Shown here in pieces: positions 1 to 55,445 of a stretch of DNA of 55,445 nt. Location of the stretch: positions 1 to 55,445 of the IMG/VR virus record IMGVR_UViG_3300043654_000004. One strand, given 5' to 3'. The notes under the pieces are model-generated. The model saw only the letters and a list, made by a program, of their open reading frames with translations, did not search any database and was not told where the DNA came from. A program made the translations under genes and the position numbers. The DNA comes from a virus. Position 1 is the stretch's first letter. The number at the start of each line of letters is the position of its first letter.

Positions 1-448
1 TTGGAATAGTCGTTGGCGCGTAAGCAGAGTTAACCGGAATCTTAGGCGCTTCGACAAGCGTCTGACTATTACCGACATCAGAAACTGATCCGCCAGCGCT
101 TTGATTGTTATTTGTCGAACTCTGACTTTGATCTTGTTTCTGCTTCTGACCTTGATTCTGGTTAGAAGATGAAGTAGATGATGAATTAGAATTCGCGTTA
201 GCGCTTGAATTAGAACTTGAATTCGACGTTGACGAAGAAGTAACCGGAGACTTAGGATCAGCAGTCGGCAACGTCATACATTCAAACGTCAATCCGTTAT
301 CGACTACGACCTGTCCGGGGCCATCTCCAACACCATTGCCGACCGTACCTGTAGGAACTTGTACACGAACTTGTCCGCTTTGAGAACAATTCCAAGCAAA
401 AGCAGGAATACAGAACAGCATAAAAATTACTGCAATAACAATTTTCAC
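1..448 (-). CDS. Secreted low-complexity protein, C-terminus cut by window edge
   Basis: An open minus-strand frame starts at a GTG (448-446) preceded by a strong TAGGAGGG site and runs to the window edge without a stop. The first 18 residues form a classic signal peptide: a Lys, a hydrophobic core, and cleavage after AFA before Trp. A short globular part with two Cys (near residues 21 and 62) follows. Then comes a long Ser/Asn/Gln/Lys-rich tract (about residues 75-125) that looks like a flexible linker. The product should be exported, perhaps a periplasmic or virion-associated protein. It lies directly downstream of the tmRNA in the leftward unit. I do not recognise a family and infer no function. 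Confidence 0.75.
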   Translation of the reverse strand, partial: MKIVIAVIFMLFCIPAFAWNCSQSGQVRVQVPTGTVGNGVGDGPGQVVVDNGLTFECMTLPTADPKSPVTSSSTSNSSSNSSANANSNSSSTSSSNQNQGQKQKQDQSQSSTNNNQSAGGSVSDVGNSQTLVEAPKIPVNSAYAPTTIP

Positions 449-465
449 TTACCCTCCTAAAATTT

Positions 466-493
466 GCCCCGATTCTGTTTCGAGGTTCGGGGC
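466..493 (-). terminator. Hairpin after tmRNA, possible terminator
   Basis: GCCCCGA and TCGGGGC form a 7-bp GC-rich stem with a 14-nt loop, followed in the leftward direction by AAATTTTAGG. It could end the tmRNA transcript, or be the last structural element of the tmRNA coding piece. The T tract is weak, so read-through into the secreted-protein gene is likely. Confidence 0.45.
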
Positions 494-788
494 CAACCCA
501 AGCTACTTTGGTTTAGGCCGCAGCAGCAGCAAATGCGCGTGGCTTTTCAGTCATGGCATTTTTGATTATGTGTCAGATTAACGAGAGCCACATCGACTCG
601 AAACGTCCACTGCCTCTTTAATGCCCCTGTCGAATCTACGCATCCCCGCTCAAGGCTCTTAACCTTCAGCGAGGATGGTGGAGATGTCCGGGGGTCGCAC
701 CCGGAGTCCAGAAACAAAAGAAACAGCTTCATACGTTTATAACTTGGGCGACTTTCGCCGCCTCCACCAGTAAACTTAAAAAGCTTAC
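466..788 (-). ncRNA. ssrA: tmRNA precursor in circularly permuted (two-piece) order
   Basis: Read leftward, the tRNA-like 3' part comes first: a T-arm (687-705, loop TGCGACC), acceptor strand CATCTCC (680-686), discriminator A and CCA ending at 676. A 28-nt spacer (648-675) follows. Then comes the tRNA-like 5' part beginning GGGGATG at 647, which pairs with CATCTCC (7 bp, one G-U), and the tmRNA signature AGATTCGACAGG. AAAGAGGCAG (610-619) pairs over 10 bp with CTGTTTCTTT (717-726), matching helix P2. A tag frame (557-513) follows, probably AMTEKPRAFAAAAA then TAA. This order (acceptor piece, spacer, coding piece) defines permuted tmRNAs, which are processed into two chains and rescue stalled ribosomes by trans-translation. 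The start is inferred from the promoter at 795-823. Resume codon and ends are inferred. Confidence 0.88.
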
Positions 789-794
789 TTTTTA

Positions 795-823
795 ATATTA
801 CCATTCAACATATTCATTGTCAA
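795..823 (-). promoter_or_regulatory. Sigma70-type promoter for the tmRNA
   Basis: On the minus strand TTGACA (823-818), a 17-bp spacer and TAATAT (800-795) give a near-consensus promoter. It lies in the last codons of the 798-998 gene and points at the tmRNA, so the RNA gene has its own transcription start, expected near 788. Confidence 0.8.
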
Positions 824-998
824 GCTTTATTTCTTCTTTTTCTAAAAATAAATGATAAAAAGTTGCGTTAAGGTGCCAACCAACAACACAACCTGTTAAT
901 ATCTTTCTCGTCTTTGATCGGCAATCAAAGGCTTCAATTAGTCCGACTAGCGCCAAAGCACCGTGAATCAAAGCCTTAAGATTCTTTTCCTTCATCAT
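798..998 (-). CDS. Small protein translationally coupled to DNA polymerase
   Basis: This 66-residue frame starts at an ATG whose ATGA overlaps the polymerase stop codon, a typical translational coupling, with AAGAAGG just upstream. It has two moderately hydrophobic stretches (about residues 7-21 and 33-49), the second with a Cys and a conserved-looking G-x-H-x-N. It ends in an acidic tail. It could be a small membrane-associated or compact soluble protein. No family is recognised. A promoter for the downstream tmRNA lies inside its 3' end. Confidence 0.6.
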   Translation of the reverse strand: MMKEKNLKALIHGALALVGLIEAFDCRSKTRKILTGCVVGWHLNATFYHLFLEKEEIKLDNEYVEW

Positions 999-2950
999 GC
1001 CTTCTTGTACCTTTGACCTGCGTAACCTTCCACAGCCAACGGAATATCCAACCCCCACTTTGGTCGATTTGTCATACATTCTTCAAATTGCTTATACGTC
1101 AAATTCGATAGAAGTTTTACAAGAGCTACAAGCTCATCATGGACGTGTAGCACAATTTCAAACCCCGCTTCAGTCACGTTCATCATCCCGTTAACAAGAA
1201 TATCTCTAGCAATCGCCTGAACTACATTTTCTACAATTGCCGAACCTCGGGCTTCAATTACCCCCCAACCGCCGCCTTTCCCGCCCGGACCATTATAATT
1301 TAACACTTTATTGTTATATAAGTCAAGTCCTATTGTTGGATTGTCGTAATGAAGCGCCCGACCCGAAGGAAGAATAATATGCAACATTTTCGGGTCCCGG
1401 CCATCAATCCGAAGCGGGCCAAGTTGAAACTGTTCTTTTAACATGACCGCCCGAACGACTGTTAACCCCATTGATTTCCAATAAGATACGACTTCAGGGT
1501 AAGCCTCTCGCCATGCCCAAACTAACTCTTGAGCTTCTTCTAGGGTGATCTTCTGTCCCATCTGGAGCGCGTAGGCGACTAGCCGAGCAGCGCCCATCCC
1601 AAAGCCACAACCTAGGACCGGAGACTTACAAAAGTTTCGTTGTTCTTTAGTGATTAAGTCGTAAGCAATTTTAAACTTTAGAACAGCAAAGGACTTGTAT
1701 GGATCAAGACCATTCTTGAAGACTTCAAGCATTCCGGGACATTGGGCAAGCCAAGCAAGAACCCGATTCTCGATAGATGAATAATCAGCGACGAATAATT
1801 GACTTCCTTCTGGAGCGCAAACACTTCCTCGGAGAGTTCCCCCCACAGCTTCAACTGGATGAATATTCTCTGGAAAATCCAACCCTTCTAAAATCGCCTT
1901 TATAATCGCGTCATTATTTTCAGCTACTCGTTTAGTTGGTTTTAACAGATTATGAAATTGAACTCCTCGGCTTGCCCATCTTCCGGTATGGGCAGAGTGG
2001 TAGGTGAAAGCTTCGCAAAGCCGATTCTCTCGGGTTCTTTGCTGGATGACAGGTAACTTCTTAAACGCAATCCCGCCTAAAAGTTGTTTTAGTTCAAGAA
2101 CATCTCGAACTTTGAACGAATCAAGAGACGTTAATTTATTGTTTTCCAAAGCCGCAGAAATGTGACTTTTATCCAGAGATTCTAATGCATAACCTTGTTC
2201 GGCAAGCCAATTGCCTAACTGTTGAACTGAATTTGGATTCTTAACTCCGGTCAATTTCTTCATCTCATCTAAAATTATTGCCCGACTTTCTTCTACTCGG
2301 GCCAAAGCTTTGCCGACGAAGTTCAAGTCAATAGGAACTCCGCGCTGATTAATCTTCTGATCCAGAATCCACGTCTTTCTTTCGATTTCAGGGAAGGGGT
2401 GTTTCTTTTCGAGTTCGTGTAAATTTGCCCGTTCTGCTATGACATCCTGTTTACAATAATCCATGAACTTAGCCCATTCTTCAGGATTAGTTTCAGCATT
2501 CTTGAAATGGCTAGGAACTTTCTTTGTTCCCTTGGCCGGGGTGCAAAACGTCTTAATCAATTTCTTGCCTTCGGGATTTTTAAGATAGGCGACATCTAAT
2601 CCTAGCGCTTCGCCTGCGTCGTCCAACTTGCCCGGATATCCGAGATATCGGGCGTAGGCCATAGGGTCAAACCATTCTTCGATCTTAAGCATTATACCAA
2701 GTACAAAGGAAATAATTGCAAACTCGAAAGAAGCGTTCCAAGCGATCTTAGTAACGCTCGGGTCTGTCAAGGCCGATTTTACCTTAGCGGGCATTTCTTC
2801 CGAACCGGGCAAATACATTGAAACCGGGTCATCATTGAAGGCATAAGCGAGCATAAGTACTTTAGTATCAGGATGATGGGCATAGACATCCGTACCTACT
2901 TTCTTCAAGTTCGCAATTGCCGAAGTTTCTAGGTCTAGGTGCAATCTCAT
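995..2950 (-). CDS. Family A DNA polymerase with 3'-5' exonuclease domain
   Basis: The 651-residue protein is the phage replicative polymerase. An N-terminal DnaQ-like proofreading domain opens with D-L-E-T-S (residues about 6-10). The palm/fingers carry motif A (ADYSSIENR, about 389-398), motif B (RNFCKSPVLGCGFGMG, about 436-452) and motif C (HVHDELV, about 601-608). There is no 5'-3' exonuclease domain. Length and order match phage family A enzymes. It lies downstream of the primase, separated by 126 bp holding seven 9-bp AT-rich repeats, and its stop overlaps the next small gene. Family assignment is firm. Whether it prefers a modified base cannot be told. Confidence 0.95.
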   Translation of the reverse strand: MRLHLDLETSAIANLKKVGTDVYAHHPDTKVLMLAYAFNDDPVSMYLPGSEEMPAKVKSALTDPSVTKIAWNASFEFAIISFVLGIMLKIEEWFDPMAYARYLGYPGKLDDAGEALGLDVAYLKNPEGKKLIKTFCTPAKGTKKVPSHFKNAETNPEEWAKFMDYCKQDVIAERANLHELEKKHPFPEIERKTWILDQKINQRGVPIDLNFVGKALARVEESRAIILDEMKKLTGVKNPNSVQQLGNWLAEQGYALESLDKSHISAALENNKLTSLDSFKVRDVLELKQLLGGIAFKKLPVIQQRTRENRLCEAFTYHSAHTGRWASRGVQFHNLLKPTKRVAENNDAIIKAILEGLDFPENIHPVEAVGGTLRGSVCAPEGSQLFVADYSSIENRVLAWLAQCPGMLEVFKNGLDPYKSFAVLKFKIAYDLITKEQRNFCKSPVLGCGFGMGAARLVAYALQMGQKITLEEAQELVWAWREAYPEVVSYWKSMGLTVVRAVMLKEQFQLGPLRIDGRDPKMLHIILPSGRALHYDNPTIGLDLYNNKVLNYNGPGGKGGGWGVIEARGSAIVENVVQAIARDILVNGMMNVTEAGFEIVLHVHDELVALVKLLSNLTYKQFEECMTNRPKWGLDIPLAVEGYAGQRYKKA

Positions 2951-3005
2951 AACTTCTTTGTTTTCAGTATTAGTCGCACACTGCGTATCAGTATTAAGTA
3001 TATAT

Positions 3006-3068
3006 ATAGTTATTATAGTTATTATAGTTATTATAGTTATTATAGTTATTATAGTTATTATAGTTATT
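3006..3068. repeat. Seven tandem 9-bp AT-rich repeats (ATAGTTATT)
   Basis: ATAGTTATT occurs seven times head to tail without a mismatch, preceded by TATATATA. The array lies between the primase and polymerase genes. Such arrays can be iterons, a DNA-unwinding element of a replication origin, or simply unstable microsatellite-like DNA. A role in origin function is inference from position. Confidence 0.9.
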
Positions 3069-3076
3069 AACGGAGA

Positions 3077-4498
3077 TCATTTTGTCTCATTTTGAGACAC
3101 ATTCGACATCGACTGAATAAATTTGAAACTATCTATTCTTCGTTTAGCCCGGAATACGGTTGATCGTGAAATTCCTAGTTCTGCCGCTCGGTTGACTAAA
3201 TTGTCAGAACTTTCGCGTAGCATTTGTGCTATTTTCTCGGTGTTTGACTTATTCGCATTTTCAATCACGATTGATTGCTTCGGAGGTTTAGGTCCACATA
3301 AATATTTTCCATTTAGGGTTATAGTTATTGTTTCCCAAATGAAAGGCTCTTTCCCAGATTGAGATTCTATGAACTTTTTAAATCCTTTCCAATTCTTAAG
3401 TTGTTGACAATGAGCATGATGGCAGAAGAATCCATATTGTCCAGATAGGCGCACTGATGCGATAGCCTCAAATTCACCGCCATTCATTGTATGCTCTGAG
3501 GCATTCGGACATGTACATGGTATAGTTATATATTCTTCTGATTGTCGAACCGAACCATAATCTACTTCGTAATAGTCTAAATATGCCTTTAATCGTTCAA
3601 CCTTATGTCTAAGTTCTTTATCATCAACAACTTCATCGTTAGGATTGAAATGCGTGAATTCGTCTTCTGCTGGTTTATATTCGTTAGCCACTGATTCTAA
3701 TAGACTTAGCGTAGCGATTTCTTTGCTGGCGAAATGAAGAACCTTACTTTGTCTATTAGGTCGATCAGGAGAGGGCGGGCCTTTGTAAACTATTGTACCT
3801 GCCGCCTTTGTAATCCGAGCGGCATTAAACATTCCTTCGTCAACCATCGCAGTTCCGAATTTTCTGGCGAACTTTGCGCTTATTGATTTTAGGAATTTCT
3901 TTACTAAGATCAATGATTCTAACGAGTTAGGAATGCCTACACGGAGATAAACATGATGGCCATTTCCTGAATTAGTTAGTCCAGTCTTAGGAAAGCCTTT
4001 CTTAGTTAGCCATTCTCGGATTGTCATAGCCATGTCAAGTGTATCGGCATGTTCTTGTTCAGAGCTATTCGTTCCGGCAGGCTGGCCCGCGTCTATGTCG
4101 ATTAGTACCCAATGTCGAGCTAAAATATCTTGATCTTCGGACATTCGCATGGAATAATGCGTTTTACCCGACTCCCAACTTACACTTTTCTTCATTCTTG
4201 GTTCTAGTGGAAGTCCTTTGTTTTGAAGCTCTTGGCGTAGAGTTGAACTGCCGACATAAGCTTGATTATTGACTTCCTGCCAAGACTGTTTGAGTGGATT
4301 GAGAGTTACATAAACCGTTTGCTGCTTCTGTGTATTTATATACTCAATAGCTTCAGCAAGTCGGTCAAGATCGTCAAAGAAGCCCGAAGTAGTAGAAGAA
4401 AATTCTACTTCATGCTTTCTAGGGACGCGCATCTCAACGACATCTCCTTGATTATAAAGGAGATCGAGGCCCTTACGAATTTCGAGTAATTTAGACAT
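3077..4498 (-). CDS. AEP-type DNA primase (primase-polymerase-like) with zinc cluster and HTH
   Basis: The 473-residue protein has the hallmarks of archaeo-eukaryotic-type primases of plasmids and phages: an acidic D-I-D motif (about residues 130-137), G-N-G-H-H-V-Y (about 174-184), and a basic K-A-A-G-T-x-x-x-K-G segment (about 225-239). A Cys/His cluster follows (CTCPNASEH near 325-335 and CHHAHC near 356-365), probably binding zinc. The C-terminus has a helix-turn-helix (LGISRSTVFRAKRR, about 438-452). No helicase domain is present. The ATG at 4498 lacks an obvious ribosome binding site and sits 8 nt from a 10-bp inverted repeat, so translation may be structure-controlled. Confidence 0.8.
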   Translation of the reverse strand: MSKLLEIRKGLDLLYNQGDVVEMRVPRKHEVEFSSTTSGFFDDLDRLAEAIEYINTQKQQTVYVTLNPLKQSWQEVNNQAYVGSSTLRQELQNKGLPLEPRMKKSVSWESGKTHYSMRMSEDQDILARHWVLIDIDAGQPAGTNSSEQEHADTLDMAMTIREWLTKKGFPKTGLTNSGNGHHVYLRVGIPNSLESLILVKKFLKSISAKFARKFGTAMVDEGMFNAARITKAAGTIVYKGPPSPDRPNRQSKVLHFASKEIATLSLLESVANEYKPAEDEFTHFNPNDEVVDDKELRHKVERLKAYLDYYEVDYGSVRQSEEYITIPCTCPNASEHTMNGGEFEAIASVRLSGQYGFFCHHAHCQQLKNWKGFKKFIESQSGKEPFIWETITITLNGKYLCGPKPPKQSIVIENANKSNTEKIAQMLRESSDNLVNRAAELGISRSTVFRAKRRIDSFKFIQSMSNVSQNETK

Positions 4499-4506
4499 AA
4501 AATGAA

Positions 4507-4569
4507 TTGCGCGGTAACGATTCAGATGTTTCCGAATTTCACGGAGTCAAATCACAGGCTACCGCGCAA
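4507..4569 (-). other. Long-stem RNA element between SSB-like and primase genes
   Basis: TTGCGCGGTA (4507-4516) and TACCGCGCAA (4560-4569) are perfect 10-bp inverted repeats enclosing 43 nt that hold a smaller CCG/CGG stem. The element begins 6 nt after the SSB-like stop and ends 8 nt before the primase ATG. There is no T tract, so it is not a simple terminator. It may be an attenuator, an RNase site or a translational control element. Confidence 0.6.
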
Positions 4570-4574
4570 ACTTG

Positions 4575-5009
4575 TTAGATTTCCTCTGCTAGTTGACGTT
4601 GACGACGCGGACGTGCAACCGAGTCGAGGTTAGCGTACTTGCGACCATTCTTGCTATCAGTGTGAATGATATTGACTGTTACCTCCATATTGACAAGATC
4701 GGCTAATTCAACTGGACGATCAGTAGCGATGCCAAGCCCGCGTAGACGTTTGCCTAGACGAGCCTTTTCACCCATAGATTGAGACATGCTTTCAAACACT
4801 TTCATGGGTTGTCCGGTTTTATCATTTTCGTCTGTAATAGTGTAAGTTAGACGAACTCGACGTTCTTCTTTTTGATAAACTTCGTTTTTGACCATACCTA
4901 GGTCGGTCACTTCTGAAATAACAGCAGTATGTAATCCCGGTTCTGGAAGTTCGTAAACGGTAGGTTCTACGATTACCGATCCTTGGACCTTCGTAGCAGT
5001 TTGTGTCAT
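4575..5009 (-). CDS. Single-stranded DNA-binding (OB-fold-like) protein
   Basis: The 144-residue protein, first gene of the leftward unit, resembles small phage SSB-type proteins. It has a beta-rich N-terminal half ending in T-Y-T-I-T-D-E, then G-K-R-L-R-G-L-G followed by a strand pattern typical of this group (VTVNIIHTDSKNGRKYANL), and a basic/acidic tail (RPRRQRQLAEEI). It should coat single strands for the primase and polymerase downstream. No single catalytic motif exists to confirm this, so the call rests on general pattern and context. It is transcribed from the promoter at 5062-5090. Confidence 0.6.
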   Translation of the reverse strand: MTQTATKVQGSVIVEPTVYELPEPGLHTAVISEVTDLGMVKNEVYQKEERRVRLTYTITDENDKTGQPMKVFESMSQSMGEKARLGKRLRGLGIATDRPVELADLVNMEVTVNIIHTDSKNGRKYANLDSVARPRRQRQLAEEI

Positions 5010-5061
5010 TGGTTTTCCTTTAGGTGTTACAAAGCGGGCGAATCCCGCGCCTTACTTAACT

Positions 5062-5090
5062 ACTATAAGGGACTTTTGGCTATTTGTCAA
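5062..5090 (-). promoter_or_regulatory. Leftward early promoter for replication genes
   Basis: The minus strand reads TTGACA (5090-5085), a 17-bp spacer and TATAGT (5067-5062). It faces the SSB-like, primase and polymerase genes and lies back to back with a rightward promoter 14 bp away, so one protein bound here could control both directions. Confidence 0.85.
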
Positions 5091-5104
5091 GAAGAAAATA
5101 ACAC

Positions 5105-5133
5105 TTGACAAAGAATTTTTATTAGGGTATCAT
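5105..5133 (+). promoter_or_regulatory. Rightward early promoter
   Basis: TTGACA (5105-5110), a 17-bp spacer and TATCAT (5128-5133) form a near-consensus sigma70 promoter 45 bp before the 5178 gene. It probably drives the rightward early genes and, unless terminated, the glycosylation cluster. Confidence 0.85.
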
Positions 5134-5177
5134 TAAGAAATAGTATAGTAGTTTTTCTAAATAGAAAGAGAGGTTAA

Positions 5178-5393
5178 GTGCCGCGTAAGTTTAAGAAAGT
5201 AAAGGATTTGAGAGGAGAAGACCCAGAATCACAAAGTTATTGGGATGAGATATTGAGGCGAAAGGGATTATCTATGTCAGCGGGGCGAAATGAAAAACTA
5301 TCTTACGTAGGCGATTCGTCTCATCTTGAGACAGTAAATGACATGCACACAACTGATACAGGACGAGTTGTACCTAAAGATGGCGCAGAATAA
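5178..5393 (+). CDS. Small basic early protein
   Basis: A 71-residue frame starts at GTG with AGAGAGG upstream and is the first gene after the rightward promoter. The N-terminus is very basic (PRKFKKVKDLR) and the rest is polar, with no membrane segment. This is the usual profile of a small early regulator or host-takeover protein, but no family is recognised and no function is claimed. Confidence 0.65.
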   Translation: MPRKFKKVKDLRGEDPESQSYWDEILRRKGLSMSAGRNEKLSYVGDSSHLETVNDMHTTDTGRVVPKDGAE

Positions 5394-5487
5394 ATTTTAT
5401 TTTCATTGATTCTAAAGGACTTAGCATAAGAAACACCCCATAAAACCCTAAGTCAGCATGTATGTGTGAAGGGGAGGAGAACCACCT

Positions 5488-5745
5488 TTGGCCCGACGAG
5501 TGCCTTCCTATGAGGTATATCACGGAAGTGGACTCAACTTAGTAAAACTCGTCAAATTTTATACTGTACAATCTACACAGAAACGGCGGGACCTACCTCC
5601 TCCTAGATGGCAATCCCATCTATGGTTCCGCCGATATCGGGCTAGCGTAGAATCTGCCAAGGTTCCGCTAGCCCATTTCACAGGAGGAACATGTCAAATT
5701 TATATCAAAGTACTGACGGAACGCTTGAACAGATTGCCGAAGTAA
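5488..5745 (+). CDS. Doubtful small ORF over a structured RNA stretch
   Basis: An 85-codon frame starts at TTG after a strong GGGGAGGAG site and overlaps the next gene by 55 bp. Its coding stretch contains two very strong stem-loops (5584-5633 and 5639-5674) and the predicted protein is basic and compositionally odd. The strong ribosome binding site argues for translation. The structures argue that the DNA is chiefly an RNA element, with or without a leader peptide. Confidence 0.3.
   Translation: MARRVPSYEVYHGSGLNLVKLVKFYTVQSTQKRRDLPPPRWQSHLWFRRYRASVESAKVPLAHFTGGTCQIYIKVLTERLNRLPK
5584..5674 (+). other. Tandem strong stem-loops before the 5691 gene
   Basis: CGGCGGGACC (5584-5593) pairs with GGTTCCGCCG (5624-5633) over 10 bp and encloses a second stem, TAGATGG/CCATCTA. 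GGGCTAGCG (5639-5647) then pairs with CGCTAGCCC (5666-5674) over 9 bp. The second stem ends 7 nt before the AGGAGG site of the next gene. This could be a leader-type regulator or small RNA. No known riboswitch motif is recognised. Confidence 0.55.
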
Positions 5746-6086
5746 TTCATGTTCGGCCCGATATTCATGTCAATCAAAGGGCTAAACTCGCCCGAGAAGA
5801 ACAAGACAAACGGCAAGCTGAAGAGACTAAAGCGAAGATTGAACAGCGAGAGGCGCAGACGCGGTTTGAGACGATTCGTAATTTATTGACGGTTGTAAAT
5901 AATCCAACTTCCGACGAGGCAATTGTCATTCGGGCAAATCGAGAACTTGAAAAATTTCGCGGAGATAAAAACGTAGACGAGCATTTTCAGTTTCTTGAGG
6001 ACGAGAAGAAACGGGCTGCTTATAAAGCACAACGCGACGCATGGCATAAACGCGCACAAGCACTGAAAGAAAAGGCAATTAAATAG
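5691..6086 (+). CDS. Coiled-coil protein of unknown function
   Basis: The 131-residue protein starts at ATG after AGGAGGA. About residues 28-60 and 85-131 are highly charged and helical (runs of Glu, Lys, Arg, Gln, Ala), typical of coiled coils. There is no signal peptide, membrane segment or catalytic motif. It is the second reliable gene of the rightward unit. A scaffolding or regulatory role cannot be told apart. Confidence 0.7.
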   Translation: MSNLYQSTDGTLEQIAEVIHVRPDIHVNQRAKLAREEQDKRQAEETKAKIEQREAQTRFETIRNLLTVVNNPTSDEAIVIRANRELEKFRGDKNVDEHFQFLEDEKKRAAYKAQRDAWHKRAQALKEKAIK

Positions 6087-6094
6087 GGGGAGAA

Positions 6095-6418
6095 ATGCTA
6101 AGAGAGTATAAACCAACAAAGTTTGACGCAAATTATTATGGCGAACAAGTTCAGGGTAATCCAGCGGTTTTAGCGCAACCGAGCAAATCTTATAATCCAC
6201 CAGAGCAGTTGCCGCCATTCGCTTCAGCGTCGTCAAAGCCACTAGAAAATATTGCTAAACTGAACTTTGTTACTCAAGATGAATTAGAAGAACTGAAGAC
6301 TTCGATAAACGACTCGTTTTCCGAGGTTGTAAATCTTCATCTTGAGTTACGGCGCGATCTTGATTTAATCCTTGAACGGCTTGATAAACATAATGCGAGA
6401 AGCGGGCATAAAATCTAG
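6095..6418 (+). CDS. Hypothetical protein with C-terminal coiled coil
   Basis: The 107-residue protein follows 8 bp after the previous gene, with a GGGGGAG site. The N-terminal half is Pro/Asn/Gln-rich and probably disordered. About residues 63-100 form an amphipathic helix with a Leu heptad pattern (LHLELRRDLDLILERL), suggesting self-association or partner binding. No family recognised. Confidence 0.7.
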   Translation: MLREYKPTKFDANYYGEQVQGNPAVLAQPSKSYNPPEQLPPFASASSKPLENIAKLNFVTQDELEELKTSINDSFSEVVNLHLELRRDLDLILERLDKHNARSGHKI

Positions 6419-6427
6419 AGGAGATTT

Positions 6428-7177
6428 ATGACTGTCGGCCTTTCTGTATATAATCCTAAATTGTTAATTGGCGTTATTGCATGTCACCATAGAGCGCCCC
6501 ATCTTAACGCAATTAGAAATACTTGGCTTCCTGATACAAAGAATCGTTGTGACTATAGATTTTTCTTTGGACGTGGGCAACACGCGAACACACAACCTGA
6601 TGAAGTAATTATGGATTGTGATGATGCCTATCGTGGGCTTGCTTGCAAGGTCAAGGCAGCTTGTGAATGGGCACTTGAACATGGATATGAAGAATTTTAT
6701 AAGGTAGACGACGATACATATGTACGACCTGAACGAGTTGTTCGGGCTGGATTTGAGAAATATGATTACGTAGGAATGAAAAATGGCCCTACGGACAAAT
6801 ACCACGAATGTATTTATGCTCGCGGAGGAGCGGGATATTATCTTAGCAAACGAGCATTAGAAGCGCTTGCTGCCGCGCCAATTCCTAATCCTGATATTCC
6901 GAAAGATTACGCTGAAGATTCTTGGGTCGGTCGGATAACAGCCGAAGCAGGAATTGAATGTACGAATGACGACCGAGTTCGTTGCGCTGATTTCAGTGGG
7001 CCGAATCGTAGTCCTCGGCCAACGGGAAGTACAACTTGGAAACGAGATGTTCCAACACTTCATAATAAAATAATTTCAACATGCGAATTTCTCGGTTCTG
7101 AAATGTTGCAAGTTCATGATGAGTGGATAAAGTCTCAAGAACGGCATACGGCGTTAATGAGTAAGATTAAAATTTAA
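6428..7177 (+). CDS. GT31-like (Fringe/galactosyltransferase-type) glycosyltransferase
   Basis: The 249-residue protein shows the landmarks of GT31 enzymes: an N-terminal strand then I-R-N-T-W (29-33), a D-D-D metal/nucleotide-sugar motif in V-D-D-D-T-Y (about 93-98), G-G-A-G-Y-Y-L-S before the acceptor site, and the E-D-S-W-V-G (about 161-167) matching the GT31 ED(V/W)xxG motif. There is no signal peptide or membrane anchor, so it should act in the cytoplasm. It opens the glycosylation cluster after GAGGAG. A paralogue at 9521 shares all motifs. Donor sugar and acceptor are unknown. GT31 is best known in eukaryotes. Confidence 0.85.
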   Translation: MTVGLSVYNPKLLIGVIACHHRAPHLNAIRNTWLPDTKNRCDYRFFFGRGQHANTQPDEVIMDCDDAYRGLACKVKAACEWALEHGYEEFYKVDDDTYVRPERVVRAGFEKYDYVGMKNGPTDKYHECIYARGGAGYYLSKRALEALAAAPIPNPDIPKDYAEDSWVGRITAEAGIECTNDDRVRCADFSGPNRSPRPTGSTTWKRDVPTLHNKIISTCEFLGSEMLQVHDEWIKSQERHTALMSKIKI

Positions 7178-7212
7178 GTTTTAGATCGTTTCGATTCGCT
7201 ATCGGAGCGCGG

Positions 7213-7245
7213 GGGAGGTGCCTCAAACGCCTTCCCATCTTTTTT
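7213..7245 (+). terminator. Possible rho-independent terminator after the first GT31-like gene
   Basis: GGGAGG (7213-7218) pairs with CCTTCCC (7230-7236) around an 11-nt loop and is followed by ATCTTTTTT. It would partly separate the early genes from the rest of the cluster. The stem is short, so read-through is likely. Confidence 0.5.
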
Positions 7246-7254
7246 GAGGAAAGA

Positions 7255-7363
7255 ATGATTAATTTTTATTGCTATATTTGGTTGCGCTACAGTTAGGTAA
7301 AAAACATTCTGAAGAAACGAAACAAAAGATGAGAGAAGCACACGATAAACGTCGGAGGAAAAA
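7255..7363 (+). pseudogene. Remnant of a GIY-YIG homing endonuclease
   Basis: An ATG after TTGAGGAAAG opens a frame reading MINFYCYIWLRY, which matches the start of phage GIY-YIG endonucleases (usually F-Y-x-Y-I-W-L-R). It stops after 13 codons. In another frame immediately after, the DNA reads LGKKHSEETKQKMREAH followed by basic residues, a textbook NUMOD3 DNA-binding segment found at the C-terminus of such enzymes. Everything between is missing. This is best read as an internally deleted, dead homing endonuclease whose tail now supplies the ribosome binding site of the 7364 gene. Confidence 0.7.
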
Positions 7364-7879
7364 ATGCTTAGAAACCCAAATGATGTGATTTTGTCAGATG
7401 TACATCACGACGTTGATATGCACGCCGATTGGCTTTCATCCGTAGCAAAAGGAATTATTTTTGAGATAGGTGTACGAACAGGAATATCTACTGCATCTTT
7501 TCTTCGAGGGCTAGAAAAGAACGGCGGGCATCTTTATAGTTGCGAAATTAACCCTACATGTTCTGATATTTTTGCTGGACACCCACAATGGACTTTTATT
7601 CTTGGTGATAGTAGAAAGCCAGAAACGATTGTTACTAAGATTCCGAATAAGTTAGACATTTTGATGATTGATGGCGATCATACTTATGAAGGCGTGAAAG
7701 ATGATCTTAACAATTACACCCCATTAGTTAAATCTGGTGGTCGGATTATTCTTCATGACGTTTGTTCTGGGTACGATCCGGGAGTTCGACAAGCATTCGA
7801 TGAATTCATTGAACAGACAGAATGGGACGCAAATATTTATGAATCATGGGTGGGGCTTGGGGAGCTTTTAGTTCCATGA
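7364..7879 (+). CDS. Class I SAM-dependent methyltransferase
   Basis: The 171-residue protein has a Rossmann SAM-binding motif I (F-E-I-G-V-R-T-G-I-S, about residues 31-40) and the later M-I-D-G-D-H-T-Y-E-G (about 101-110) characteristic of the Methyltransf_24 type, which often methylates sugars or accompanies glycosyltransferases. It starts at ATG after GGAGGA and its stop overlaps the start of the GT17-like gene (ATGA). Sugar O-methylation is likely from context. The substrate is unknown. Confidence 0.85.
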   Translation: MLRNPNDVILSDVHHDVDMHADWLSSVAKGIIFEIGVRTGISTASFLRGLEKNGGHLYSCEINPTCSDIFAGHPQWTFILGDSRKPETIVTKIPNKLDILMIDGDHTYEGVKDDLNNYTPLVKSGGRIILHDVCSGYDPGVRQAFDEFIEQTEWDANIYESWVGLGELLVP

Positions 7880-8715
7880 TTATCGACTGTTGTATGTTCT
7901 ATAATGAAGTGTCTATGCTCGATTTGAGACTTCATGAATTAAATTCTGTAGTAGATAAATTTGTCATTGTTGAAGCAGAAGAAACAATTGGTTCTGGTCA
8001 GAAGCGTAAAGCAGTTCTTCCCGATAATTGGGAAATCATTAAACCATTTGAAAATAAAGTTCATTATAAATTACTTCCGAAACTTGAACCGCCATTTACG
8101 GGATTACCGGGCGATCCTTGGGGCAGGGAACGATTTCAACGTAATCAACTTCTGACAGCGGCTTTAGAACTGAATCCGCAACAAGATGACACATTAATTA
8201 TTTCTGACGTAGATGAAATCCCCGATCCAAAAGTAATCATTGATAATATTTATCGGCTAGATAAAGGTATTTGTCGATTAGCGATGAAATTCTTTTACTA
8301 TAACGTCAACAATTTTTTAGGCACTTGGACACGCGGTTCAACGATGGGACAACTTTCACATTACGTGCAAGTTAGTCCTGAAGATTCACGATATAAAAAT
8401 CAAGATAACGAACACATTATTGAAAACGCCGGATGGCATTTTAGTTTCTTCGGCGGCGTAGACAATATCAAAGATAAAGTAACTCACTATTCTCATGCCT
8501 TAGATGGTATTTGTACAGATTTACGGGCAAGAGATGATAAAGAATTGATTAAAGATGTTCTTGCAGGTCAAGACTTATTTCGTAGAGAAGGCATGAATAA
8601 GTTTATCAAGACTTCGACTTTTGATCCGACTTTACCTAAATTTTACTTAAATAACCTTGGTCGTTATAAACAGTTTACAGAAGAATATTTTGTAGAGAAA
8701 CATAGACATTGCTAA
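7876..8715 (+). CDS. GT17-like glycosyltransferase
   Basis: The 279-residue protein opens with I-I-D-C-C-M-F-Y-N-E and L-D-L-R-L-x-E-L, and has V-I-V-E-A-E-E-T-I-G and I-S-D-V-D-E-I-P (about 108-115). These are the signature of GT17 (beta-1,4-N-acetylglucosaminyltransferase III-like) proteins. The ATG at 7876 was chosen because it overlaps the preceding stop (ATGA) and follows a GGGGAG site. An in-frame ATG at 7846 would add ten atypical residues. It should be cytoplasmic. GT17 members outside animals mostly lack known acceptors. Confidence 0.85.
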   Translation: MIIDCCMFYNEVSMLDLRLHELNSVVDKFVIVEAEETIGSGQKRKAVLPDNWEIIKPFENKVHYKLLPKLEPPFTGLPGDPWGRERFQRNQLLTAALELNPQQDDTLIISDVDEIPDPKVIIDNIYRLDKGICRLAMKFFYYNVNNFLGTWTRGSTMGQLSHYVQVSPEDSRYKNQDNEHIIENAGWHFSFFGGVDNIKDKVTHYSHALDGICTDLRARDDKELIKDVLAGQDLFRREGMNKFIKTSTFDPTLPKFYLNNLGRYKQFTEEYFVEKHRHC

Positions 8716-8727
8716 ATAGGAGGAGCG

Positions 8728-9534
8728 ATGGCCGTTTGCGCTGATTGTAAAGAAGAGACGAGATTAAGAAAAACAAAAGGCGTGGAATGGCATAAATGTT
8801 GTGGCTGCGGATACTTCGGAGATTTTGAACCGACAGAACGCGCAACAATTGTAATTCCGAGTCGCTATCCTGATATTTTCGGGCCTTGTAAAGACTCGTT
8901 AGATAAATTCGCGCCTCTTGAAAAGAAAATTCTTGTTAGAGATGGACATGATATTCCAGACGCAGCAGGAAATAATTGGGTAACAATTCAAGCGCCAGAA
9001 GGTTTTGTATATTCACGAAATATTAATCTTGGAATCGCACAAGCGAAAGGCGATGTTCTTCTTTGTAATGATGATGTAGTGTTTAAGCATAAACATACAC
9101 TTGAGATTCTTCAGAATATTGCGAGCAAACACCCTGAAGTCGGTATTCTTAGTCCATTGATTGAAGGTAAAGTAGGCGAGTACGTTCAAGGGCATTGCCA
9201 GAATAATCTCGAATATACAACTTGTCGTCTTTGTTTTGTTTGCGTTTTTATTCCTAAGCATATTATAGATGAACTCGGAGTACTTGAAGAGAGTATTGGA
9301 GCAGATGGTTCATACGGATGGGACGACGTAGATTTTTCCCGCCGTGTAACAGACGCGGGGTATAAGTTAGGTGTGACGGCTCGCGCAACTGTGCGTCATG
9401 GGCACATAGACGGTGATTGGAGTACGAGTTTCCGTCGAACTGGAAAAAGCATGGAAGCAATGGATAAGATTGCAGCCGCGCAATTTCGAGCAAAGCATGG
9501 ACATAATGATTTAGGTTGTTATGGACCAAAATAA
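8728..9534 (+). CDS. GT2-like glycosyltransferase with N-terminal zinc ribbon
   Basis: The 268-residue protein starts with Cys pairs (C4/C7 and C24/C25/C27) that look like a zinc ribbon. A GT-A fold of family 2 type follows: T-I-V-I-P-S-R, R-N-I-N-L-G, the nucleotide-sugar motif C-N-D-D-V (about 112-116) and a late G-W-D-D-V-D-F-S-R-R. The zinc ribbon is an unusual addition and might bind a partner or nucleic acid. It overlaps the following GT31-like gene by 14 bp. Confidence 0.85.
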   Translation: MAVCADCKEETRLRKTKGVEWHKCCGCGYFGDFEPTERATIVIPSRYPDIFGPCKDSLDKFAPLEKKILVRDGHDIPDAAGNNWVTIQAPEGFVYSRNINLGIAQAKGDVLLCNDDVVFKHKHTLEILQNIASKHPEVGILSPLIEGKVGEYVQGHCQNNLEYTTCRLCFVCVFIPKHIIDELGVLEESIGADGSYGWDDVDFSRRVTDAGYKLGVTARATVRHGHIDGDWSTSFRRTGKSMEAMDKIAAAQFRAKHGHNDLGCYGPK

Positions 9535-10231
9535 GTTACTGTTCGCAGTAATGACTTGTTGGCCAAAACCTTTAAGTCCAATTCAGATGCCAGAACGAGT
9601 TTGTGTAGATCATACAAAGAGACTTCCTTTTATTCGTGAAACATGGGCAAAAGGACTGACTGACTATAAATTCTTTTTTGGTAAAAGTCCGTGTCAAGTA
9701 GAAAGCGATGAAATTGTTCTCAATTGCGGCGATTCTTATTATGAAACCGCATTTAAAGTTCAAGCAATGTGTAAGTGGGCATTAGACAACAATTATAAGT
9801 CATTGTTTAAATGCGACGACGACACTTATTGCCGCCCAGAACGAGTATTTAATGCGGGTTTCTCCGATTATGACTTTGTAGGACGATTACTTCCACCAGA
9901 ACCGAACCATCCTGTTCCTTACCCAATGGGCGGGTGTGGATATTATCTTTCTGAACGAATGTTGACGTTGGCGGCCAATGATAAATTTCCAGTCAATAAC
10001 CCTGAAGGCGACCCACTTAATACTTACGAAGATGGTTGGATTGGTCGAGTAGCACTTGATGCAGGAATAGAATTGAAAGATGACTTTCGACTTCGTTGTC
10101 ATCGTTGTTCGTGGAATTTTACAAATGAATGGATTTTGAATTCGCCAAGACAAGATAATGACATAATTACTTGTTGTGAGTTTGCAGGCGAAGATATGTA
10201 TCTTGCGGAACAGAATTTTAGGAACTCGTAA
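9521..10231 (+). CDS. Second GT31-like glycosyltransferase
   Basis: This 236-residue paralogue of the 6428 product keeps I-R-E-T-W (about 37-41), K-C-D-D-D-T-Y-C-R-P-E-R-V (about 96-108), G-G-C-G-Y-Y-L-S and Y-E-D-G-W-I-G-R (about 168-175). The two differ enough to suggest different donors or acceptors rather than a recent duplication. It starts inside the preceding gene and its stop overlaps the next start (TAATG), so translation of the cluster is coupled. Confidence 0.85.
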   Translation: MDQNKLLFAVMTCWPKPLSPIQMPERVCVDHTKRLPFIRETWAKGLTDYKFFFGKSPCQVESDEIVLNCGDSYYETAFKVQAMCKWALDNNYKSLFKCDDDTYCRPERVFNAGFSDYDFVGRLLPPEPNHPVPYPMGGCGYYLSERMLTLAANDKFPVNNPEGDPLNTYEDGWIGRVALDAGIELKDDFRLRCHRCSWNFTNEWILNSPRQDNDIITCCEFAGEDMYLAEQNFRNS

Positions 10232-10962
10232 TGGCGCTCATAGCAAATGGCGGAACTATAGAAGAGTTTACGATTCATCCTGACGATGTTCCGGTTTACA
10301 TTTGTACATATAATAGATTTTCTTGCACAAAGAAGCTAATCGATTGGCTTTTAGACGCAGGAACAAAGCGAATAGTCATCGTTGATAATCAATCGACATA
10401 TCAGCCACTTCTTGAATATTTCAAAGTGCTTCCGACGAGCGTTGAATTACATTCTATGGAAATGAATGTAGGCCCTTGGAATAGTTGGGAATGGGCAAAT
10501 AAAGATTCAAAAACGCCGTTTATATTTACTGATTCAGACGTTGTTCCGGCAGATTGTTGTCCTAAAGATTTAATTGCTAAATGCTTAAAGACATTTAACG
10601 AAAATCCAAGTGGCGGAATTCCGCATTGTGGAAAAGTTGGTCCCGGACTTAGATTAGATAACGTACCCGAAGAAAATCTTTTAAAGCCAAATTATCATGG
10701 TGGAAATAACCTTAAAGATCATGAAGCGGGCTTTTGGCTATATCGGTTAAACGAATATTGTTTTAGTTCAATGATAGATACAACTTTTGCGCTATATGCC
10801 CCTAACTACGTATTTACACTTCATTGGGCGAATATTCGTTTAGATAAACCATATGTTGTAGAGCATAAGCCTTGGTATTCAAGATCGCCCTATTCCGAAG
10901 AAGAACTATATTATCGAAATCAAAAGCATTGTGCAGGTACGGCCCATTTTGAAAAATTATAG
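10231..10962 (+). CDS. GT2-like (GT-A fold) glycosyltransferase
   Basis: The 243-residue protein has I-C-T-Y-N-R (about 25-30), V-D-N-Q-S-T and the metal-binding T-D-S-D-V-V-P (about 100-106), as in GT-A family 2 enzymes. A long C-terminal half includes H-E-A-G-F-W-L-Y-R-L. There is no membrane segment, so a soluble cytosolic enzyme is expected. It overlaps its neighbours on both sides. Acceptor unknown. Confidence 0.8.
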   Translation: MALIANGGTIEEFTIHPDDVPVYICTYNRFSCTKKLIDWLLDAGTKRIVIVDNQSTYQPLLEYFKVLPTSVELHSMEMNVGPWNSWEWANKDSKTPFIFTDSDVVPADCCPKDLIAKCLKTFNENPSGGIPHCGKVGPGLRLDNVPEENLLKPNYHGGNNLKDHEAGFWLYRLNEYCFSSMIDTTFALYAPNYVFTLHWANIRLDKPYVVEHKPWYSRSPYSEEELYYRNQKHCAGTAHFEKL

Positions 10963-11620
10963 GAAGGTCATTAAGAACGATCAAGAGATACTCGTTAAAG
11001 ATCAACCATTTTGGAATTTATTTGACTCGGGTTGGGAAGCTGATTCATTTGATGTTCTAGATCACTTTCTTACGAAAGATGTTATCTACATAGATGTAGG
11101 AGCGTGGATTGGTCCGCTTGTGTTATACGCTTCTCGAAAGTGTAAACAGGCTTATGCAATTGAAGCTGATTCGGTTGCCTATGAAGAACTTTGCAAGAAT
11201 ATTGAAGCAAATATTTTTCAAATTTTAACTTTTAAGCAAGCGATTTACAACTATGACGGCGAAATACAATTGAGCGGCAATGCGGGCGACAGCATGACTC
11301 GCGTAGGTGCGTATAAGACTGATTTTCACGTTCCTTGTCAGACGCTTAATACTTTTGTCATTCAGAATGACATTCAAAATCCTATGTTTATAAAAATGGA
11401 TATTGAGAATGCCGAAGAGTTTGTACTTGAGCAAATAGACTTCTTTGAAAAGTATAAACCAATTCTTTTTATAAGTCTTCATCCACAATGGTTTAAAGAT
11501 CAGGTTAAAGGAATGGAGACAATTAGAAAAGTTGGCCGACTTTATAGGCATCGTTGGAATACAAGCTTGGCTGAAACGAATATTGAAGAAGGTGCAGGTC
11601 CTTGGATATTTTTTGATTAG
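10931..11620 (+). CDS. FkbM-family methyltransferase
   Basis: The 229-residue protein has the SAM motif Y-I-D-V-G-A-W-I-G (about 52-60), E-A-D after strand 2, and the FkbM-typical K-M-D-I-E-N-A-E (about 155-162). FkbM enzymes often O-methylate sugars or polyketide hydroxyls. It starts at GTG inside the previous gene (32-bp overlap) without a clear site. A later start is possible but would cut little. It fits a sugar-capping step. Confidence 0.85.
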   Translation: MQVRPILKNYRKVIKNDQEILVKDQPFWNLFDSGWEADSFDVLDHFLTKDVIYIDVGAWIGPLVLYASRKCKQAYAIEADSVAYEELCKNIEANIFQILTFKQAIYNYDGEIQLSGNAGDSMTRVGAYKTDFHVPCQTLNTFVIQNDIQNPMFIKMDIENAEEFVLEQIDFFEKYKPILFISLHPQWFKDQVKGMETIRKVGRLYRHRWNTSLAETNIEEGAGPWIFFD

Positions 11621-11628
11621 GAGGAGTT

Positions 11629-12513
11629 GTGAGAATCTTAGTGACGGGAGGCGCTGGATTCATCGGCAGTCATTTAGTCGAACGACTTTTATCTCAAAAG
11701 CACGAACCTGTCGTCGTTGATAATTTGAGTACTGGAAGTAAAGCAAATGTTCCTAAAGATGTAGAATTTCATCAAATAGATTGTAGAAATACAAAAGACC
11801 TAAGAAACGCAGCGTATGCTTGCGAATATGTTTATCATCTTGCTTCAACAGTCGGCGTAAAAAAAGTTCTTAGTAATCCTAAAGAATGTATTGAGAATAT
11901 TATTAAGTCAACTCAGTCTGTTCTGAGTCTCGGCATCCCCGGTATGGATTTTTCGACTTCTGAAGTTTATGGCAAGAACACTAATATACTCTCTGAGAAT
12001 TCTGATCTTATATACTCAAGCAAATCACGATGGTCTTATGCGACTGCAAAGTTAGTTGGCGAATGGTTAGTCGCTTCAGCAGGATGGAAAACGGTTCGGC
12101 TTTTTAATATTGTTGGCCCTCGGCAAATTCCCGGATATGTTTTCTCTAATTTTATAGATCAAGCAAAAACGGGCCGACATATTACAGTCTACGGAACTGG
12201 CGAACAGGTTAGAACGTTTATAGACGTTCGTGATACGGTTGAAATTCTTGATATTCTTCGAGACAAGAAATTTGATTTTGTTAATGTGGGTGCAGCGCAC
12301 ACTCTTTCGATGAAAGAATTGGCCAAGACAGTAAAACGAACGTTGAACTCTACATCTGAAATTGTTACGATTCCGTATGAGAATGTTTATCAAGACGGCT
12401 TTGAGGACTGTTTAAGTCGAATACCAGATTTGACTAAACTACATTCGATTATCGGAGAGTTTGATTATAGACCAATAACGAAGACGATTGTGGATACGGC
12501 CAATGCGCTATAG
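11629..12513 (+). CDS. NAD-dependent sugar epimerase/dehydratase (extended SDR)
   Basis: The 294-residue protein has the dinucleotide-binding V-T-G-G-A-G-F-I-G-S-H (residues 5-15), a D-N-L-S-T-G segment, the catalytic Ser/Thr in S-T-S-E-V-Y-G and the Y-A-T-A-K (about 137-141) Y-x-x-x-K motif. This is the nucleotide-sugar epimerase/4,6-dehydratase type and should make the activated sugar used by the neighbouring transferases. It starts at GTG after AGGAGGAG. Which sugar is formed cannot be told. Confidence 0.9.
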   Translation: MRILVTGGAGFIGSHLVERLLSQKHEPVVVDNLSTGSKANVPKDVEFHQIDCRNTKDLRNAAYACEYVYHLASTVGVKKVLSNPKECIENIIKSTQSVLSLGIPGMDFSTSEVYGKNTNILSENSDLIYSSKSRWSYATAKLVGEWLVASAGWKTVRLFNIVGPRQIPGYVFSNFIDQAKTGRHITVYGTGEQVRTFIDVRDTVEILDILRDKKFDFVNVGAAHTLSMKELAKTVKRTLNSTSEIVTIPYENVYQDGFEDCLSRIPDLTKLHSIIGEFDYRPITKTIVDTANAL

Positions 12514-13135
12514 TATATTGACGCCAACTCTTTGCCGACCGTCTTTATTGAAGACAGCAGAATCGATTCTTAATCAAACGAATGGTGATTTTGAATGGTG
12601 GATTGCTGTTGATGTTCCGTTGATTATTCATCCTGAGAAACGGAAGATAATCGATAGTCTCCCGAAAGACCCACGGATAAAGATTCATCGCTGTAATAAA
12701 AATCATCATGACTATGGCAATTCTTGTCGATATGCTTTACATGACAAAGCTGTTGGCGATTATATTTGCTACGTTGATGATGATGATATTTATGCCGATA
12801 ATCAAGTATTAGAAACGTTGAATCAGGTTACTATGCCTTGGGCGACGTTTCCGACGATGAGATGGGGAAGTTTTTATTCTGTAGACCCTCCGGGGTTTAA
12901 TAGAAGTGGTTCAGGGATGTTTATACATCGTAGAGAAATCGGGCGATATCCTTGTAAAGACCATTGTGAAGCTCACCAAGAGTTTATGAAGAAGGTTAAG
13001 AAAGAGTTTCCGCATCATGATTTACTTTATGCGGCTGACGGATTGCTTGCTCAATATTTATATGAGAATTATCCGTATCAACGGTTAGATTGTAGACCAT
13101 TGACGATATATCAAGTTTCAAATAAGGGAAAATAA
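12503..13135 (+). CDS. GT2-like glycosyltransferase, last of the cluster
   Basis: The 210-residue protein begins M-R-Y-S-I-L-T-P-T and carries the GT-A metal motif Y-V-D-D-D-D (about 89-94). The ATG at 12503 lies within the end of the epimerase gene (11-bp overlap). A TTG 15 bp upstream is a less likely start. It ends 2 bp before the first virion-type gene, so the glycosylation and morphogenesis genes are probably cotranscribed here. Confidence 0.8.
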   Translation: MRYSILTPTLCRPSLLKTAESILNQTNGDFEWWIAVDVPLIIHPEKRKIIDSLPKDPRIKIHRCNKNHHDYGNSCRYALHDKAVGDYICYVDDDDIYADNQVLETLNQVTMPWATFPTMRWGSFYSVDPPGFNRSGSGMFIHRREIGRYPCKDHCEAHQEFMKKVKKEFPHHDLLYAADGLLAQYLYENYPYQRLDCRPLTIYQVSNKGK

Positions 13136-13137
13136 TT

Positions 13138-13689
13138 ATGGCTTCTGTACTTAAAGCAAATACTAATACAGCGGGTAGCGGCCTTACTAAAGGAGTTTCC
13201 GCAGATTCAGGTAATATTTCTGCTAATGCTAAGGCAGGCGTTGGCCCGCGCAGGCTGACTTATGGTGGGCAAAGTCAAGCTACGAATCCGTGTAACACAC
13301 CTACAGGAACAGTAGGCGGAGTGTTCTGTGATTCAACAGCGGGCGTTACTGGTAATTACATTTATGGGTCGCAGCCAGTACAGCAAGTAATTACTGCTAC
13401 TTTGACCAATAGCTCTGTTGCTACGAGCGGCAGTGTCAGTACAGGAACTTTTATTGCCACAAATACTTTTGTAGCGGGACAAACTGTTCTATTCAGGGGG
13501 CTAACCAATGCTACAGCACTTAATAATCTTTGCGGCGTTGTAACTTCGACCGGACTTTCTAGTTCAGGTTTTCAGGCTACTTTGACAGGTTTTACAGCAG
13601 GCACTGTAGGCTCTGCAACTGAAACGGGAACAGCAGCCGTTATTTATCAGGCACGTGGGGCACTTTTGAGTCAGAGCGCCAACGAATAG
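13138..13689 (+). CDS. Ser/Thr/Gly-rich surface protein with 'FLNG'-type module
   Basis: The 183-residue protein is rich in Thr, Ser, Ala and Gly, with a predicted all-beta C-terminal half (about residues 88-160). That half resembles modules in the 30733 and 33173 proteins (pattern: strand, V-x-F-x-G-L-T-x-A-x-x-L-N, strand, G-L-S-x-x-x-F-x-A). It is probably a decoration or fibre-associated protein. It directly follows the glycosylation cluster and its many Ser/Thr would make it a candidate acceptor, which is only inference. Confidence 0.6.
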   Translation: MASVLKANTNTAGSGLTKGVSADSGNISANAKAGVGPRRLTYGGQSQATNPCNTPTGTVGGVFCDSTAGVTGNYIYGSQPVQQVITATLTNSSVATSGSVSTGTFIATNTFVAGQTVLFRGLTNATALNNLCGVVTSTGLSSSGFQATLTGFTAGTVGSATETGTAAVIYQARGALLSQSANE

Positions 13690-13752
13690 TCTTGGGGGTT
13701 CGTAATTGCGCCTTTGGCCACATGCACGGACCCTACGAGTTTGGAGGAACGT

Positions 13753-14124
13753 ATGAAATCAGACGCTTCTCTGAAGAGATGGTATAGATTAATTAATAAA
13801 CGTTTCTTTCATAACGAACTTCCAAATAATGTTTGTGTCAGATATGTTACGGATGAAGACGAAGACGAAGATGAAGGTTGCGAAGAACGCTATTATGGTT
13901 GGACGACTGATACATCGCCATTACATAAATACGTAATTATAATTAGTCGAATTAAGAATCCCGGTCCCGTTGCAAAACTGGCCACTCTCGCACATGAAAT
14001 GATACATGTAAAAACAGGTTTACGAGACGATCACGGTAAAATATTTTCTGATTGTCATGAGATGTTGACCGAACGTGGGCTATTTCGTAAAGGCGCGATA
14101 TTGAAAGGATTGACTTTGTTCTGA
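13753..14124 (+). CDS. SprT-like zinc metalloprotease
   Basis: The 123-residue protein has H-E-x-x-H in L-A-H-E-M-I-H (about residues 79-85) and a downstream D-D-H-G-K-I-F supplying a third zinc ligand, as in SprT-type proteases. An acidic run of alternating Asp and Glu lies at about 37-46. The ATG at 13753 follows GGAGGA. A TTG 39 bp upstream is in frame but has no site. Host SprT/Spartan proteins cleave DNA-protein crosslinks. The phage role could be virion maturation or host-protein removal. Confidence 0.8.
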   Translation: MKSDASLKRWYRLINKRFFHNELPNNVCVRYVTDEDEDEDEGCEERYYGWTTDTSPLHKYVIIISRIKNPGPVAKLATLAHEMIHVKTGLRDDHGKIFSDCHEMLTERGLFRKGAILKGLTLF

Positions 14125-14133
14125 GGAGGACAT

Positions 14134-14403
14134 ATGGCGAAAGAACGAAGACCAGTAAATCAATTAAAAAAGATTTATAGAAAGTTGGCTCATGATCCGA
14201 AGATTCCGGCCCATCTTAGAGTTATTTGTGCTCACTGTTTAGCTCGGTTAGATAATCTGATCGAAATAGAATTTTTTCAAGCAGTATTGACTAAGAAAGC
14301 GGGTAACTCAGCGGGACAATCGAAGAAACAAGAAGACGAGCCGGAAGAAATTGAAGCTCCGGTTGATATGGATGCTATTCTTAGCAATATGAGGGAGAAA
14401 TAA
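14134..14403 (+). CDS. Small protein upstream of packaging genes
   Basis: The 89-residue protein starts at ATG after GAGGAGGA and its TAA overlaps the next ATG. It has a basic N-terminal half with two Cys around an H (VICAHCLARLD, about residues 45-55) and an acidic, disordered tail. Position before the terminase makes a small-terminase or DNA-binding role conceivable, but no family is recognised. Confidence 0.65.
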   Translation: MAKERRPVNQLKKIYRKLAHDPKIPAHLRVICAHCLARLDNLIEIEFFQAVLTKKAGNSAGQSKKQEDEPEEIEAPVDMDAILSNMREK

Positions 14404-14624
14404 TGCCGCCAGTCAATATTGCTAAATTAGAAATGGCTAAAGGTTTTGCTAAAGTTTGGACCTATAAAGGATTGGCTGTTCCTTTAGATGACGCACAACT
14501 TCAATTTGCTTGTGATTTTACAAATATGATCTTTACCAGTTTCTTTGAACAACAAGCGAAAGCAATGGTCGCGGCAAAACAAGCAGCCGAGCAAAAAGCA
14601 AAATCTGTTTTAGTCGTGGCATAA
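14403..14624 (+). CDS. Small alpha-helical protein
   Basis: The 73-residue frame overlaps both neighbours by the TAATG pattern. The C-terminal half is an Ala/Lys/Gln-rich helix (FFEQQAKAMVAAKQAAEQKA). No family is recognised. It is likely a small structural or regulatory protein made by coupled translation. Confidence 0.6.
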   Translation: MPPVNIAKLEMAKGFAKVWTYKGLAVPLDDAQLQFACDFTNMIFTSFFEQQAKAMVAAKQAAEQKAKSVLVVA

Positions 14625-14758
14625 TGGACACGAAAAAAGAAGAATTGGAAGAACAGATTGAACGTTTCCGAAGGATGAGAATTCATCTTGTTAAGAAGGC
14701 TGAAACTCCACTATTGAAGAAATTAGACGAAGAAATTTATTTTGGGAGGACAAAATGA
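14624..14758 (+). CDS. Tiny coiled-coil protein (44 aa)
   Basis: A 44-codon frame begins at an ATG overlapping the preceding TAA and ends TGA overlapping the next ATG (ATGA). The peptide is almost entirely charged helix (KKEELEEQIERFRRMRIHLVKK begins at residue 4 with a clear heptad). Tight coupling on both sides supports a real gene. Function unknown. Confidence 0.6.
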   Translation: MDTKKEELEEQIERFRRMRIHLVKKAETPLLKKLDEEIYFGRTK

Positions 14759-14901
14759 ACGGTACTCAATATCATCAGAAGACATTTACATTGCCTGCCA
14801 GCGAGAAAACTTCTCAAGTAAAGTGGGATATGTGCTTCCTTTCATTGAAAGATTTTTTAGCCAAGTACGGCTATGAGAAGCCTGATGCAAGAAATAATTA
14901 A
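14755..14901 (+). CDS. Tiny hypothetical protein (48 aa)
   Basis: A 48-codon frame starts at ATG after TTTGGGAGGAC and overlaps the phosphatase start by 17 bp. It has aromatic and polar residues with no membrane segment (ends YGYEKPDARNN). The excellent ribosome binding site makes translation likely. No family recognised. Confidence 0.55.
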   Translation: MNGTQYHQKTFTLPASEKTSQVKWDMCFLSLKDFLAKYGYEKPDARNN

Positions 14902-15385
14902 TGGAATTTGGGTTGGTTCTGACAAAGATGTTTCCGAAGCTAAGCGTAGGGGGTATAGCAGACTTACGTGCGCTAAAGACGGACCTGACGGCCACAGAGA
15001 AATGCTCAGGTATACATCGCTCGGAGCACCTAAAGATGCAAACTATCTCTTTGTTCAAAAAGGTGAGCACGCAGCCCTGAATTGCATCGATGTTGACGAC
15101 CCTAACATGATTCCAGTCAAGATGTTGGATCAAGGGTTGAAATTCATTCACGAACAAAGATTAGCAGGACATAAGATATTAATACATTGTAATGCAGGGC
15201 GTAGTCGCGGGCCTAGCACAGCCCTTGCTTATTTGCGTACAATCGGTGAAATGCCGCATAGTTTGAAACACAGTGTACATATATACAAAACGCTTTATCC
15301 TCCCTTTGATCCGGGGAAGGGAATGAAAGCAAAGTTAGTAGAGAATTGGGATCGCTGGAAGGATATCTATGCCGGGAGTTCTTGA
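14885..15385 (+). CDS. Dual-specificity protein phosphatase-like protein
   Basis: The 166-residue protein has the C-x5-R catalytic loop H-C-N-A-G-R-S-R-G (about residues 101-109), a following P-S-T-A-L-A-Y-L helix, and an N-terminal N-G-I-W-V-G-S strand typical of the DSP/tyrosine phosphatase fold. The general-acid Asp may be in the V-D-D-P segment about 30 residues upstream. The ATG at 14885 is preferred for its GAGAAG site, but an in-frame ATG at 14873 is possible. A phage phosphatase could act on host phosphoproteins or on RNA ends. Confidence 0.8.
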   Translation: MQEIINGIWVGSDKDVSEAKRRGYSRLTCAKDGPDGHREMLRYTSLGAPKDANYLFVQKGEHAALNCIDVDDPNMIPVKMLDQGLKFIHEQRLAGHKILIHCNAGRSRGPSTALAYLRTIGEMPHSLKHSVHIYKTLYPPFDPGKGMKAKLVENWDRWKDIYAGSS

Positions 15386-16007
15386 TAAAGTTATGGGCGC
15401 GTGGGGTTCGGTCGGTAGTAAGATCGCAACCGCGCCAAATAGTGAAGCTGAAGGAATTAAAGCGAGGCAGGAACAGGTTAAATCTTGGAATGATCTTCAA
15501 GGTGGAAAGCCAGAGCCGCCCAAGGCTGAAGCGCCAATGAATAACGCTGACAAGATTCATCCTAATTCTAAATATGGTGACCGACCCGGCGAGAAGCGGA
15601 TTGATGTTTCTTCATACGCCAAAGGTACGACTAAAGTTCCCAAAACGGGGCTAGCAGTAGTTCACAAAGGCGAGGCTATAATCCCCGCAAAGGAAAATCC
15701 AATGAATAAAGGCGGTATGGACGCAGTAATGGGGCTGGCAAAAGATAAAGCTCCGAAAAAAGAAATTAAGGAAATGGTGCATAGTAAGTCTCATAATGGA
15801 AAACATATTGTAGTTCATCGGCACCATTCGCCAGCGCATCATCCTGACGAAACCCATGTTATGAATAGCATGGATGAGTTACACTCTCACCTTGAAGACC
15901 ATGCTGGAACTCCAAATGAAGGCGAAGCCGCACCAGCCGCAGGAGCGGAACAACCCGCCCCACTGACAGCCGCGCCATCTCCCGCGCCAGCGCCCGCAGG
16001 TATGTAA
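15369..16007 (+). CDS. Hypothetical virion-type protein with 'HKGEAIIPA' motif
   Basis: The 212-residue protein contains K-V-P-K-T-G-L-A-V-V-H-K-G-E-A-I-I-P-A (about residues 92-110), a motif recurrent in phage tape-measure and minor structural proteins. A His-rich middle (VHRHHSPAHHPDETH) and an Ala/Pro-rich disordered tail follow. It overlaps the phosphatase gene by 17 bp and its TAATG overlaps the next gene. A minor virion component is plausible. Confidence 0.6.
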   Translation: MPGVLDKVMGAWGSVGSKIATAPNSEAEGIKARQEQVKSWNDLQGGKPEPPKAEAPMNNADKIHPNSKYGDRPGEKRIDVSSYAKGTTKVPKTGLAVVHKGEAIIPAKENPMNKGGMDAVMGLAKDKAPKKEIKEMVHSKSHNGKHIVVHRHHSPAHHPDETHVMNSMDELHSHLEDHAGTPNEGEAAPAAGAEQPAPLTAAPSPAPAPAGM

Positions 16008-16456
16008 TGCTGATAAATATTTCAGCGATTAAGGGCGAAGCCGGAACAGGCTATGAGGCTGAAAATGGCAAAGGTGAATTTGAATGTAAGAATTGCCATT
16101 TTTATAGACCCGAAAATAGTTCTTGTGGCCAAAAAGAAATGGTTGAGAAATCTAAACAGCCAAGAACTTCTGATGGAAGAGTAAAAGTAGACCCTGAAGG
16201 CTGCTGTGAATTCGTTGATCGGGTTGGTAAGGTTGAGAGTAGAGAGGAAAATATGGCAGAACATAATCCAGAGGAAAAGAAACATTTTGCCCGAGCGATG
16301 CATAAATTGCATGGCGGGGCATTGCATGAACATTTTGGAATTTCGGCTGATAAGCCTATTCCAATGGAGAAGAAAGAAGAAGCTGCCCGAAGCAGCAATA
16401 AGCATGTAGCGGCTATGGGCAGAATGGCCGTGGCAATGCATGGCTGGAAGCATTAA
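16007..16456 (+). CDS. Protein with N-terminal Cys cluster
   Basis: The 149-residue protein has an N-terminal C-x-x-C-x-x-Y ... C-G-Q ... C-C-E-F (about residues 27-67) spacing recalling high-potential iron-sulfur-like or zinc-binding phage proteins. The C-terminal helical half is rich in His, Lys, Met and Ala. No catalytic motif identified. It lies in the run of small genes before the terminase. Confidence 0.6.
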   Translation: MLINISAIKGEAGTGYEAENGKGEFECKNCHFYRPENSSCGQKEMVEKSKQPRTSDGRVKVDPEGCCEFVDRVGKVESREENMAEHNPEEKKHFARAMHKLHGGALHEHFGISADKPIPMEKKEEAARSSNKHVAAMGRMAVAMHGWKH

Positions 16457-16479
16457 GAAATAAGAAAAAGGAAAATATT

Positions 16480-16803
16480 ATGGCAAAACAAGAAACTTCA
16501 GCAGGCTGTTATCCCGGAGAAAGATTGATGGGACTTTCATTAAGACGGGCAGGCAATAGCGATATTGATACGCTAGGATGCCCCGCACCAGCAGGCGAAT
16601 CGCCAGTCAATCCACGTAAACCGGGCGGGTTTAACAGCGCTGGAACCAAACGGGCAGGAGATACAGCAGGAGCGAGTTATTCGCCATTTCCTCCTACCGC
16701 GCCAGCAGATTATAAGGGCGGTGTAGGAACGGGACAAGGTAAAGGAATGCACGGCGCAGCTAAGAATGCAGCCAAGCGCTCTTGTTCTGGAGACAATTGC
16801 TAA
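16480..16803 (+). CDS. Gly/Ala/Pro-rich small protein
   Basis: The 107-residue protein is low in hydrophobics and rich in Gly, Ala, Pro and Ser, so largely disordered. A few Cys occur near both ends (C9, C34, and CSGDNC at the terminus). Its TAA lies 10 bp before the terminase ATG. Possibly a minor structural or packaging accessory protein. No family recognised. Confidence 0.55.
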   Translation: MAKQETSAGCYPGERLMGLSLRRAGNSDIDTLGCPAPAGESPVNPRKPGGFNSAGTKRAGDTAGASYSPFPPTAPADYKGGVGTGQGKGMHGAAKNAAKRSCSGDNC

Positions 16804-16813
16804 TCGGAGAACT

Positions 16814-18808
16814 ATGACGTTGGAGGGGTTAGTCGTTTGGTTTAATAAACATAGAAAAGATAAGAATTACCAACTACGAGATTGTTCTGACGAAGAATTT
16901 GAAAAGTCAGCTAAGAAAAGTTGGGCAAAACTTCCTGTTGAACATCAGAAGAAAGTTCTGACTACTTGTAAGAATGCAAAGTTATGGTCAGGTAAAGAAG
17001 ATCATACATTAGATTTTATAGTCAATGCACGATTTTTGGCGCAGACAAATTTGTTTGCATTATGTCATCTTCTTGAAAAATATAAAGATGTCTCAGAAAA
17101 AGAGTATACTTGGACAGACGGAACTGTTCATAATACTCATGAGGAAATCTGTAATTTTTTCTTTGTGGCTAAAGACCCGACTAAGAAGACGTTCAAAGAC
17201 TTTGCAAAAGATTATATCGACAAAAAAGAACGACTGCTTCTTGTTCCAAGAGGCGGTTTTAAGTCGTCAATTGACATGGCTGATACAGTACAGTATATAA
17301 TCTGTTGGCCGGAAGTAACAATTCTTATTCTTACGGGCGTTCTTGATCTTGCTAAAGATTTCGTAAAAGAAATTAAAGGCCATTTTGAACTAGATGAAGA
17401 CGGAGAGAAGTCGTTTAGACCTAAGAAATCAGCAGATGGTTCTGACAATTTATTTCAAGTCCTTTTCCCCGAGCATTGTATTCCGAAGGAAGAAGGAAAG
17501 TCTACTGAATATCAGAGCCCCGCTTCTCCAGTCGTAGAAAAAGAATGTACTGTATTTGCCGCATCTATTGACCAGAACTTATCAGGCTGGCACGTTTGTG
17601 TGCTCAAGTTGGATGATGTAGTAACTAACGAAAATAGCAGGACTGTTGACCGAATCAGAAATATCAATAAACAGGTTAGTATCAATAATGCCATGCTTCA
17701 CCCGTATGGGTTCTTTGATAAAATTGGAACTTGGTATAATAGTGAAGACACATACGGACAAACAATTAAATACGCCGCTAAATGTGAAAAAGACGGCGAA
17801 GAGATAAAAACGAAGATTTATATTCGTCCTGCTTGGTGGGCTAACGAAGCCGCTCGTAAAGCGGGCAAAGTTGAAGACGAGATGGTTGAATCAGATTATG
17901 ATTTCTGGTTTAACGAAGAGGGCCAACTTACTTATAAATTTCTTCGCGGTAAGAAACTTGAAGATGCTGAAGGCTTTGCGATTAAGTATCTGAATGATCC
18001 TACTCAAGCGCATAGAATTAAGTTTCCGAGAGAACTGTTGATACGGCGTACAATAGCATCGAATATGCTTCCTCAGCAGGGAATGATTGTAACAACTGTT
18101 GATACGGCGTATTCAACGAAGAGTTGGGCAGATTATACGGTCATATTGACCGCGTTAATTTATGGCGGTCGATTTTATATTATTGATATGAAACGCGGTC
18201 GATATAATGAATATGAACTGCCTCAGTTAATTGCTCAAAACGCCCTTCAATGGAAGCCAAAAAGAATCTGTATTGAAGATTCAGTAGGTGTAAAGTGGCT
18301 TGGCCGAGAAATTTATCGTGAAATGGATAGGTTGAAACTCCGCGTTCCGATTGAATTCGTTCCATTAGGCCAAGGAAGCGCAGTTAACGCTAAGAAAAAT
18401 ATGAAGGCAAAACCAGTTCTTCGATTGCTTGGCGACGAACGACTTTTATTCGCCAACCAATGTGTCGGACTTGAAGAACTTTATCAGGAACTTGAGAAGT
18501 TTGATACTGCTGCGGCAACACATGATGACATAGTTTCTGCGTTATCAATCCTTGTAGATCAATTTGCAAGTTATGCAGAGATGGAAGGTCGAATGTCTTC
18601 CGTCGCGCCAGATTTTATTTCTGATCCGAAGATGAAACAGCAATACGATCATATTTATGGCGCGGGCGTATTTGAAAAAATGGTCAATAACAAAGCATTT
18701 GAAGCAAGTCTTGAACATCAAGATATGTCTTTGTTAGATGCTATGAATGCTGAAAAAGAAGTCAGTGGGTATGATAAAGACCCACTCGTAGATGCAGGAT
18801 TGTGGTAA
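16814..18808 (+). CDS. terL: Terminase large subunit
   Basis: The 664-residue packaging motor has an ATPase half with a deviant Walker A, L-L-V-P-R-G-G-F-K-S-S (about 142-152), and a hydrophobic strand before the Walker B region. The RNase H-like nuclease half has V-D-T-A-Y-S (about 429), I-E-D-S (about 487) and T-H-D-D-I-V-S-A (about 569-576) as the acidic metal ligands. The ATG at 16814 follows CGGAGA. An upstream in-frame ATG would run through the previous gene. Portal follows 54 bp later. No small subunit was recognised nearby. Confidence 0.93.
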   Translation: MTLEGLVVWFNKHRKDKNYQLRDCSDEEFEKSAKKSWAKLPVEHQKKVLTTCKNAKLWSGKEDHTLDFIVNARFLAQTNLFALCHLLEKYKDVSEKEYTWTDGTVHNTHEEICNFFFVAKDPTKKTFKDFAKDYIDKKERLLLVPRGGFKSSIDMADTVQYIICWPEVTILILTGVLDLAKDFVKEIKGHFELDEDGEKSFRPKKSADGSDNLFQVLFPEHCIPKEEGKSTEYQSPASPVVEKECTVFAASIDQNLSGWHVCVLKLDDVVTNENSRTVDRIRNINKQVSINNAMLHPYGFFDKIGTWYNSEDTYGQTIKYAAKCEKDGEEIKTKIYIRPAWWANEAARKAGKVEDEMVESDYDFWFNEEGQLTYKFLRGKKLEDAEGFAIKYLNDPTQAHRIKFPRELLIRRTIASNMLPQQGMIVTTVDTAYSTKSWADYTVILTALIYGGRFYIIDMKRGRYNEYELPQLIAQNALQWKPKRICIEDSVGVKWLGREIYREMDRLKLRVPIEFVPLGQGSAVNAKKNMKAKPVLRLLGDERLLFANQCVGLEELYQELEKFDTAAATHDDIVSALSILVDQFASYAEMEGRMSSVAPDFISDPKMKQQYDHIYGAGVFEKMVNNKAFEASLEHQDMSLLDAMNAEKEVSGYDKDPLVDAGLW

Positions 18809-18862
18809 ATTTTTAAACTTGCGGAAAATTAAATCGAGCTAAGAAGAAAGAAGAGGCAATGA

Positions 18863-21183
18863 ATGGAACAACAGGCTTATGAGCCTATGAATGCCGAAGA
18901 AGCTACAGGATTTATTAGTGACGGCAATCCAAATCGGCCTCTTGTAGCAGGCGATTTTAATCAAATTGGTGATGTAAAAACATTAAGTGGTGATCTTGCG
19001 CTTGTTGTAGGCAGTGCTCAAGCAGCACGCGGTTTCATGGAAAATAAACAATGGAACTTGCTTTTCCGCGATGCCGATCTTTTGTTTCAGTCGCCAAGAC
19101 CGATGAGCGTTTATGAGAATACCTCGATAGAGTGGGGCACCTTACTGCAAAGGTAAGAATGCGAATCTTCTTTAATCAAGCTGAACCCTGAAACGGGAAC
19201 AGACTGCAAGCAGCGAAAGCGGGCAGCAGTAGAGACTAAACAAGAAGACATCCTTATGGGATGATGCGATAGTCCGATCTTACAGAAAACAAACTGTAAG
19301 CTAACATAAATGATGTTCTCGAACCAAACGTCCAACGTTTTACCGTAGCGAAAATCGTTAATGCTGTCATCCCGCAACTTTACAAGGGTCTGTTTTACGA
19401 CGATCCGCCAATGTTAATGCGGCCAAGACCCGGCACTTCACAACAAATCGTTGACGCAAAACAGCAATTATTTTCTTATATTCTTGATGAATGTCAATTT
19501 AAACAACAAACAAAATGGGGTCTTGAAACGCTAGCTACTTTCGGGACAGGCATCTGGAAGTGGGGTATTGATTGGAAAGACGTAACGACGCATAAACGAA
19601 CTGCAAATGTCATTTCTATCAAAACTGGAACTGATATTGACGCAAAAGAAAACAAACTTCTTGGTACAGGCGCACCAATTATTACTACGACTACGAAATC
19701 GATGTTGCTTCCTTTTTTCGAGCAGCGGCCACTTGATAAAGTCCTTGTTGATCCGCATCTTGAAGTTTCTGATATTAGGCAAGCGGATTGGGTTGTAGAT
19801 GTTCATTACATGGATTTCTATCAACTTGATGAGATCAGACAAGCACTCGCGGATTCAACAGACACAAAAGCTAAGGCAGGTTGGAGCATTCCAGCCAATC
19901 TTAAATCTGTCTGGATTAAGACGACTCCGACAACTTCTAATCTTCAGACAGAACAGACAGTTTACGCTAAAGGCGCGGTTCATCATTCATTAGACATGAA
20001 TATTGAAGCAGGTCCCGATCCTTTACGTAAGAAACTTGAAGTTCTGGAATATTGGGATAAGAAGCGCAAGATTATCGTCATTGATAATTCGACTGTACTG
20101 TATACAGGAGATAATGAATTTGGCGCGGTCCCATTTCTTTCATCGAATTGGTGGAATCGGCCAAAATCATTCTTCGGTATGGGTTTAGGGTTGATTATCG
20201 GCCAAAATCAAAGAGTTGACCAAGGTACGATTAATGCAATTCTAAAGATTCTGTCTTTTGGCGTCAACCCGATTTATGTCCAACGACGTGAAGCTAATAC
20301 TGCGACACAAATGATTCGGACGAATATCGGTAAAGTCATGAAAGTAGATGGAGAGTCTGACAAGGCTTTCACTCTGCTCGAACAACCCCGCGTTCCTTCG
20401 GATATTTGGAGCGCGATTAAAGAATCCCAAGAAGCTTCTGAATCTGCTTCAGGCGCAGACCAGCAGCTTGTTCAAGGGAGTACAGCAGGGCCAAGAGCCG
20501 GGATGGGCCGAACTTCAGGCGGTGCAGCTATTCAAGCTTCAGCTTCTGCTACGCGATTAGATGGCCCGTTAGATAATTTTATTGAGCAAGTATTCAAACC
20601 ATTTCTCGGCATTCTTGATATGCTCGTTTTCAAGTATATGCACGATGAATGGATTGTACATATTCTTGGCAATGAAATGGGGACAAAGTTAACTCAAGAC
20701 TTTTCAATGCAAGCTTATTGGGATTCAAATGTTGAATTTGAAGTCCTTGCAGGCGCGAGTATGTCCGCTCGCAGAACAATGGCGCAATCGATGGTCATGC
20801 TTACCCAGATTCTACAGAATCCACAGATTCAACAGAGTTTGGCCGAAATTAATGAAGAGTATATTGACTTCAAACCAATTCTTGCTATGTGGATGGAAGC
20901 ATCTGAATGGAAGAACGGTAACGATATAATTAAGCCCATGACAGCAGCCATGAAGCAGAAGCAAGCGGCTAATTCTAAAACAGCCCAAATGCAGATGCAA
21001 ATGCAGGCGAAACAACAGGCAGATCAAACTAAATTTGCACAAAAGGAGCAACTTAATGCTCAAGACGCTCGTGATAGAATAGAAAGAGATTTAGTTGTTG
21101 CAGCAGCGAAGACGAGCTTTTCAGAAGGGACGGAGGGTGAGGCTTCTGCTGCTGGATTACAGGGAGAATTACCTAACGTTTAA
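18863..21183 (+). CDS. Portal protein, split by a group I intron
   Basis: Two exons are inferred: 18863-19124 and 19313-21183 (join keeps frame, 710 residues). Exon 1 ends ...VYENT and exon 2 continues Y-V-L-E-P-N-V-Q-R-F-T-V, then G-L-F-Y-D-D-P-P typical of podovirus-type portals. Later parts include a long alpha/beta body and a Gln/Ala/Met-rich C-terminal helix. Without splicing, exon 1 stops after 97 codons. The portal forms the dodecameric packaging and neck ring. It follows the terminase as in most tailed phages. The exact splice site rests on frame, a final G and protein continuity. Confidence 0.85.
19125..19312 (+). other. Group I intron in the portal gene (ORF-less, about 188 nt)
   Basis: The insert holds the conserved group I core: GAGACTAAA (19233-19241, 5' strand of P7) and GATAGTCCGATC (19267-19278, 3' strand of P7 with the guanosine site). 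Between them is a P8 hairpin, CATCC/GGATG. A P9 hairpin (CTTACAG/CTGTAAG) is followed by a terminal AACATAAATG ending in G. It lacks an endonuclease gene. The P1 pairing is weak as drawn, so the 5' boundary is less certain than the core. Confidence 0.85.
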
Positions 21184-21237
21184 TGGAGTGGTATGAGGCT
21201 AGAACGTGAGTTACTAGAAGAATTAAGGAGACTGACT

Positions 21238-21414
21238 ATGGCAATTACACAACTCGATGCAGATATCGCTACTTTATCTACTAATGTAGGATTACTAATC
21301 GCGCAAGGCGCTAACTCTGTTCCACAGGCACAGGTTGATGCAGCAGATGCAGTCGTAAATGCTATTAATGCGACTGTAGTAGCTGCTTTAACTCCTGTAA
21401 CTAAGACAACATAA
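21238..21414 (+). CDS. Small Ala-rich protein
   Basis: A 58-codon frame starts at ATG after AAGGAG. An in-frame ATG 45 bp upstream lacks a site. The product is an Ala/Val/Thr-rich helix with no charge clusters, similar to the small spacer or coiled-coil proteins often found between portal and scaffold. Function unknown. Confidence 0.55.
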   Translation: MAITQLDADIATLSTNVGLLIAQGANSVPQAQVDAADAVVNAINATVVAALTPVTKTT

Positions 21415-21455
21415 CGAAGTCTTGCAAGCGCCGTGTTCGGGGCGAAAACACGAAT

Positions 21456-21591
21456 GCTGCCCAAGTGTGCAGCCATCGAAGTCGCTTGGGGCGGCTAACA
21501 CTTTTTATTTAATTGGTTTTGTCAGTACCCTAACTGACCGAGGAGCCTTGGGCTTAAGGGCGGCTCGTACAAATACCGCCCAACATTTTCT
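21456..21591 (+). other. Structured intergenic leader with possible terminator
   Basis: GCTGCCCAAG (21456-21465) pairs with CTTGGGGCGGC (21485-21495) with one bulge, followed 6 nt later by TTTTTATTT, resembling a terminator. A TCAGT/ACTGA hairpin and a GGGCGG/CCGCCC hairpin follow before the GGAGGAG site of the 21605 gene. It may attenuate or process the long structural transcript. Confidence 0.5.
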
Positions 21592-21604
21592 GGAGGAGAC
21601 TATA

Positions 21605-21877
21605 ATGGGAAAAATGGAAGAGTGTCTTTATAATTGGACTGCCGCGATGATCGGCGCTAAAGTAGCGCGAGTTCCTATCTTGACTGATGGACAAGTATTA
21701 GACGTACCAGCAATTATTAAAATAGGGGAAGAATATTTTAGTTTATTATCTACCTATCCTTTGCGATATCAACCTTTACCTACTAAAGTTTGTAAAGCAA
21801 AGTGGGCAAAAATTGCAAAAGTAGATAGTTCTGCGTATAATCATCGTATTGTTAGGGAACATTATGCTACCAATTGA
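21605..21877 (+). CDS. Hypothetical protein between portal and scaffold
   Basis: The 90-residue protein starts at ATG after TGGAGGAGAC. A longer frame from 21422 would cover the structured leader and is rejected. The N-terminus has a mixed alpha segment (MEECLYNWTAAMIGAKVARV) and the rest is basic with many Lys and Tyr. It overlaps the next gene by 14 bp. No family recognised. Confidence 0.6.
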   Translation: MGKMEECLYNWTAAMIGAKVARVPILTDGQVLDVPAIIKIGEEYFSLLSTYPLRYQPLPTKVCKAKWAKIAKVDSSAYNHRIVREHYATN

Positions 21878-22196
21878 TAATAGCATTAAAGGTATTGACA
21901 TAAGTATAACCCTTGATGATACAGAACGCGGGCTTTTAGCTTCTTATGTCAAGTCTCAAGCGTTTGATGTACTCCAACGAATTATGGAAGATGTAATTAG
22001 GGATTATAACGCTAAACTCTTGAGCACTGATCCGATTAAGAAAGATGACGTTCTTATCAACCATCTTTATGCGAATGCCGTTGGTGGATTTTATATCGCA
22101 TTGATGGCTAGATTAAAAGAAGAATTGAGCATTGAAGCACATAATAATCGATCAAGAGACCCGATTAACGATATGCAAATTGAAGACTTGAGATAG
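21864..22196 (+). CDS. Hypothetical alpha-helical protein
   Basis: The 110-residue protein begins at ATG after TAGGGAAC. It is predicted mainly helical (LLASYVKSQAFDVLQRIMED; LINHLYANAVGGFYIALMARL). Proteins like this often sit between portal and scaffold and may be assembly chaperones, but no family is recognised. Confidence 0.6.
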   Translation: MLPIDNSIKGIDISITLDDTERGLLASYVKSQAFDVLQRIMEDVIRDYNAKLLSTDPIKKDDVLINHLYANAVGGFYIALMARLKEELSIEAHNNRSRDPINDMQIEDLR

Positions 22197-22214
22197 ACAA
22201 TTTTGGAGGAGAAT

Positions 22215-23207
22215 ATGTCAGAAGAAGCAGTTATTGTACAAGATACAGGAGAAGTTACGCCTGTAGTAGAAGTTGTTGAGCCTATTGAGGTATTAATACC
22301 CCAAACACCAGAACAACCAGATTTGCGATACGAGTACCAACCAACAGATGAACACGGAAGGTCCATCGGAGGGCGACAGGTACTTATTTATAAGACACCT
22401 GACGATCTTGCCGAGAAGTTACGCGATCAAAATGTTCAACTTCTACGCAAGCTGAGACAGGTCACCCGTAATAACCGTCTTGGAATTGATGAAAGTCAAA
22501 TCCCTGAAGACGCAGAACGAGTAAATCGACTTCCGCAAGTTGAAAAGAAACCATTGACTCCTGAAGAACGGTTTCAATTGTCACAGGATTTGAACGACGC
22601 AGCAAAGTTTGAGAGCGCCCGAGATAGACTTTTGGAGTCTGCCGGGTATAATGAAATGATCGAAAGACAAAAGGCGCAAGATTTGAAACTTGCCCGACTT
22701 GAAGCGGTAAGTAACGCTCAAGTATTCCTGAACGGGCATTCTGAATTTTGGGCCTGTACAGAGAATTTACAAGTAATGACAGATTGGATGGTAAAGAATG
22801 AGCTACAACCATCTGTCAGCAATTTTGAAAGAGCTTATTCAATGATGCAAGAAGCCGGATTGCTTCTTGTACCTCCTATCGTGCGTGAGGAAGTTCCTGT
22901 GGTTGCGCCTAAGCCAGCCCCGGAAAATACGGAGTTAAATGCGACTCCAGTTGTACCTGTCACTCGGATTAGTGAACCTGTACAGCCGCAACAACCTAGC
23001 CCTGCAAGAGTTCCATCTGGCCTTAACTCCCGCGTTGCTTCTAACACTGGAATCGCGCCTAGTACTGCTACTCTTACATTGGCTGAACTTGAACGTATGT
23101 CTTCTAATGATTATAAGCAGAGACTTTTGTCAGATCGGACATTTGCTGAACAGGCAAATAAGATTTATGCAGAAGCCGAAGCGAAGAAAGTTCAGAGACA
23201 ACGTTAA
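22215..23207 (+). CDS. Scaffold-like protein
   Basis: The 330-residue protein is located immediately before the capsid gene. Composition is acidic and Pro/Val-rich at the N-terminus, with a charged helical middle (about 90-190), a Pro/Ala-rich linker, and a short helical C-terminus (TLAELERMSSNDYKQRLLSD). This is the usual layout of podovirus scaffolding proteins, whose C-terminal helix binds the capsid protein. The ATG at 22215 follows TGGAGGAG. The call rests on position and composition, not on a diagnostic motif. Confidence 0.65.
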   Translation: MSEEAVIVQDTGEVTPVVEVVEPIEVLIPQTPEQPDLRYEYQPTDEHGRSIGGRQVLIYKTPDDLAEKLRDQNVQLLRKLRQVTRNNRLGIDESQIPEDAERVNRLPQVEKKPLTPEERFQLSQDLNDAAKFESARDRLLESAGYNEMIERQKAQDLKLARLEAVSNAQVFLNGHSEFWACTENLQVMTDWMVKNELQPSVSNFERAYSMMQEAGLLLVPPIVREEVPVVAPKPAPENTELNATPVVPVTRISEPVQPQQPSPARVPSGLNSRVASNTGIAPSTATLTLAELERMSSNDYKQRLLSDRTFAEQANKIYAEAEAKKVQRQR

Positions 23208-23230
23208 AAGTTTAATACTGATAGGAAGCC

Positions 23231-25465
23231 ATGAGCTTTAGTCCAGCGGGCAATGCACTTAATAATTTGCCCCAATCAACCGTGAAGTTCTACGATAAAT
23301 AATCTTGTCGTAGTAAAACCCCCTCTAATTGACTTGAAAGCTGAAATGCCAACAAGGCGGAAATTACTTGACAAACAAGTAGTACCGTGAGAGACTAAAC
23401 GAGAGGGCACATTTATGAGAACAGTAGAAGAGATTAAAGAATATCAACGTAGATGGCGTGAAAATAACCGCGTTAAAATGCGGGAATATGCTAAAACGTA
23501 TCGTAAAAAGCACCGTGATGTTCCAGCACATCTTATGAGAAAATATGGAATTACTCCAGAAGATAAAATAAGGATGTGGAACGAACAGAATGGTCTTTGT
23601 GGCGTGTGCGGTGAAACAATGCTTTCGGTTTTTGACCGTAATTGTCAAGTTGAGCACGATCACAAAACAAAAAGGTGCGTAGTTTAGCTCATTGGTATTG
23701 TAATATTATCGTTGGCGTTATGGAAAAGCATCCAATAACTCTTGATAAAGTTGTGAAGTGTTTAAAATCTCATTGTGATGCGATAGTCCGAACTCATGGG
23801 AATTATAACCATGAGAGTACAGCAGAAATGCTTGTACCTTCTGAAATTTAGAAGTAACACTTATTGAAGAAATTCCGAGAGAATTTAAAGGCTCAAACGC
23901 CTTTCGTGGCGTGCGCTGAACGTCTCAATCTGCCCACTAATAGTGGTAATCAGTATGAAATGTTCATGTACGTTCCGCTAGCCGCTAGCACTAACCAAAC
24001 CACTGAGGGTACAGTTGGCAGTCCGCTATCCGTCTCCGTACTAACTACTACGGCTACGATAGGAGAATATGCGGACTACGCGAACTTTAGTTCGCTAAGT
24101 CTTGCGACTGCAATTGACAATACTGTAGAAAACGTAGCCAAGGAAATGTCGTATCGCCTTGGTGAGTCATTGTCCGCTCTTGTTCGTGCAACTTGCGACG
24201 GAGCGAACAGCATTGATTCTAGCGTGCTAACTCAGTTGGCCGCTACTAGCACTTCAAGCTTTACCGCACTTTCACTAAGCCAAATCCGAAACAGCGTTCA
24301 ATCGCTGGCGGGTCGGGCTGTGCGGCCCTTCGATGAAGCAAGTAAGAGCTTTGTCGGAGTCATCCATTTCGTGTTATAATGAGGGTGGATGTAAAATTTA
24401 ACTAAATCGGGGAACACCTTGTACGCTGTACAAGACAATCCCGAGGAAAGATTCCATATGATAACCACTGATAAAGTGGATTGGGCGTATCTGTCCGGGT
24501 TGTTTGATGGCGAAGGAACATTTAGTATTTACCACCATAAGGGGCAGAGTTCTAACGGCAATCCTTATGATTCAACTGCTATTCGTATTGAAATAACGAA
24601 TACGAAAATACAATTAATGGAATGGCTTGTTAAGCATTTCGGTGGTCAATACTATCATCATAGACGTGCAAGCGCGAAACATAACATTGCTTATGGTTGG
24701 CGACCGAAAGGTCGTAAAAATAGCGAGCAACTGTTGTTGAACATCTTACCGTATCTGGTAATTAAGAAAGAGCAAGCTAAGATCGCTCTTGAATATGTTC
24801 GACTTCCGCATAACACAGGATTTGATGATACTTTAGCAGCAAAGAGAAAAGAACTGCTGACTAAGATGCAACTTCTCAACAAACGTGGAACATCCGTAGA
24901 GACTAATACGTTAAACGGCGATAAGCCGATGATAGAGTCCGATCTCATAGGCGACTATGAGAGTGATGCTGTGGTGACACAGACATCCTAAACAATAATA
25001 CCTTTTGCTTTAGGGGATGTCCTTGCTGACAACAGCAATGACTCTCCTATCGATATCCTGAAACACACACCTGTGGGTCAGGCAAGAATGGACGAACTAG
25101 TTTCTGTTGATCTGACCGAAGTGATCGAACTTCCAAGTTCGGGCGTTCAGTTCTTTCAGACTAACCTAGTCACTCAGTCTAACAACTATAAATCAGTTGC
25201 TGGACTAGTTGGTCTTCGTACTTATATTTTCGGGCGAGATGGAGTTTTTGCCATCAATCTCGGAGCTAAGGGCGATACTGGCTACGGTGATGGTGAATGG
25301 CGCAATATTGAGTGCAACATTATGCAGAACGTTGCACCGACCGTTGCAGACCCCGAAGGTCTGATCCCCGGATGGACATCTTACAGAGTGCATTTTACTA
25401 CGTCACTCGGCCCTGATACTACCATCCGTCAACGTCAAATCGACGCTGCCTCAGCAATTAGTTAA
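23231..25465 (+). CDS. Major capsid protein, split by two group I introns
   Basis: Three exons are inferred: 23231-23296, 23867-24367 and 25001-25465, giving 343 residues in one frame. Junction 1 reads V-K-F-Y-D/K-K-F-R-E-N-L. Junction 2 reads F-V-G-V-I-H/P-F-A-L-G-D-V. Both fit HK97-type capsid proteins, where an I-H-P then D-V/L and a later I-D segment are common. Each 5' splice site has a 7-bp P1 helix ending in U-G. The protein builds the icosahedral shell. Unspliced, none of the three pieces would fold alone, so splicing is essential for virion production. Confidence 0.88.
23297..23866 (+). other. Group I intron 1 in the capsid gene (about 570 nt)
   Basis: P1 is clear: exon CTACGAT pairs with GTCGTAG in the intron, closing with U-G at the 5' splice site. 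TCTT just before it pairs with the 3' exon AAGA (P10). GAGACTAAACG (23391-23401) and GATAGTCCGAAC (23780-23791) form P7. The P9 region has three hairpins, and the intron ends in ATTG with the canonical terminal G. A frameshifted HNH gene occupies the loop between the P7 strands. Confidence 0.92.
23415..23851 (+). pseudogene. HNH homing endonuclease in capsid intron 1, frameshifted
   Basis: The frame from ATG 23415 encodes a basic helical N-terminus, then the first zinc pair C-G-V-C and the HNH start Q-V-E-H-D-H-K, but stops at codon 91. After a run of five A (23669-23673) a shifted frame continues with V-R-S-L-A-H-W-Y-C-N-I-I-V-G-V, the normal second half of an endonuclease VII-like HNH domain, and stays open to 23851. 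One lost A explains it. The gene is probably inactive unless ribosomes or polymerase slip at the A run. Confidence 0.75.
24368..25000 (+). other. Group I intron 2 in the capsid gene (about 633 nt), apparently ending in A
   Basis: Exon CATCCAT pairs with intron GTGGATG over 7 bp with U-G at the splice site (P1). GAGG next to it pairs with the 3' exon CCTT (P10). GAGACTAA (24898-24905) and ATAGAGTCCGATC (24931-24943) form P7, followed by P9 hairpin CTCATAG/CTATGAG. Frame, P10 and protein homology put the 3' exon at 25001, so the last intron base is A, not the usual G. The 3' core overlaps the end of the endonuclease gene. Confidence 0.85.
24458..24991 (+). CDS. LAGLIDADG homing endonuclease in capsid intron 2
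   Basis: The 177-residue protein starts at ATG after CCGAGGAAAG. A single LAGLIDADG motif, Y-L-S-G-L-F-D-G-E-G (residues 11-20), with the catalytic acidic residue intact, indicates a homodimeric enzyme of usual length. The reading frame extends through P7, P8 and P9 of the intron, so protein and ribozyme sequences constrain each other. It should cut intron-less capsid alleles to spread the intron. Some family members also assist splicing. Confidence 0.9.
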   Translation: MITTDKVDWAYLSGLFDGEGTFSIYHHKGQSSNGNPYDSTAIRIEITNTKIQLMEWLVKHFGGQYYHHRRASAKHNIAYGWRPKGRKNSEQLLLNILPYLVIKKEQAKIALEYVRLPHNTGFDDTLAAKRKELLTKMQLLNKRGTSVETNTLNGDKPMIESDLIGDYESDAVVTQTS

Positions 25466-25522
25466 CTTGATAAATAAGTTGCTTTATGCTATGAGGGTAG
25501 AGTAAGAAAAAAAAATCTGATA

Positions 25523-25551
25523 GGGGTAGGGTGCCTTCATCACCTTGCCCC
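25523..25551 (+). other. Strong hairpin after the capsid gene
   Basis: GGGGTAGGGTG (25523-25533) pairs with CACCTTGCCCC (25541-25551) over 11 bp with two wobbles, without a T tract behind it. The 25466-25634 gap also has CTAGC/GCTAG repeats. It may stabilise the highly expressed capsid mRNA or act as a processing or partial termination site. Confidence 0.6.
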
Positions 25552-25634
25552 GACTCAGGTAACTCATGAGGAGCGAGAAAAGATTTAGTATAACTAGCCG
25601 AGGCTAAAGTACAGCTAGTAGAAAAGGAATAAAC

Positions 25635-26177
25635 ATGGCTATAAATATTGATCCGGCCCCTACAACTGGACTTTCAACTCCTGTATATATTACATTGGCC
25701 GGGACTGGACTTACGGTTACCCCTACTTCGGCAGTTACGACTCCGAATTCAGGGCCATATAACGTTACGCTTTCGGTGTCTGCCGCAGGTGGTAAGGCTT
25801 CGTCTGTCGTTGTGACTCCGACTCTCGTAGACGTTAGTAACGCAAGTCAGAGCGCGACTGTCGCTAACTGGACTTACCGTTCTTATAATGATCCTCAGAT
25901 TACCGAGGCTTCGATTTATACTGGCAGTCTTAATGGCGCGAATATCGCCCCTAAGCCGACTTCGACCGCGAAGATCGCTTCAGTTGGCGCTTCTGGCGCA
26001 TCAACTGTGACTGTTACGGCTCTTAACCCCGGACAAGCAATCGTAGAGATTAACTACCCTAGTTTTGGAAACTCTGGCGGAACGACTAGCCAAGGTAATC
26101 TTGGTGGGCCTTCTGCTGGAACTGCTGTTCCGACCAATGCGATTGGGACACAGCTAATTGTGACGGTGAACGCTTAA
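25635..26177 (+). CDS. Ig-like capsid decoration-type protein
   Basis: The 180-residue protein is Thr/Ser/Ala/Gly-rich and all beta in pattern, ending with V-T-A-L-N-P-G-Q-A-I-V-E-I-N-Y-P, a bacterial Ig-like (BIG2) strand pair. Situated right after the capsid gene and followed by a strong terminator, it is likely a decoration or head-surface protein made in large amounts. Its Ser/Thr content also makes it a possible glycan acceptor, which is speculative. Confidence 0.7.
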   Translation: MAINIDPAPTTGLSTPVYITLAGTGLTVTPTSAVTTPNSGPYNVTLSVSAAGGKASSVVVTPTLVDVSNASQSATVANWTYRSYNDPQITEASIYTGSLNGANIAPKPTSTAKIASVGASGASTVTVTALNPGQAIVEINYPSFGNSGGTTSQGNLGGPSAGTAVPTNAIGTQLIVTVNA

Positions 26178-26200
26178 TTTCAACTTTTTGTTGAGAATCA

Positions 26201-26226
26201 AGGGACCTTTCGGGGTCCCTTTTTTA
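26201..26226 (+). terminator. Rho-independent terminator after the decoration protein gene
   Basis: AGGGACC (26201-26207) and GGTCCCT (26214-26220) form a 7-bp GC-rich stem with loop TTTCGG, directly followed by six T. This is the clearest intrinsic terminator in the window and probably limits transcription past the abundant capsid and decoration genes. Confidence 0.92.
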
Positions 26227-26239
26227 TTTAAGGAATATT

Positions 26240-26860
26240 ATGCCAGCTTTAGTACCTACATCCCAAAATTCGCTCAATTACACAACTGGAGCGGCCATTC
26301 CGTATAAGGTCGTATTGAGCGGCACAAGTGGGGGCGGAAACTCTGTGACCCAGAACGTCACTCAGAGTGTTGACGGAAATACATTTACCCAACAGTTTTT
26401 AAAGAACCCTGAATTTTATCTCGTCCTTGCTTCGACTTCGGATACTTGCCAGTTAACCGTCTCTATTCAAGATGTAAATGGAACGACTTCAACTGTCGAT
26501 TCGGGCAATACGGTGACCTATTCTATTACGCCTACGGGCAAGAACTCTACTGCGTCTGTGCCAGCGGGAACGGCAACTCCGACTCAGGTTGCAAAGGAAA
26601 TGCCTCTCGTAACGAGTATGAGTAACACAGGTAGTCCGACCGGAACTGAACTCGTCTCTTTTTCTGCCGCGACAATGAGTACAAATTGGCAGCCGAGCAC
26701 TTTGAAATGGACGACTCAGAATACGAGCGTATCAAGTACAGGATTAGTTTCTGCGATTGCAATCGGATATGATCAAATACAGGTCAGATATCCTTTAGCT
26801 TCTAACGATCCGGGAAATCCGCAGTTTATAGAAGCAGTTTTGAACGTTTTAGTGTTGTAG
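26240..26860 (+). CDS. Second Ig-like surface protein
   Basis: The 206-residue protein is Thr/Ser-rich, all beta, and ends with a BIG2-like repeat (about residues 150-205: L-K-W-T-T-Q-N-T-S-V-S-S-T-G-L-V-S-A ... I-Q-V-R-Y). It follows the terminator at 26201-26226. Probably a second decoration or neck-surface protein. Confidence 0.65.
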   Translation: MPALVPTSQNSLNYTTGAAIPYKVVLSGTSGGGNSVTQNVTQSVDGNTFTQQFLKNPEFYLVLASTSDTCQLTVSIQDVNGTTSTVDSGNTVTYSITPTGKNSTASVPAGTATPTQVAKEMPLVTSMSNTGSPTGTELVSFSAATMSTNWQPSTLKWTTQNTSVSSTGLVSAIAIGYDQIQVRYPLASNDPGNPQFIEAVLNVLVL

Positions 26861-26879
26861 ATTATAAATGGAGGAGAAC

Positions 26880-27230
26880 ATGAGTGAACAAATATTAGTA
26901 GTCCAAGCACTTGAAGAAGCTCTTGAATTGCTACAGGAAGAAAATGCAAGGTTACGGAATAATAACCGCATTCTTAGAATCGTTAATTCTGGGTTGAGAT
27001 CAAAGCTAGAAACGGCCCAAAAGAATGACGAAGAATTTAAGTCTTTGTGTCAATTAGAACCCGAGCCGGAAGTAGAATCAGGCACAAGTTGGGGGAGTTA
27101 CCCTACTTCTGTCGCTGACGCAACCGGAACATCTTACGAAGTCGAACAATTAGATCAAGAAGCCGATGTGCATGTAGGTTCTATCGATATTGAAGCACTT
27201 AATCAACTTCGTAAGAAATCATATTACTAA
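26880..27230 (+). CDS. Coiled-coil hypothetical protein
   Basis: The 116-residue protein starts at ATG after GGAGGAG. An in-frame ATG 12 bp upstream overlaps that site and is less likely. Residues about 6-52 form a Leu/Glu heptad coiled coil (ALEEALELLQEENARLRNNN) and the C-terminal half is acidic and disordered. No function assigned. Confidence 0.6.
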   Translation: MSEQILVVQALEEALELLQEENARLRNNNRILRIVNSGLRSKLETAQKNDEEFKSLCQLEPEPEVESGTSWGSYPTSVADATGTSYEVEQLDQEADVHVGSIDIEALNQLRKKSYY

Positions 27231-27403
27231 TCGCAAACATGGCGCTAATAAGCTGGATTAGCGAGTTATCGCCTAGTCGGAGGTAAGGTCTAGAACTCAC
27301 CCGAGACGTTAGTAGTCGCTTTGCCTGATCCGCAGGGAAAGACGCTGATTTTGCTGTGCTGGCCCCCTTCCTAGGGAGCCTGAACTTAGGAGGGGAAAAG
27401 CAC
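27231..27403 (+). other. Structured intergenic leader
   Basis: About 170 nt without a convincing gene. CGCTAAT/ATTAGCG forms a 7-bp hairpin at about 27243-27263, and several shorter stems follow before the AGGAGGGG site of the 27404 gene. No known RNA family is recognised. It may carry a processing site. Confidence 0.4.
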
Positions 27404-28048
27404 ATGGGTCCGACCCAACAAGAAATAATGGCGTCCCAAGGGACGCGACTATCTGAAAAGAATCCTTGGGAAACATATGGACAAGAATTAGATATTCAAA
27501 TGACACCTGAACTTGCTGCTGAAGTCGCAGATTATGCGACTCGGTATCATGATAAAAAAAGTAGTTCTCAGAATGAAGAAGAATTAGCCCGTCAAAAAGA
27601 GTTGAGTTATGAGTCGATGGGCGAGTATAGATGGTGTTCTGAAGAAGAGTACGCTGATGTTCAGGCCCGAATCGGTCGGATTATGCATCACAGTGAACTA
27701 ATCAACCGACTTAGAAAGATCGGTGTTCGCTGTTGGTACCGTCAACATCCTCAATTGGACAAGATTACGCTACTTATTCAGCGTAATAAAGACGTAATGC
27801 AACCGCCCGAAGTTGGTTGTTGGGTAAAAAGTGGATACATGCCCGAATACTCGGTTATGGGCTTTGACGAACATGGAGTTCCGTTAGCTGAAAAGTATAG
27901 AGGTTGGCGAACTTGTCTTTTACAACTTATCCTAAAACAAGTATTGACAGAAGATCAGGCGCATAAAGAATTTGGTGTAGCAGAACGTTGTTGTGCTGGT
28001 AGATATAACAGCATACTTCATGGATTAAGAAATACTGTAGAAATTTAA
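27404..28048 (+). CDS. Hypothetical protein of the structural region
   Basis: The 214-residue protein starts at ATG after TAGGAGGGG. An upstream in-frame start at 27356 lacks a site. It has mixed alpha/beta character with Cys, Tyr and Trp-rich segments (GVRCWYRQHPQLDKITLLIQ; GCWVKSGYMPEYSVMGFDEHG) and no membrane segment. Its position between capsid and tail genes suggests a virion or assembly role. No family recognised with confidence. Confidence 0.6.
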   Translation: MGPTQQEIMASQGTRLSEKNPWETYGQELDIQMTPELAAEVADYATRYHDKKSSSQNEEELARQKELSYESMGEYRWCSEEEYADVQARIGRIMHHSELINRLRKIGVRCWYRQHPQLDKITLLIQRNKDVMQPPEVGCWVKSGYMPEYSVMGFDEHGVPLAEKYRGWRTCLLQLILKQVLTEDQAHKEFGVAERCCAGRYNSILHGLRNTVEI

Positions 28049-28061
28049 AATAAGGAGGAGT

Positions 28062-28727
28062 ATGTCAGAAGTAAAGGAAGTAAAAGAATTAGAACCAAAG
28101 AAAGAACTTACAGGTAAAGAGAAGTTAGAACAAATTGAATTACAGATTAAACAAGCCGAACTTGAAGAAGTTCAACTTCGTAGACAAGAACGCGAATACA
28201 GCGTAAAAGATTTGAAAGCCCGTCTTGCCGAACGTGACGTAAAGGAGCTTCAGAAGAAGGAAGATCGGGAGGCTCAGGGTCGGACCTTTGCTTCTCAGAA
28301 GGCAACAGATGAGGCTCGTTGGCGAGTTTGTACGCATAAGAAAGGCGGAGTTGTTCAACCGCGAGATATGCGCGTCCTTTCTACAGGCGGAAATGGTCAA
28401 CAATACGCAGTTATCAAGCATCAGATGATTAACGGCGATATTTGGGTTCGTTGTTTACGTTGTGGAAAGACTTGGAATCCACCTGTAAAAGATAAGTTTT
28501 ATTTTGATAAATCGGGCAAACAAGTTCCTGTTCTTATAGGAACATTTGATGCAGAACGGTTTAAGAAAGCTGTTCTTGAGTATCAAAGAGCGACTCAATT
28601 TGAGACTAATAATACTATGTCTGGATCAGTGCAAGTGCGCTTTTCCCGATTTGATGAAAAATCAGAACAATGGGTAGATGCAGCTTCAGATTACCGTGAA
28701 GCTATCGCAAATACAAATTTACGTTAA
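28062..28727 (+). CDS. Coiled-coil protein with zinc-ribbon-like Cys pair
   Basis: The 221-residue protein starts at ATG after AAGGAGGAG. Residues about 10-85 are a highly charged coiled coil. A small domain with C-T-H (about 104) and R-C-L-R-C-G-K-T-W (about 139-147) follows and is likely a zinc knuckle, then a beta-rich C-terminus. Possibly a head-neck or assembly protein. Function unknown. Confidence 0.6.
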   Translation: MSEVKEVKELEPKKELTGKEKLEQIELQIKQAELEEVQLRRQEREYSVKDLKARLAERDVKELQKKEDREAQGRTFASQKATDEARWRVCTHKKGGVVQPRDMRVLSTGGNGQQYAVIKHQMINGDIWVRCLRCGKTWNPPVKDKFYFDKSGKQVPVLIGTFDAERFKKAVLEYQRATQFETNNTMSGSVQVRFSRFDEKSEQWVDAASDYREAIANTNLR

Positions 28728-28734
28728 ATTAACA

Positions 28735-28771
28735 AGGGCCGAGCTTCTTAACAATGCTGATCGGCCTTTAT
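28735..28771 (+). terminator. Possible terminator hairpin
   Basis: GGCCGA (28737-28742) pairs with TCGGCC (28761-28766), extended by weaker pairs, with an 18-nt loop and TTTATTATA after it. The large loop makes termination partial at best. Confidence 0.45.
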
Positions 28772-28796
28772 TATACACAATACAAAGGAGGCTAAT

Positions 28797-28811
28797 ATGC
28801 AATTCCGTTAG
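28797..28811 (+). CDS. Four-codon minigene (MQFR)
   Basis: ATG CAA TTC CGT TAG is preceded at ideal spacing by AAAGGAGG and followed 4 nt later by the AAAGGAG site of the next gene. Such minigenes can act as translational leaders or sequester tRNA. It could also be chance next to a duplicated ribosome binding site. Confidence 0.3.
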   Translation: MQFR

Positions 28812-28824
28812 TAAAGGAGTTCAT

Positions 28825-29154
28825 ATGAGCAGAAGTTATAAGAAACAACCTTTCATGGCTATAACAGGTCGTGGAAGCGCCAAACAAGATAAGATTCTCG
28901 CCCATCGCGGCGAGCGCCAAGCCAATAAACACGCAATTAACCTAGCAATGAAGAACGACGATTTTGAGAATTTTCTTCCTTTAGACCGTCTTGAATGTCC
29001 GTGGAATGAAGTCTATTGTTGGTCTAGAGACGGTAATCAGATGTATCAAGAGTTAGATCATCGTGATTGGCAAAATTATTTAGAGTCAACGTCTGAAGAT
29101 AGTTATTTCGGACAATGGCCGCCGAGATGGTATGTAGAAATGAAAAGAAAGTAG
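28825..29154 (+). CDS. Small basic hypothetical protein
   Basis: The 109-residue protein starts at ATG after AAAGGAGTTCAT. A longer frame from 28678 would overlap the previous gene and the hairpin and is rejected. The N-terminus is basic (MSRSYKKQPFMAITGRGSAKQDK) and the C-terminus is aromatic and acidic (SYFGQWPPRWYVEMKRK). No family recognised. Confidence 0.6.
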   Translation: MSRSYKKQPFMAITGRGSAKQDKILAHRGERQANKHAINLAMKNDDFENFLPLDRLECPWNEVYCWSRDGNQMYQELDHRDWQNYLESTSEDSYFGQWPPRWYVEMKRK

Positions 29155-29193
29155 GGTATTTATATCGGACAGTCAACTCAGACCCTTCAGGAA

Positions 29194-30240
29194 TTGGTCG
29201 ATGATACAAAATCAATGGCTGATCTTGCCCCCGCTTTAGCTACGGGCGGATATTCTAATCTTCCTGCCCTTTCTATAGCCAATGACGTAATGCAGAATAT
29301 GGTTGCAGGCGGGCCAGAAGGACAGCCGTTTAATTGGAAATGGAATAGAATGGTTGAAACTCCATTCTTTCTTAACAGTTGGCAACAGGATTATTTTATT
29401 CCTAATCTTGTGACTTTAGGCTGGCTTGAAAGTTGTACTGCGTCTAATTTCTCAACAACTCAATTTCCTAAGCCTATCCGACCGATTGAAGTCAAACGTG
29501 ACCTTTTGATTGTTAGTACTCAAATGTCGCAAGTCGCCAAGATTTGTTGGATGCAAAATGATACGATGCTTTCAGGAACTTGGGGTCAGACAGAAGTACT
29601 TTCTGCTACAGGGTTAGCTAATCCCGGTCCCGGAGTTGTCATAACTAATCCTTCTGGGTTATCGGCTATGCCGTTGAATCCGACGACACAAGTAAAAGAT
29701 AGTTTCGGTAATCTTTGGGTAGTTACGACTTATGGAACTTGTGGAAACGTCAATCCGTTTTTAGCTAATCTTAACCCTACTTTTCCGACTCTTCAGAATC
29801 AGAGTATTGTTTCTACGACAGCGACAGACGGAACTGTAGTCTGGACAGCAGTCAACCCCAAAGGTCAAGGATTTAGAATTAACCCTATTCCCGGTCAAAC
29901 CGGGCCAGTCTGGTTAATTCAACCTGTCGGTCAAAACCGAGTTCAGAGATTAACATCTTACGCGCAATTTCTTGATCCAATTCCAGACGATTATTATACA
30001 TTTTTCAAGCAAGGATTTTTCGCCCAATGTTATCGAAGATCACCTGACCCTAAGACTCGGGCAAAGTTTCAGACGGAGTTCGAGTTATGGCAGAAAGCGC
30101 TTGTTAATGCAGTAAGACAAGGCGGACGTGAGTTAGACGATTGGGGTTTTTATCCAACTTCTAACGTTATGGACGGCGGAGGTTATGGCGGTTATGTAGG
30201 TGCAAATCCAGCCCAACCGTTCGGGCCTTGGACGTATTAG
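29194..30240 (+). CDS. Tail/neck protein with a W-type carbohydrate-binding-like module; start uncertain
   Basis: The protein (348 residues from a TTG at 29194) has an alpha N-terminus, then at about 168-215 a module with L-W-V-V-T-T-Y-G-T-C-G ... D-G-T-V-V-W that recurs in the 33173 protein. The C-terminal half is rich in aromatic residues and ends with Gly-rich repeats. The frame is open back to 29155 with coding-like residues (QSTQTLQELVDD) and a GTAGGG site before ATT or ATC codons, so a rare ATT/ATC start near 29158-29164 may be the true one. Likely a baseplate or tail-wall component. Confidence 0.65.
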   Translation: MVDDTKSMADLAPALATGGYSNLPALSIANDVMQNMVAGGPEGQPFNWKWNRMVETPFFLNSWQQDYFIPNLVTLGWLESCTASNFSTTQFPKPIRPIEVKRDLLIVSTQMSQVAKICWMQNDTMLSGTWGQTEVLSATGLANPGPGVVITNPSGLSAMPLNPTTQVKDSFGNLWVVTTYGTCGNVNPFLANLNPTFPTLQNQSIVSTTATDGTVVWTAVNPKGQGFRINPIPGQTGPVWLIQPVGQNRVQRLTSYAQFLDPIPDDYYTFFKQGFFAQCYRRSPDPKTRAKFQTEFELWQKALVNAVRQGGRELDDWGFYPTSNVMDGGGYGGYVGANPAQPFGPWTY

Positions 30241-30339
30241 CCGCAGTCTAAAGGCCTTATAGTGCAATACAGCCCTTGGTCGATTAGAACCACATATTGA
30301 TAAAGTTATGGCGTATCTTGCCAAGTATAAGGAACAAAC

Positions 30340-30723
30340 ATGAGCATCACACAAGTACCTATAGCAACACCTTCGGCAATCTTTGAATTCACAGATACAG
30401 CAATGGGGAATTCCGCCGATGCAATAAAAGGATCGTCTGCTGTCCTCTACTGGATTCTTGCAGATAATTCTGCTAACGCTGGCGCAGCTACTTACGTAAA
30501 GCTATATAACGTCGCTGCCGGGTCTGTGACTGTTGGAACGACCGTTCCAGATTATGTTCTATATGTTCCGGCATCGGGCAGAGTTACACAAGTATTATAT
30601 ACTAACAATTCTCCCGGATTAACATTTGGTACAGCCCTTAGCGCTTGCGCGGTTACAAGCGGCGGTACCGCTGGAACGACTTCACCTGTTTCGAGTGTGC
30701 CTGTCACACTTGTATATGTATAA
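30340..30723 (+). CDS. Small beta-rich virion protein
   Basis: The 127-residue protein is Ala/Thr/Val/Gly-rich with no charged clusters and is predicted all beta. Its sequence (Y-V-K-L-Y-N-V-A-A-G-S-V-T-V-G-T-T-V-P-D) is like small tail-surface or head-surface proteins of phages. Start ATG after AAGGAACAAAC. The preceding 99 bp hold a TTGGT/ACCA hairpin only. Confidence 0.6.
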   Translation: MSITQVPIATPSAIFEFTDTAMGNSADAIKGSSAVLYWILADNSANAGAATYVKLYNVAAGSVTVGTTVPDYVLYVPASGRVTQVLYTNNSPGLTFGTALSACAVTSGGTAGTTSPVSSVPVTLVYV

Positions 30724-30732
30724 AGGATTTAA

Positions 30733-31707
30733 ATGGCCGCAATTTCAACGATAAAGATTAACGACACAATTGAATTTTGTAAGCGGCTATCCTTTAACCG
30801 GAATTTCGGTATTGGTAATTCACTAGAGCCTGCTTTGACAGCCGCCAATATGACGATTCAGACAATTCTGAATCCTCCATTTATTTTCTGGTGGAACGCC
30901 CAAGAAATTTCTTTTACATGTTCTACTGCCCCCCCCACCTCAGCGATTACGAATGTCGCGTTGTCGGGCAATATTGTAACTCTTCAGACGTTGAATTCTT
31001 GGGCGGTTAACGACGTAATCCTTGTTTCGGGACTTACCGGGGCAGCATTTTTGAATGGCGCAGCTTTGACAGTCCTTCCCGGAGCGACAAGCACACAGGT
31101 GACAGCCTACTTTAATCGTAATGCAAGTTATGGGCCAACCGCAGACGCGGGCACTCTTACGAAGTCTACGACTCAAGATTATACGGTCAACATTCCTCAA
31201 TTTTCGCATATTGAACACGCTTCTGTTCTAGATGCCTTTTCTACTAATTCATCAACGGGGGCGCTTAATAGTAAATGGTATGAGTTAGAAGTCAAAGAAA
31301 CACTTTCTACCGACTCTATTCTAGGACGGCCACAGTTTATTACACCGCATTTTGAAGACCCAAATGGCAATGTTACGTTTCGTGTTATGCCAGCGCCAAG
31401 TAATAACTATCCTGTTTCTGTTCACTGTCAACTTGCTCCGCCTCTTATTACTAGCCTGAATCAGACTTGGGGACCTTTGCCCGATTTTATGCAACATGTG
31501 TATACATGGGGGTTTCTCAGTCTCATGTGGGCCTTTGCGGACGATCCGAGAGTAGGTTTTGCTACACAGAAATTTACATCTGGGTTACTTGCACGAGCGG
31601 AAGGAATTTCCGAAGAAGACCGTAACACATTTTTAAACAATTGGAATATGTTGACAGGACAACAGCAAGCAAAGTTTAACCAAGGGCAACAGGCGCGGGG
31701 TGTTTAG
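30733..31707 (+). CDS. Adaptor/tail-tube-type protein with inserted 'FLNG' module
   Basis: The 324-residue protein has an alpha/beta body resembling podovirus neck or tail-tube adaptors (N-terminal D-T-I-E-F-C-K-R-L, and a C-terminal helical half ending A-D-D-P-R). Inserted at about residues 71-143 is a beta module with V-S-G-L-T-G-A-A-F-L-N-G, shared with the 13138 and 33173 proteins. The stop overlaps the next GTG. Probably part of the head-tail interface. Confidence 0.65.
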   Translation: MAAISTIKINDTIEFCKRLSFNRNFGIGNSLEPALTAANMTIQTILNPPFIFWWNAQEISFTCSTAPPTSAITNVALSGNIVTLQTLNSWAVNDVILVSGLTGAAFLNGAALTVLPGATSTQVTAYFNRNASYGPTADAGTLTKSTTQDYTVNIPQFSHIEHASVLDAFSTNSSTGALNSKWYELEVKETLSTDSILGRPQFITPHFEDPNGNVTFRVMPAPSNNYPVSVHCQLAPPLITSLNQTWGPLPDFMQHVYTWGFLSLMWAFADDPRVGFATQKFTSGLLARAEGISEEDRNTFLNNWNMLTGQQQAKFNQGQQARGV

Positions 31708-31985
31708 TGCCTCAACAATATTATTCTGTATCTTTTTTTCAAGCGAATGGCCAACCCTTAGCGAACGGATATATAACTATCCAACTTAATACAGATGCGA
31801 CTGTAACAAGTACAGGACCGCAAATTGTCGCTGGTAGAATTTTGAATATTCCACTTGATAATAACGGATATGCTAATTTTCTAATTTGGCCGAATTCGCA
31901 ATTAAGTCCGAGTAATACCGTTTATCTTCTCCGAGCGTACAGTCTACAAGGTGAATTAGCTTGGAGCGGGCAATTTAGTCTATAA
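31707..31985 (+). CDS. Small tail protein, paralogue of the 31994 N-terminus
   Basis: The 92-residue protein (GTG start overlapping the preceding stop) aligns along its length with the first ~95 residues of the next protein: both have F-Q-A/D, a G-Q/N-x-L-x-N-G-Y-x-T core, a central D-x-x-G, and a final Y-x-L-x-G-Q/E-L-A. A beta-sandwich fold such as a fibre attachment domain is likely. It looks like a tandem duplication in which this copy stayed short. Confidence 0.65.
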   Translation: MPQQYYSVSFFQANGQPLANGYITIQLNTDATVTSTGPQIVAGRILNIPLDNNGYANFLIWPNSQLSPSNTVYLLRAYSLQGELAWSGQFSL

Positions 31986-31993
31986 GGAATCCG

Positions 31994-33160
31994 ATGGCCG
32001 TTACACCTGTACAATTAATAGGAGGCGCATTTCAAGACTGTTCTGGGAATGTTTTAGTCAACGGTTATTTGACGATGTTTTTAAGTCAAGATGCCAACAT
32101 TGCAGGAGTTGGTGATATCTGTAGCGGCATTTCTGTACGAATACAATTGGATGCACACGGTAACGTTTCTGTAACGCCGCCACAGTATGTTTGGGGTAAC
32201 GACCAAATGTTACCTGTGAATACGTTCTATAGGGTGTTCGGATATACAGCAAACGGACAGTTAGCGTTTGGCCCGGACAATCAGCAAGTCTTCGGAAACG
32301 GCGGAACATTTAACGTAGGAACATGGATTCCTAATCAGGTCATTAGTTGGGTCCCCCCCTTACAACCGTTACTTTTAGAGACGAATGGAACTAAGAACGG
32401 TTCACAAAGTCTTCTTAATCTAGTCGCTGGAAATAATATGACCATTACAGACGATGGTCAAGGTGATATTACTTTCGCGGCAACAGGCGGCGGATTTCAG
32501 AATTGGATTGGATTTAACGCAGCCGGAACTATAGGCGAATCAGTCAATAGTTCTGGAGTAGGTTCAACTTGGCAGTTGACAGGAAGTTCGTCTACACCGT
32601 TAATTCCACCAACAGCAACACAGACGAAAGCAGTAAACCAAAACGCACAATCTGCGGGATTTTCTACAAGTTTCGGGCTATTAGATCAGAATTTGGACCT
32701 TTCTCCCGGAACAATACAAGATTGGTTAGCTAAGACAGCCCTTCTTGGAGCAACTTTTGCTCGGTATTGGATAGGGTTTTCAGATGTCGTTGTAGGCGGA
32801 ATTGGGGCCGCTTTCCCGACTAATACACCTTCTGCAAATTTCATCGGGTTTAGATTTTCAGCAGGTACAGATACTCATCTTGTTGCAGTCTGCCAAACAG
32901 ATTCAACGCATCAGACTATTGTTGATACAGGAATATCGCCAACATTGAGTGCGTCTCCTCAACTTTTTGAGGTTATTCCTACTAGCTCAGGGACTGTCAT
33001 TAACTTTTATATTAATAAGTCATTAGTTGCAACTATTTCCACAAATGTTCCAGCAGCAAGTACGCCTATGGGGTCGTTTATTGTATTCGACGGACAAGCA
33101 AATGTTACTAGTAATGCTTCTACGAATATTTTTTATCTGTATGCTTTATTAAATAGTTAG
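31994..33160 (+). CDS. Tail fibre-type protein with lectin-like C-terminus
   Basis: Of 388 residues, the first ~95 form the same module as the 31707 protein. A Gly/Thr-rich linker follows. The C-terminal ~140 residues have F-I-G-F-R-F-S-A-G-T-D-T-H ... V-A-V-C and a late I-N-F-Y-I-N-K, a concanavalin/LamG-like jelly-roll pattern seen in phage tail proteins. It probably binds host surface glycans or links fibre to baseplate. Start ATG after AAGGAATCCG. Confidence 0.7.
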   Translation: MAVTPVQLIGGAFQDCSGNVLVNGYLTMFLSQDANIAGVGDICSGISVRIQLDAHGNVSVTPPQYVWGNDQMLPVNTFYRVFGYTANGQLAFGPDNQQVFGNGGTFNVGTWIPNQVISWVPPLQPLLLETNGTKNGSQSLLNLVAGNNMTITDDGQGDITFAATGGGFQNWIGFNAAGTIGESVNSSGVGSTWQLTGSSSTPLIPPTATQTKAVNQNAQSAGFSTSFGLLDQNLDLSPGTIQDWLAKTALLGATFARYWIGFSDVVVGGIGAAFPTNTPSANFIGFRFSAGTDTHLVAVCQTDSTHQTIVDTGISPTLSASPQLFEVIPTSSGTVINFYINKSLVATISTNVPAASTPMGSFIVFDGQANVTSNASTNIFYLYALLNS

Positions 33161-33172
33161 AGAGAAAAGTGA

Positions 33173-36100
33173 ATGCCTAATCCATTACAAATAGCGGGGG
33201 CACAATCCGACAAGAATACTCGGTTCGCGGCTATTTATACCGGAAGATTTTTCAGCGGGCTTTGGACTAATCGTTCTCCGTTGCGAGATGCTGCTTCTTC
33301 TAGAACAGAAGAAAAATATTACGGACCACGCGGCGATGCAATGATCGCAGGTTCAAATGTTGAAATTACGAATAAACAAACTGTCTCCCGTCGTCCCGGT
33401 AATCCGATTTATAGTCAATTTAATAGTGCCGTAGGACCTACTACGCCTTGGAATAACATTCTTAGTTTTGATGAATTTCGTCTTAATAAAGGATTGAGTG
33501 ATGTATTCGGAACGGTGACCGAACAAATAGACGTAATGGTTGACACGAGCACTGCGCTTTATGCATTAAACGGAAGTTCGTCTCAACTCGTCTTTACCAA
33601 AACCGCTGGTGCTGGACAAGATTACATGAAGCAGGTTGGTAATGAACTGTACTTCGGCAATGGTATCAACGATAAAAAATGGCTTCAATCTCTTTTCGTA
33701 AGAACATCCGCTAGCAATAGTGCAACATTACAGTTGAATTCGTATCCGTTTATGGATACTTTTCTTATTGACCCTAATGGAAATATTCAACAGATAATTG
33801 GTGCAATTGTTCAAAGTGGTGCAGCTTCGTCTGTAAATAATATTACTGTAACGAATGTTGTTATTGCGAATAATGTAGCAACGTTTACTACGTCTGCTTC
33901 TCCGTTTGTAGATCAACCTATTGGAACACAATTTATGTTCTGGGGATTTACAAATCCTAATACTAAGTTCCTAAATGGATTTACGGTCACATTGACTTCC
34001 GATTGGAGTACGATTAGTACTAGTTTTACCGCTAATATCATTCATCCAAACGTAAGTCAAGCTGACACAGCGTTTATTCAGATTGAAAGTGGTGGAACTG
34101 ACTCTGTACATAATACACTAGTTCTTGGATCAAGTGTTCCAACTTGGGGTACGACCGTACCAAGTTCGTCTAATAATTTTTATGGAAGTTTGACGATTGA
34201 CGGGCAGGCCATTTGGATCAATCGTGGTAATCCGGTAGAAAATTGGGGCCTAGCTGCTCCAACTCAACCATTGACTGTAACCGCATCTGGAACAAGTCAA
34301 GGTTGGATGCCTAAGACATATTATTCTCCTGCAAGTATTTATATTGATAATAATGCAGGCTTTTTATGGCAAGTGACGACTGCCGGAACTACAGGAGCGG
34401 TACAACCATCTTGGCCCGGAAGTCCGACTCCTTCAGCAAAGACTGATATATTGAGCGTAAGTCTTACGAGTAACGTAGTTACATTTAAGACGGCCACTCA
34501 AGCTTATTCTGCTGGTAACATTGTTAATATAGCTGGATTGTTAGGCGCGACGTTTCTTAATGGCCAAGCATTGACGGTTATTTCTACAGGACTGAGCACA
34601 ACTCAATTTGAAGCTAATTTTACTCATGCTAATTATCCGACGACTGCTGATAATGGATATTCATCTTTACCCGGCACTACTCAAGCAGATAATACAGTAA
34701 CTTGGACTTGCATTCAAAGTCCTGCTTCATTGACTTGGGCAACACACAATCATTATTATACGAATGATTATTTAACAGCAATTGCGGGCGGCGTAAATTA
34801 TTTTTATCAGCTATCTAAGCGTACTCAACCTTTTATTAGCGGTTGGTCTAAACCAACAATTTCTCAGGCAGGCTTTGCGTCACCTAATAATGGCGTAAGC
34901 GCATATGCGTGGACTGGTAATCCAAGTACTGCCGGATCATTTGATAAGTTTTATGGAGAAGCAGGTTTAGGGGCCAGTAGTACGTTAATGACAACCCCCG
35001 GATCATTGTTTGCTATTAGTTCTCCGACGATTCCATCGAATACAGGCGTTCCAGCCACTACACAAGGAGCGGCAGGAGATGGATTATTTTTCTTTTCAGT
35101 TAATGGTGCTGGAGAACTGAATACAACAGGTTCGATCAACTCTTTTGGCGGGTTTCAGGAATGGGAAGCAGCATTTATCTGCAATATTTTTATTCCTACG
35201 CCCGGACCTTATTCTTTTTCGGCATCTCACGACGACGGAACTTTTTTCGCATTTGATAATTCTGCTGGAGTTACTAGAAATTCAGGAACAACTTTAGACG
35301 TTCCTGCCAATCCTCCAGCAGTTCCGCAGACCGCCGTTCTGGGAACAGGAACGGGGTATTTGAATCCAGTTGGACAAAATGCGTCTGGATTTTTTCCTAC
35401 AGATTCTGGGTCGTATTCATTTCCTACAGTCGGAAATTATGGCTTAGAGATAGATTGGAAGAATTGGGAAAATCAAAGTAAGATGGTTTTTACCTGTAAT
35501 GGTCAAAATCTTGCTATTTCTCCTGATGAAAGCGGAAGCAGCACTCCAGCATTTCCTCCGTTTACAACGACGGGAGCAACATATAATGCTACTCTTGGTT
35601 TAATTGTTTATGGGTCAGGTGATACCGTACAAGAAGCAGCTAATCAATATACTTGGAGTAATATTGGTCCTGTAAGTGATTTTACGTGGACAGCTAATAC
35701 TCCGTATACGTTACCCGCAACAGTAATCATCGATTCAAACAGCAATCAAGAAGGACCGATTCAGACAGGTATTTCAGGCACTACCGCCCCTGTTTGGCAA
35801 ACAGCGTTAAACGCGATTACGATTGATAATGCTGTTGATAATCTGAAATGGATTAATGAAGGTAATATTCCAACTCAGACTACGACAGGTAAGATTACCG
35901 CAACAAGCGCTCAAGGTTGGGAATATGCAATTGCTCTTGTCAATACGTTAGATAATACTGTTTCTAATATCGGACCCTTAAGTAAAGGAACTGGACCAGT
36001 TGTTAACGGTCAAGTTACTTTTGCTCCCGGAGCGGGGCTGACAACAGCGATTATTGATCCACAAGCTGATTATGTTGCTATTTTCCGAACTACTGATGGC

Positions 36101-37336
36101 TTGACGACGCTGTTATTGGACCCGAGTAATGGGAATACGAATTATACAGTTCCTCTCGTTACTTATCTTCAGTATGGGTTTGTTGATAATACTCCAGATA
36201 CAGGTTTAGATACGTTGATTACTGCTGCTGCTAATGGAGAAAATACTCCCCCCTTGCCCGGAGCAGTTAATCTTACTTATCATCTCAATCGAATTTGGTA
36301 CAGTATTGGAAATATTGTATATTATACAACAGGGCCGTTAGCAACAGTTGGTAATGGGATTAACGGAACTGCGCCGTTGAACTTTGACGTACAAGAAGCG
36401 ATGGTAACTCGGTTAGTTCCGACTGCAATCGGCCTTCTTGTATTTACTGTTTCGGACATACGGATTATTGCTAATAACGGAAATGGAACGATCTTACCGA
36501 GTCTTCCTTACGAACCCGGCATTGGTTTGAGCAATTATAACGCTCTTGACCAGTCAGGACCTATGGTTGGTTTCTTTACGACTGATAGACAGTTCCTTCT
36601 ATTTAACCCTAGTGCGGGCGTACAGGTAATGTCCAGCCCAATCGGAGATCAATTACGGAAGAATACTAATGTTGCACCTACAGCATTTAACCCTAAGACA
36701 GCTTATGTTGCTTGGTATGTCAACGGCGAAGACATGGGATGGTTTCTTGCAGATGGCGCTAACGGTTGGTTTAGACTGATTAATAATCCAGCCCCTGATT
36801 TTGGTATGTCTTGGAGTCCGTTTTCAACGATTGTTGGTGGGGTTAAAGCTATCAAATCTGTTGAAGTTGCTCCGGGAATTCATAATCTGTTAACCGGGCC
36901 TACAGGTTCAGGAAGTATTCTTTATAGAAATCTTGATGCGTCTACAGATGGCGGATTAGGGTTGGCAAGCGGAAATAACTATCCAGCTTTTATGGTCTTT
37001 GGTTCTTATGTTCTTGCTCAACCGGGCCAAGTCGCACAGATTATGTTTATTACGACAGACTCTGTGGCTGTAGGCTCGCCTTTGATTTTAGGACTTCTTA
37101 TTGATGAGGCTTTGCCTTATTTTACGGGAAGTTTTGAAATACTGAAAGACTGGACGAATGATCCTCCGGGATTACCGCCTAGTAAGTCAATTTATGGGCA
37201 AAGATTCTATCTTTCGGAGACTCAAGAACCCGCAGCTTGCAGACATGCTCAAATCATGGTGCAGTGGCCTCCCGAAAACGCTATTAATGAACTTCAGAGC
37301 TTCACAATTTACGGAAGTTTCGTCCAAGAAAGCTAA
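33173..37336 (+). CDS. Large modular tail protein (tail-tube/nozzle-like) with PA14-like domain
   Basis: A 1387-residue protein with several beta modules. An 'FLNG' type occurs at about 225-302 and 423-496. W/GT modules lie at about 312-347, 390-515 (interrupted by the second FLNG module) and 853-891. A PA14-like domain spans about 640-785 (P-Y-S-F-S-A-S-H-D-D-G-T). The C-terminal ~350 residues contain H-L-N-R-I-W-Y-S-I-G-N-I-V-Y-Y and N-x-x-x-W-F pieces as in podovirus nozzle or tubular-B proteins. It should sit at the tail tip and touch glycans. It is far longer than the usual ~800-residue nozzle, because of the inserted modules. Confidence 0.75.
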   Translation: MPNPLQIAGAQSDKNTRFAAIYTGRFFSGLWTNRSPLRDAASSRTEEKYYGPRGDAMIAGSNVEITNKQTVSRRPGNPIYSQFNSAVGPTTPWNNILSFDEFRLNKGLSDVFGTVTEQIDVMVDTSTALYALNGSSSQLVFTKTAGAGQDYMKQVGNELYFGNGINDKKWLQSLFVRTSASNSATLQLNSYPFMDTFLIDPNGNIQQIIGAIVQSGAASSVNNITVTNVVIANNVATFTTSASPFVDQPIGTQFMFWGFTNPNTKFLNGFTVTLTSDWSTISTSFTANIIHPNVSQADTAFIQIESGGTDSVHNTLVLGSSVPTWGTTVPSSSNNFYGSLTIDGQAIWINRGNPVENWGLAAPTQPLTVTASGTSQGWMPKTYYSPASIYIDNNAGFLWQVTTAGTTGAVQPSWPGSPTPSAKTDILSVSLTSNVVTFKTATQAYSAGNIVNIAGLLGATFLNGQALTVISTGLSTTQFEANFTHANYPTTADNGYSSLPGTTQADNTVTWTCIQSPASLTWATHNHYYTNDYLTAIAGGVNYFYQLSKRTQPFISGWSKPTISQAGFASPNNGVSAYAWTGNPSTAGSFDKFYGEAGLGASSTLMTTPGSLFAISSPTIPSNTGVPATTQGAAGDGLFFFSVNGAGELNTTGSINSFGGFQEWEAAFICNIFIPTPGPYSFSASHDDGTFFAFDNSAGVTRNSGTTLDVPANPPAVPQTAVLGTGTGYLNPVGQNASGFFPTDSGSYSFPTVGNYGLEIDWKNWENQSKMVFTCNGQNLAISPDESGSSTPAFPPFTTTGATYNATLGLIVYGSGDTVQEAANQYTWSNIGPVSDFTWTANTPYTLPATVIIDSNSNQEGPIQTGISGTTAPVWQTALNAITIDNAVDNLKWINEGNIPTQTTTGKITATSAQGWEYAIALVNTLDNTVSNIGPLSKGTGPVVNGQVTFAPGAGLTTAIIDPQADYVAIFRTTDGLTTLLLDPSNGNTNYTVPLVTYLQYGFVDNTPDTGLDTLITAAANGENTPPLPGAVNLTYHLNRIWYSIGNIVYYTTGPLATVGNGINGTAPLNFDVQEAMVTRLVPTAIGLLVFTVSDIRIIANNGNGTILPSLPYEPGIGLSNYNALDQSGPMVGFFTTDRQFLLFNPSAGVQVMSSPIGDQLRKNTNVAPTAFNPKTAYVAWYVNGEDMGWFLADGANGWFRLINNPAPDFGMSWSPFSTIVGGVKAIKSVEVAPGIHNLLTGPTGSGSILYRNLDASTDGGLGLASGNNYPAFMVFGSYVLAQPGQVAQIMFITTDSVAVGSPLILGLLIDEALPYFTGSFEILKDWTNDPPGLPPSKSIYGQRFYLSETQEPAACRHAQIMVQWPPENAINELQSFTIYGSFVQES

Positions 37337-37338
37337 TA

Positions 37339-38031
37339 ATGCCTTCGATAAACGACGCACAACAAGCGGATTTAACAGGATATAAACCTGTTGATCCGCT
37401 TCCTGTTTTACCTGCGCTAGTAAAGAATACGCCTAGTTCTGACGTATTCAATCGTTGTCCGCTTCCTCCGTTCAATATCGATCCAGACACATTGCGTCAA
37501 TTTGAAGTAACTGGAAGTGGCGTTCCGCAATTACGAGTTATCCCGCTTCCTATACAAACGGGCGGAACGAGTACAACAACTTTTGTAGGCAATTCTAGTT
37601 CTAGCTCTAGTTCTGGCGGTAGTTCAACTGTTGTTACACCGACAATTACTATTAAAAGCGCGATGTTTACGACAGGTGGAATTCCGGTCGGTAATTGGGT
37701 ATTAGGAACGATTACTCTTTCACGGTCATTTCAGTTAGCTACTATATCCGTTAATAATCCTTGTGAAGTAAGACTTTATGGGTCGAGTTTAACTCAGACG
37801 ATTGATTCATCTAGGCCAGTTGACGCCCCCGTCCCGGCAGAAATAACTCAAGGATTGATTGCAGATGTAATTTTTGATACTGCGCCGTTTACTTGGGGTT
37901 TTCAGAATACTGTTGGATGTAATCAGAGCGCCCCACAGACGACGACTGCTTTTATTACAGTTCTTAATTCAGGAAATACGGCACTTCCGGGCGTACAAGT
38001 CTCAGTTGCTTATGTACCGTTGGAAACTTAA
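37339..38031 (+). CDS. Beta-rich tail-surface protein
   Basis: The 230-residue protein has a Pro-rich N-terminus, a Ser run (GNSSSSSSSGGSS) as a hinge at about residue 80-95, and a C-terminal beta-sandwich of about 130 residues. Its stop overlaps the next ATG (TAATG). A fibre or spike adaptor is likely. No family named. Confidence 0.6.
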   Translation: MPSINDAQQADLTGYKPVDPLPVLPALVKNTPSSDVFNRCPLPPFNIDPDTLRQFEVTGSGVPQLRVIPLPIQTGGTSTTTFVGNSSSSSSSGGSSTVVTPTITIKSAMFTTGGIPVGNWVLGTITLSRSFQLATISVNNPCEVRLYGSSLTQTIDSSRPVDAPVPAEITQGLIADVIFDTAPFTWGFQNTVGCNQSAPQTTTAFITVLNSGNTALPGVQVSVAYVPLET

Positions 38032-38369
38032 TGAATCGACAAGTCTACCCATCAAGTCTCTTTCCCCTTCGGGGAGACGTTAGCGCTGAAGCAGGCGCTA
38101 CAATAGTTGAAGTAATCGGAATTGAAGGGTTTCCGATAAGTGGCCCGCCAACTGGACCAGACACGTTAATATTTAACACAACAACGAATACTTGGAATCC
38201 AACCCAATTAAATGCTTGTGTATTATGTAATGGCGTTCCTGTCTCTGGAGACTATGCTTTTTTCTCTAGAGGTATAGATTTAGCGTTTTTGACAGGCTGG
38301 ACACACGGATTTGCCTATTTTGTATTTCAGAATGGCGTTGGTGTTCCCGGAACGGAGACAAGTAGATAA
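38031..38369 (+). CDS. Small tail-associated protein
   Basis: The 112-residue protein has an N-terminal Val/Ile/Gly-rich part and a Trp-containing middle (T-N-T-W-N-P). It ends with FQNGVGVPGTETSR. It overlaps the previous gene and abuts the next (ATG directly after TAA), so it belongs to the tail-tip operon. No family recognised. Confidence 0.6.
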   Translation: MNRQVYPSSLFPLRGDVSAEAGATIVEVIGIEGFPISGPPTGPDTLIFNTTTNTWNPTQLNACVLCNGVPVSGDYAFFSRGIDLAFLTGWTHGFAYFVFQNGVGVPGTETSR

Positions 38370-38852
38370 ATGTCCATCAATTTTAGTACAACAAGTCCAG
38401 CGGCCCCGGCAGGAAACATCAATGTCACGCCACAAAACGATGGTGCGGGCAATCAATCATTTTACGTTCCTTCTAGCCCAACTATCAATACAGTTATAGA
38501 TTTGACTGCTCAGAATGCTAACATTGGCTCTACATTAATTGTTTCTGCGCCTGCAACTGGACGATATAGAGTTTCAGGGTACGCAATTGTTACGACAGTT
38601 GCTAGTACTGGAGCAGCCACTTCGACATTGCCGAGTATTGTCATCGGTTGGACTGATCCTGATAATTCAACTTCTCAGACACTGACTTTGACCCCGACGA
38701 ATTCTGGAAACGTTTTAACGACTTATCAGCAAGCAATTGGATTTATTAGCGCTAAGACAGCGACAAATATTAACTATTCGACTACAGGATATGCATCGAA
38801 TACAGCAAGTCAGATGCAATATGCGCTTCATATTGTATTAGAAGTGGCTTAA
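38370..38852 (+). CDS. Beta-sandwich tail protein
   Basis: The 160-residue protein is Thr/Ser/Asn-rich with alternating strands (TGRYRVSGYAIVTTVAS; TLPSIVIGWTDPDNS), the pattern of a jelly-roll tail or receptor-binding component. No charged clusters. It is followed 1 bp later by a GNAT gene. No family named. Confidence 0.6.
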   Translation: MSINFSTTSPAAPAGNINVTPQNDGAGNQSFYVPSSPTINTVIDLTAQNANIGSTLIVSAPATGRYRVSGYAIVTTVASTGAATSTLPSIVIGWTDPDNSTSQTLTLTPTNSGNVLTTYQQAIGFISAKTATNINYSTTGYASNTASQMQYALHIVLEVA

Positions 38853-38853
38853 T

Positions 38854-39243
38854 ATGATTACAAGTCGGCCCATCACCCCTGAAGATATAGAAATACTTCA
38901 GAAAGCATTAGATCAGAATGATTTTCATCCTGACCAGAAAACAGAATATTATACGAATGTCGGAGTAACAGACGTTTATGAAAATGAACAAGGGCCGATA
39001 GGTTTTCTACGATATACAAAAGCACTCCGACTTTGTACGGTTTGGACTAGTAATGCTGATCGGGAACGTAACGCGGCTTCGATTATTCAGGCTATTTTTG
39101 ACGCGGTTCAGAAGGCCAGAGCGAATGGGTATTCTGAGATAATTTTTGAAACTACGTCGCCTAAACTTAGTCAGTTTTGCGCTGATAGACTTGGATTTGA
39201 AAAAGCCACTGGCGATACAATGGTTTTGTATGTAAAAGGATAG
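38854..39243 (+). CDS. GNAT-fold N-acetyltransferase-like protein
   Basis: The 129-residue protein has the GNAT order: an N-terminal R-P-I-T-P-E-D-I strand-helix, G-P-I-G-F-L-R-Y, then a helix E-R-N-A-A-S-I-I-Q-A in place of the acetyl-CoA loop, I-I-F-E-T-T-S-P and R-L-G-F-E-K. The Q/R-x-x-G-x-G/A loop is not obvious, so activity is uncertain. Proteins like this are common among podovirus tail genes, where they may be structural or modify virion proteins. Confidence 0.65.
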   Translation: MITSRPITPEDIEILQKALDQNDFHPDQKTEYYTNVGVTDVYENEQGPIGFLRYTKALRLCTVWTSNADRERNAASIIQAIFDAVQKARANGYSEIIFETTSPKLSQFCADRLGFEKATGDTMVLYVKG

Positions 39244-39251
39244 GGTAATTA

Positions 39252-39665
39252 ATGCCACGTGAGAGAATCGAAAATAAGTGCCCTCAAGGGCATGAACTTA
39301 CAGAAGAAAATTCCTTTTTCAATAATCATGGAAATAAATGTTGTAAGATATGTCGAAGAGTAGCAGTAACTAAATACAGAAATTCTGGAAAGGGTGAAAC
39401 TGTATTTTTTAAAAGAGATTTAAAAAAATTAGGCTGGACTGTTGAATTGTTTGAAGCAACTAAGATTGCCCAAAATAATCTTTGTGCTATATGCAAACAA
39501 TCGCATCCTTCAAATAAGAAAAGATTATCCGTAGATCACGACCACGACACAAATATGCCTAGAGGTCTACTGTGTTCTAATTGTAATGCTGGGTTAGGAA
39601 TGTTTAAAGATAATTCCTACTTATTAGAATTAGCCGCGATATATTTAAGAAAGTATGGAAAGTAA
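39252..39665 (+). CDS. Free-standing HNH endonuclease (endonuclease VII-like)
   Basis: The 137-residue protein has an N-terminal zinc finger (C-P-Q-G-H-E ... C-C-K-I-C) and a complete endonuclease VII-like HNH: C-A-I-C-K-Q, L-S-V-D-H-D-H, then R-G-L-L-C-S-N-C-N-A-G-L-G. All core residues are present. It sits between a GNAT gene and an internal virion gene without an intron, so it is a free-standing homing endonuclease. The 47605 gene shares its N-terminal finger and distal part. Confidence 0.9.
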   Translation: MPRERIENKCPQGHELTEENSFFNNHGNKCCKICRRVAVTKYRNSGKGETVFFKRDLKKLGWTVELFEATKIAQNNLCAICKQSHPSNKKRLSVDHDHDTNMPRGLLCSNCNAGLGMFKDNSYLLELAAIYLRKYGK

Positions 39666-39668
39666 ATC

Positions 39669-40415
39669 ATGTTTGTAACTACAAAGATAGTCTTTTCATC
39701 GACGTATGAAGTGCTAGAGCATGAAGGATACGAATATGAAGGTCCAGTTGCACGGTGTTGTGACGCATCGAAGCAGCAAACTGGCGCGGCAGCAACACAA
39801 CAAAGTTTGATGAATCAAATGACAGGTCAAATGACTCAAGTCTTTGGCAACGATAATCAAGTATTTAATAATTTGATGGCGTCTGTTCAACAAACAGTGG
39901 CCGCTGGCCCCGGACAACAAGGGTTTAGTCAAGCTGAATTGAATGCTATGAATTCTCAGGCTATTACTAATAACGCCAATCAATATAAAAACGTCTCAGG
40001 CGCAGTTAAATCAGGAGAGGCAGCGCAAGGCGGCGGTAATAGTGTAAGTAATGCTGGAGCAACAATCGGATTGAATACGGGGATTGCGGAGCAAGCGGCT
40101 GCTAATACGGCGAATTCATTGAATCAGATTACGCAGGCGAATTATGCAACAGGCCGACAAAATTATCAAAATGCAGTAGCTACAGAACAAGGACTGACAA
40201 ATTCATTTAATAATCTTTCCAGTCTAGAAAATTCTGCCCAAGCTGGAACAGAAGCAAATTATAAAAATCAGGCTGCAATCGGTAGTCAAAATCAATGGTT
40301 GACTAAAGATATTTCAAGTCTTGCAATGTCAGGAGTTAGCGCTATGGCAAGCGGCGGAGTAGACTCGTTAGGAACTTTAGCTAGTCAACAAGGTAGCGGA
40401 AATATTGGATGGTAG
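39669..40415 (+). CDS. Internal virion (ejection-type) protein A
   Basis: The 248-residue protein is rich in Gln, Asn, Ala and Ser with mostly helical, low-charge sequence (MNQMTGQMTQVFGNDNQVFNNL). This is typical of the small internal virion protein of podoviruses such as T7 gp14. Two larger proteins of similar nature follow, giving the familiar three-gene ejection set. A Cys-Cys (residues 30-31) occurs near the N-terminus. Confidence 0.65.
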   Translation: MFVTTKIVFSSTYEVLEHEGYEYEGPVARCCDASKQQTGAAATQQSLMNQMTGQMTQVFGNDNQVFNNLMASVQQTVAAGPGQQGFSQAELNAMNSQAITNNANQYKNVSGAVKSGEAAQGGGNSVSNAGATIGLNTGIAEQAAANTANSLNQITQANYATGRQNYQNAVATEQGLTNSFNNLSSLENSAQAGTEANYKNQAAIGSQNQWLTKDISSLAMSGVSAMASGGVDSLGTLASQQGSGNIGW

Positions 40416-40442
40416 TGGAAATATTGGATTCTAAAGGCTATA

Positions 40443-42602
40443 ATGGCAGACTCACCAGATACAGTAAGTAACATCCCCGACCCTACTGCGGGACAAGCAG
40501 GACAGAACAGCGATCAAAGTGTAGGTCAACAAGCCCAACAAGCAGCTAATCAAGTCTCCCCTCAACAACCCCAAGCTGGGGGTTCTGGGCCTACAGGACT
40601 ACCAGCCGCTTCTGCGCCTCAAACGCCAGCGCCTCAGCAACAGCAACAGCAACAGCAACAACAGCCACAACAAGGTCAGCCGCCAAAGAAACAATCAGTC
40701 TTTAATAAAGTCCTTGAGATGGCTACAGGTGGGCCTGTTAGATATGACGAGCGCGTAAAAGATGCTAATGGTAATTATACTGGAGAAACAAAGCCTGTAG
40801 TTCAACATCGTTCATCTAAGGTCTTGGCAGCGGCCATCCTTGCGAATGCCGTTCAAGGATTTATTGCAGGCGCAGGTCAACAGGATTTTGCTAGCGCGAA
40901 CCGAGCAGGAGCGGCAGTCGGAGCGGCAAACGCTCAAAAACCAAGTCAACAGGCACAGCAGAGAGATGATGTAGCTTATTCTAATCAGATCAATACAACG
41001 AAGCATAATCTAGAAGTTCATAAACTGATGCTTGATCTTAATAAGCAGCAAACCGATCAAATGCAAAATGTTGTCGATGATAATAAGCCAATTCTTGATT
41101 CGCTTGAAATGGCTCAAAAAGAATCTCCAAAACCTTTAATTTTGAAACAGAATATTACTGAAGATGAACTGACAAAATTGTTGTCTGATGGAACGGCGCA
41201 TGTCACTCGGCAATCAGTATTTCCAGACGGAACTTCTGATGTTTATGACCAGTCGGGAAAACAAGTCTTTAATCCAGATGGAACGCCTAAGAAGACGTAT
41301 ACATATACAGTCTATGACCCTTCAGCGATGGTCGGTTTGACAGATGAATTGAAGCGGACAAATCCAGAATTAGTAAATGTTGCTTCCGGCCAACAGGTTC
41401 CGGTTCGAGTTTTAGCTAATCTTTGGCAGAAACGCGGACAAAGCATAGCCGCGCAAGGATATATTGACGACTTTCAAAAACGCCTTCAGACTATGACGGG
41501 CGATAAACAAGCGCCTATTAATTTCGTTGAAGCGACTAAGAAAGACCCTATTCTTAATGGAATGAAGCCCATTCTTGGAAAATACGCAGGTATGGACCCA
41601 GATAAAGCTTTAGACGCGATGAGAAAAGATAAAGTCGATCCTAACGTTATCGGAAGTTTCCAACGATTATTTAATATCAATGAAGGGGATTTAACCGAAT
41701 CTCGGGCAGAAATGGAAAGACAGACCCGTAAAGATCAAGATATTCAACAGAAAAAGTTAGAATCTAATCTTACGCTTGAACGAGAAAAGAAATTAGTTGA
41801 TTACAAGAAAAAAGCTGGTGTGGATGTAGATGATTCGGATACTCTGTCTAACGCTAAAAGTTTTCCGAATGAATGGGTAGACCCAAAGACGGGAATGCAT
41901 TACAATCTTTCTAATCCTGTCTATAATGTGGTTGAAGGCGGGGAAGACCCGAGCCAAATGTCTAAGCGGGCAACTAAAGGGTCTTCAGAATATAATCGAC
42001 TACTTCGCCAAGCAAATGACTATTCTTTTGCACGATATGGTAGACCTTTTGATGTGGCCCAAGCGAGCACTGATTATAAGTACGCGAATCAGAAGACTAC
42101 TCAAGATACGATTAAACTTCTTCGGTCACTTACTGGCGATGACAATAAGAATATTGGTGGAACATTTAAGCAACTTGATGATCGCTTTAACGCTCTTGGA
42201 AATACGCAAATTCCGAAGGTTAATAATGTATTTCAATGGCTTGAAACAAATGCAGGCCAACCGGGAGTTCCGGCTTTTAATGCAACCCTTCTTGGTGTTG
42301 CCGACGAATACGGCAAAATTCTTGGCGGCGGTGTAGCAACTGACTCTTCTAGAAATGAAGCTAAAGAGATCATTAATCGGGCATTTAGCGAACAGCAAGG
42401 TAAAGCGGCACTTCAGGCGATTCGTGGTACGCTCGCTAATCGTCAAAATGCTATGGTTGGCGACAATCGTTATCTTGTAAAACAATTTGGTAAGATGAGT
42501 CAACCACCTGTTGTCCCACAAGGAAAAATTGGAGTCTATAAAAACGGGCAACTCATCGGATTTTCTGATGACACTAAAGGGACTAACTATCACGCATTCT
42601 AA
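40443..42602 (+). CDS. Internal virion (ejection-type) protein B with poly-Gln tract
   Basis: The 719-residue protein has a Pro/Gln/Ala-rich N-terminus including a run of ten Gln (about residues 65-74) encoded by alternating CAA/CAG. A long helical, Lys/Gln/Glu-rich body follows. The pattern matches middle-sized ejection proteins of podoviruses that enter the host periplasm with the DNA. The last part has an A-F-N-A-T-L-L-G-V-A-D-E-Y helix. No enzyme motif seen. Confidence 0.7.
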   Translation: MADSPDTVSNIPDPTAGQAGQNSDQSVGQQAQQAANQVSPQQPQAGGSGPTGLPAASAPQTPAPQQQQQQQQQQPQQGQPPKKQSVFNKVLEMATGGPVRYDERVKDANGNYTGETKPVVQHRSSKVLAAAILANAVQGFIAGAGQQDFASANRAGAAVGAANAQKPSQQAQQRDDVAYSNQINTTKHNLEVHKLMLDLNKQQTDQMQNVVDDNKPILDSLEMAQKESPKPLILKQNITEDELTKLLSDGTAHVTRQSVFPDGTSDVYDQSGKQVFNPDGTPKKTYTYTVYDPSAMVGLTDELKRTNPELVNVASGQQVPVRVLANLWQKRGQSIAAQGYIDDFQKRLQTMTGDKQAPINFVEATKKDPILNGMKPILGKYAGMDPDKALDAMRKDKVDPNVIGSFQRLFNINEGDLTESRAEMERQTRKDQDIQQKKLESNLTLEREKKLVDYKKKAGVDVDDSDTLSNAKSFPNEWVDPKTGMHYNLSNPVYNVVEGGEDPSQMSKRATKGSSEYNRLLRQANDYSFARYGRPFDVAQASTDYKYANQKTTQDTIKLLRSLTGDDNKNIGGTFKQLDDRFNALGNTQIPKVNNVFQWLETNAGQPGVPAFNATLLGVADEYGKILGGGVATDSSRNEAKEIINRAFSEQQGKAALQAIRGTLANRQNAMVGDNRYLVKQFGKMSQPPVVPQGKIGVYKNGQLIGFSDDTKGTNYHAF

Positions 42603-42610
42603 GGAACATA

Positions 42611-44986
42611 ATGGCTGAACCACAAGGTAATTCAATTGCTCAAGCCCCTCCAGCACAAGCAACGCCATCTCAACTTCCTGAGGGTGTTACTTTTGGCGAT
42701 CCGGGGCAGAGTCAAGCGCCCAATAATACGCCCAATAATACCCAATCTTCGCCAATTCCTGAAGGTGTGACCTTTGGAGAACCCGGCCAAGAAAAGGGCG
42801 AGCAAAAAGATAATAATGACGTAAGTCATCATGGACTTCTTGCTCGGGCTTGGGATTGGGTTAATTCTCCGATAGCCGATAAAATTCTTCCTAAAGATAT
42901 GAAAACAGCGGACTTAATCAAGGCGGCTGCTTTTGAGAAACTTTATGGACAAGCGTATATTCCCGGAGTTAACGACTTTGATACAATGGCGCAAGTTCAT
43001 GAAAGTCAAGGTCCAGTTAAAAATTTCATTAGAACGTTAGTTGCTGGATCGGCCAAAGATGCGTCTAATATGGCCGCTGGTTTGACTTCTCCCGGCCAAT
43101 TAGCGCTGCTTGCTACAGGCGCGGGAGAAGCAGGAGCGTTAGGCAAGGCAGCAGTCCCGGTTGCAAAGACTGTAGGTGCGCTAGCTGGCCCTGTAATTGC
43201 TGCAACAGGGGCAAGTCAGACATATCAGGCGGTTAAAGACGCTATTAAGAACGGACTGACGCCAGAGAATGTCCAACAAGGGCTGTCTGGTGCCGCAGCC
43301 ATTGCTGGAGGCGCAGCAGGAGCCGCAAAGGGTTTACAAGGAGTAGGAGAAGCAGCTTTAAACAAACTTCGACCTACGACAGAAACGGTCGGTAATACTG
43401 AAGTTCCTGTACGTGGTGCAACGTTGACGAGTAAAGCAGCCCAAAGACTAGTTCCTGCTGAACGACTGGAAGCGTTGGCAAAAGAACAAACCGGACCAGC
43501 CGTAGCGAAAGGCATTGGCGAAACGGCTAAAGAAGCTGCTGGAACGCAAGCTGAAGTCACTCCAGATCAACATGACCGACTTGGCATCCGTGGTGTAGCT
43601 GATGAAGTAAAACAACGTTCTCAGAATACGTTTAAGAAATTAGATGAAGTCTCTGGGAATATGCTTTCTGAGGCTCAACAAATGGCTGAAGACTCTTCTG
43701 CTGACTATTCATCTGAAGGTCGGAAACAATATCGTCAGGCAATGGATTTACAAGATGCGATTTTCGACAATTATAAAGGTCATTCTGAACTTCAAGGAAT
43801 GGATTTAGATAAGGCAAAGACGGACTGGCGACAACAAGTTGCATTACGCGACATCAGTAAGAAATTGACTTCTGCTACAGAGTCGGCTGAAACTCCTAAT
43901 CAGGATTATCAGTTTAAGCAAGGAAAGCAATTGGCGGAATCTGTAGATTCCCTTGTCAAGAATGACAAAGACGTTCTTCAACGAGCCGGATTTACTGAAG
44001 ACCATATTGACCAACTTCAAAAGTTTGGCCGAATTGTTAGAGAACAAGCTAGTATCCCTAGATTCAATAACTTCACTAAAGGAGCGACTAGACTTCTTGC
44101 TTCTGGTTTAGGTTGGCACGAAGGCGGATTTGCTGGTATGCTAGGCGCAAATGTGGCCGAAGGAGCTATAGAACATGCCGGAAGTTGGATGTTTGATAAA
44201 TTGCTAGGAAAAGTCTTGACAACGCCAGCCGCTCTTGATACACTAAATACTGGTTTGACAAGCGGAATCGCGCCTAAACAATTGACTGAACAACTGAAGT
44301 CTAAGATTAACGAATCAGACCCAGATTGGGCCGGGAAGATGGGCGAAACTTTGTCTAATCTCTGGCACGATGAATCTGGAGAATTAACGATTCCACAAGC
44401 TGTGCCAAAAGGCCCACAAACAGCTTACGAATACGATCCTACGGGAGAGAAATTCGGGAATATGCAACACAGGATTACAACTACCGCGAACGGCGAAAAG
44501 ATCGGAGAACTTGCCGCTCAAGACACCGCTCCGGGAGTTGTGACTGTCCGGTCAAATCAGATTTATAATGAGGCTTTTAAAGGTAAGGGCTACGGTAAAT
44601 CCCATTTGATGCAGTTGTTTAAGAATGCATCTGAATCAGGGGCTAAGTCGGTTAATTCTGATATTTCTACGACAGGCGCGGCGCAAAATGTCTGGAATTC
44701 GTTAGAGAAACGGTTTCCAGATGCAGTGACAAAGAAAGTCTACGCTGACGGAAAACCACAATGGACGGTCAATCTTAAGACGTTGAAAGACCGACTTGAT
44801 TTCGAGGGTCTTGATTATACAAATTTAGAACGACGCGGGCAACAAAGAACGGCACCTTTGAATGCAACGGAGTTGGAATCTGCAATCAAATCTCGAAAAC
44901 CGTTCCAGAATCCATTCGATCAGACCCAAGGAGCGCAAGAGACAATTAATCGAGATAAAGCAATGCCTGCATATCCGGGCCGCTAA
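42611..44986 (+). CDS. Internal virion (ejection-type) protein C with GNAT-like C-terminal domain
   Basis: The 791-residue protein starts with a duplicated PEGVTFGDPGQ/PEGVTFGEPGQ motif (about residues 24-34 and 50-60). Ala/Gly-rich hydrophobic helices (about 155-245) that could cross a membrane follow, then a long helical body. At about 625-725 there is a GNAT-like fold with G-K-G-Y-G-K-S-H-L as the acetyl-CoA loop. No transglycosylase motif is seen. A protein ejected into the host with an acetyltransferase domain is unusual. Confidence 0.65.
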   Translation: MAEPQGNSIAQAPPAQATPSQLPEGVTFGDPGQSQAPNNTPNNTQSSPIPEGVTFGEPGQEKGEQKDNNDVSHHGLLARAWDWVNSPIADKILPKDMKTADLIKAAAFEKLYGQAYIPGVNDFDTMAQVHESQGPVKNFIRTLVAGSAKDASNMAAGLTSPGQLALLATGAGEAGALGKAAVPVAKTVGALAGPVIAATGASQTYQAVKDAIKNGLTPENVQQGLSGAAAIAGGAAGAAKGLQGVGEAALNKLRPTTETVGNTEVPVRGATLTSKAAQRLVPAERLEALAKEQTGPAVAKGIGETAKEAAGTQAEVTPDQHDRLGIRGVADEVKQRSQNTFKKLDEVSGNMLSEAQQMAEDSSADYSSEGRKQYRQAMDLQDAIFDNYKGHSELQGMDLDKAKTDWRQQVALRDISKKLTSATESAETPNQDYQFKQGKQLAESVDSLVKNDKDVLQRAGFTEDHIDQLQKFGRIVREQASIPRFNNFTKGATRLLASGLGWHEGGFAGMLGANVAEGAIEHAGSWMFDKLLGKVLTTPAALDTLNTGLTSGIAPKQLTEQLKSKINESDPDWAGKMGETLSNLWHDESGELTIPQAVPKGPQTAYEYDPTGEKFGNMQHRITTTANGEKIGELAAQDTAPGVVTVRSNQIYNEAFKGKGYGKSHLMQLFKNASESGAKSVNSDISTTGAAQNVWNSLEKRFPDAVTKKVYADGKPQWTVNLKTLKDRLDFEGLDYTNLERRGQQRTAPLNATELESAIKSRKPFQNPFDQTQGAQETINRDKAMPAYPGR

Positions 44987-45014
44987 AGTATTGATTATAA
45001 AGCGTAAATGAGAC

Positions 45015-45043
45015 TTGACAAGAATTATAGTGTTTGTTAATAT
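45015..45043 (+). promoter_or_regulatory. Sigma70-type promoter of the lysis-region unit
   Basis: TTGACA (45015-45020), 17 bp and TAATAT (45038-45043). The spacer ends in TTTGT before the -10, nearly the same as the promoter at 46237. Transcription should start near 45050 and run through a structured leader into the 45165 gene. Confidence 0.88.
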
Positions 45044-45067
45044 TAAAGATGAGAGATGAACCTATAA

Positions 45068-45143
45068 GATTGTAGCGCGTTGACTAGGAGTCCCGGCAGG
45101 GTATAAAGGTAACTTGAGAAGTTGCGTTCTCAGCCCTACAATC
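45068..45143 (+). other. Stem-enclosed 5' leader RNA
   Basis: GATTGTAG (45068-45075) pairs perfectly with CTACAATC (45136-45143), enclosing 60 nt that include GAGAA/TTCTC and a GGAGTCCC/GGCAGGG region. It lies between the promoter and the ribosome binding site of the 45165 gene. A multi-branched regulatory leader is likely. No known riboswitch class is recognised. Confidence 0.6.
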
Positions 45144-45164
45144 ATATCTTTCTTTGGAGGAGAA

Positions 45165-45596
45165 TTGTTAACAACCGATCAATTCATTAAGGGCAAAATC
45201 GTTGAGATTTCTTGGCGTTTCGGAAGCTCTTATTCGGGCGGACATCTTGCGGGACAGATGGTAATGAATGTCCTAGCGAATCGATTTCGTTGTGGATGGG
45301 GGTCATATTTATCTATTTTAGAGAATGTTCCTAACTTTATGGCCGAGAATGAAATTCCGTCGTTTAAACTTACGTCTGCTTGGGAGCCGAGCTTTACTAA
45401 ACTTCTTCATGCCATTGAAGGTTGTTATGCCGGATCAACTCAGGATTTGACTAAAGGGGCGCTCTATTTTGGAGATTTGAATAACATCCAAAGAGCGTGG
45501 TTTAAGACAAAAATTATTGACGCAAATAATCCTGATACGGGATTGAGACAACACCCCATTGTCGCTAACATGAATTCGTTGTCGTTTTTTAAGTAG
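45165..45596 (+). CDS. Cell-wall hydrolase-like protein (endolysin candidate)
   Basis: The 143-residue protein starts at TTG after TGGAGGAGAA. An upstream frame from 45114 covers the leader and is rejected. It resembles SleB-type hydrolases in order: a helical H-L-A-G-Q-M-V-M-N-V-L-A-N-R near the N-terminus, a long middle, and K-G-A-L-Y-F before a C-terminal strand. A catalytic Glu is not obvious (candidates lie near residue 63), so activity is uncertain. It is the first gene after the lysis-region promoter, next to a holin-like gene. Confidence 0.5.
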   Translation: MLTTDQFIKGKIVEISWRFGSSYSGGHLAGQMVMNVLANRFRCGWGSYLSILENVPNFMAENEIPSFKLTSAWEPSFTKLLHAIEGCYAGSTQDLTKGALYFGDLNNIQRAWFKTKIIDANNPDTGLRQHPIVANMNSLSFFK

Positions 45597-45604
45597 GAGG
45601 AATT

Positions 45605-45829
45605 TTGGCTCTAGATTTAGCAGCAATTGAAGAAAAAGCGCTATTCCGTAGACTTGACGAAATTGTCGAAATGCAAGATCGGGCCATTTCTGCGTTGAAG
45701 AATGCTTTAGAAGCGACTCAACAGGCATTAAACGTACTTGAACGTAATCGGATGGAACAGGGATATCAGCAGAAACTCGCGTGGCAGCAACAATATCAGC
45801 CTCTTATACAGAAGATGCCTTATTATTGA
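45605..45829 (+). CDS. Small coiled-coil protein
   Basis: The 74-residue protein (TTG after TAGGAGGAAT) is a continuous Ala/Glu/Gln/Leu heptad helix for most of its length, ending in a Gln/Tyr-rich tail. It lies between the hydrolase-like and holin-like genes. Function unknown. Confidence 0.6.
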   Translation: MALDLAAIEEKALFRRLDEIVEMQDRAISALKNALEATQQALNVLERNRMEQGYQQKLAWQQQYQPLIQKMPYY

Positions 45830-45925
45830 GTCAGTCGTTTTCATCAGCGGCTGCTTATGGGGTATCGAATAATCTTTTAACTGACATACCTATTATGATA
45901 GATTGGAATATAAAGAAAGATTATA

Positions 45926-46240
45926 ATGCTGGCCAAACTGATAGCAGTATTTAAGCCATTAGGCGGACATTTTAAAGAAGCGCTATCAGAGAACGGACGC
46001 GGTTCTTTTTCTCGATATGCTTGCGCTTTCATTATTATCAATTCCGTAGCTTGGGTTTGGTATATGTTATTGAAAACGCATGGCTTACCTGATATGACGA
46101 GTATGTCTTATTTTGTTCCAGCAACTCTTGGTACATTGTATGGTGCTAACCAGATCAAAAACGTCGTTGGCGCTTGGAAAGGAAATCCAGATCAAGACGA
46201 CAAGGATAAGACAATTGTAAAAATTGAAAATAACGCTTGA
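45926..46240 (+). CDS. Holin-like membrane protein
   Basis: The 104-residue protein has a charged N-terminus, two hydrophobic segments (about residues 32-50, and 62-79 with a loop L-P-D-M-T-S-M), and a highly charged C-terminal tail (DQDDKDK). Two-segment small phage membrane proteins beside a cell-wall hydrolase are usually holins. Its stop lies inside the -35 box of the next promoter. The 96 bp before it hold no gene. Confidence 0.6.
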   Translation: MLAKLIAVFKPLGGHFKEALSENGRGSFSRYACAFIIINSVAWVWYMLLKTHGLPDMTSMSYFVPATLGTLYGANQIKNVVGAWKGNPDQDDKDKTIVKIENNA

Positions 46241-46265
46241 CAGAAATAATAGCTTTTGTTAATAT
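46237..46265 (+). promoter_or_regulatory. Sigma70-type promoter of the phosphoesterase unit
   Basis: TTGACA (46237-46242), 17 bp and TAATAT (46260-46265). The stop codon of the holin-like gene is part of the -35. Transcription is expected near 46272, at the base of a leader stem. Confidence 0.88.
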
Positions 46266-46271
46266 AAGAAT

Positions 46272-46319
46272 GTGCTGGATTTTCTATAAAAGCCGTACAA
46301 CACTACGGTTGAGCAGCAC
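46272..46319 (+). other. 5'-terminal leader stem-loop
   Basis: GTGCTG (46272-46277) pairs with CAGCAC (46314-46319), enclosing a CCGTA/TACGG hairpin (46293-46308). The predicted transcript begins at the first base of the stem, so it may protect the 5' end of the mRNA or regulate the AAGGAG-driven 46343 gene. Confidence 0.55.
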
Positions 46320-46342
46320 CAATATTTAAGAGAAGGAGCCTA

Positions 46343-47608
46343 ATGTCTGTTACGAAAGCCGAATTAATAGCAAATCTTCAAGACGCAGCAAAGAAGACCG
46401 AAGTAGTCACTAGAGACTTTTATCGTGGACTTTATGGGCCAGATAAGACTTGGCAAAAGCATTTTTCCACATTTGAAGATTTTTGTTCGGCTGCAAATGT
46501 TAATCAGCCTTCCCCTGTGAGTGAAATTAACGGTAGTTCTTGGAATGTTTTTATACCAAGTACAACATTATGTACGGCAGATGATGTAATCAAATATTGT
46601 AAGGTTGATCTTTCAGTTTGGGAACTTGACCGTTTTCGGGCAAAAGATGTTTCTAAAGATGGAGAACTGAAGTTCCAGATTTCAGCGTTCTTTCATAAGC
46701 GTAAAAATATTTTAGCGATTCAGAAAGAGATTCAAGCATTAAAGAATTTGGCTGAAAGTCAATCTATCGAACCTGATGAAGAATATGATTATTCGTCCAA
46801 CTCAAGCAACATGCTTGAGGTTAATATTCCTGATGTTCACTTCGGCAAGTTAGCTTGGCCAGATGAGACGGGATATGAGCCTTACGACATTAAGATTGCT
46901 TCAGCGATGTATCAGCGGGCCGTTCGAGCGCTTATTGACCGGACTAAAGGAACGAAGTACGAACAAGTTCTTTATGTCATAGGGAATGACATGCTAAACG
47001 CTGACGATCTTGAAGGGCGAACGACATCAGGAACGCAAGTTACAAACGACGCTCGATATCATAAAGTCTTTAGTGTAGTCAGAACTACGGTAATTTGGGC
47101 CATAGAAGAATTGAGAAAGATTGCTCCAGTTAAAGTCGTAGTCGTGAGTGGAAACCACGACGTTTTGAGCAGTTGGCACGTTGGTGACTCTATTCAGTGT
47201 TATTTCCATGCCTATAAGGATGTAATCGTTGATAATAGTCCTAGACAACGTAAATATCATGAATTCGGCAATGTCCTTCTGGGATTTACTCATGGCGACA
47301 AGGGAACATTAGATGACTACCCGCTTTTGATGGCGACGGAGCAGTCCGTTGCATTTGGTCGCACTAAATTCCGGGAAATGCATACAGGTCATTTGCACAA
47401 AACTAAGTTAGACGAAAAGCATGGAGTTCGGGTTAGAATATTGCCTGCTTTGACCCCCGCTGACGATTGGCACTCCGAAAACACTTATGTGGGCAACTTA
47501 CGTAATGCAGAAGCTTATACTTGGAATAAGCGCGAAGGTTTAACAAGCATAACTATTTTTAATGATAATTCTCAAAGCCCCTTAATTAGTGAGGTTGTAT
47601 TAAAGTGA
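46343..47608 (+). CDS. Calcineurin-like metallophosphoesterase
   Basis: The 421-residue protein has the full set of two-metal phosphoesterase motifs: P-D-V-H-F-G-K (about 163), G-N-D (about 214), G-N-H-D (about 270-273), T-H-G-D-K (about 316) and H-T-G-H-L-H (about 347-352). The first ~150 residues are a separate helical domain. Such phage enzymes act on DNA ends or nucleotides. The nearby nucleotide genes make that plausible. It overlaps the next gene by 4 bp. Confidence 0.85.
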   Translation: MSVTKAELIANLQDAAKKTEVVTRDFYRGLYGPDKTWQKHFSTFEDFCSAANVNQPSPVSEINGSSWNVFIPSTTLCTADDVIKYCKVDLSVWELDRFRAKDVSKDGELKFQISAFFHKRKNILAIQKEIQALKNLAESQSIEPDEEYDYSSNSSNMLEVNIPDVHFGKLAWPDETGYEPYDIKIASAMYQRAVRALIDRTKGTKYEQVLYVIGNDMLNADDLEGRTTSGTQVTNDARYHKVFSVVRTTVIWAIEELRKIAPVKVVVVSGNHDVLSSWHVGDSIQCYFHAYKDVIVDNSPRQRKYHEFGNVLLGFTHGDKGTLDDYPLLMATEQSVAFGRTKFREMHTGHLHKTKLDEKHGVRVRILPALTPADDWHSENTYVGNLRNAEAYTWNKREGLTSITIFNDNSQSPLISEVVLK

Positions 47609-47988
47609 GAGTTTTTAAAACTCATTGTAATCGAGGGCATGAAAGAACACTTGACAATCTGTATGAAAATGGAACTTGTAAAAAATGTGCTTGTTTGCGA
47701 CAGCCAGAGAAAATTGCACGCATTCTAGCAAAACAAAAGGCAAATCCAGAAGCGCACGCTAAGCGAGTCAATGATTGGGCGAAAACAGAAAGTGGTCGGC
47801 GTAGTGTACGAAGTACACAGCTAAAGTATAAATATGGATTAACATTAGACGGATACGAGAAATTGCTAAATGGTCAGATGCGTCAATTGCTGTGTGTCGA
47901 TTGTAATTTCGGTCTTGGTCAGTTTAAGGATAGTATAGAGATTTTAAAGAAAGCGGTTGACTATTTAGCTAAACATCAATTACAATAA
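47605..47988 (+). CDS. Degenerate HNH endonuclease with deleted catalytic core
   Basis: The 127-residue protein keeps an N-terminal zinc finger (C-N-R-G-H-E ... C-K-K-C) and the distal part Q-L-L-C-V-D-C-N-F-G-L-G-Q-F-K-D-S, but jumps from Y-E-K-L-L-N-G-Q directly to M-R-Q-L-L-C. The expected first zinc pair and V-D-H-D-H catalytic motif (roughly 20-25 residues) are absent. The deletion is in frame, so a protein may still be made. It begins at GTG overlapping the phosphoesterase stop. Confidence 0.75.
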   Translation: MRVFKTHCNRGHERTLDNLYENGTCKKCACLRQPEKIARILAKQKANPEAHAKRVNDWAKTESGRRSVRSTQLKYKYGLTLDGYEKLLNGQMRQLLCVDCNFGLGQFKDSIEILKKAVDYLAKHQLQ

Positions 47989-48009
47989 ATTAATTTCTGA
48001 GGAGGAATT

Positions 48010-48246
48010 ATGAACGAGAACGACGAGAATCTACCAGAACATGCAATTAAACTCGACGGGACTATGGGAATCGGGGAAACATCCCTTTTGACCATAATTG
48101 TTAAGAATGAGCTTGAGGGCGGAAATACAGAAACAACTTATCAATTTCCGTTTGCTCTTGTTAACTTCAATTCGCTTAATGTCGCCTTGGCTTATAAATT
48201 TATTATGGGTTATAGGATTGAGCGCCAAGACAAGGTGTCTCAATGA
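48010..48246 (+). CDS. Small hypothetical protein
   Basis: The 78-residue protein starts at ATG after GAGGAGGAAT. Acidic N-terminus, then a beta-rich core (SLLTIIVKNELEG; TTYQFPFALVNFN). No family recognised. Its stop overlaps the next start (ATGA), so it is probably coupled to the deoxyribosyltransferase-like gene. Confidence 0.6.
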   Translation: MNENDENLPEHAIKLDGTMGIGETSLLTIIVKNELEGGNTETTYQFPFALVNFNSLNVALAYKFIMGYRIERQDKVSQ

Positions 48247-48638
48247 AAGTCTATTTAGCGGCGAGTTTTAGTCGCAAGAATGAGATTGTCGATAAGTCAA
48301 AACAATTGTCAGATATCGGAATTGGTGTTACTTCAACTTGGCCTTGGGAAGAGGCTGCGCCGAATTCATCTTTAGCTGATGTTGGTGATGAATATCTTAT
48401 TTTTAATGGACTTAAAGATATCGCTGACATCGACGCAGCTGATGGAGTGATTTTATTTACACAGGACCCTACAACTTCATTCTTACGAGGCGGGCGAATG
48501 CATGAATTCGGGTATGCTCACGGTAAAGGTAAACGTCTAATTGTTTGCGGACCAAAAGAGAATATTTTTCATTATCTTCCATGTGTAGAGATGTTTTCTA
48601 CGTGGGAAGAATTGTTAGAGTATTTTGTTACACAATAA
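48243..48638 (+). CDS. Nucleoside 2-deoxyribosyltransferase-like protein
   Basis: The 131-residue protein opens with V-Y-L-A-A-S-F-S-R-K-N-E and has A-D-G-V-I-L-F-T (about 69-76), G-G-R-M-H-E-F-G-Y-A (about 83-92) and G-K-R-L-I-V-C-G, the order of the nucleoside deoxyribosyltransferase fold. The Glu in H-E-F-G fits the family catalytic Glu. It may exchange bases on deoxyribose or salvage modified nucleosides, though many phage members have no known substrate. Confidence 0.75.
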   Translation: MKVYLAASFSRKNEIVDKSKQLSDIGIGVTSTWPWEEAAPNSSLADVGDEYLIFNGLKDIADIDAADGVILFTQDPTTSFLRGGRMHEFGYAHGKGKRLIVCGPKENIFHYLPCVEMFSTWEELLEYFVTQ

Positions 48639-48650
48639 TTAGGAGGATTG

Positions 48651-49007
48651 GTGTCAGACCCGAAGCTTGGCATTGGCGGCGCTCCTACTCGTGCAACTAC
48701 GCTTCCCGAAGAAGCGAAAGAGCGGAAACAATATCCGGTCGCATCTGGCGTACTTGATTATTTCCCAGACGCGCTAGTTGCCATTTCTCATATTTCTTAT
48801 ATTGGCAATGAACAACACAATCCCGGCCAACCTTTACATTGGTCACGTGGAAAATCTTCTGATGAATCTGATACTATGTTACGCCATTTTTTACAACGCG
48901 GAACATTAGATACAGATGGTGTCCGTCATTCAGCAAAAATGGCTTGGCGAGCACTTGCACTGCTACAAAAAGAAATCGAAGCAGAATCTACAAAGATTTC
49001 GGGCTAG
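48651..49007 (+). CDS. dATP/dGTP diphosphohydrolase-like (MazZ-type domain) protein
   Basis: The 118-residue all-alpha protein carries the sequence G-N-E-Q-H-N-P-G-Q-P-L-H-W (about 52-64), R-G-K-S-S-D-E-S-D, a second helix R-H-S-A-K-M-A-W-R-A-L-A-L-L-Q, and an acidic end. This is the domain named after the dATP/dGTP diphosphohydrolases of phages, including MazZ of phages with 2-aminoadenine DNA, but it is also found in many phages without that base. GTG at 48651 is favoured over TTG at 48648 by spacing to AGGAGG. Confidence 0.75.
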   Translation: MSDPKLGIGGAPTRATTLPEEAKERKQYPVASGVLDYFPDALVAISHISYIGNEQHNPGQPLHWSRGKSSDESDTMLRHFLQRGTLDTDGVRHSAKMAWRALALLQKEIEAESTKISG

Positions 49008-49108
49008 CCTAGGTCCGCCCGAAAGAGCGTCCGGCAGCGTGGATCATTCCGCTTGTTCCGCTCATATCCGAGTACAGGCCGGGACTACTCGGTTTACATT
49101 GGAGATAC

Positions 49109-49495
49109 ATGATTATTGCACTTGCTGGCACATATACACTATACGAGACGATTAAGTTTTGGTTGCCGTTAGTAACCGTAGGCGGCATTGTCATAAAAGC
49201 CTATCTTTCTGCCAAGAAAGGAATTGGCGAATGGGCGCATTCTTTACTTACAAATCACCTTTCACATATTGAACAAGCCACAGTAAGTACAAAAGAAGAG
49301 ACTGTACGCACGAATCAAATTCTGGCCGACTCGGGCAAACATTACGAAACAGTCGTAAATAAACTTGATACGGCGTTTGAGACGATTAACGCGCATCAAG
49401 AACGGCAAATGGCCGTTTGGGACGGAGTAACTAAGACGCTAGCCATTCTTGAAGATCGATCTAATCGGCCACGTATCCGGGCAAGGAAAGCATAA
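49109..49495 (+). CDS. Membrane-anchored coiled-coil protein
   Basis: The 128-residue protein has a hydrophobic N-terminal segment (about residues 1-30, including FWLPLVTVGGIVIKAYL) then a long polar helix (about 40-105) and a basic tail (RIRARKA). This layout fits a holin/antiholin or inner-membrane spanin component. The ~100 bp before it hold no gene. No family recognised. Confidence 0.55.
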   Translation: MIIALAGTYTLYETIKFWLPLVTVGGIVIKAYLSAKKGIGEWAHSLLTNHLSHIEQATVSTKEETVRTNQILADSGKHYETVVNKLDTAFETINAHQERQMAVWDGVTKTLAILEDRSNRPRIRARKA

Positions 49496-49786
49496 ATGCA
49501 AAGATCAAAAGTAAAGATTGAATCGAATAACGATCAAGTTCATACTCAGCTTCAAGGAATGGCAACGAAGGAACACGATACGATTGTATCTCGTACAACG
49601 GGTCGGACGCATGAGATACAATTAGGCCCGCAAGGAGGCGGTAAGGTTCCAAAGAATCCATTTGCTTCGTTGGCCCAAGCTGGCTATATGCATAGCCATC
49701 CCGAGATTCTTGGAAAGGCAGGATTGAAAGAATGGGATGCCGCAACAAAGGGAAAGCATCTGCCTAAACATGTAAAGGGGAAGTAA
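49496..49786 (+). CDS. Hypothetical basic protein
   Basis: The 96-residue protein starts directly at the preceding stop and is rich in Gly, Lys and Gln, ending in a strongly basic tail (KGKHLPKHVKGK). It is soluble-looking, with H-S-H-P (about 65). Its stop overlaps the next start (TAATG). Function unknown. Confidence 0.6.
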   Translation: MQRSKVKIESNNDQVHTQLQGMATKEHDTIVSRTTGRTHEIQLGPQGGGKVPKNPFASLAQAGYMHSHPEILGKAGLKEWDAATKGKHLPKHVKGK

Positions 49787-50055
49787 TGGCCGACGACATT
49801 GTACTTGGGGCAAAACAATTCCCTAATCCAAACAACATAAAACCAAAGTGGGATACCGAGCCTAGATCGGTAGATGAACCCGTAGGCGCAAAGATGAGTA
49901 TTGAAAATGCGCCAGCTGACCCAGAAAAAGCTAATGGGCTTCTTCCGAAAGAACATCCCTTAGAGGAACATTTTAGAAAACCCTCTGGAGTGCGACATCC
50001 GCTCGGGCAAGGCGTTCCAAAGAATCATCCAGCAATAAAAATTTCAAACAATTAA
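49786..50055 (+). CDS. Hypothetical Pro/Lys-rich protein
   Basis: The 89-residue protein is Pro, Lys and Asn-rich and likely disordered, with a E-H-P-L-E-E-H-F-R-K-P middle. It is coupled to the upstream gene by TAATG. No family recognised. Confidence 0.55.
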   Translation: MADDIVLGAKQFPNPNNIKPKWDTEPRSVDEPVGAKMSIENAPADPEKANGLLPKEHPLEEHFRKPSGVRHPLGQGVPKNHPAIKISNN

Positions 50056-50137
50056 GATTTTGTTTCACGCTGAACAGAGGGGCCTTCGGGCGCAGCGTCA
50101 GCTAGTAATGCTCTGGTCCGAGCTAGCTTGGAGTAGT

Positions 50138-50512
50138 ATGTTTAATTTTCTTCGTAGAACTTCGCTTTATATCGTTGCAATTCCTCTACTATTTACATTT
50201 TTAGGCGCTGCATCCAATCAATTAGTATTAATAGCTAATCATGATACGTTTCCTGTCATGGTTAATTCGACTAAACTTGCTGCATTTCAAGCAGGTAACT
50301 CGGGAGATGGGCCACTTCTTGCTCCGGGAATGCTTGACGACACACACTGTATCATGACTAAAGATACCCATCTTAACTTCCTTGCTGATATTTTTGATTT
50401 TGAAGACGGTGTTTATAGTATTGGCGACCTTAGTAGTGAATTAGGTGCAGCAATTTGGCCGTATTCAATTTTTATTTGGGCTTTTGCAGTAATTCGTAAA
50501 TTACAAGGATAA
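50138..50512 (+). CDS. Two-segment membrane protein with conserved periplasmic core
   Basis: The 124-residue protein starts at ATG after TTGGAG. A longer frame from 50060 is rejected. It has a membrane segment near the N-terminus (about 8-28, YIVAIPLLFTFLGAASNQLVL) and another near the C-terminus (about 98-118). Between is a polar core, D-T-H-C-I-M-T-K-D-T-H-L-N-F-L-A-D-I-F-D-F. The arrangement suggests a small inner-membrane protein that exposes the core to one side. A superinfection or lysis role is possible but unproven. Confidence 0.6.
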   Translation: MFNFLRRTSLYIVAIPLLFTFLGAASNQLVLIANHDTFPVMVNSTKLAAFQAGNSGDGPLLAPGMLDDTHCIMTKDTHLNFLADIFDFEDGVYSIGDLSSELGAAIWPYSIFIWAFAVIRKLQG

Positions 50513-50523
50513 ACAGGAGTAAT

Positions 50524-51300
50524 ATGTCATTAATTCAATTAGGTGCGGGTAATACACCTATACAAACATTTGTGAGTTGGAAAGACCCAGATGGTGATCC
50601 ACTTATCTCTATTAATAGAGATGGAACTGTTACGACTCAGGGTGTAACTTATGGTGATGGAACTAAACAGACGACAGCTTCGTCTGGCGGAGGCTCGCCT
50701 AATTTGACAGCGTTGGCAGGTTTCTGGACGCCTGTTGGAGATACGGGCATTCTTCCTTTATTTGGTTCGCCTTCGGCTGCTGCAACTATTACTTTAACCA
50801 CTATGGGCATTAGTACTGCGGGTACGGTTTATTGTTTTATGTTTGAAACTACTCAAAGTCGTACAATCGGTCATGTTGTTCTTGGAGTTGATAACTCTCA
50901 AGCCGCTACCCATATCAATGTAGGAATTGCTAATTCGTCTGGCACATTACTCTTCGACGCAGGGGCAATTTCTACAGCATCTCCAGTCGTTGTTAGTACA
51001 TCGTTGACTTCTTCTATCATTCTCCCTGCTGGAGTTTATTATTTACTATTATCGCCGGATACTAGTAGTGAAACAGTAAAATTGACTCAATCATTTTTTG
51101 GATTTTCTACACAAGGATTGACTATGCAGACTATGCTTAATACTAATGCAAATCGCATAGGAATTGCAGCTAACGTTTGTAGCGGTTCTGGAGCAACCCA
51201 AGCGCTACCTTCGACATTAGGGGTCATTACAGCAAACAATACGCTTGGCAATGCAGGAACTGGTACGGCGGCACTTCCAATGATATTTTTTGAGCCATAA
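50524..51300 (+). CDS. Tail fibre-like protein
   Basis: The 258-residue protein has N-terminal R-D-G-T-V-T-T-Q-G-V-T-Y-G-D-G-T-K-Q-T (about residues 37-55), a motif common in phage tail-fibre ends, then a beta-rich Thr/Ser/Gly body like a receptor-binding head. It follows a membrane protein and precedes a spanin-like gene. Start ATG after ACAGGAGTAAT. Confidence 0.7.
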   Translation: MSLIQLGAGNTPIQTFVSWKDPDGDPLISINRDGTVTTQGVTYGDGTKQTTASSGGGSPNLTALAGFWTPVGDTGILPLFGSPSAAATITLTTMGISTAGTVYCFMFETTQSRTIGHVVLGVDNSQAATHINVGIANSSGTLLFDAGAISTASPVVVSTSLTSSIILPAGVYYLLLSPDTSSETVKLTQSFFGFSTQGLTMQTMLNTNANRIGIAANVCSGSGATQALPSTLGVITANNTLGNAGTGTAALPMIFFEP

Positions 51301-51316
51301 TTGATTTAGGAGGAGT

Positions 51317-52027
51317 ATGTTACAAATTAGCAATTACATAAAATCGCATGAAAAGTTATTGATATTTATTCTCGCTTTTGTTCTTATCTATTTAGCAATT
51401 GGTCAAATTGAGGCTATAATCGCTAAACATGACAAGGCTAATTTGACGGCTCAACAAGCAGTTCTTCAGTCTCAAGTTGAGAAAAATAACGCGCTAGCCA
51501 TACAAGTACAGCAACAAACGGCCCTTTATCAAGCTCTTGCAGACAAAGTAAGTCAACAGAACACAGCCCTAGAACAAGCGAATATCGCTCTTGTCTCTGC
51601 TTTGACGAAACAACAGAAGACAGATTCGACAATGACGCCTTCGGAGTTGACCCAACGTTGGCGTGATCTTGTTCCGATGGCTAGCCCTTCGCTTACAGCG
51701 AATGGCGTAACGTTAGATGATGCAAGCGCGGTCGCAACAGTTCAGCAGCTTGAACTTATCCCGGTACAACAACAAGAAATTACATCTCTACAGACTGAAT
51801 TAAAGGGCGACCATGATGTAATTTCCGCAGCAAATGCGGAAATCAGCACACAAAAGTTGCGTATAGACGGGTTAAACTTACAGATTATAGATGAAACAAA
51901 AGTATGTTCTGCCCAAGTTGCTACAGTTAAAGCGGAAGCCGCCAAAAGTAAACGGCGTTGGTTTATAGCAGGTTTCACGGCGGGTTTTGTTGTCAAAGTC
52001 GCTTCAAAAATATTAGGAAAATTTTAA
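51317..52027 (+). CDS. Spanin-like protein with long periplasmic coiled coil
   Basis: The 236-residue protein has an N-terminal membrane segment (about 14-33), a long Gln/Ala-rich coiled coil (about 45-100), a second helical stretch, and a C-terminal hydrophobic segment after R-R-W (about 217-233). A membrane-anchored periplasmic coiled coil is the plan of inner-membrane spanins. The second terminal segment is unusual. Start ATG after TTAGGAGGAG. Confidence 0.6.
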   Translation: MLQISNYIKSHEKLLIFILAFVLIYLAIGQIEAIIAKHDKANLTAQQAVLQSQVEKNNALAIQVQQQTALYQALADKVSQQNTALEQANIALVSALTKQQKTDSTMTPSELTQRWRDLVPMASPSLTANGVTLDDASAVATVQQLELIPVQQQEITSLQTELKGDHDVISAANAEISTQKLRIDGLNLQIIDETKVCSAQVATVKAEAAKSKRRWFIAGFTAGFVVKVASKILGKF

Positions 52028-52038
52028 AGGAGATTATT

Positions 52039-52515
52039 TTGCCCGAAGGACTCGTAAGAAGCGGGGACTATCGTTCTGGAACGCCCATCGTTATACCACA
52101 CCAATACGGTACTCCAGTCAATGTTCCTGAACCGCAAGGAAACGTCAATCCACAGTCGAATACGACACTGAATTCAAATCCTGTGACTTGGACACCCACC
52201 CCTTCACATTTCGGAGATGGTGTAGGATTTAGCCTTCAAGCAGTTCCGCCTATTATCATAGTTGCCCGAAGTACGACAGGTAATACAGCGATTAATGTAA
52301 CAGAGTTAGGCGGATTTTCTGGAAGTGTGACATTGACATATTCTGGTGCTCCAACAGGAACGACAGTCGCTTTTGCGCCGCCTTCTACAAGTACAACATC
52401 AACAGCTACGGCTACCGTAGGGGCGGGTACAGTTGTAGGTAAATATACGATTACAGTTACTGGAACTTCAGGAACAGAAGTTGAGAATACGAATATTCAT
52501 CTTGTTGTAATTTAG
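52039..52515 (+). CDS. Ig-like surface protein of 'FSGSVTLT' type
   Basis: The 158-residue protein starts at TTG after AAAGGAGA. The C-terminal ~90 residues read like the bacterial surface module G-G-F-S-G-S-V-T-L-T ... G-x-P-T-G-T ... S-T-T-S-T-A-T ... G-K-Y-T-I-T-V-T-G-T-S-G, a pattern abundant in surface proteins of soil bacteria, notably Acidobacteria. It may be a tail or head decoration. The host hint is weak. Confidence 0.65.
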   Translation: MPEGLVRSGDYRSGTPIVIPHQYGTPVNVPEPQGNVNPQSNTTLNSNPVTWTPTPSHFGDGVGFSLQAVPPIIIVARSTTGNTAINVTELGGFSGSVTLTYSGAPTGTTVAFAPPSTSTTSTATATVGAGTVVGKYTITVTGTSGTEVENTNIHLVVI

Positions 52516-52523
52516 GAGGAGAT

Positions 52524-52910
52524 ATGTGGATTTTTGAAAGTTCAACTGGTAAATTATACGATCCATTAGGCAATATTGCCGGGAATGGATATGCAGGCGG
52601 AGATTGCGGTCTTCATCCTGAAGGAATTAATAATCCAAATTTACAAGATCAACATAATATAGGCCCAACTCCTGAAGGGTTGTATACAATAGGAACGCCC
52701 GTTGAAGGTACACATCTCGGCCCCTTTGCGATGCCATTGACTCCTGATGCTAATAATAACATGTTTGGACGGTCGGGCTTTTATATGCATGGAGATACTA
52801 ACCCAAGCGGCCATGCTTCAGACGGTTGTATTATTATGCCTAGAACAGTGCGTAATGCAGTTTGGGCAAGTTCAGATCATAGATTACAAGTTATTGCGGT
52901 CAAATCTTAG
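52524..52910 (+). CDS. L,D-transpeptidase-like (tlde1/DUF2778-type) cell-wall protein
   Basis: The 128-residue protein has the L,D-transpeptidase-type active site pieces: Y-M-H-G-D (about 88-92) and H-A-S-D-G-C-I-I-M (about 97-105), with Cys as nucleophile. The core before it includes P-x-P-E-G-L-Y. It lacks a signal peptide. It could trim or cross-link peptidoglycan stems during lysis or entry, or block superinfection. Start ATG after GGAGGAG. Confidence 0.8.
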   Translation: MWIFESSTGKLYDPLGNIAGNGYAGGDCGLHPEGINNPNLQDQHNIGPTPEGLYTIGTPVEGTHLGPFAMPLTPDANNNMFGRSGFYMHGDTNPSGHASDGCIIMPRTVRNAVWASSDHRLQVIAVKS

Positions 52911-52917
52911 GAGGATT

Positions 52918-53193
52918 GTGTTAATTATATTGTGTACACTAGCGAATGTCATTTTATTGGCCGGATCAATACAAACTTATCGTGTTGTGCGAAATCAAGT
53001 AAAAACGGCTGAAGCTCACGCTAATAATTCAGCTAATGCCGCAGACGCTGCGAATAGTCATGCTTATTATGCTCAAGAACAAGCAGTTCAAGCCGAGGAG
53101 TACAGTAAAGAAACACAACACTTTGCTGGTGTTCGGTTAGTCGCGCCTACAAATTTTTCTGGCGAAGGAAGTAATATCGGAAAGAAGCGTTAA
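52918..53193 (+). CDS. Small membrane-anchored coiled-coil protein
   Basis: The 91-residue protein starts at GTG after AGGAGGATT. A hydrophobic N-terminus (VLIILCTLANVILLAGSIQ) is followed by an Ala/Asn/Glu-rich helix (about 30-65). It may be a second spanin or a membrane anchor. A longer frame from 52747 lies in another frame of the previous gene and is rejected. Confidence 0.6.
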   Translation: MLIILCTLANVILLAGSIQTYRVVRNQVKTAEAHANNSANAADAANSHAYYAQEQAVQAEEYSKETQHFAGVRLVAPTNFSGEGSNIGKKR

Positions 53194-53510
53194 TGAATAC
53201 AAGCCCACGTCAACAATATCCCGGAAGTACCGAAGCAAGTTGGCATCCTGTGACACTAACAGCGGGTACGAACCTTGGCATATCCGGGCTACCGACTTAT
53301 CAGGTCAAAGTCTATGCCATCGTTCTTTCAGCCGCAGCCTCAGTAAATATCACACTCCTTGACGGCGCAAATCCGTTTACCGGAGCAATGCCAACGACCG
53401 CATTCGCTTTTGATACAGAAGACAAACCTTTCATCTGTTCGGTCGGCAATAATTTTAATATTCAATCTACAGGAAATGCAGCAGGGGCGATTTTTGCGAG
53501 CATTAATTAG
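53193..53510 (+). CDS. Small beta-rich structural protein
   Basis: The 105-residue protein overlaps the previous stop (TAATG) and is an all-beta, Ala/Thr/Gly-rich sequence (QVKVYAIVLSAAASVNITLLDG). Likely a small fibre-associated or decoration protein. No family recognised. Confidence 0.6.
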   Translation: MNTSPRQQYPGSTEASWHPVTLTAGTNLGISGLPTYQVKVYAIVLSAAASVNITLLDGANPFTGAMPTTAFAFDTEDKPFICSVGNNFNIQSTGNAAGAIFASIN

Positions 53511-53519
53511 GGAGTCATT

Positions 53520-55445
53520 TTGAGTTATATTCAAAATAGCGTGAGTGGCAGCAGTGGAACGGTCACCAGTGTAACGTTTACAGGAGACGGAGTTGTTCTT
53601 TCTTCTACGCCTAGCGCTCCGGTTACTACTTCAGGAACGTTAACCGCGACTCTTAATACACAGACTGCCAATACCGTTCTTGCTGGACCTACTTCTGGCG
53701 GTGCAGTTACGCCTACCTTTCGCACTTTAGTAGCTGCTGATCTTCCCGTAGGAACCGGAACTGTTACATCGTTTAGCGCAGGTAACCTTTCTCCTTTATT
53801 TACTACATCTGTAGCTACTCCTACAACTACACCTGCTTTGAGTTTTGCACTAACTAACGCAGGAGGTGGAACTGTCTTTGGCAACAATACCGCCTCAGCA
53901 GGAGCGCCAAGCTACACAATTGCTCCCGTTCTAGGAATCCCCGGTACTTCTACAGGGTCTATCGCCATCGCTAGTTCTACTGCTTCGGGCAAGTTTACAT
54001 TAACCGCCCCGGCAAATGCCGCCACTCCAACTCTAACTCTACCAACAACGAGTAACGTCCTTGCAGGTCAATTTGCTGGAGACGGCACTGTTCTTAGTGC
54101 AACTCTTGCTGTAGCATCTGCCGCAGGTACAGTAACCGCCTCTCTTGCTAACGCAGGCGGAGGGACGGTCCTTGGAAATAATACTACTGGATCAACAACT
54201 CCGACTTATTCTATTGCGCCAGTCTTAGGAATTCCCGGAACGTCAACTGGAACAATTGCCCTTGCTAGTTCGACAGCCTCTGGTAAATTTACATTGACTG
54301 CGCCTGCTAGCGCAGCTACGCCTACTCTAACACTACCAACCACGACTAATGTTCTTGCAGGACAATTAGCAGGCGATGGAACAGTCTTCAGCGCATCTCT
54401 TGTAACCGCTTCCGCAGCAGGAACGATTACACTTCCAACTCCACAAAATCAGACGGCCAATACTTTCTTTGCAGGGCCTACTTCTGGAGGGGCCGCTGCA
54501 CCTACATTCCGGGCAATAGTAAATGCTGACATTCCGTCTGGAACGGTGTTGTGGAATCAAATCGGCTCAGCTACTGGAAATCTTAGTCTTTCTAATGCTG
54601 GAAATACGACGACATTTAATCAAACATCAGCCGTAGCATGGCTATGGTCGAATACAACAGCCGCAGTCTCTGGAACGGCTCAGTCTTCTCCCTTACTTGA
54701 ATTAGCAGGGCAAGTATTTTCAGGCATAGGTTCAAACACAAGCACTTGGACTGTGCAAAATGTATGTTCTAATAGCACAACAATTGAAGGCACTAGCGAA
54801 TTAGTTTTTTTACAAACAAATTCTGGTAGTTTGCAACAGTCGTGGGCTTTAGACGTACAACAAGTCGCCTTCGGAAATGGAAGTACTGGTGGCCCTTTTG
54901 TGGGCGGAGGTTTTGGTTTTAGTGGGACCAAAGCGACAGGTTCTAGTTACCCAGATATGATCGTTGGAGAAGGGTCTGGTAATTTTTCATTAGTACCGTC
55001 TTCTTCTACTTCTGTAAACGTCGGTTCTACCTTAAATTTTTATAGTAATGCAGCCACCACTACTAATTCTAAAACTTGGGTTATTACATCTGGCCAAAAT
55101 AATGCTACTGGAAACGTAAATTTCACCGTACAACCTTCTCAAAATATAAATGGTAATATAATAACGTTAGCTTGCGCAAATGGAACTTACAGCGCTAAAC
55201 CCGGAATTACTTTAGGAGGTAATGGCGGAGGCAATTCTAAGAATTTCGCCGCGACTAGCGGGGTTAATCAAATTGCTGTTTCAGTCGGAGGTATTTCAGG
55301 CGCAGGCGCAGTTACTTTTAATCCTGCTTCTGGTACAGCTACGTTTACAGCTTTTGCAGTTCAACCTGTCATTAATCAAACTAGTACAGCTTCAGGAAGT
55401 TATACAGGAATTCTTCTTTCTGTTACAGAAACTTCTCTTAAAGGG
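53520..55445 (+). CDS. Long tail fibre with tandem repeats, C-terminus cut by window edge
   Basis: An open frame from a TTG start (53520; GGGAGTCATT upstream) runs 642 codons to the edge with no stop. It is Thr/Ser/Gly/Ala-rich. A 98-residue unit is repeated in tandem (about 53856-54149 and 54150-54443), each with G-N-N-T, P-V-L-G-I-P-G-T-S-T-G and G-K-F-T-L-T-A-P. A second short repeat (A-N-T-x-x-A-G-P-T-S-G-G-A ... P-T-F-R) flanks these. The rest is beta-rich. This is a typical fibre with repeated shaft segments. The missing end would hold the receptor-binding tip or a chaperone. Confidence 0.8.
   Translation, partial: MSYIQNSVSGSSGTVTSVTFTGDGVVLSSTPSAPVTTSGTLTATLNTQTANTVLAGPTSGGAVTPTFRTLVAADLPVGTGTVTSFSAGNLSPLFTTSVATPTTTPALSFALTNAGGGTVFGNNTASAGAPSYTIAPVLGIPGTSTGSIAIASSTASGKFTLTAPANAATPTLTLPTTSNVLAGQFAGDGTVLSATLAVASAAGTVTASLANAGGGTVLGNNTTGSTTPTYSIAPVLGIPGTSTGTIALASSTASGKFTLTAPASAATPTLTLPTTTNVLAGQLAGDGTVFSASLVTASAAGTITLPTPQNQTANTFFAGPTSGGAAAPTFRAIVNADIPSGTVLWNQIGSATGNLSLSNAGNTTTFNQTSAVAWLWSNTTAAVSGTAQSSPLLELAGQVFSGIGSNTSTWTVQNVCSNSTTIEGTSELVFLQTNSGSLQQSWALDVQQVAFGNGSTGGPFVGGGFGFSGTKATGSSYPDMIVGEGSGNFSLVPSSSTSVNVGSTLNFYSNAATTTNSKTWVITSGQNNATGNVNFTVQPSQNINGNIITLACANGTYSAKPGITLGGNGGGNSKNFAATSGVNQIAVSVGGISGAGAVTFNPASGTATFTAFAVQPVINQTSTASGSYTGILLSVTETSLKG
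53856..54443 (+). repeat. Tandem 294-bp repeat inside the tail fibre
   Basis: Two copies of 98 codons share nearly all of G-I-P-G-T-S-T-G, S-S-T-A-S-G-K-F-T-L-T-A-P, T-P-T-L-T-L-P-T-T and G-D-G-T-V. Third-base differences are frequent, so the duplication is not recent. Repeat number may vary between relatives. Confidence 0.8.

Follow-up and report, generated by a model that had tools for sequence, protein, structure and literature searches.

The window, by which we mean the whole 55,445-nt stretch of DNA that was analysed, an IMG/VR virus contig (IMGVR_UViG_3300043654_000004), very likely encodes a genuine, selected two-piece tmRNA that is stable in a podovirus family probably infecting Terriglobia and that most likely sustains ribosome rescue. 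Two-piece tmRNA is regarded as characteristic of three bacterial lineages; with this phage family it enters a phylum that itself has the one-piece form.

Gene structure

The only Rfam match in the window is to the model tmRNA_permuted (RF04321), which merges the alpha, beta and cyano permuted tmRNA models; it scores 74.3 bits against a cut-off of 47 (E 1.9e-12), and the one-piece model RF00023 has no match there. The 3′ half with the CCA end lies 5′ of the coding half, and the halves are joined by the acceptor stem and P2 (Table 1). A phage-encoded permuted tmRNA had been proposed here from the letters of the sequence; the covariance model bears this out, all minus-strand coordinates of that original prediction (CCA end, spacer, coding start, both P2 strands) hold, and the tag with its five terminal Ala codons reads as proposed. 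ARAGORN, by contrast, missed the window copy, probably through its unusual T arm (6-bp stem, loop TGCGACC), and it also missed the copy in the related phage Tunturi_3; it made a "tmRNA*" call in 6 of the 8 family copies, with tags identical to those we read.

Table 1. Features of the window bearing on the tmRNA gene and its phage context
Feature	Position	Strand	Basis or remark
Permuted tmRNA gene, whole	738-466	minus	RF04321 match
Acceptor piece (3′ half)	676..738	minus	RF04321 alignment, cofold of the two pieces, covariation
P2 strands of acceptor piece	738-733 and 726-717	minus	RF04321 alignment, cofold, covariation
T arm	705-687	minus	6-bp stem TCCGGG/CCCGGA, loop UGCGACC
Acceptor 3′ strand	686-680	minus	discriminator A 679; CCA 678-676
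Intervening segment, 28 nt	675-648	minus	sequence; removal on processing inferred
Coding piece (5′ half)	466..647	minus	sequence, RF04321, cofold
Acceptor 5′ strand GGGGATG	647-641	minus	G3-U70 kept
GATTCGAC signature	636-629	minus	in coding piece
P2 strand of coding piece	619-610	minus	outer P2 strand 606-601
Tag reading frame	513..557	minus	resume codon GCC 557-555; stop TAA 515-513; encodes AMTEKPRAFAAAAA
Terminal hairpin at 3′ end of coding piece	466..493	minus	loop ACCUCGAAACAGAA
Leader element UGGUGGAGG-CGGC-GAAA-GUCGCCC	746..769	minus	motif recurs near phage tmRNA genes
Possible sigma-70 promoter TTGACA-17-TAATAT	795..823	minus	sequence match; TG before -10
Small conserved phage ORF	798..1079	minus	between polymerase gene and tmRNA; 60% identical in G001, G002
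Family A DNA polymerase gene	995..2950	minus	upstream of tmRNA; 71-72% identical in G001, G002
Terminase large subunit	16766..18808	plus	49% identical to Tunturi_3

The window copy agrees with RF04321 in half order, acceptor and T arm, CCA, G3-U70, inter-piece P2 and the placing of the tag frame after the P2/P3 region; it departs from it in its 6-bp T stem and in its setting, a phage whose probable host phylum lacks permuted tmRNA. Across relatives the intervening segment measures 25-118 nt, and the terminal hairpin keeps its loop and varies in its stem.

The same kind of match can arise where the 3′ end of a tRNA stands before a one-piece tmRNA's 5′ end, and this model artefact is real and common, accounting for nearly all matches in Acidobacteriota genomes. 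For the window its probability is close to nil. There is no complete tRNA upstream and no second 3′ half downstream in the window, and the acceptor strands match and pair across the pieces, as do those of P2, with covariation; a tRNA next to a one-piece tmRNA is thereby excluded and the artefact refuted.

The gene had also been credited with a promoter of its own. The sequence is there, with an extended -10, and might serve for transcription of the gene, but promoter-like matches (8 observed against 5.7 in shuffled sequence, sd 2.2) do not exceed the shuffled number.

As an aside for future searches, the coding-piece loop ACCTNGNAACAGAACGG alone pulls out many viral permuted tmRNAs, which makes it a good signature to search with; among those found by the loop-pattern scan, many have odd T loops, for example GGCAGTA.

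Selection on the fold

We aligned the acceptor and coding pieces of the 8 family copies, obtaining a consensus of 31 pairs in outer P2, P2, inner P2, the T stem and the acceptor stem. Over these pairs 92.7% of cells are paired, and double (compensatory) changes occur in 23 of the 31, including pairs that join the two pieces. The covariation score was reached by none of 500 shuffles, and sliding the pairing partners by one column left only 37-48% pairing. Taking the structure from the same sequences inflates the pairing percentage; it does not inflate the double changes in the acceptor and T stems, because the helices there are set by the known tmRNA fold. Pairs G1-C72, G2-C71 and G3-U70 are invariant in the 8 copies, and the alanine identity pair G3-U70 is also found in all other viral copies listed. 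The covariation test is stronger evidence than cofold energy: for the two pieces alone, pairing energy is only weakly better than for shuffled pieces, 2-8% of shuffles being as good.

In favour of a decaying relic without function, the T stem of the window copy has 6 bp and U55 is replaced by G. We nevertheless consider decay very unlikely, given that every helix is intact in this copy and that the tag frame is open and conserved between phages at 50-70% protein identity.

Phage family and probable host

The terminase, portal, DNA polymerase A and exonuclease of the window are all phage-like. Its sole clear isolate relative is Tunturiibacter phage Tunturi_3, to which the identity of TerL is 49% (next best about 25%), of the portal 56% and of the major capsid protein (MCP) 78-81%, and whose structural module (TerL, portal, MCP, tail genes) is in the same order; a 94-kb record, G002, is closer to the window than Tunturi_3. 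These comparisons mark the window as part of the genome of a Tunturi_3-like podovirus. The host of Tunturi_3 is Tunturiibacter (Acidobacteriota), and the family appears to consist of lytic-looking podoviruses that probably have Terriglobia (Acidobacteriota) as hosts; for the window phage the host is assigned solely by kinship.

Tunturi_3 has a permuted tmRNA at 88172-88396 (63.3 bits), which is unannotated; its authors list tRNAs but no tmRNA (Tunturi paper). Permuted tmRNAs are also present in G001 and G002. A portal-profile scan of IMG/VR yielded 276 relatives, and among the 40 records then searched for tmRNA it was found in all three longer than 90 kb (G572, G573 and G588) and in the 48-kb G583. 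Thus all five family records above 90 kb (G002, G572, G573, G588 and Tunturi_3) carry the gene, at a distance of 11 to 17 kb on the upstream side of the portal gene (measured across record ends in Tunturi_3 and G588). Given this same relative place and its presence in all records above 90 kb, the permuted tmRNA seems to be among the core genes of this family. Several family fragments have no tmRNA match, and at least one of them (G568) covers a similar length of sequence upstream of the portal gene. A distant blastn search of isolate phages with the tmRNA gave no match.

Bacterial ssrA is a common integration site and the gene lies near a contig end, so that a prophage border at ssrA, or a chimeric contig, could have put host DNA in the window. 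We hold this to be extremely improbable. The gene sits between phage genes and occupies the same relative place, internally, in G002 and in the isolate Tunturi_3, which refutes the prophage reading; moreover, the host group has one-piece tmRNA.

Some other features of these genomes were noted. Relative to Tunturi_3, the major capsid gene of the window (23231-25470) is split twice, by an insert of about 570 bp after residue 23 and by one of about 630 bp near residue 189 that holds a LAGLIDADG ORF (24419-24991); the G002 capsid gene is also interrupted at the second site, and the capsid inserts are probably introns. In the portal gene, about 185 bp (19129-19315) are inserted after residue 88 of the G002 protein, possibly a small intron or an assembly fault. 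Glycosyltransferase, epimerase and related genes, partly common to G002, are clustered on the plus strand at 6428-13135.

tmRNA form in the hosts

At E below 1e-20, 177 of the 200 Terriglobia genomes searched gave a one-piece tmRNA match, and the Edaphobacter (Tunturiibacter) lichenicola genome has one strong one-piece copy. RF04321 matched in 13 of 396 Acidobacteriota genomes, all inspected by eye or with ARAGORN. When applied to genomes, this model gives artefact matches where a tRNA or tmRNA fragment precedes a one-piece tmRNA, and all 13 were rejected, being either tRNA-Asp plus a one-piece tmRNA or a broken tmRNA copy preceding an intact one; no true permuted gene was thus found in the 396 genomes. 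Among 31 genomes of the host genus the sole match over the cut-off is such an artefact, in G157, where the 3′ part of a tmRNA, broken off at the T loop, is followed by an intact one-piece tmRNA (locus L194); this looks like an integrated element at ssrA.

The two-piece form of the phage tmRNA is therefore mismatched, as far as host kinship can be trusted, to the one-piece form of the probable hosts. Tunturi_3 and Tunturiibacter are a culturable pair whose tmRNAs differ in form, length and tag, and the reason why phages carry tmRNA is directly testable in it, since both RNAs and both tags can be distinguished in one infected cell.

Tags

The window tag, (A)AMTEKPRAFAAAAA, ends in five Ala. It is homologous to the tags of G573 (ATTEKPKAFAAAA) and G001 (ATTEKPKTFAMAAGL), both called independently by ARAGORN, and shares with them the pattern A-T/M-TEKP-x-x-FA. 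The other family tags are ATPKAKAFAAAA (G583), ATTKPRAMAAAAGR (G572) and ANTNVKAMSASAGA (G002), and long tags in G588 and Tunturi_3; the frame is open in all family copies. Host tags (Acidobacteriota one-piece), AEPQFALAA for instance, are short, with LALAA or FALAA at the C-terminus. Of the other viral permuted tags the majority terminate in LAA or IAA, counts outside the family being approximate, as the tag caller does not work on some copies from aquatic phages. Within the family, terminal Ala-Ala is present in the window, G573, G583, Tunturi_3 and L328 tags and absent from 4 of 9 (G572 ..AGR, G001 ..AGL, G002 ..AGA, G588 ..VLA). Because terminal Ala-Ala is the main ClpXP determinant, alanine tails likewise being ClpXP degrons (PMC7652416), the tag of the window probably remains a degron, and the four tags without it may not be degrons.

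Proposed role

Two-piece tmRNA of the Caulobacter type is an established model for processing, charging and SmpB delivery. By analogy, host tRNA-processing enzymes would cut the precursor at both sides of the spacer, and the acceptor piece with its CCA end and the coding piece would remain joined by the acceptor stem and P2. The CCA end would then receive alanine from host AlaRS by way of G3-U70. The phages encode no SmpB, so it must be that of the host which would carry the phage tmRNA to stalled ribosomes, where the tag would be added to rescued proteins. Most likely, ribosome rescue would in this way be kept going or raised during infection, alongside the host one-piece tmRNA or replacing it; altering the fate of tagged proteins is an alternative purpose.

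Interference, in which the phage tmRNA competes for SmpB and EF-Tu or adds poor-degron tags that spare phage proteins, is in our judgement unlikely. It would suit the four family tags that lack Ala-Ala, set against the LAA or IAA of most viral tags and the LALAA or FALAA of hosts, and a TLD-only molecule of the phage DS6A kind acts as a tmRNA inhibitor (PMC4131195). The five tags that keep the main degron determinant, the alanine tail and the tag frame open in every copy speak against it.

Tunturi_3 also encodes, at 82469-82807 (L062 32469-32807), an RF-1 (GGQ) domain protein, perhaps an ArfB-like rescue factor.

Relation to known tmRNAs

Permuted phage tmRNA is as a kind already known, mainly from aquatic phages, contrary to the implication of the original prediction that only one-piece phage tmRNAs were known: phage Melnitz carries a two-piece tmRNA, and 53 of 133 unique phage tmRNA structures are two-piece, 50 of the 53 being aquatic (PMC9004378). 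Our pattern scans found many more permuted tmRNAs in viral contigs. What is new is the Acidobacteriota phage family, the mismatch to the host tmRNA form, the family-wide conservation, the odd tags and lineage models that score under their cut-offs; our literature search found no paper on two-piece tmRNA in Acidobacteria.

Like the Melnitz and aquatic phage genes (PMC9004378), that of the window is a phage-encoded permuted gene without integrase context. Unlike them, it belongs to a family of soil Acidobacteriota podoviruses in which all long records carry the gene, its tag C-termini are not LAA-like, and no glutamine riboswitch was found in the window (Rfam). With the one-piece tmRNAs of the mycobacteriophage Bxz1 group and Bacillus phage G (PMC4131195) it shares a phage-borne ssrA, theirs having standard gene order and one chain. 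In some large phages (L450, L515, L545) the one-piece tmRNAs have an encoded 3′ end CCACGA or CCACTA, not CCACCA.

The gene and its tag had been thought to point to a lineage of origin. The best lineage model over the full length is beta_tmRNA (RF01850), which the window copy resembles in the terminal hairpin loop CCUnG..AC..AA, but the score is 47.3 bits against a cut-off of 84; alpha_tmRNA (RF01849) gives 39.1 against 50, and cyano_tmRNA (RF01851) has no match at the gathering threshold in the window. With all three models below cut-off, a pointer to one lineage of origin is not supported.

Leader hairpin element

Upstream of the acceptor piece lies a hairpin element that reads, as DNA, TGGTGGAGG-CGGC-GAAA-GTCGCCC (769-746). 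Like elements occur in G588, G001, G002 and Tunturi_3, where they precede the tmRNA by about 290 to 565 nt. In a blind pattern scan of viral contigs, 16 of 53 elements with a good hairpin had a tmRNA no more than 1.5 kb away, compared with 1 of 66 that lacked a good hairpin (Fisher p 6e-6, some elements being copies of one another). No Rfam family fits the element, except for a borderline wcaG RNA match overlapping the one in L454; a covariance model of it (R1; 4 pairs, poor automatic alignment) was not used.

The element, UGGUGGAGG(CGGCG), is complementary to the Terriglobia one-piece tmRNA 3′ end CCGCCUCCACCA, and for the window a duplex of 14 bp is predicted. The complement of TGGTGGAGG is CCTCCACCA, and the 15 Terriglobia tmRNA 3′ ends that were read all finish with CCGCCTCCACCA. 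The acceptor is changed in the 5 family phages with the element, and the host-like CGCCUCC is kept in the 3 without it, a correlation in a small, non-independent sample; the duplex predictions ignore structure. It is conceivable, though unlikely, that the phage replaces the host tmRNA, the leader element blocking it and the phage acceptor (CAUCUCC) pairing less; the phage's own permuted tmRNA would then take over from a blocked host tmRNA.

The scan elements also adjoin or sit inside one-piece tmRNAs of large phages. The UGGUGGAGG..GAAA..CGCCC hairpin was seen beside or inside phage tmRNA genes in L056, L057, L063, L305, L492, L455, L450, L485, L545, L529, L515 and L533.
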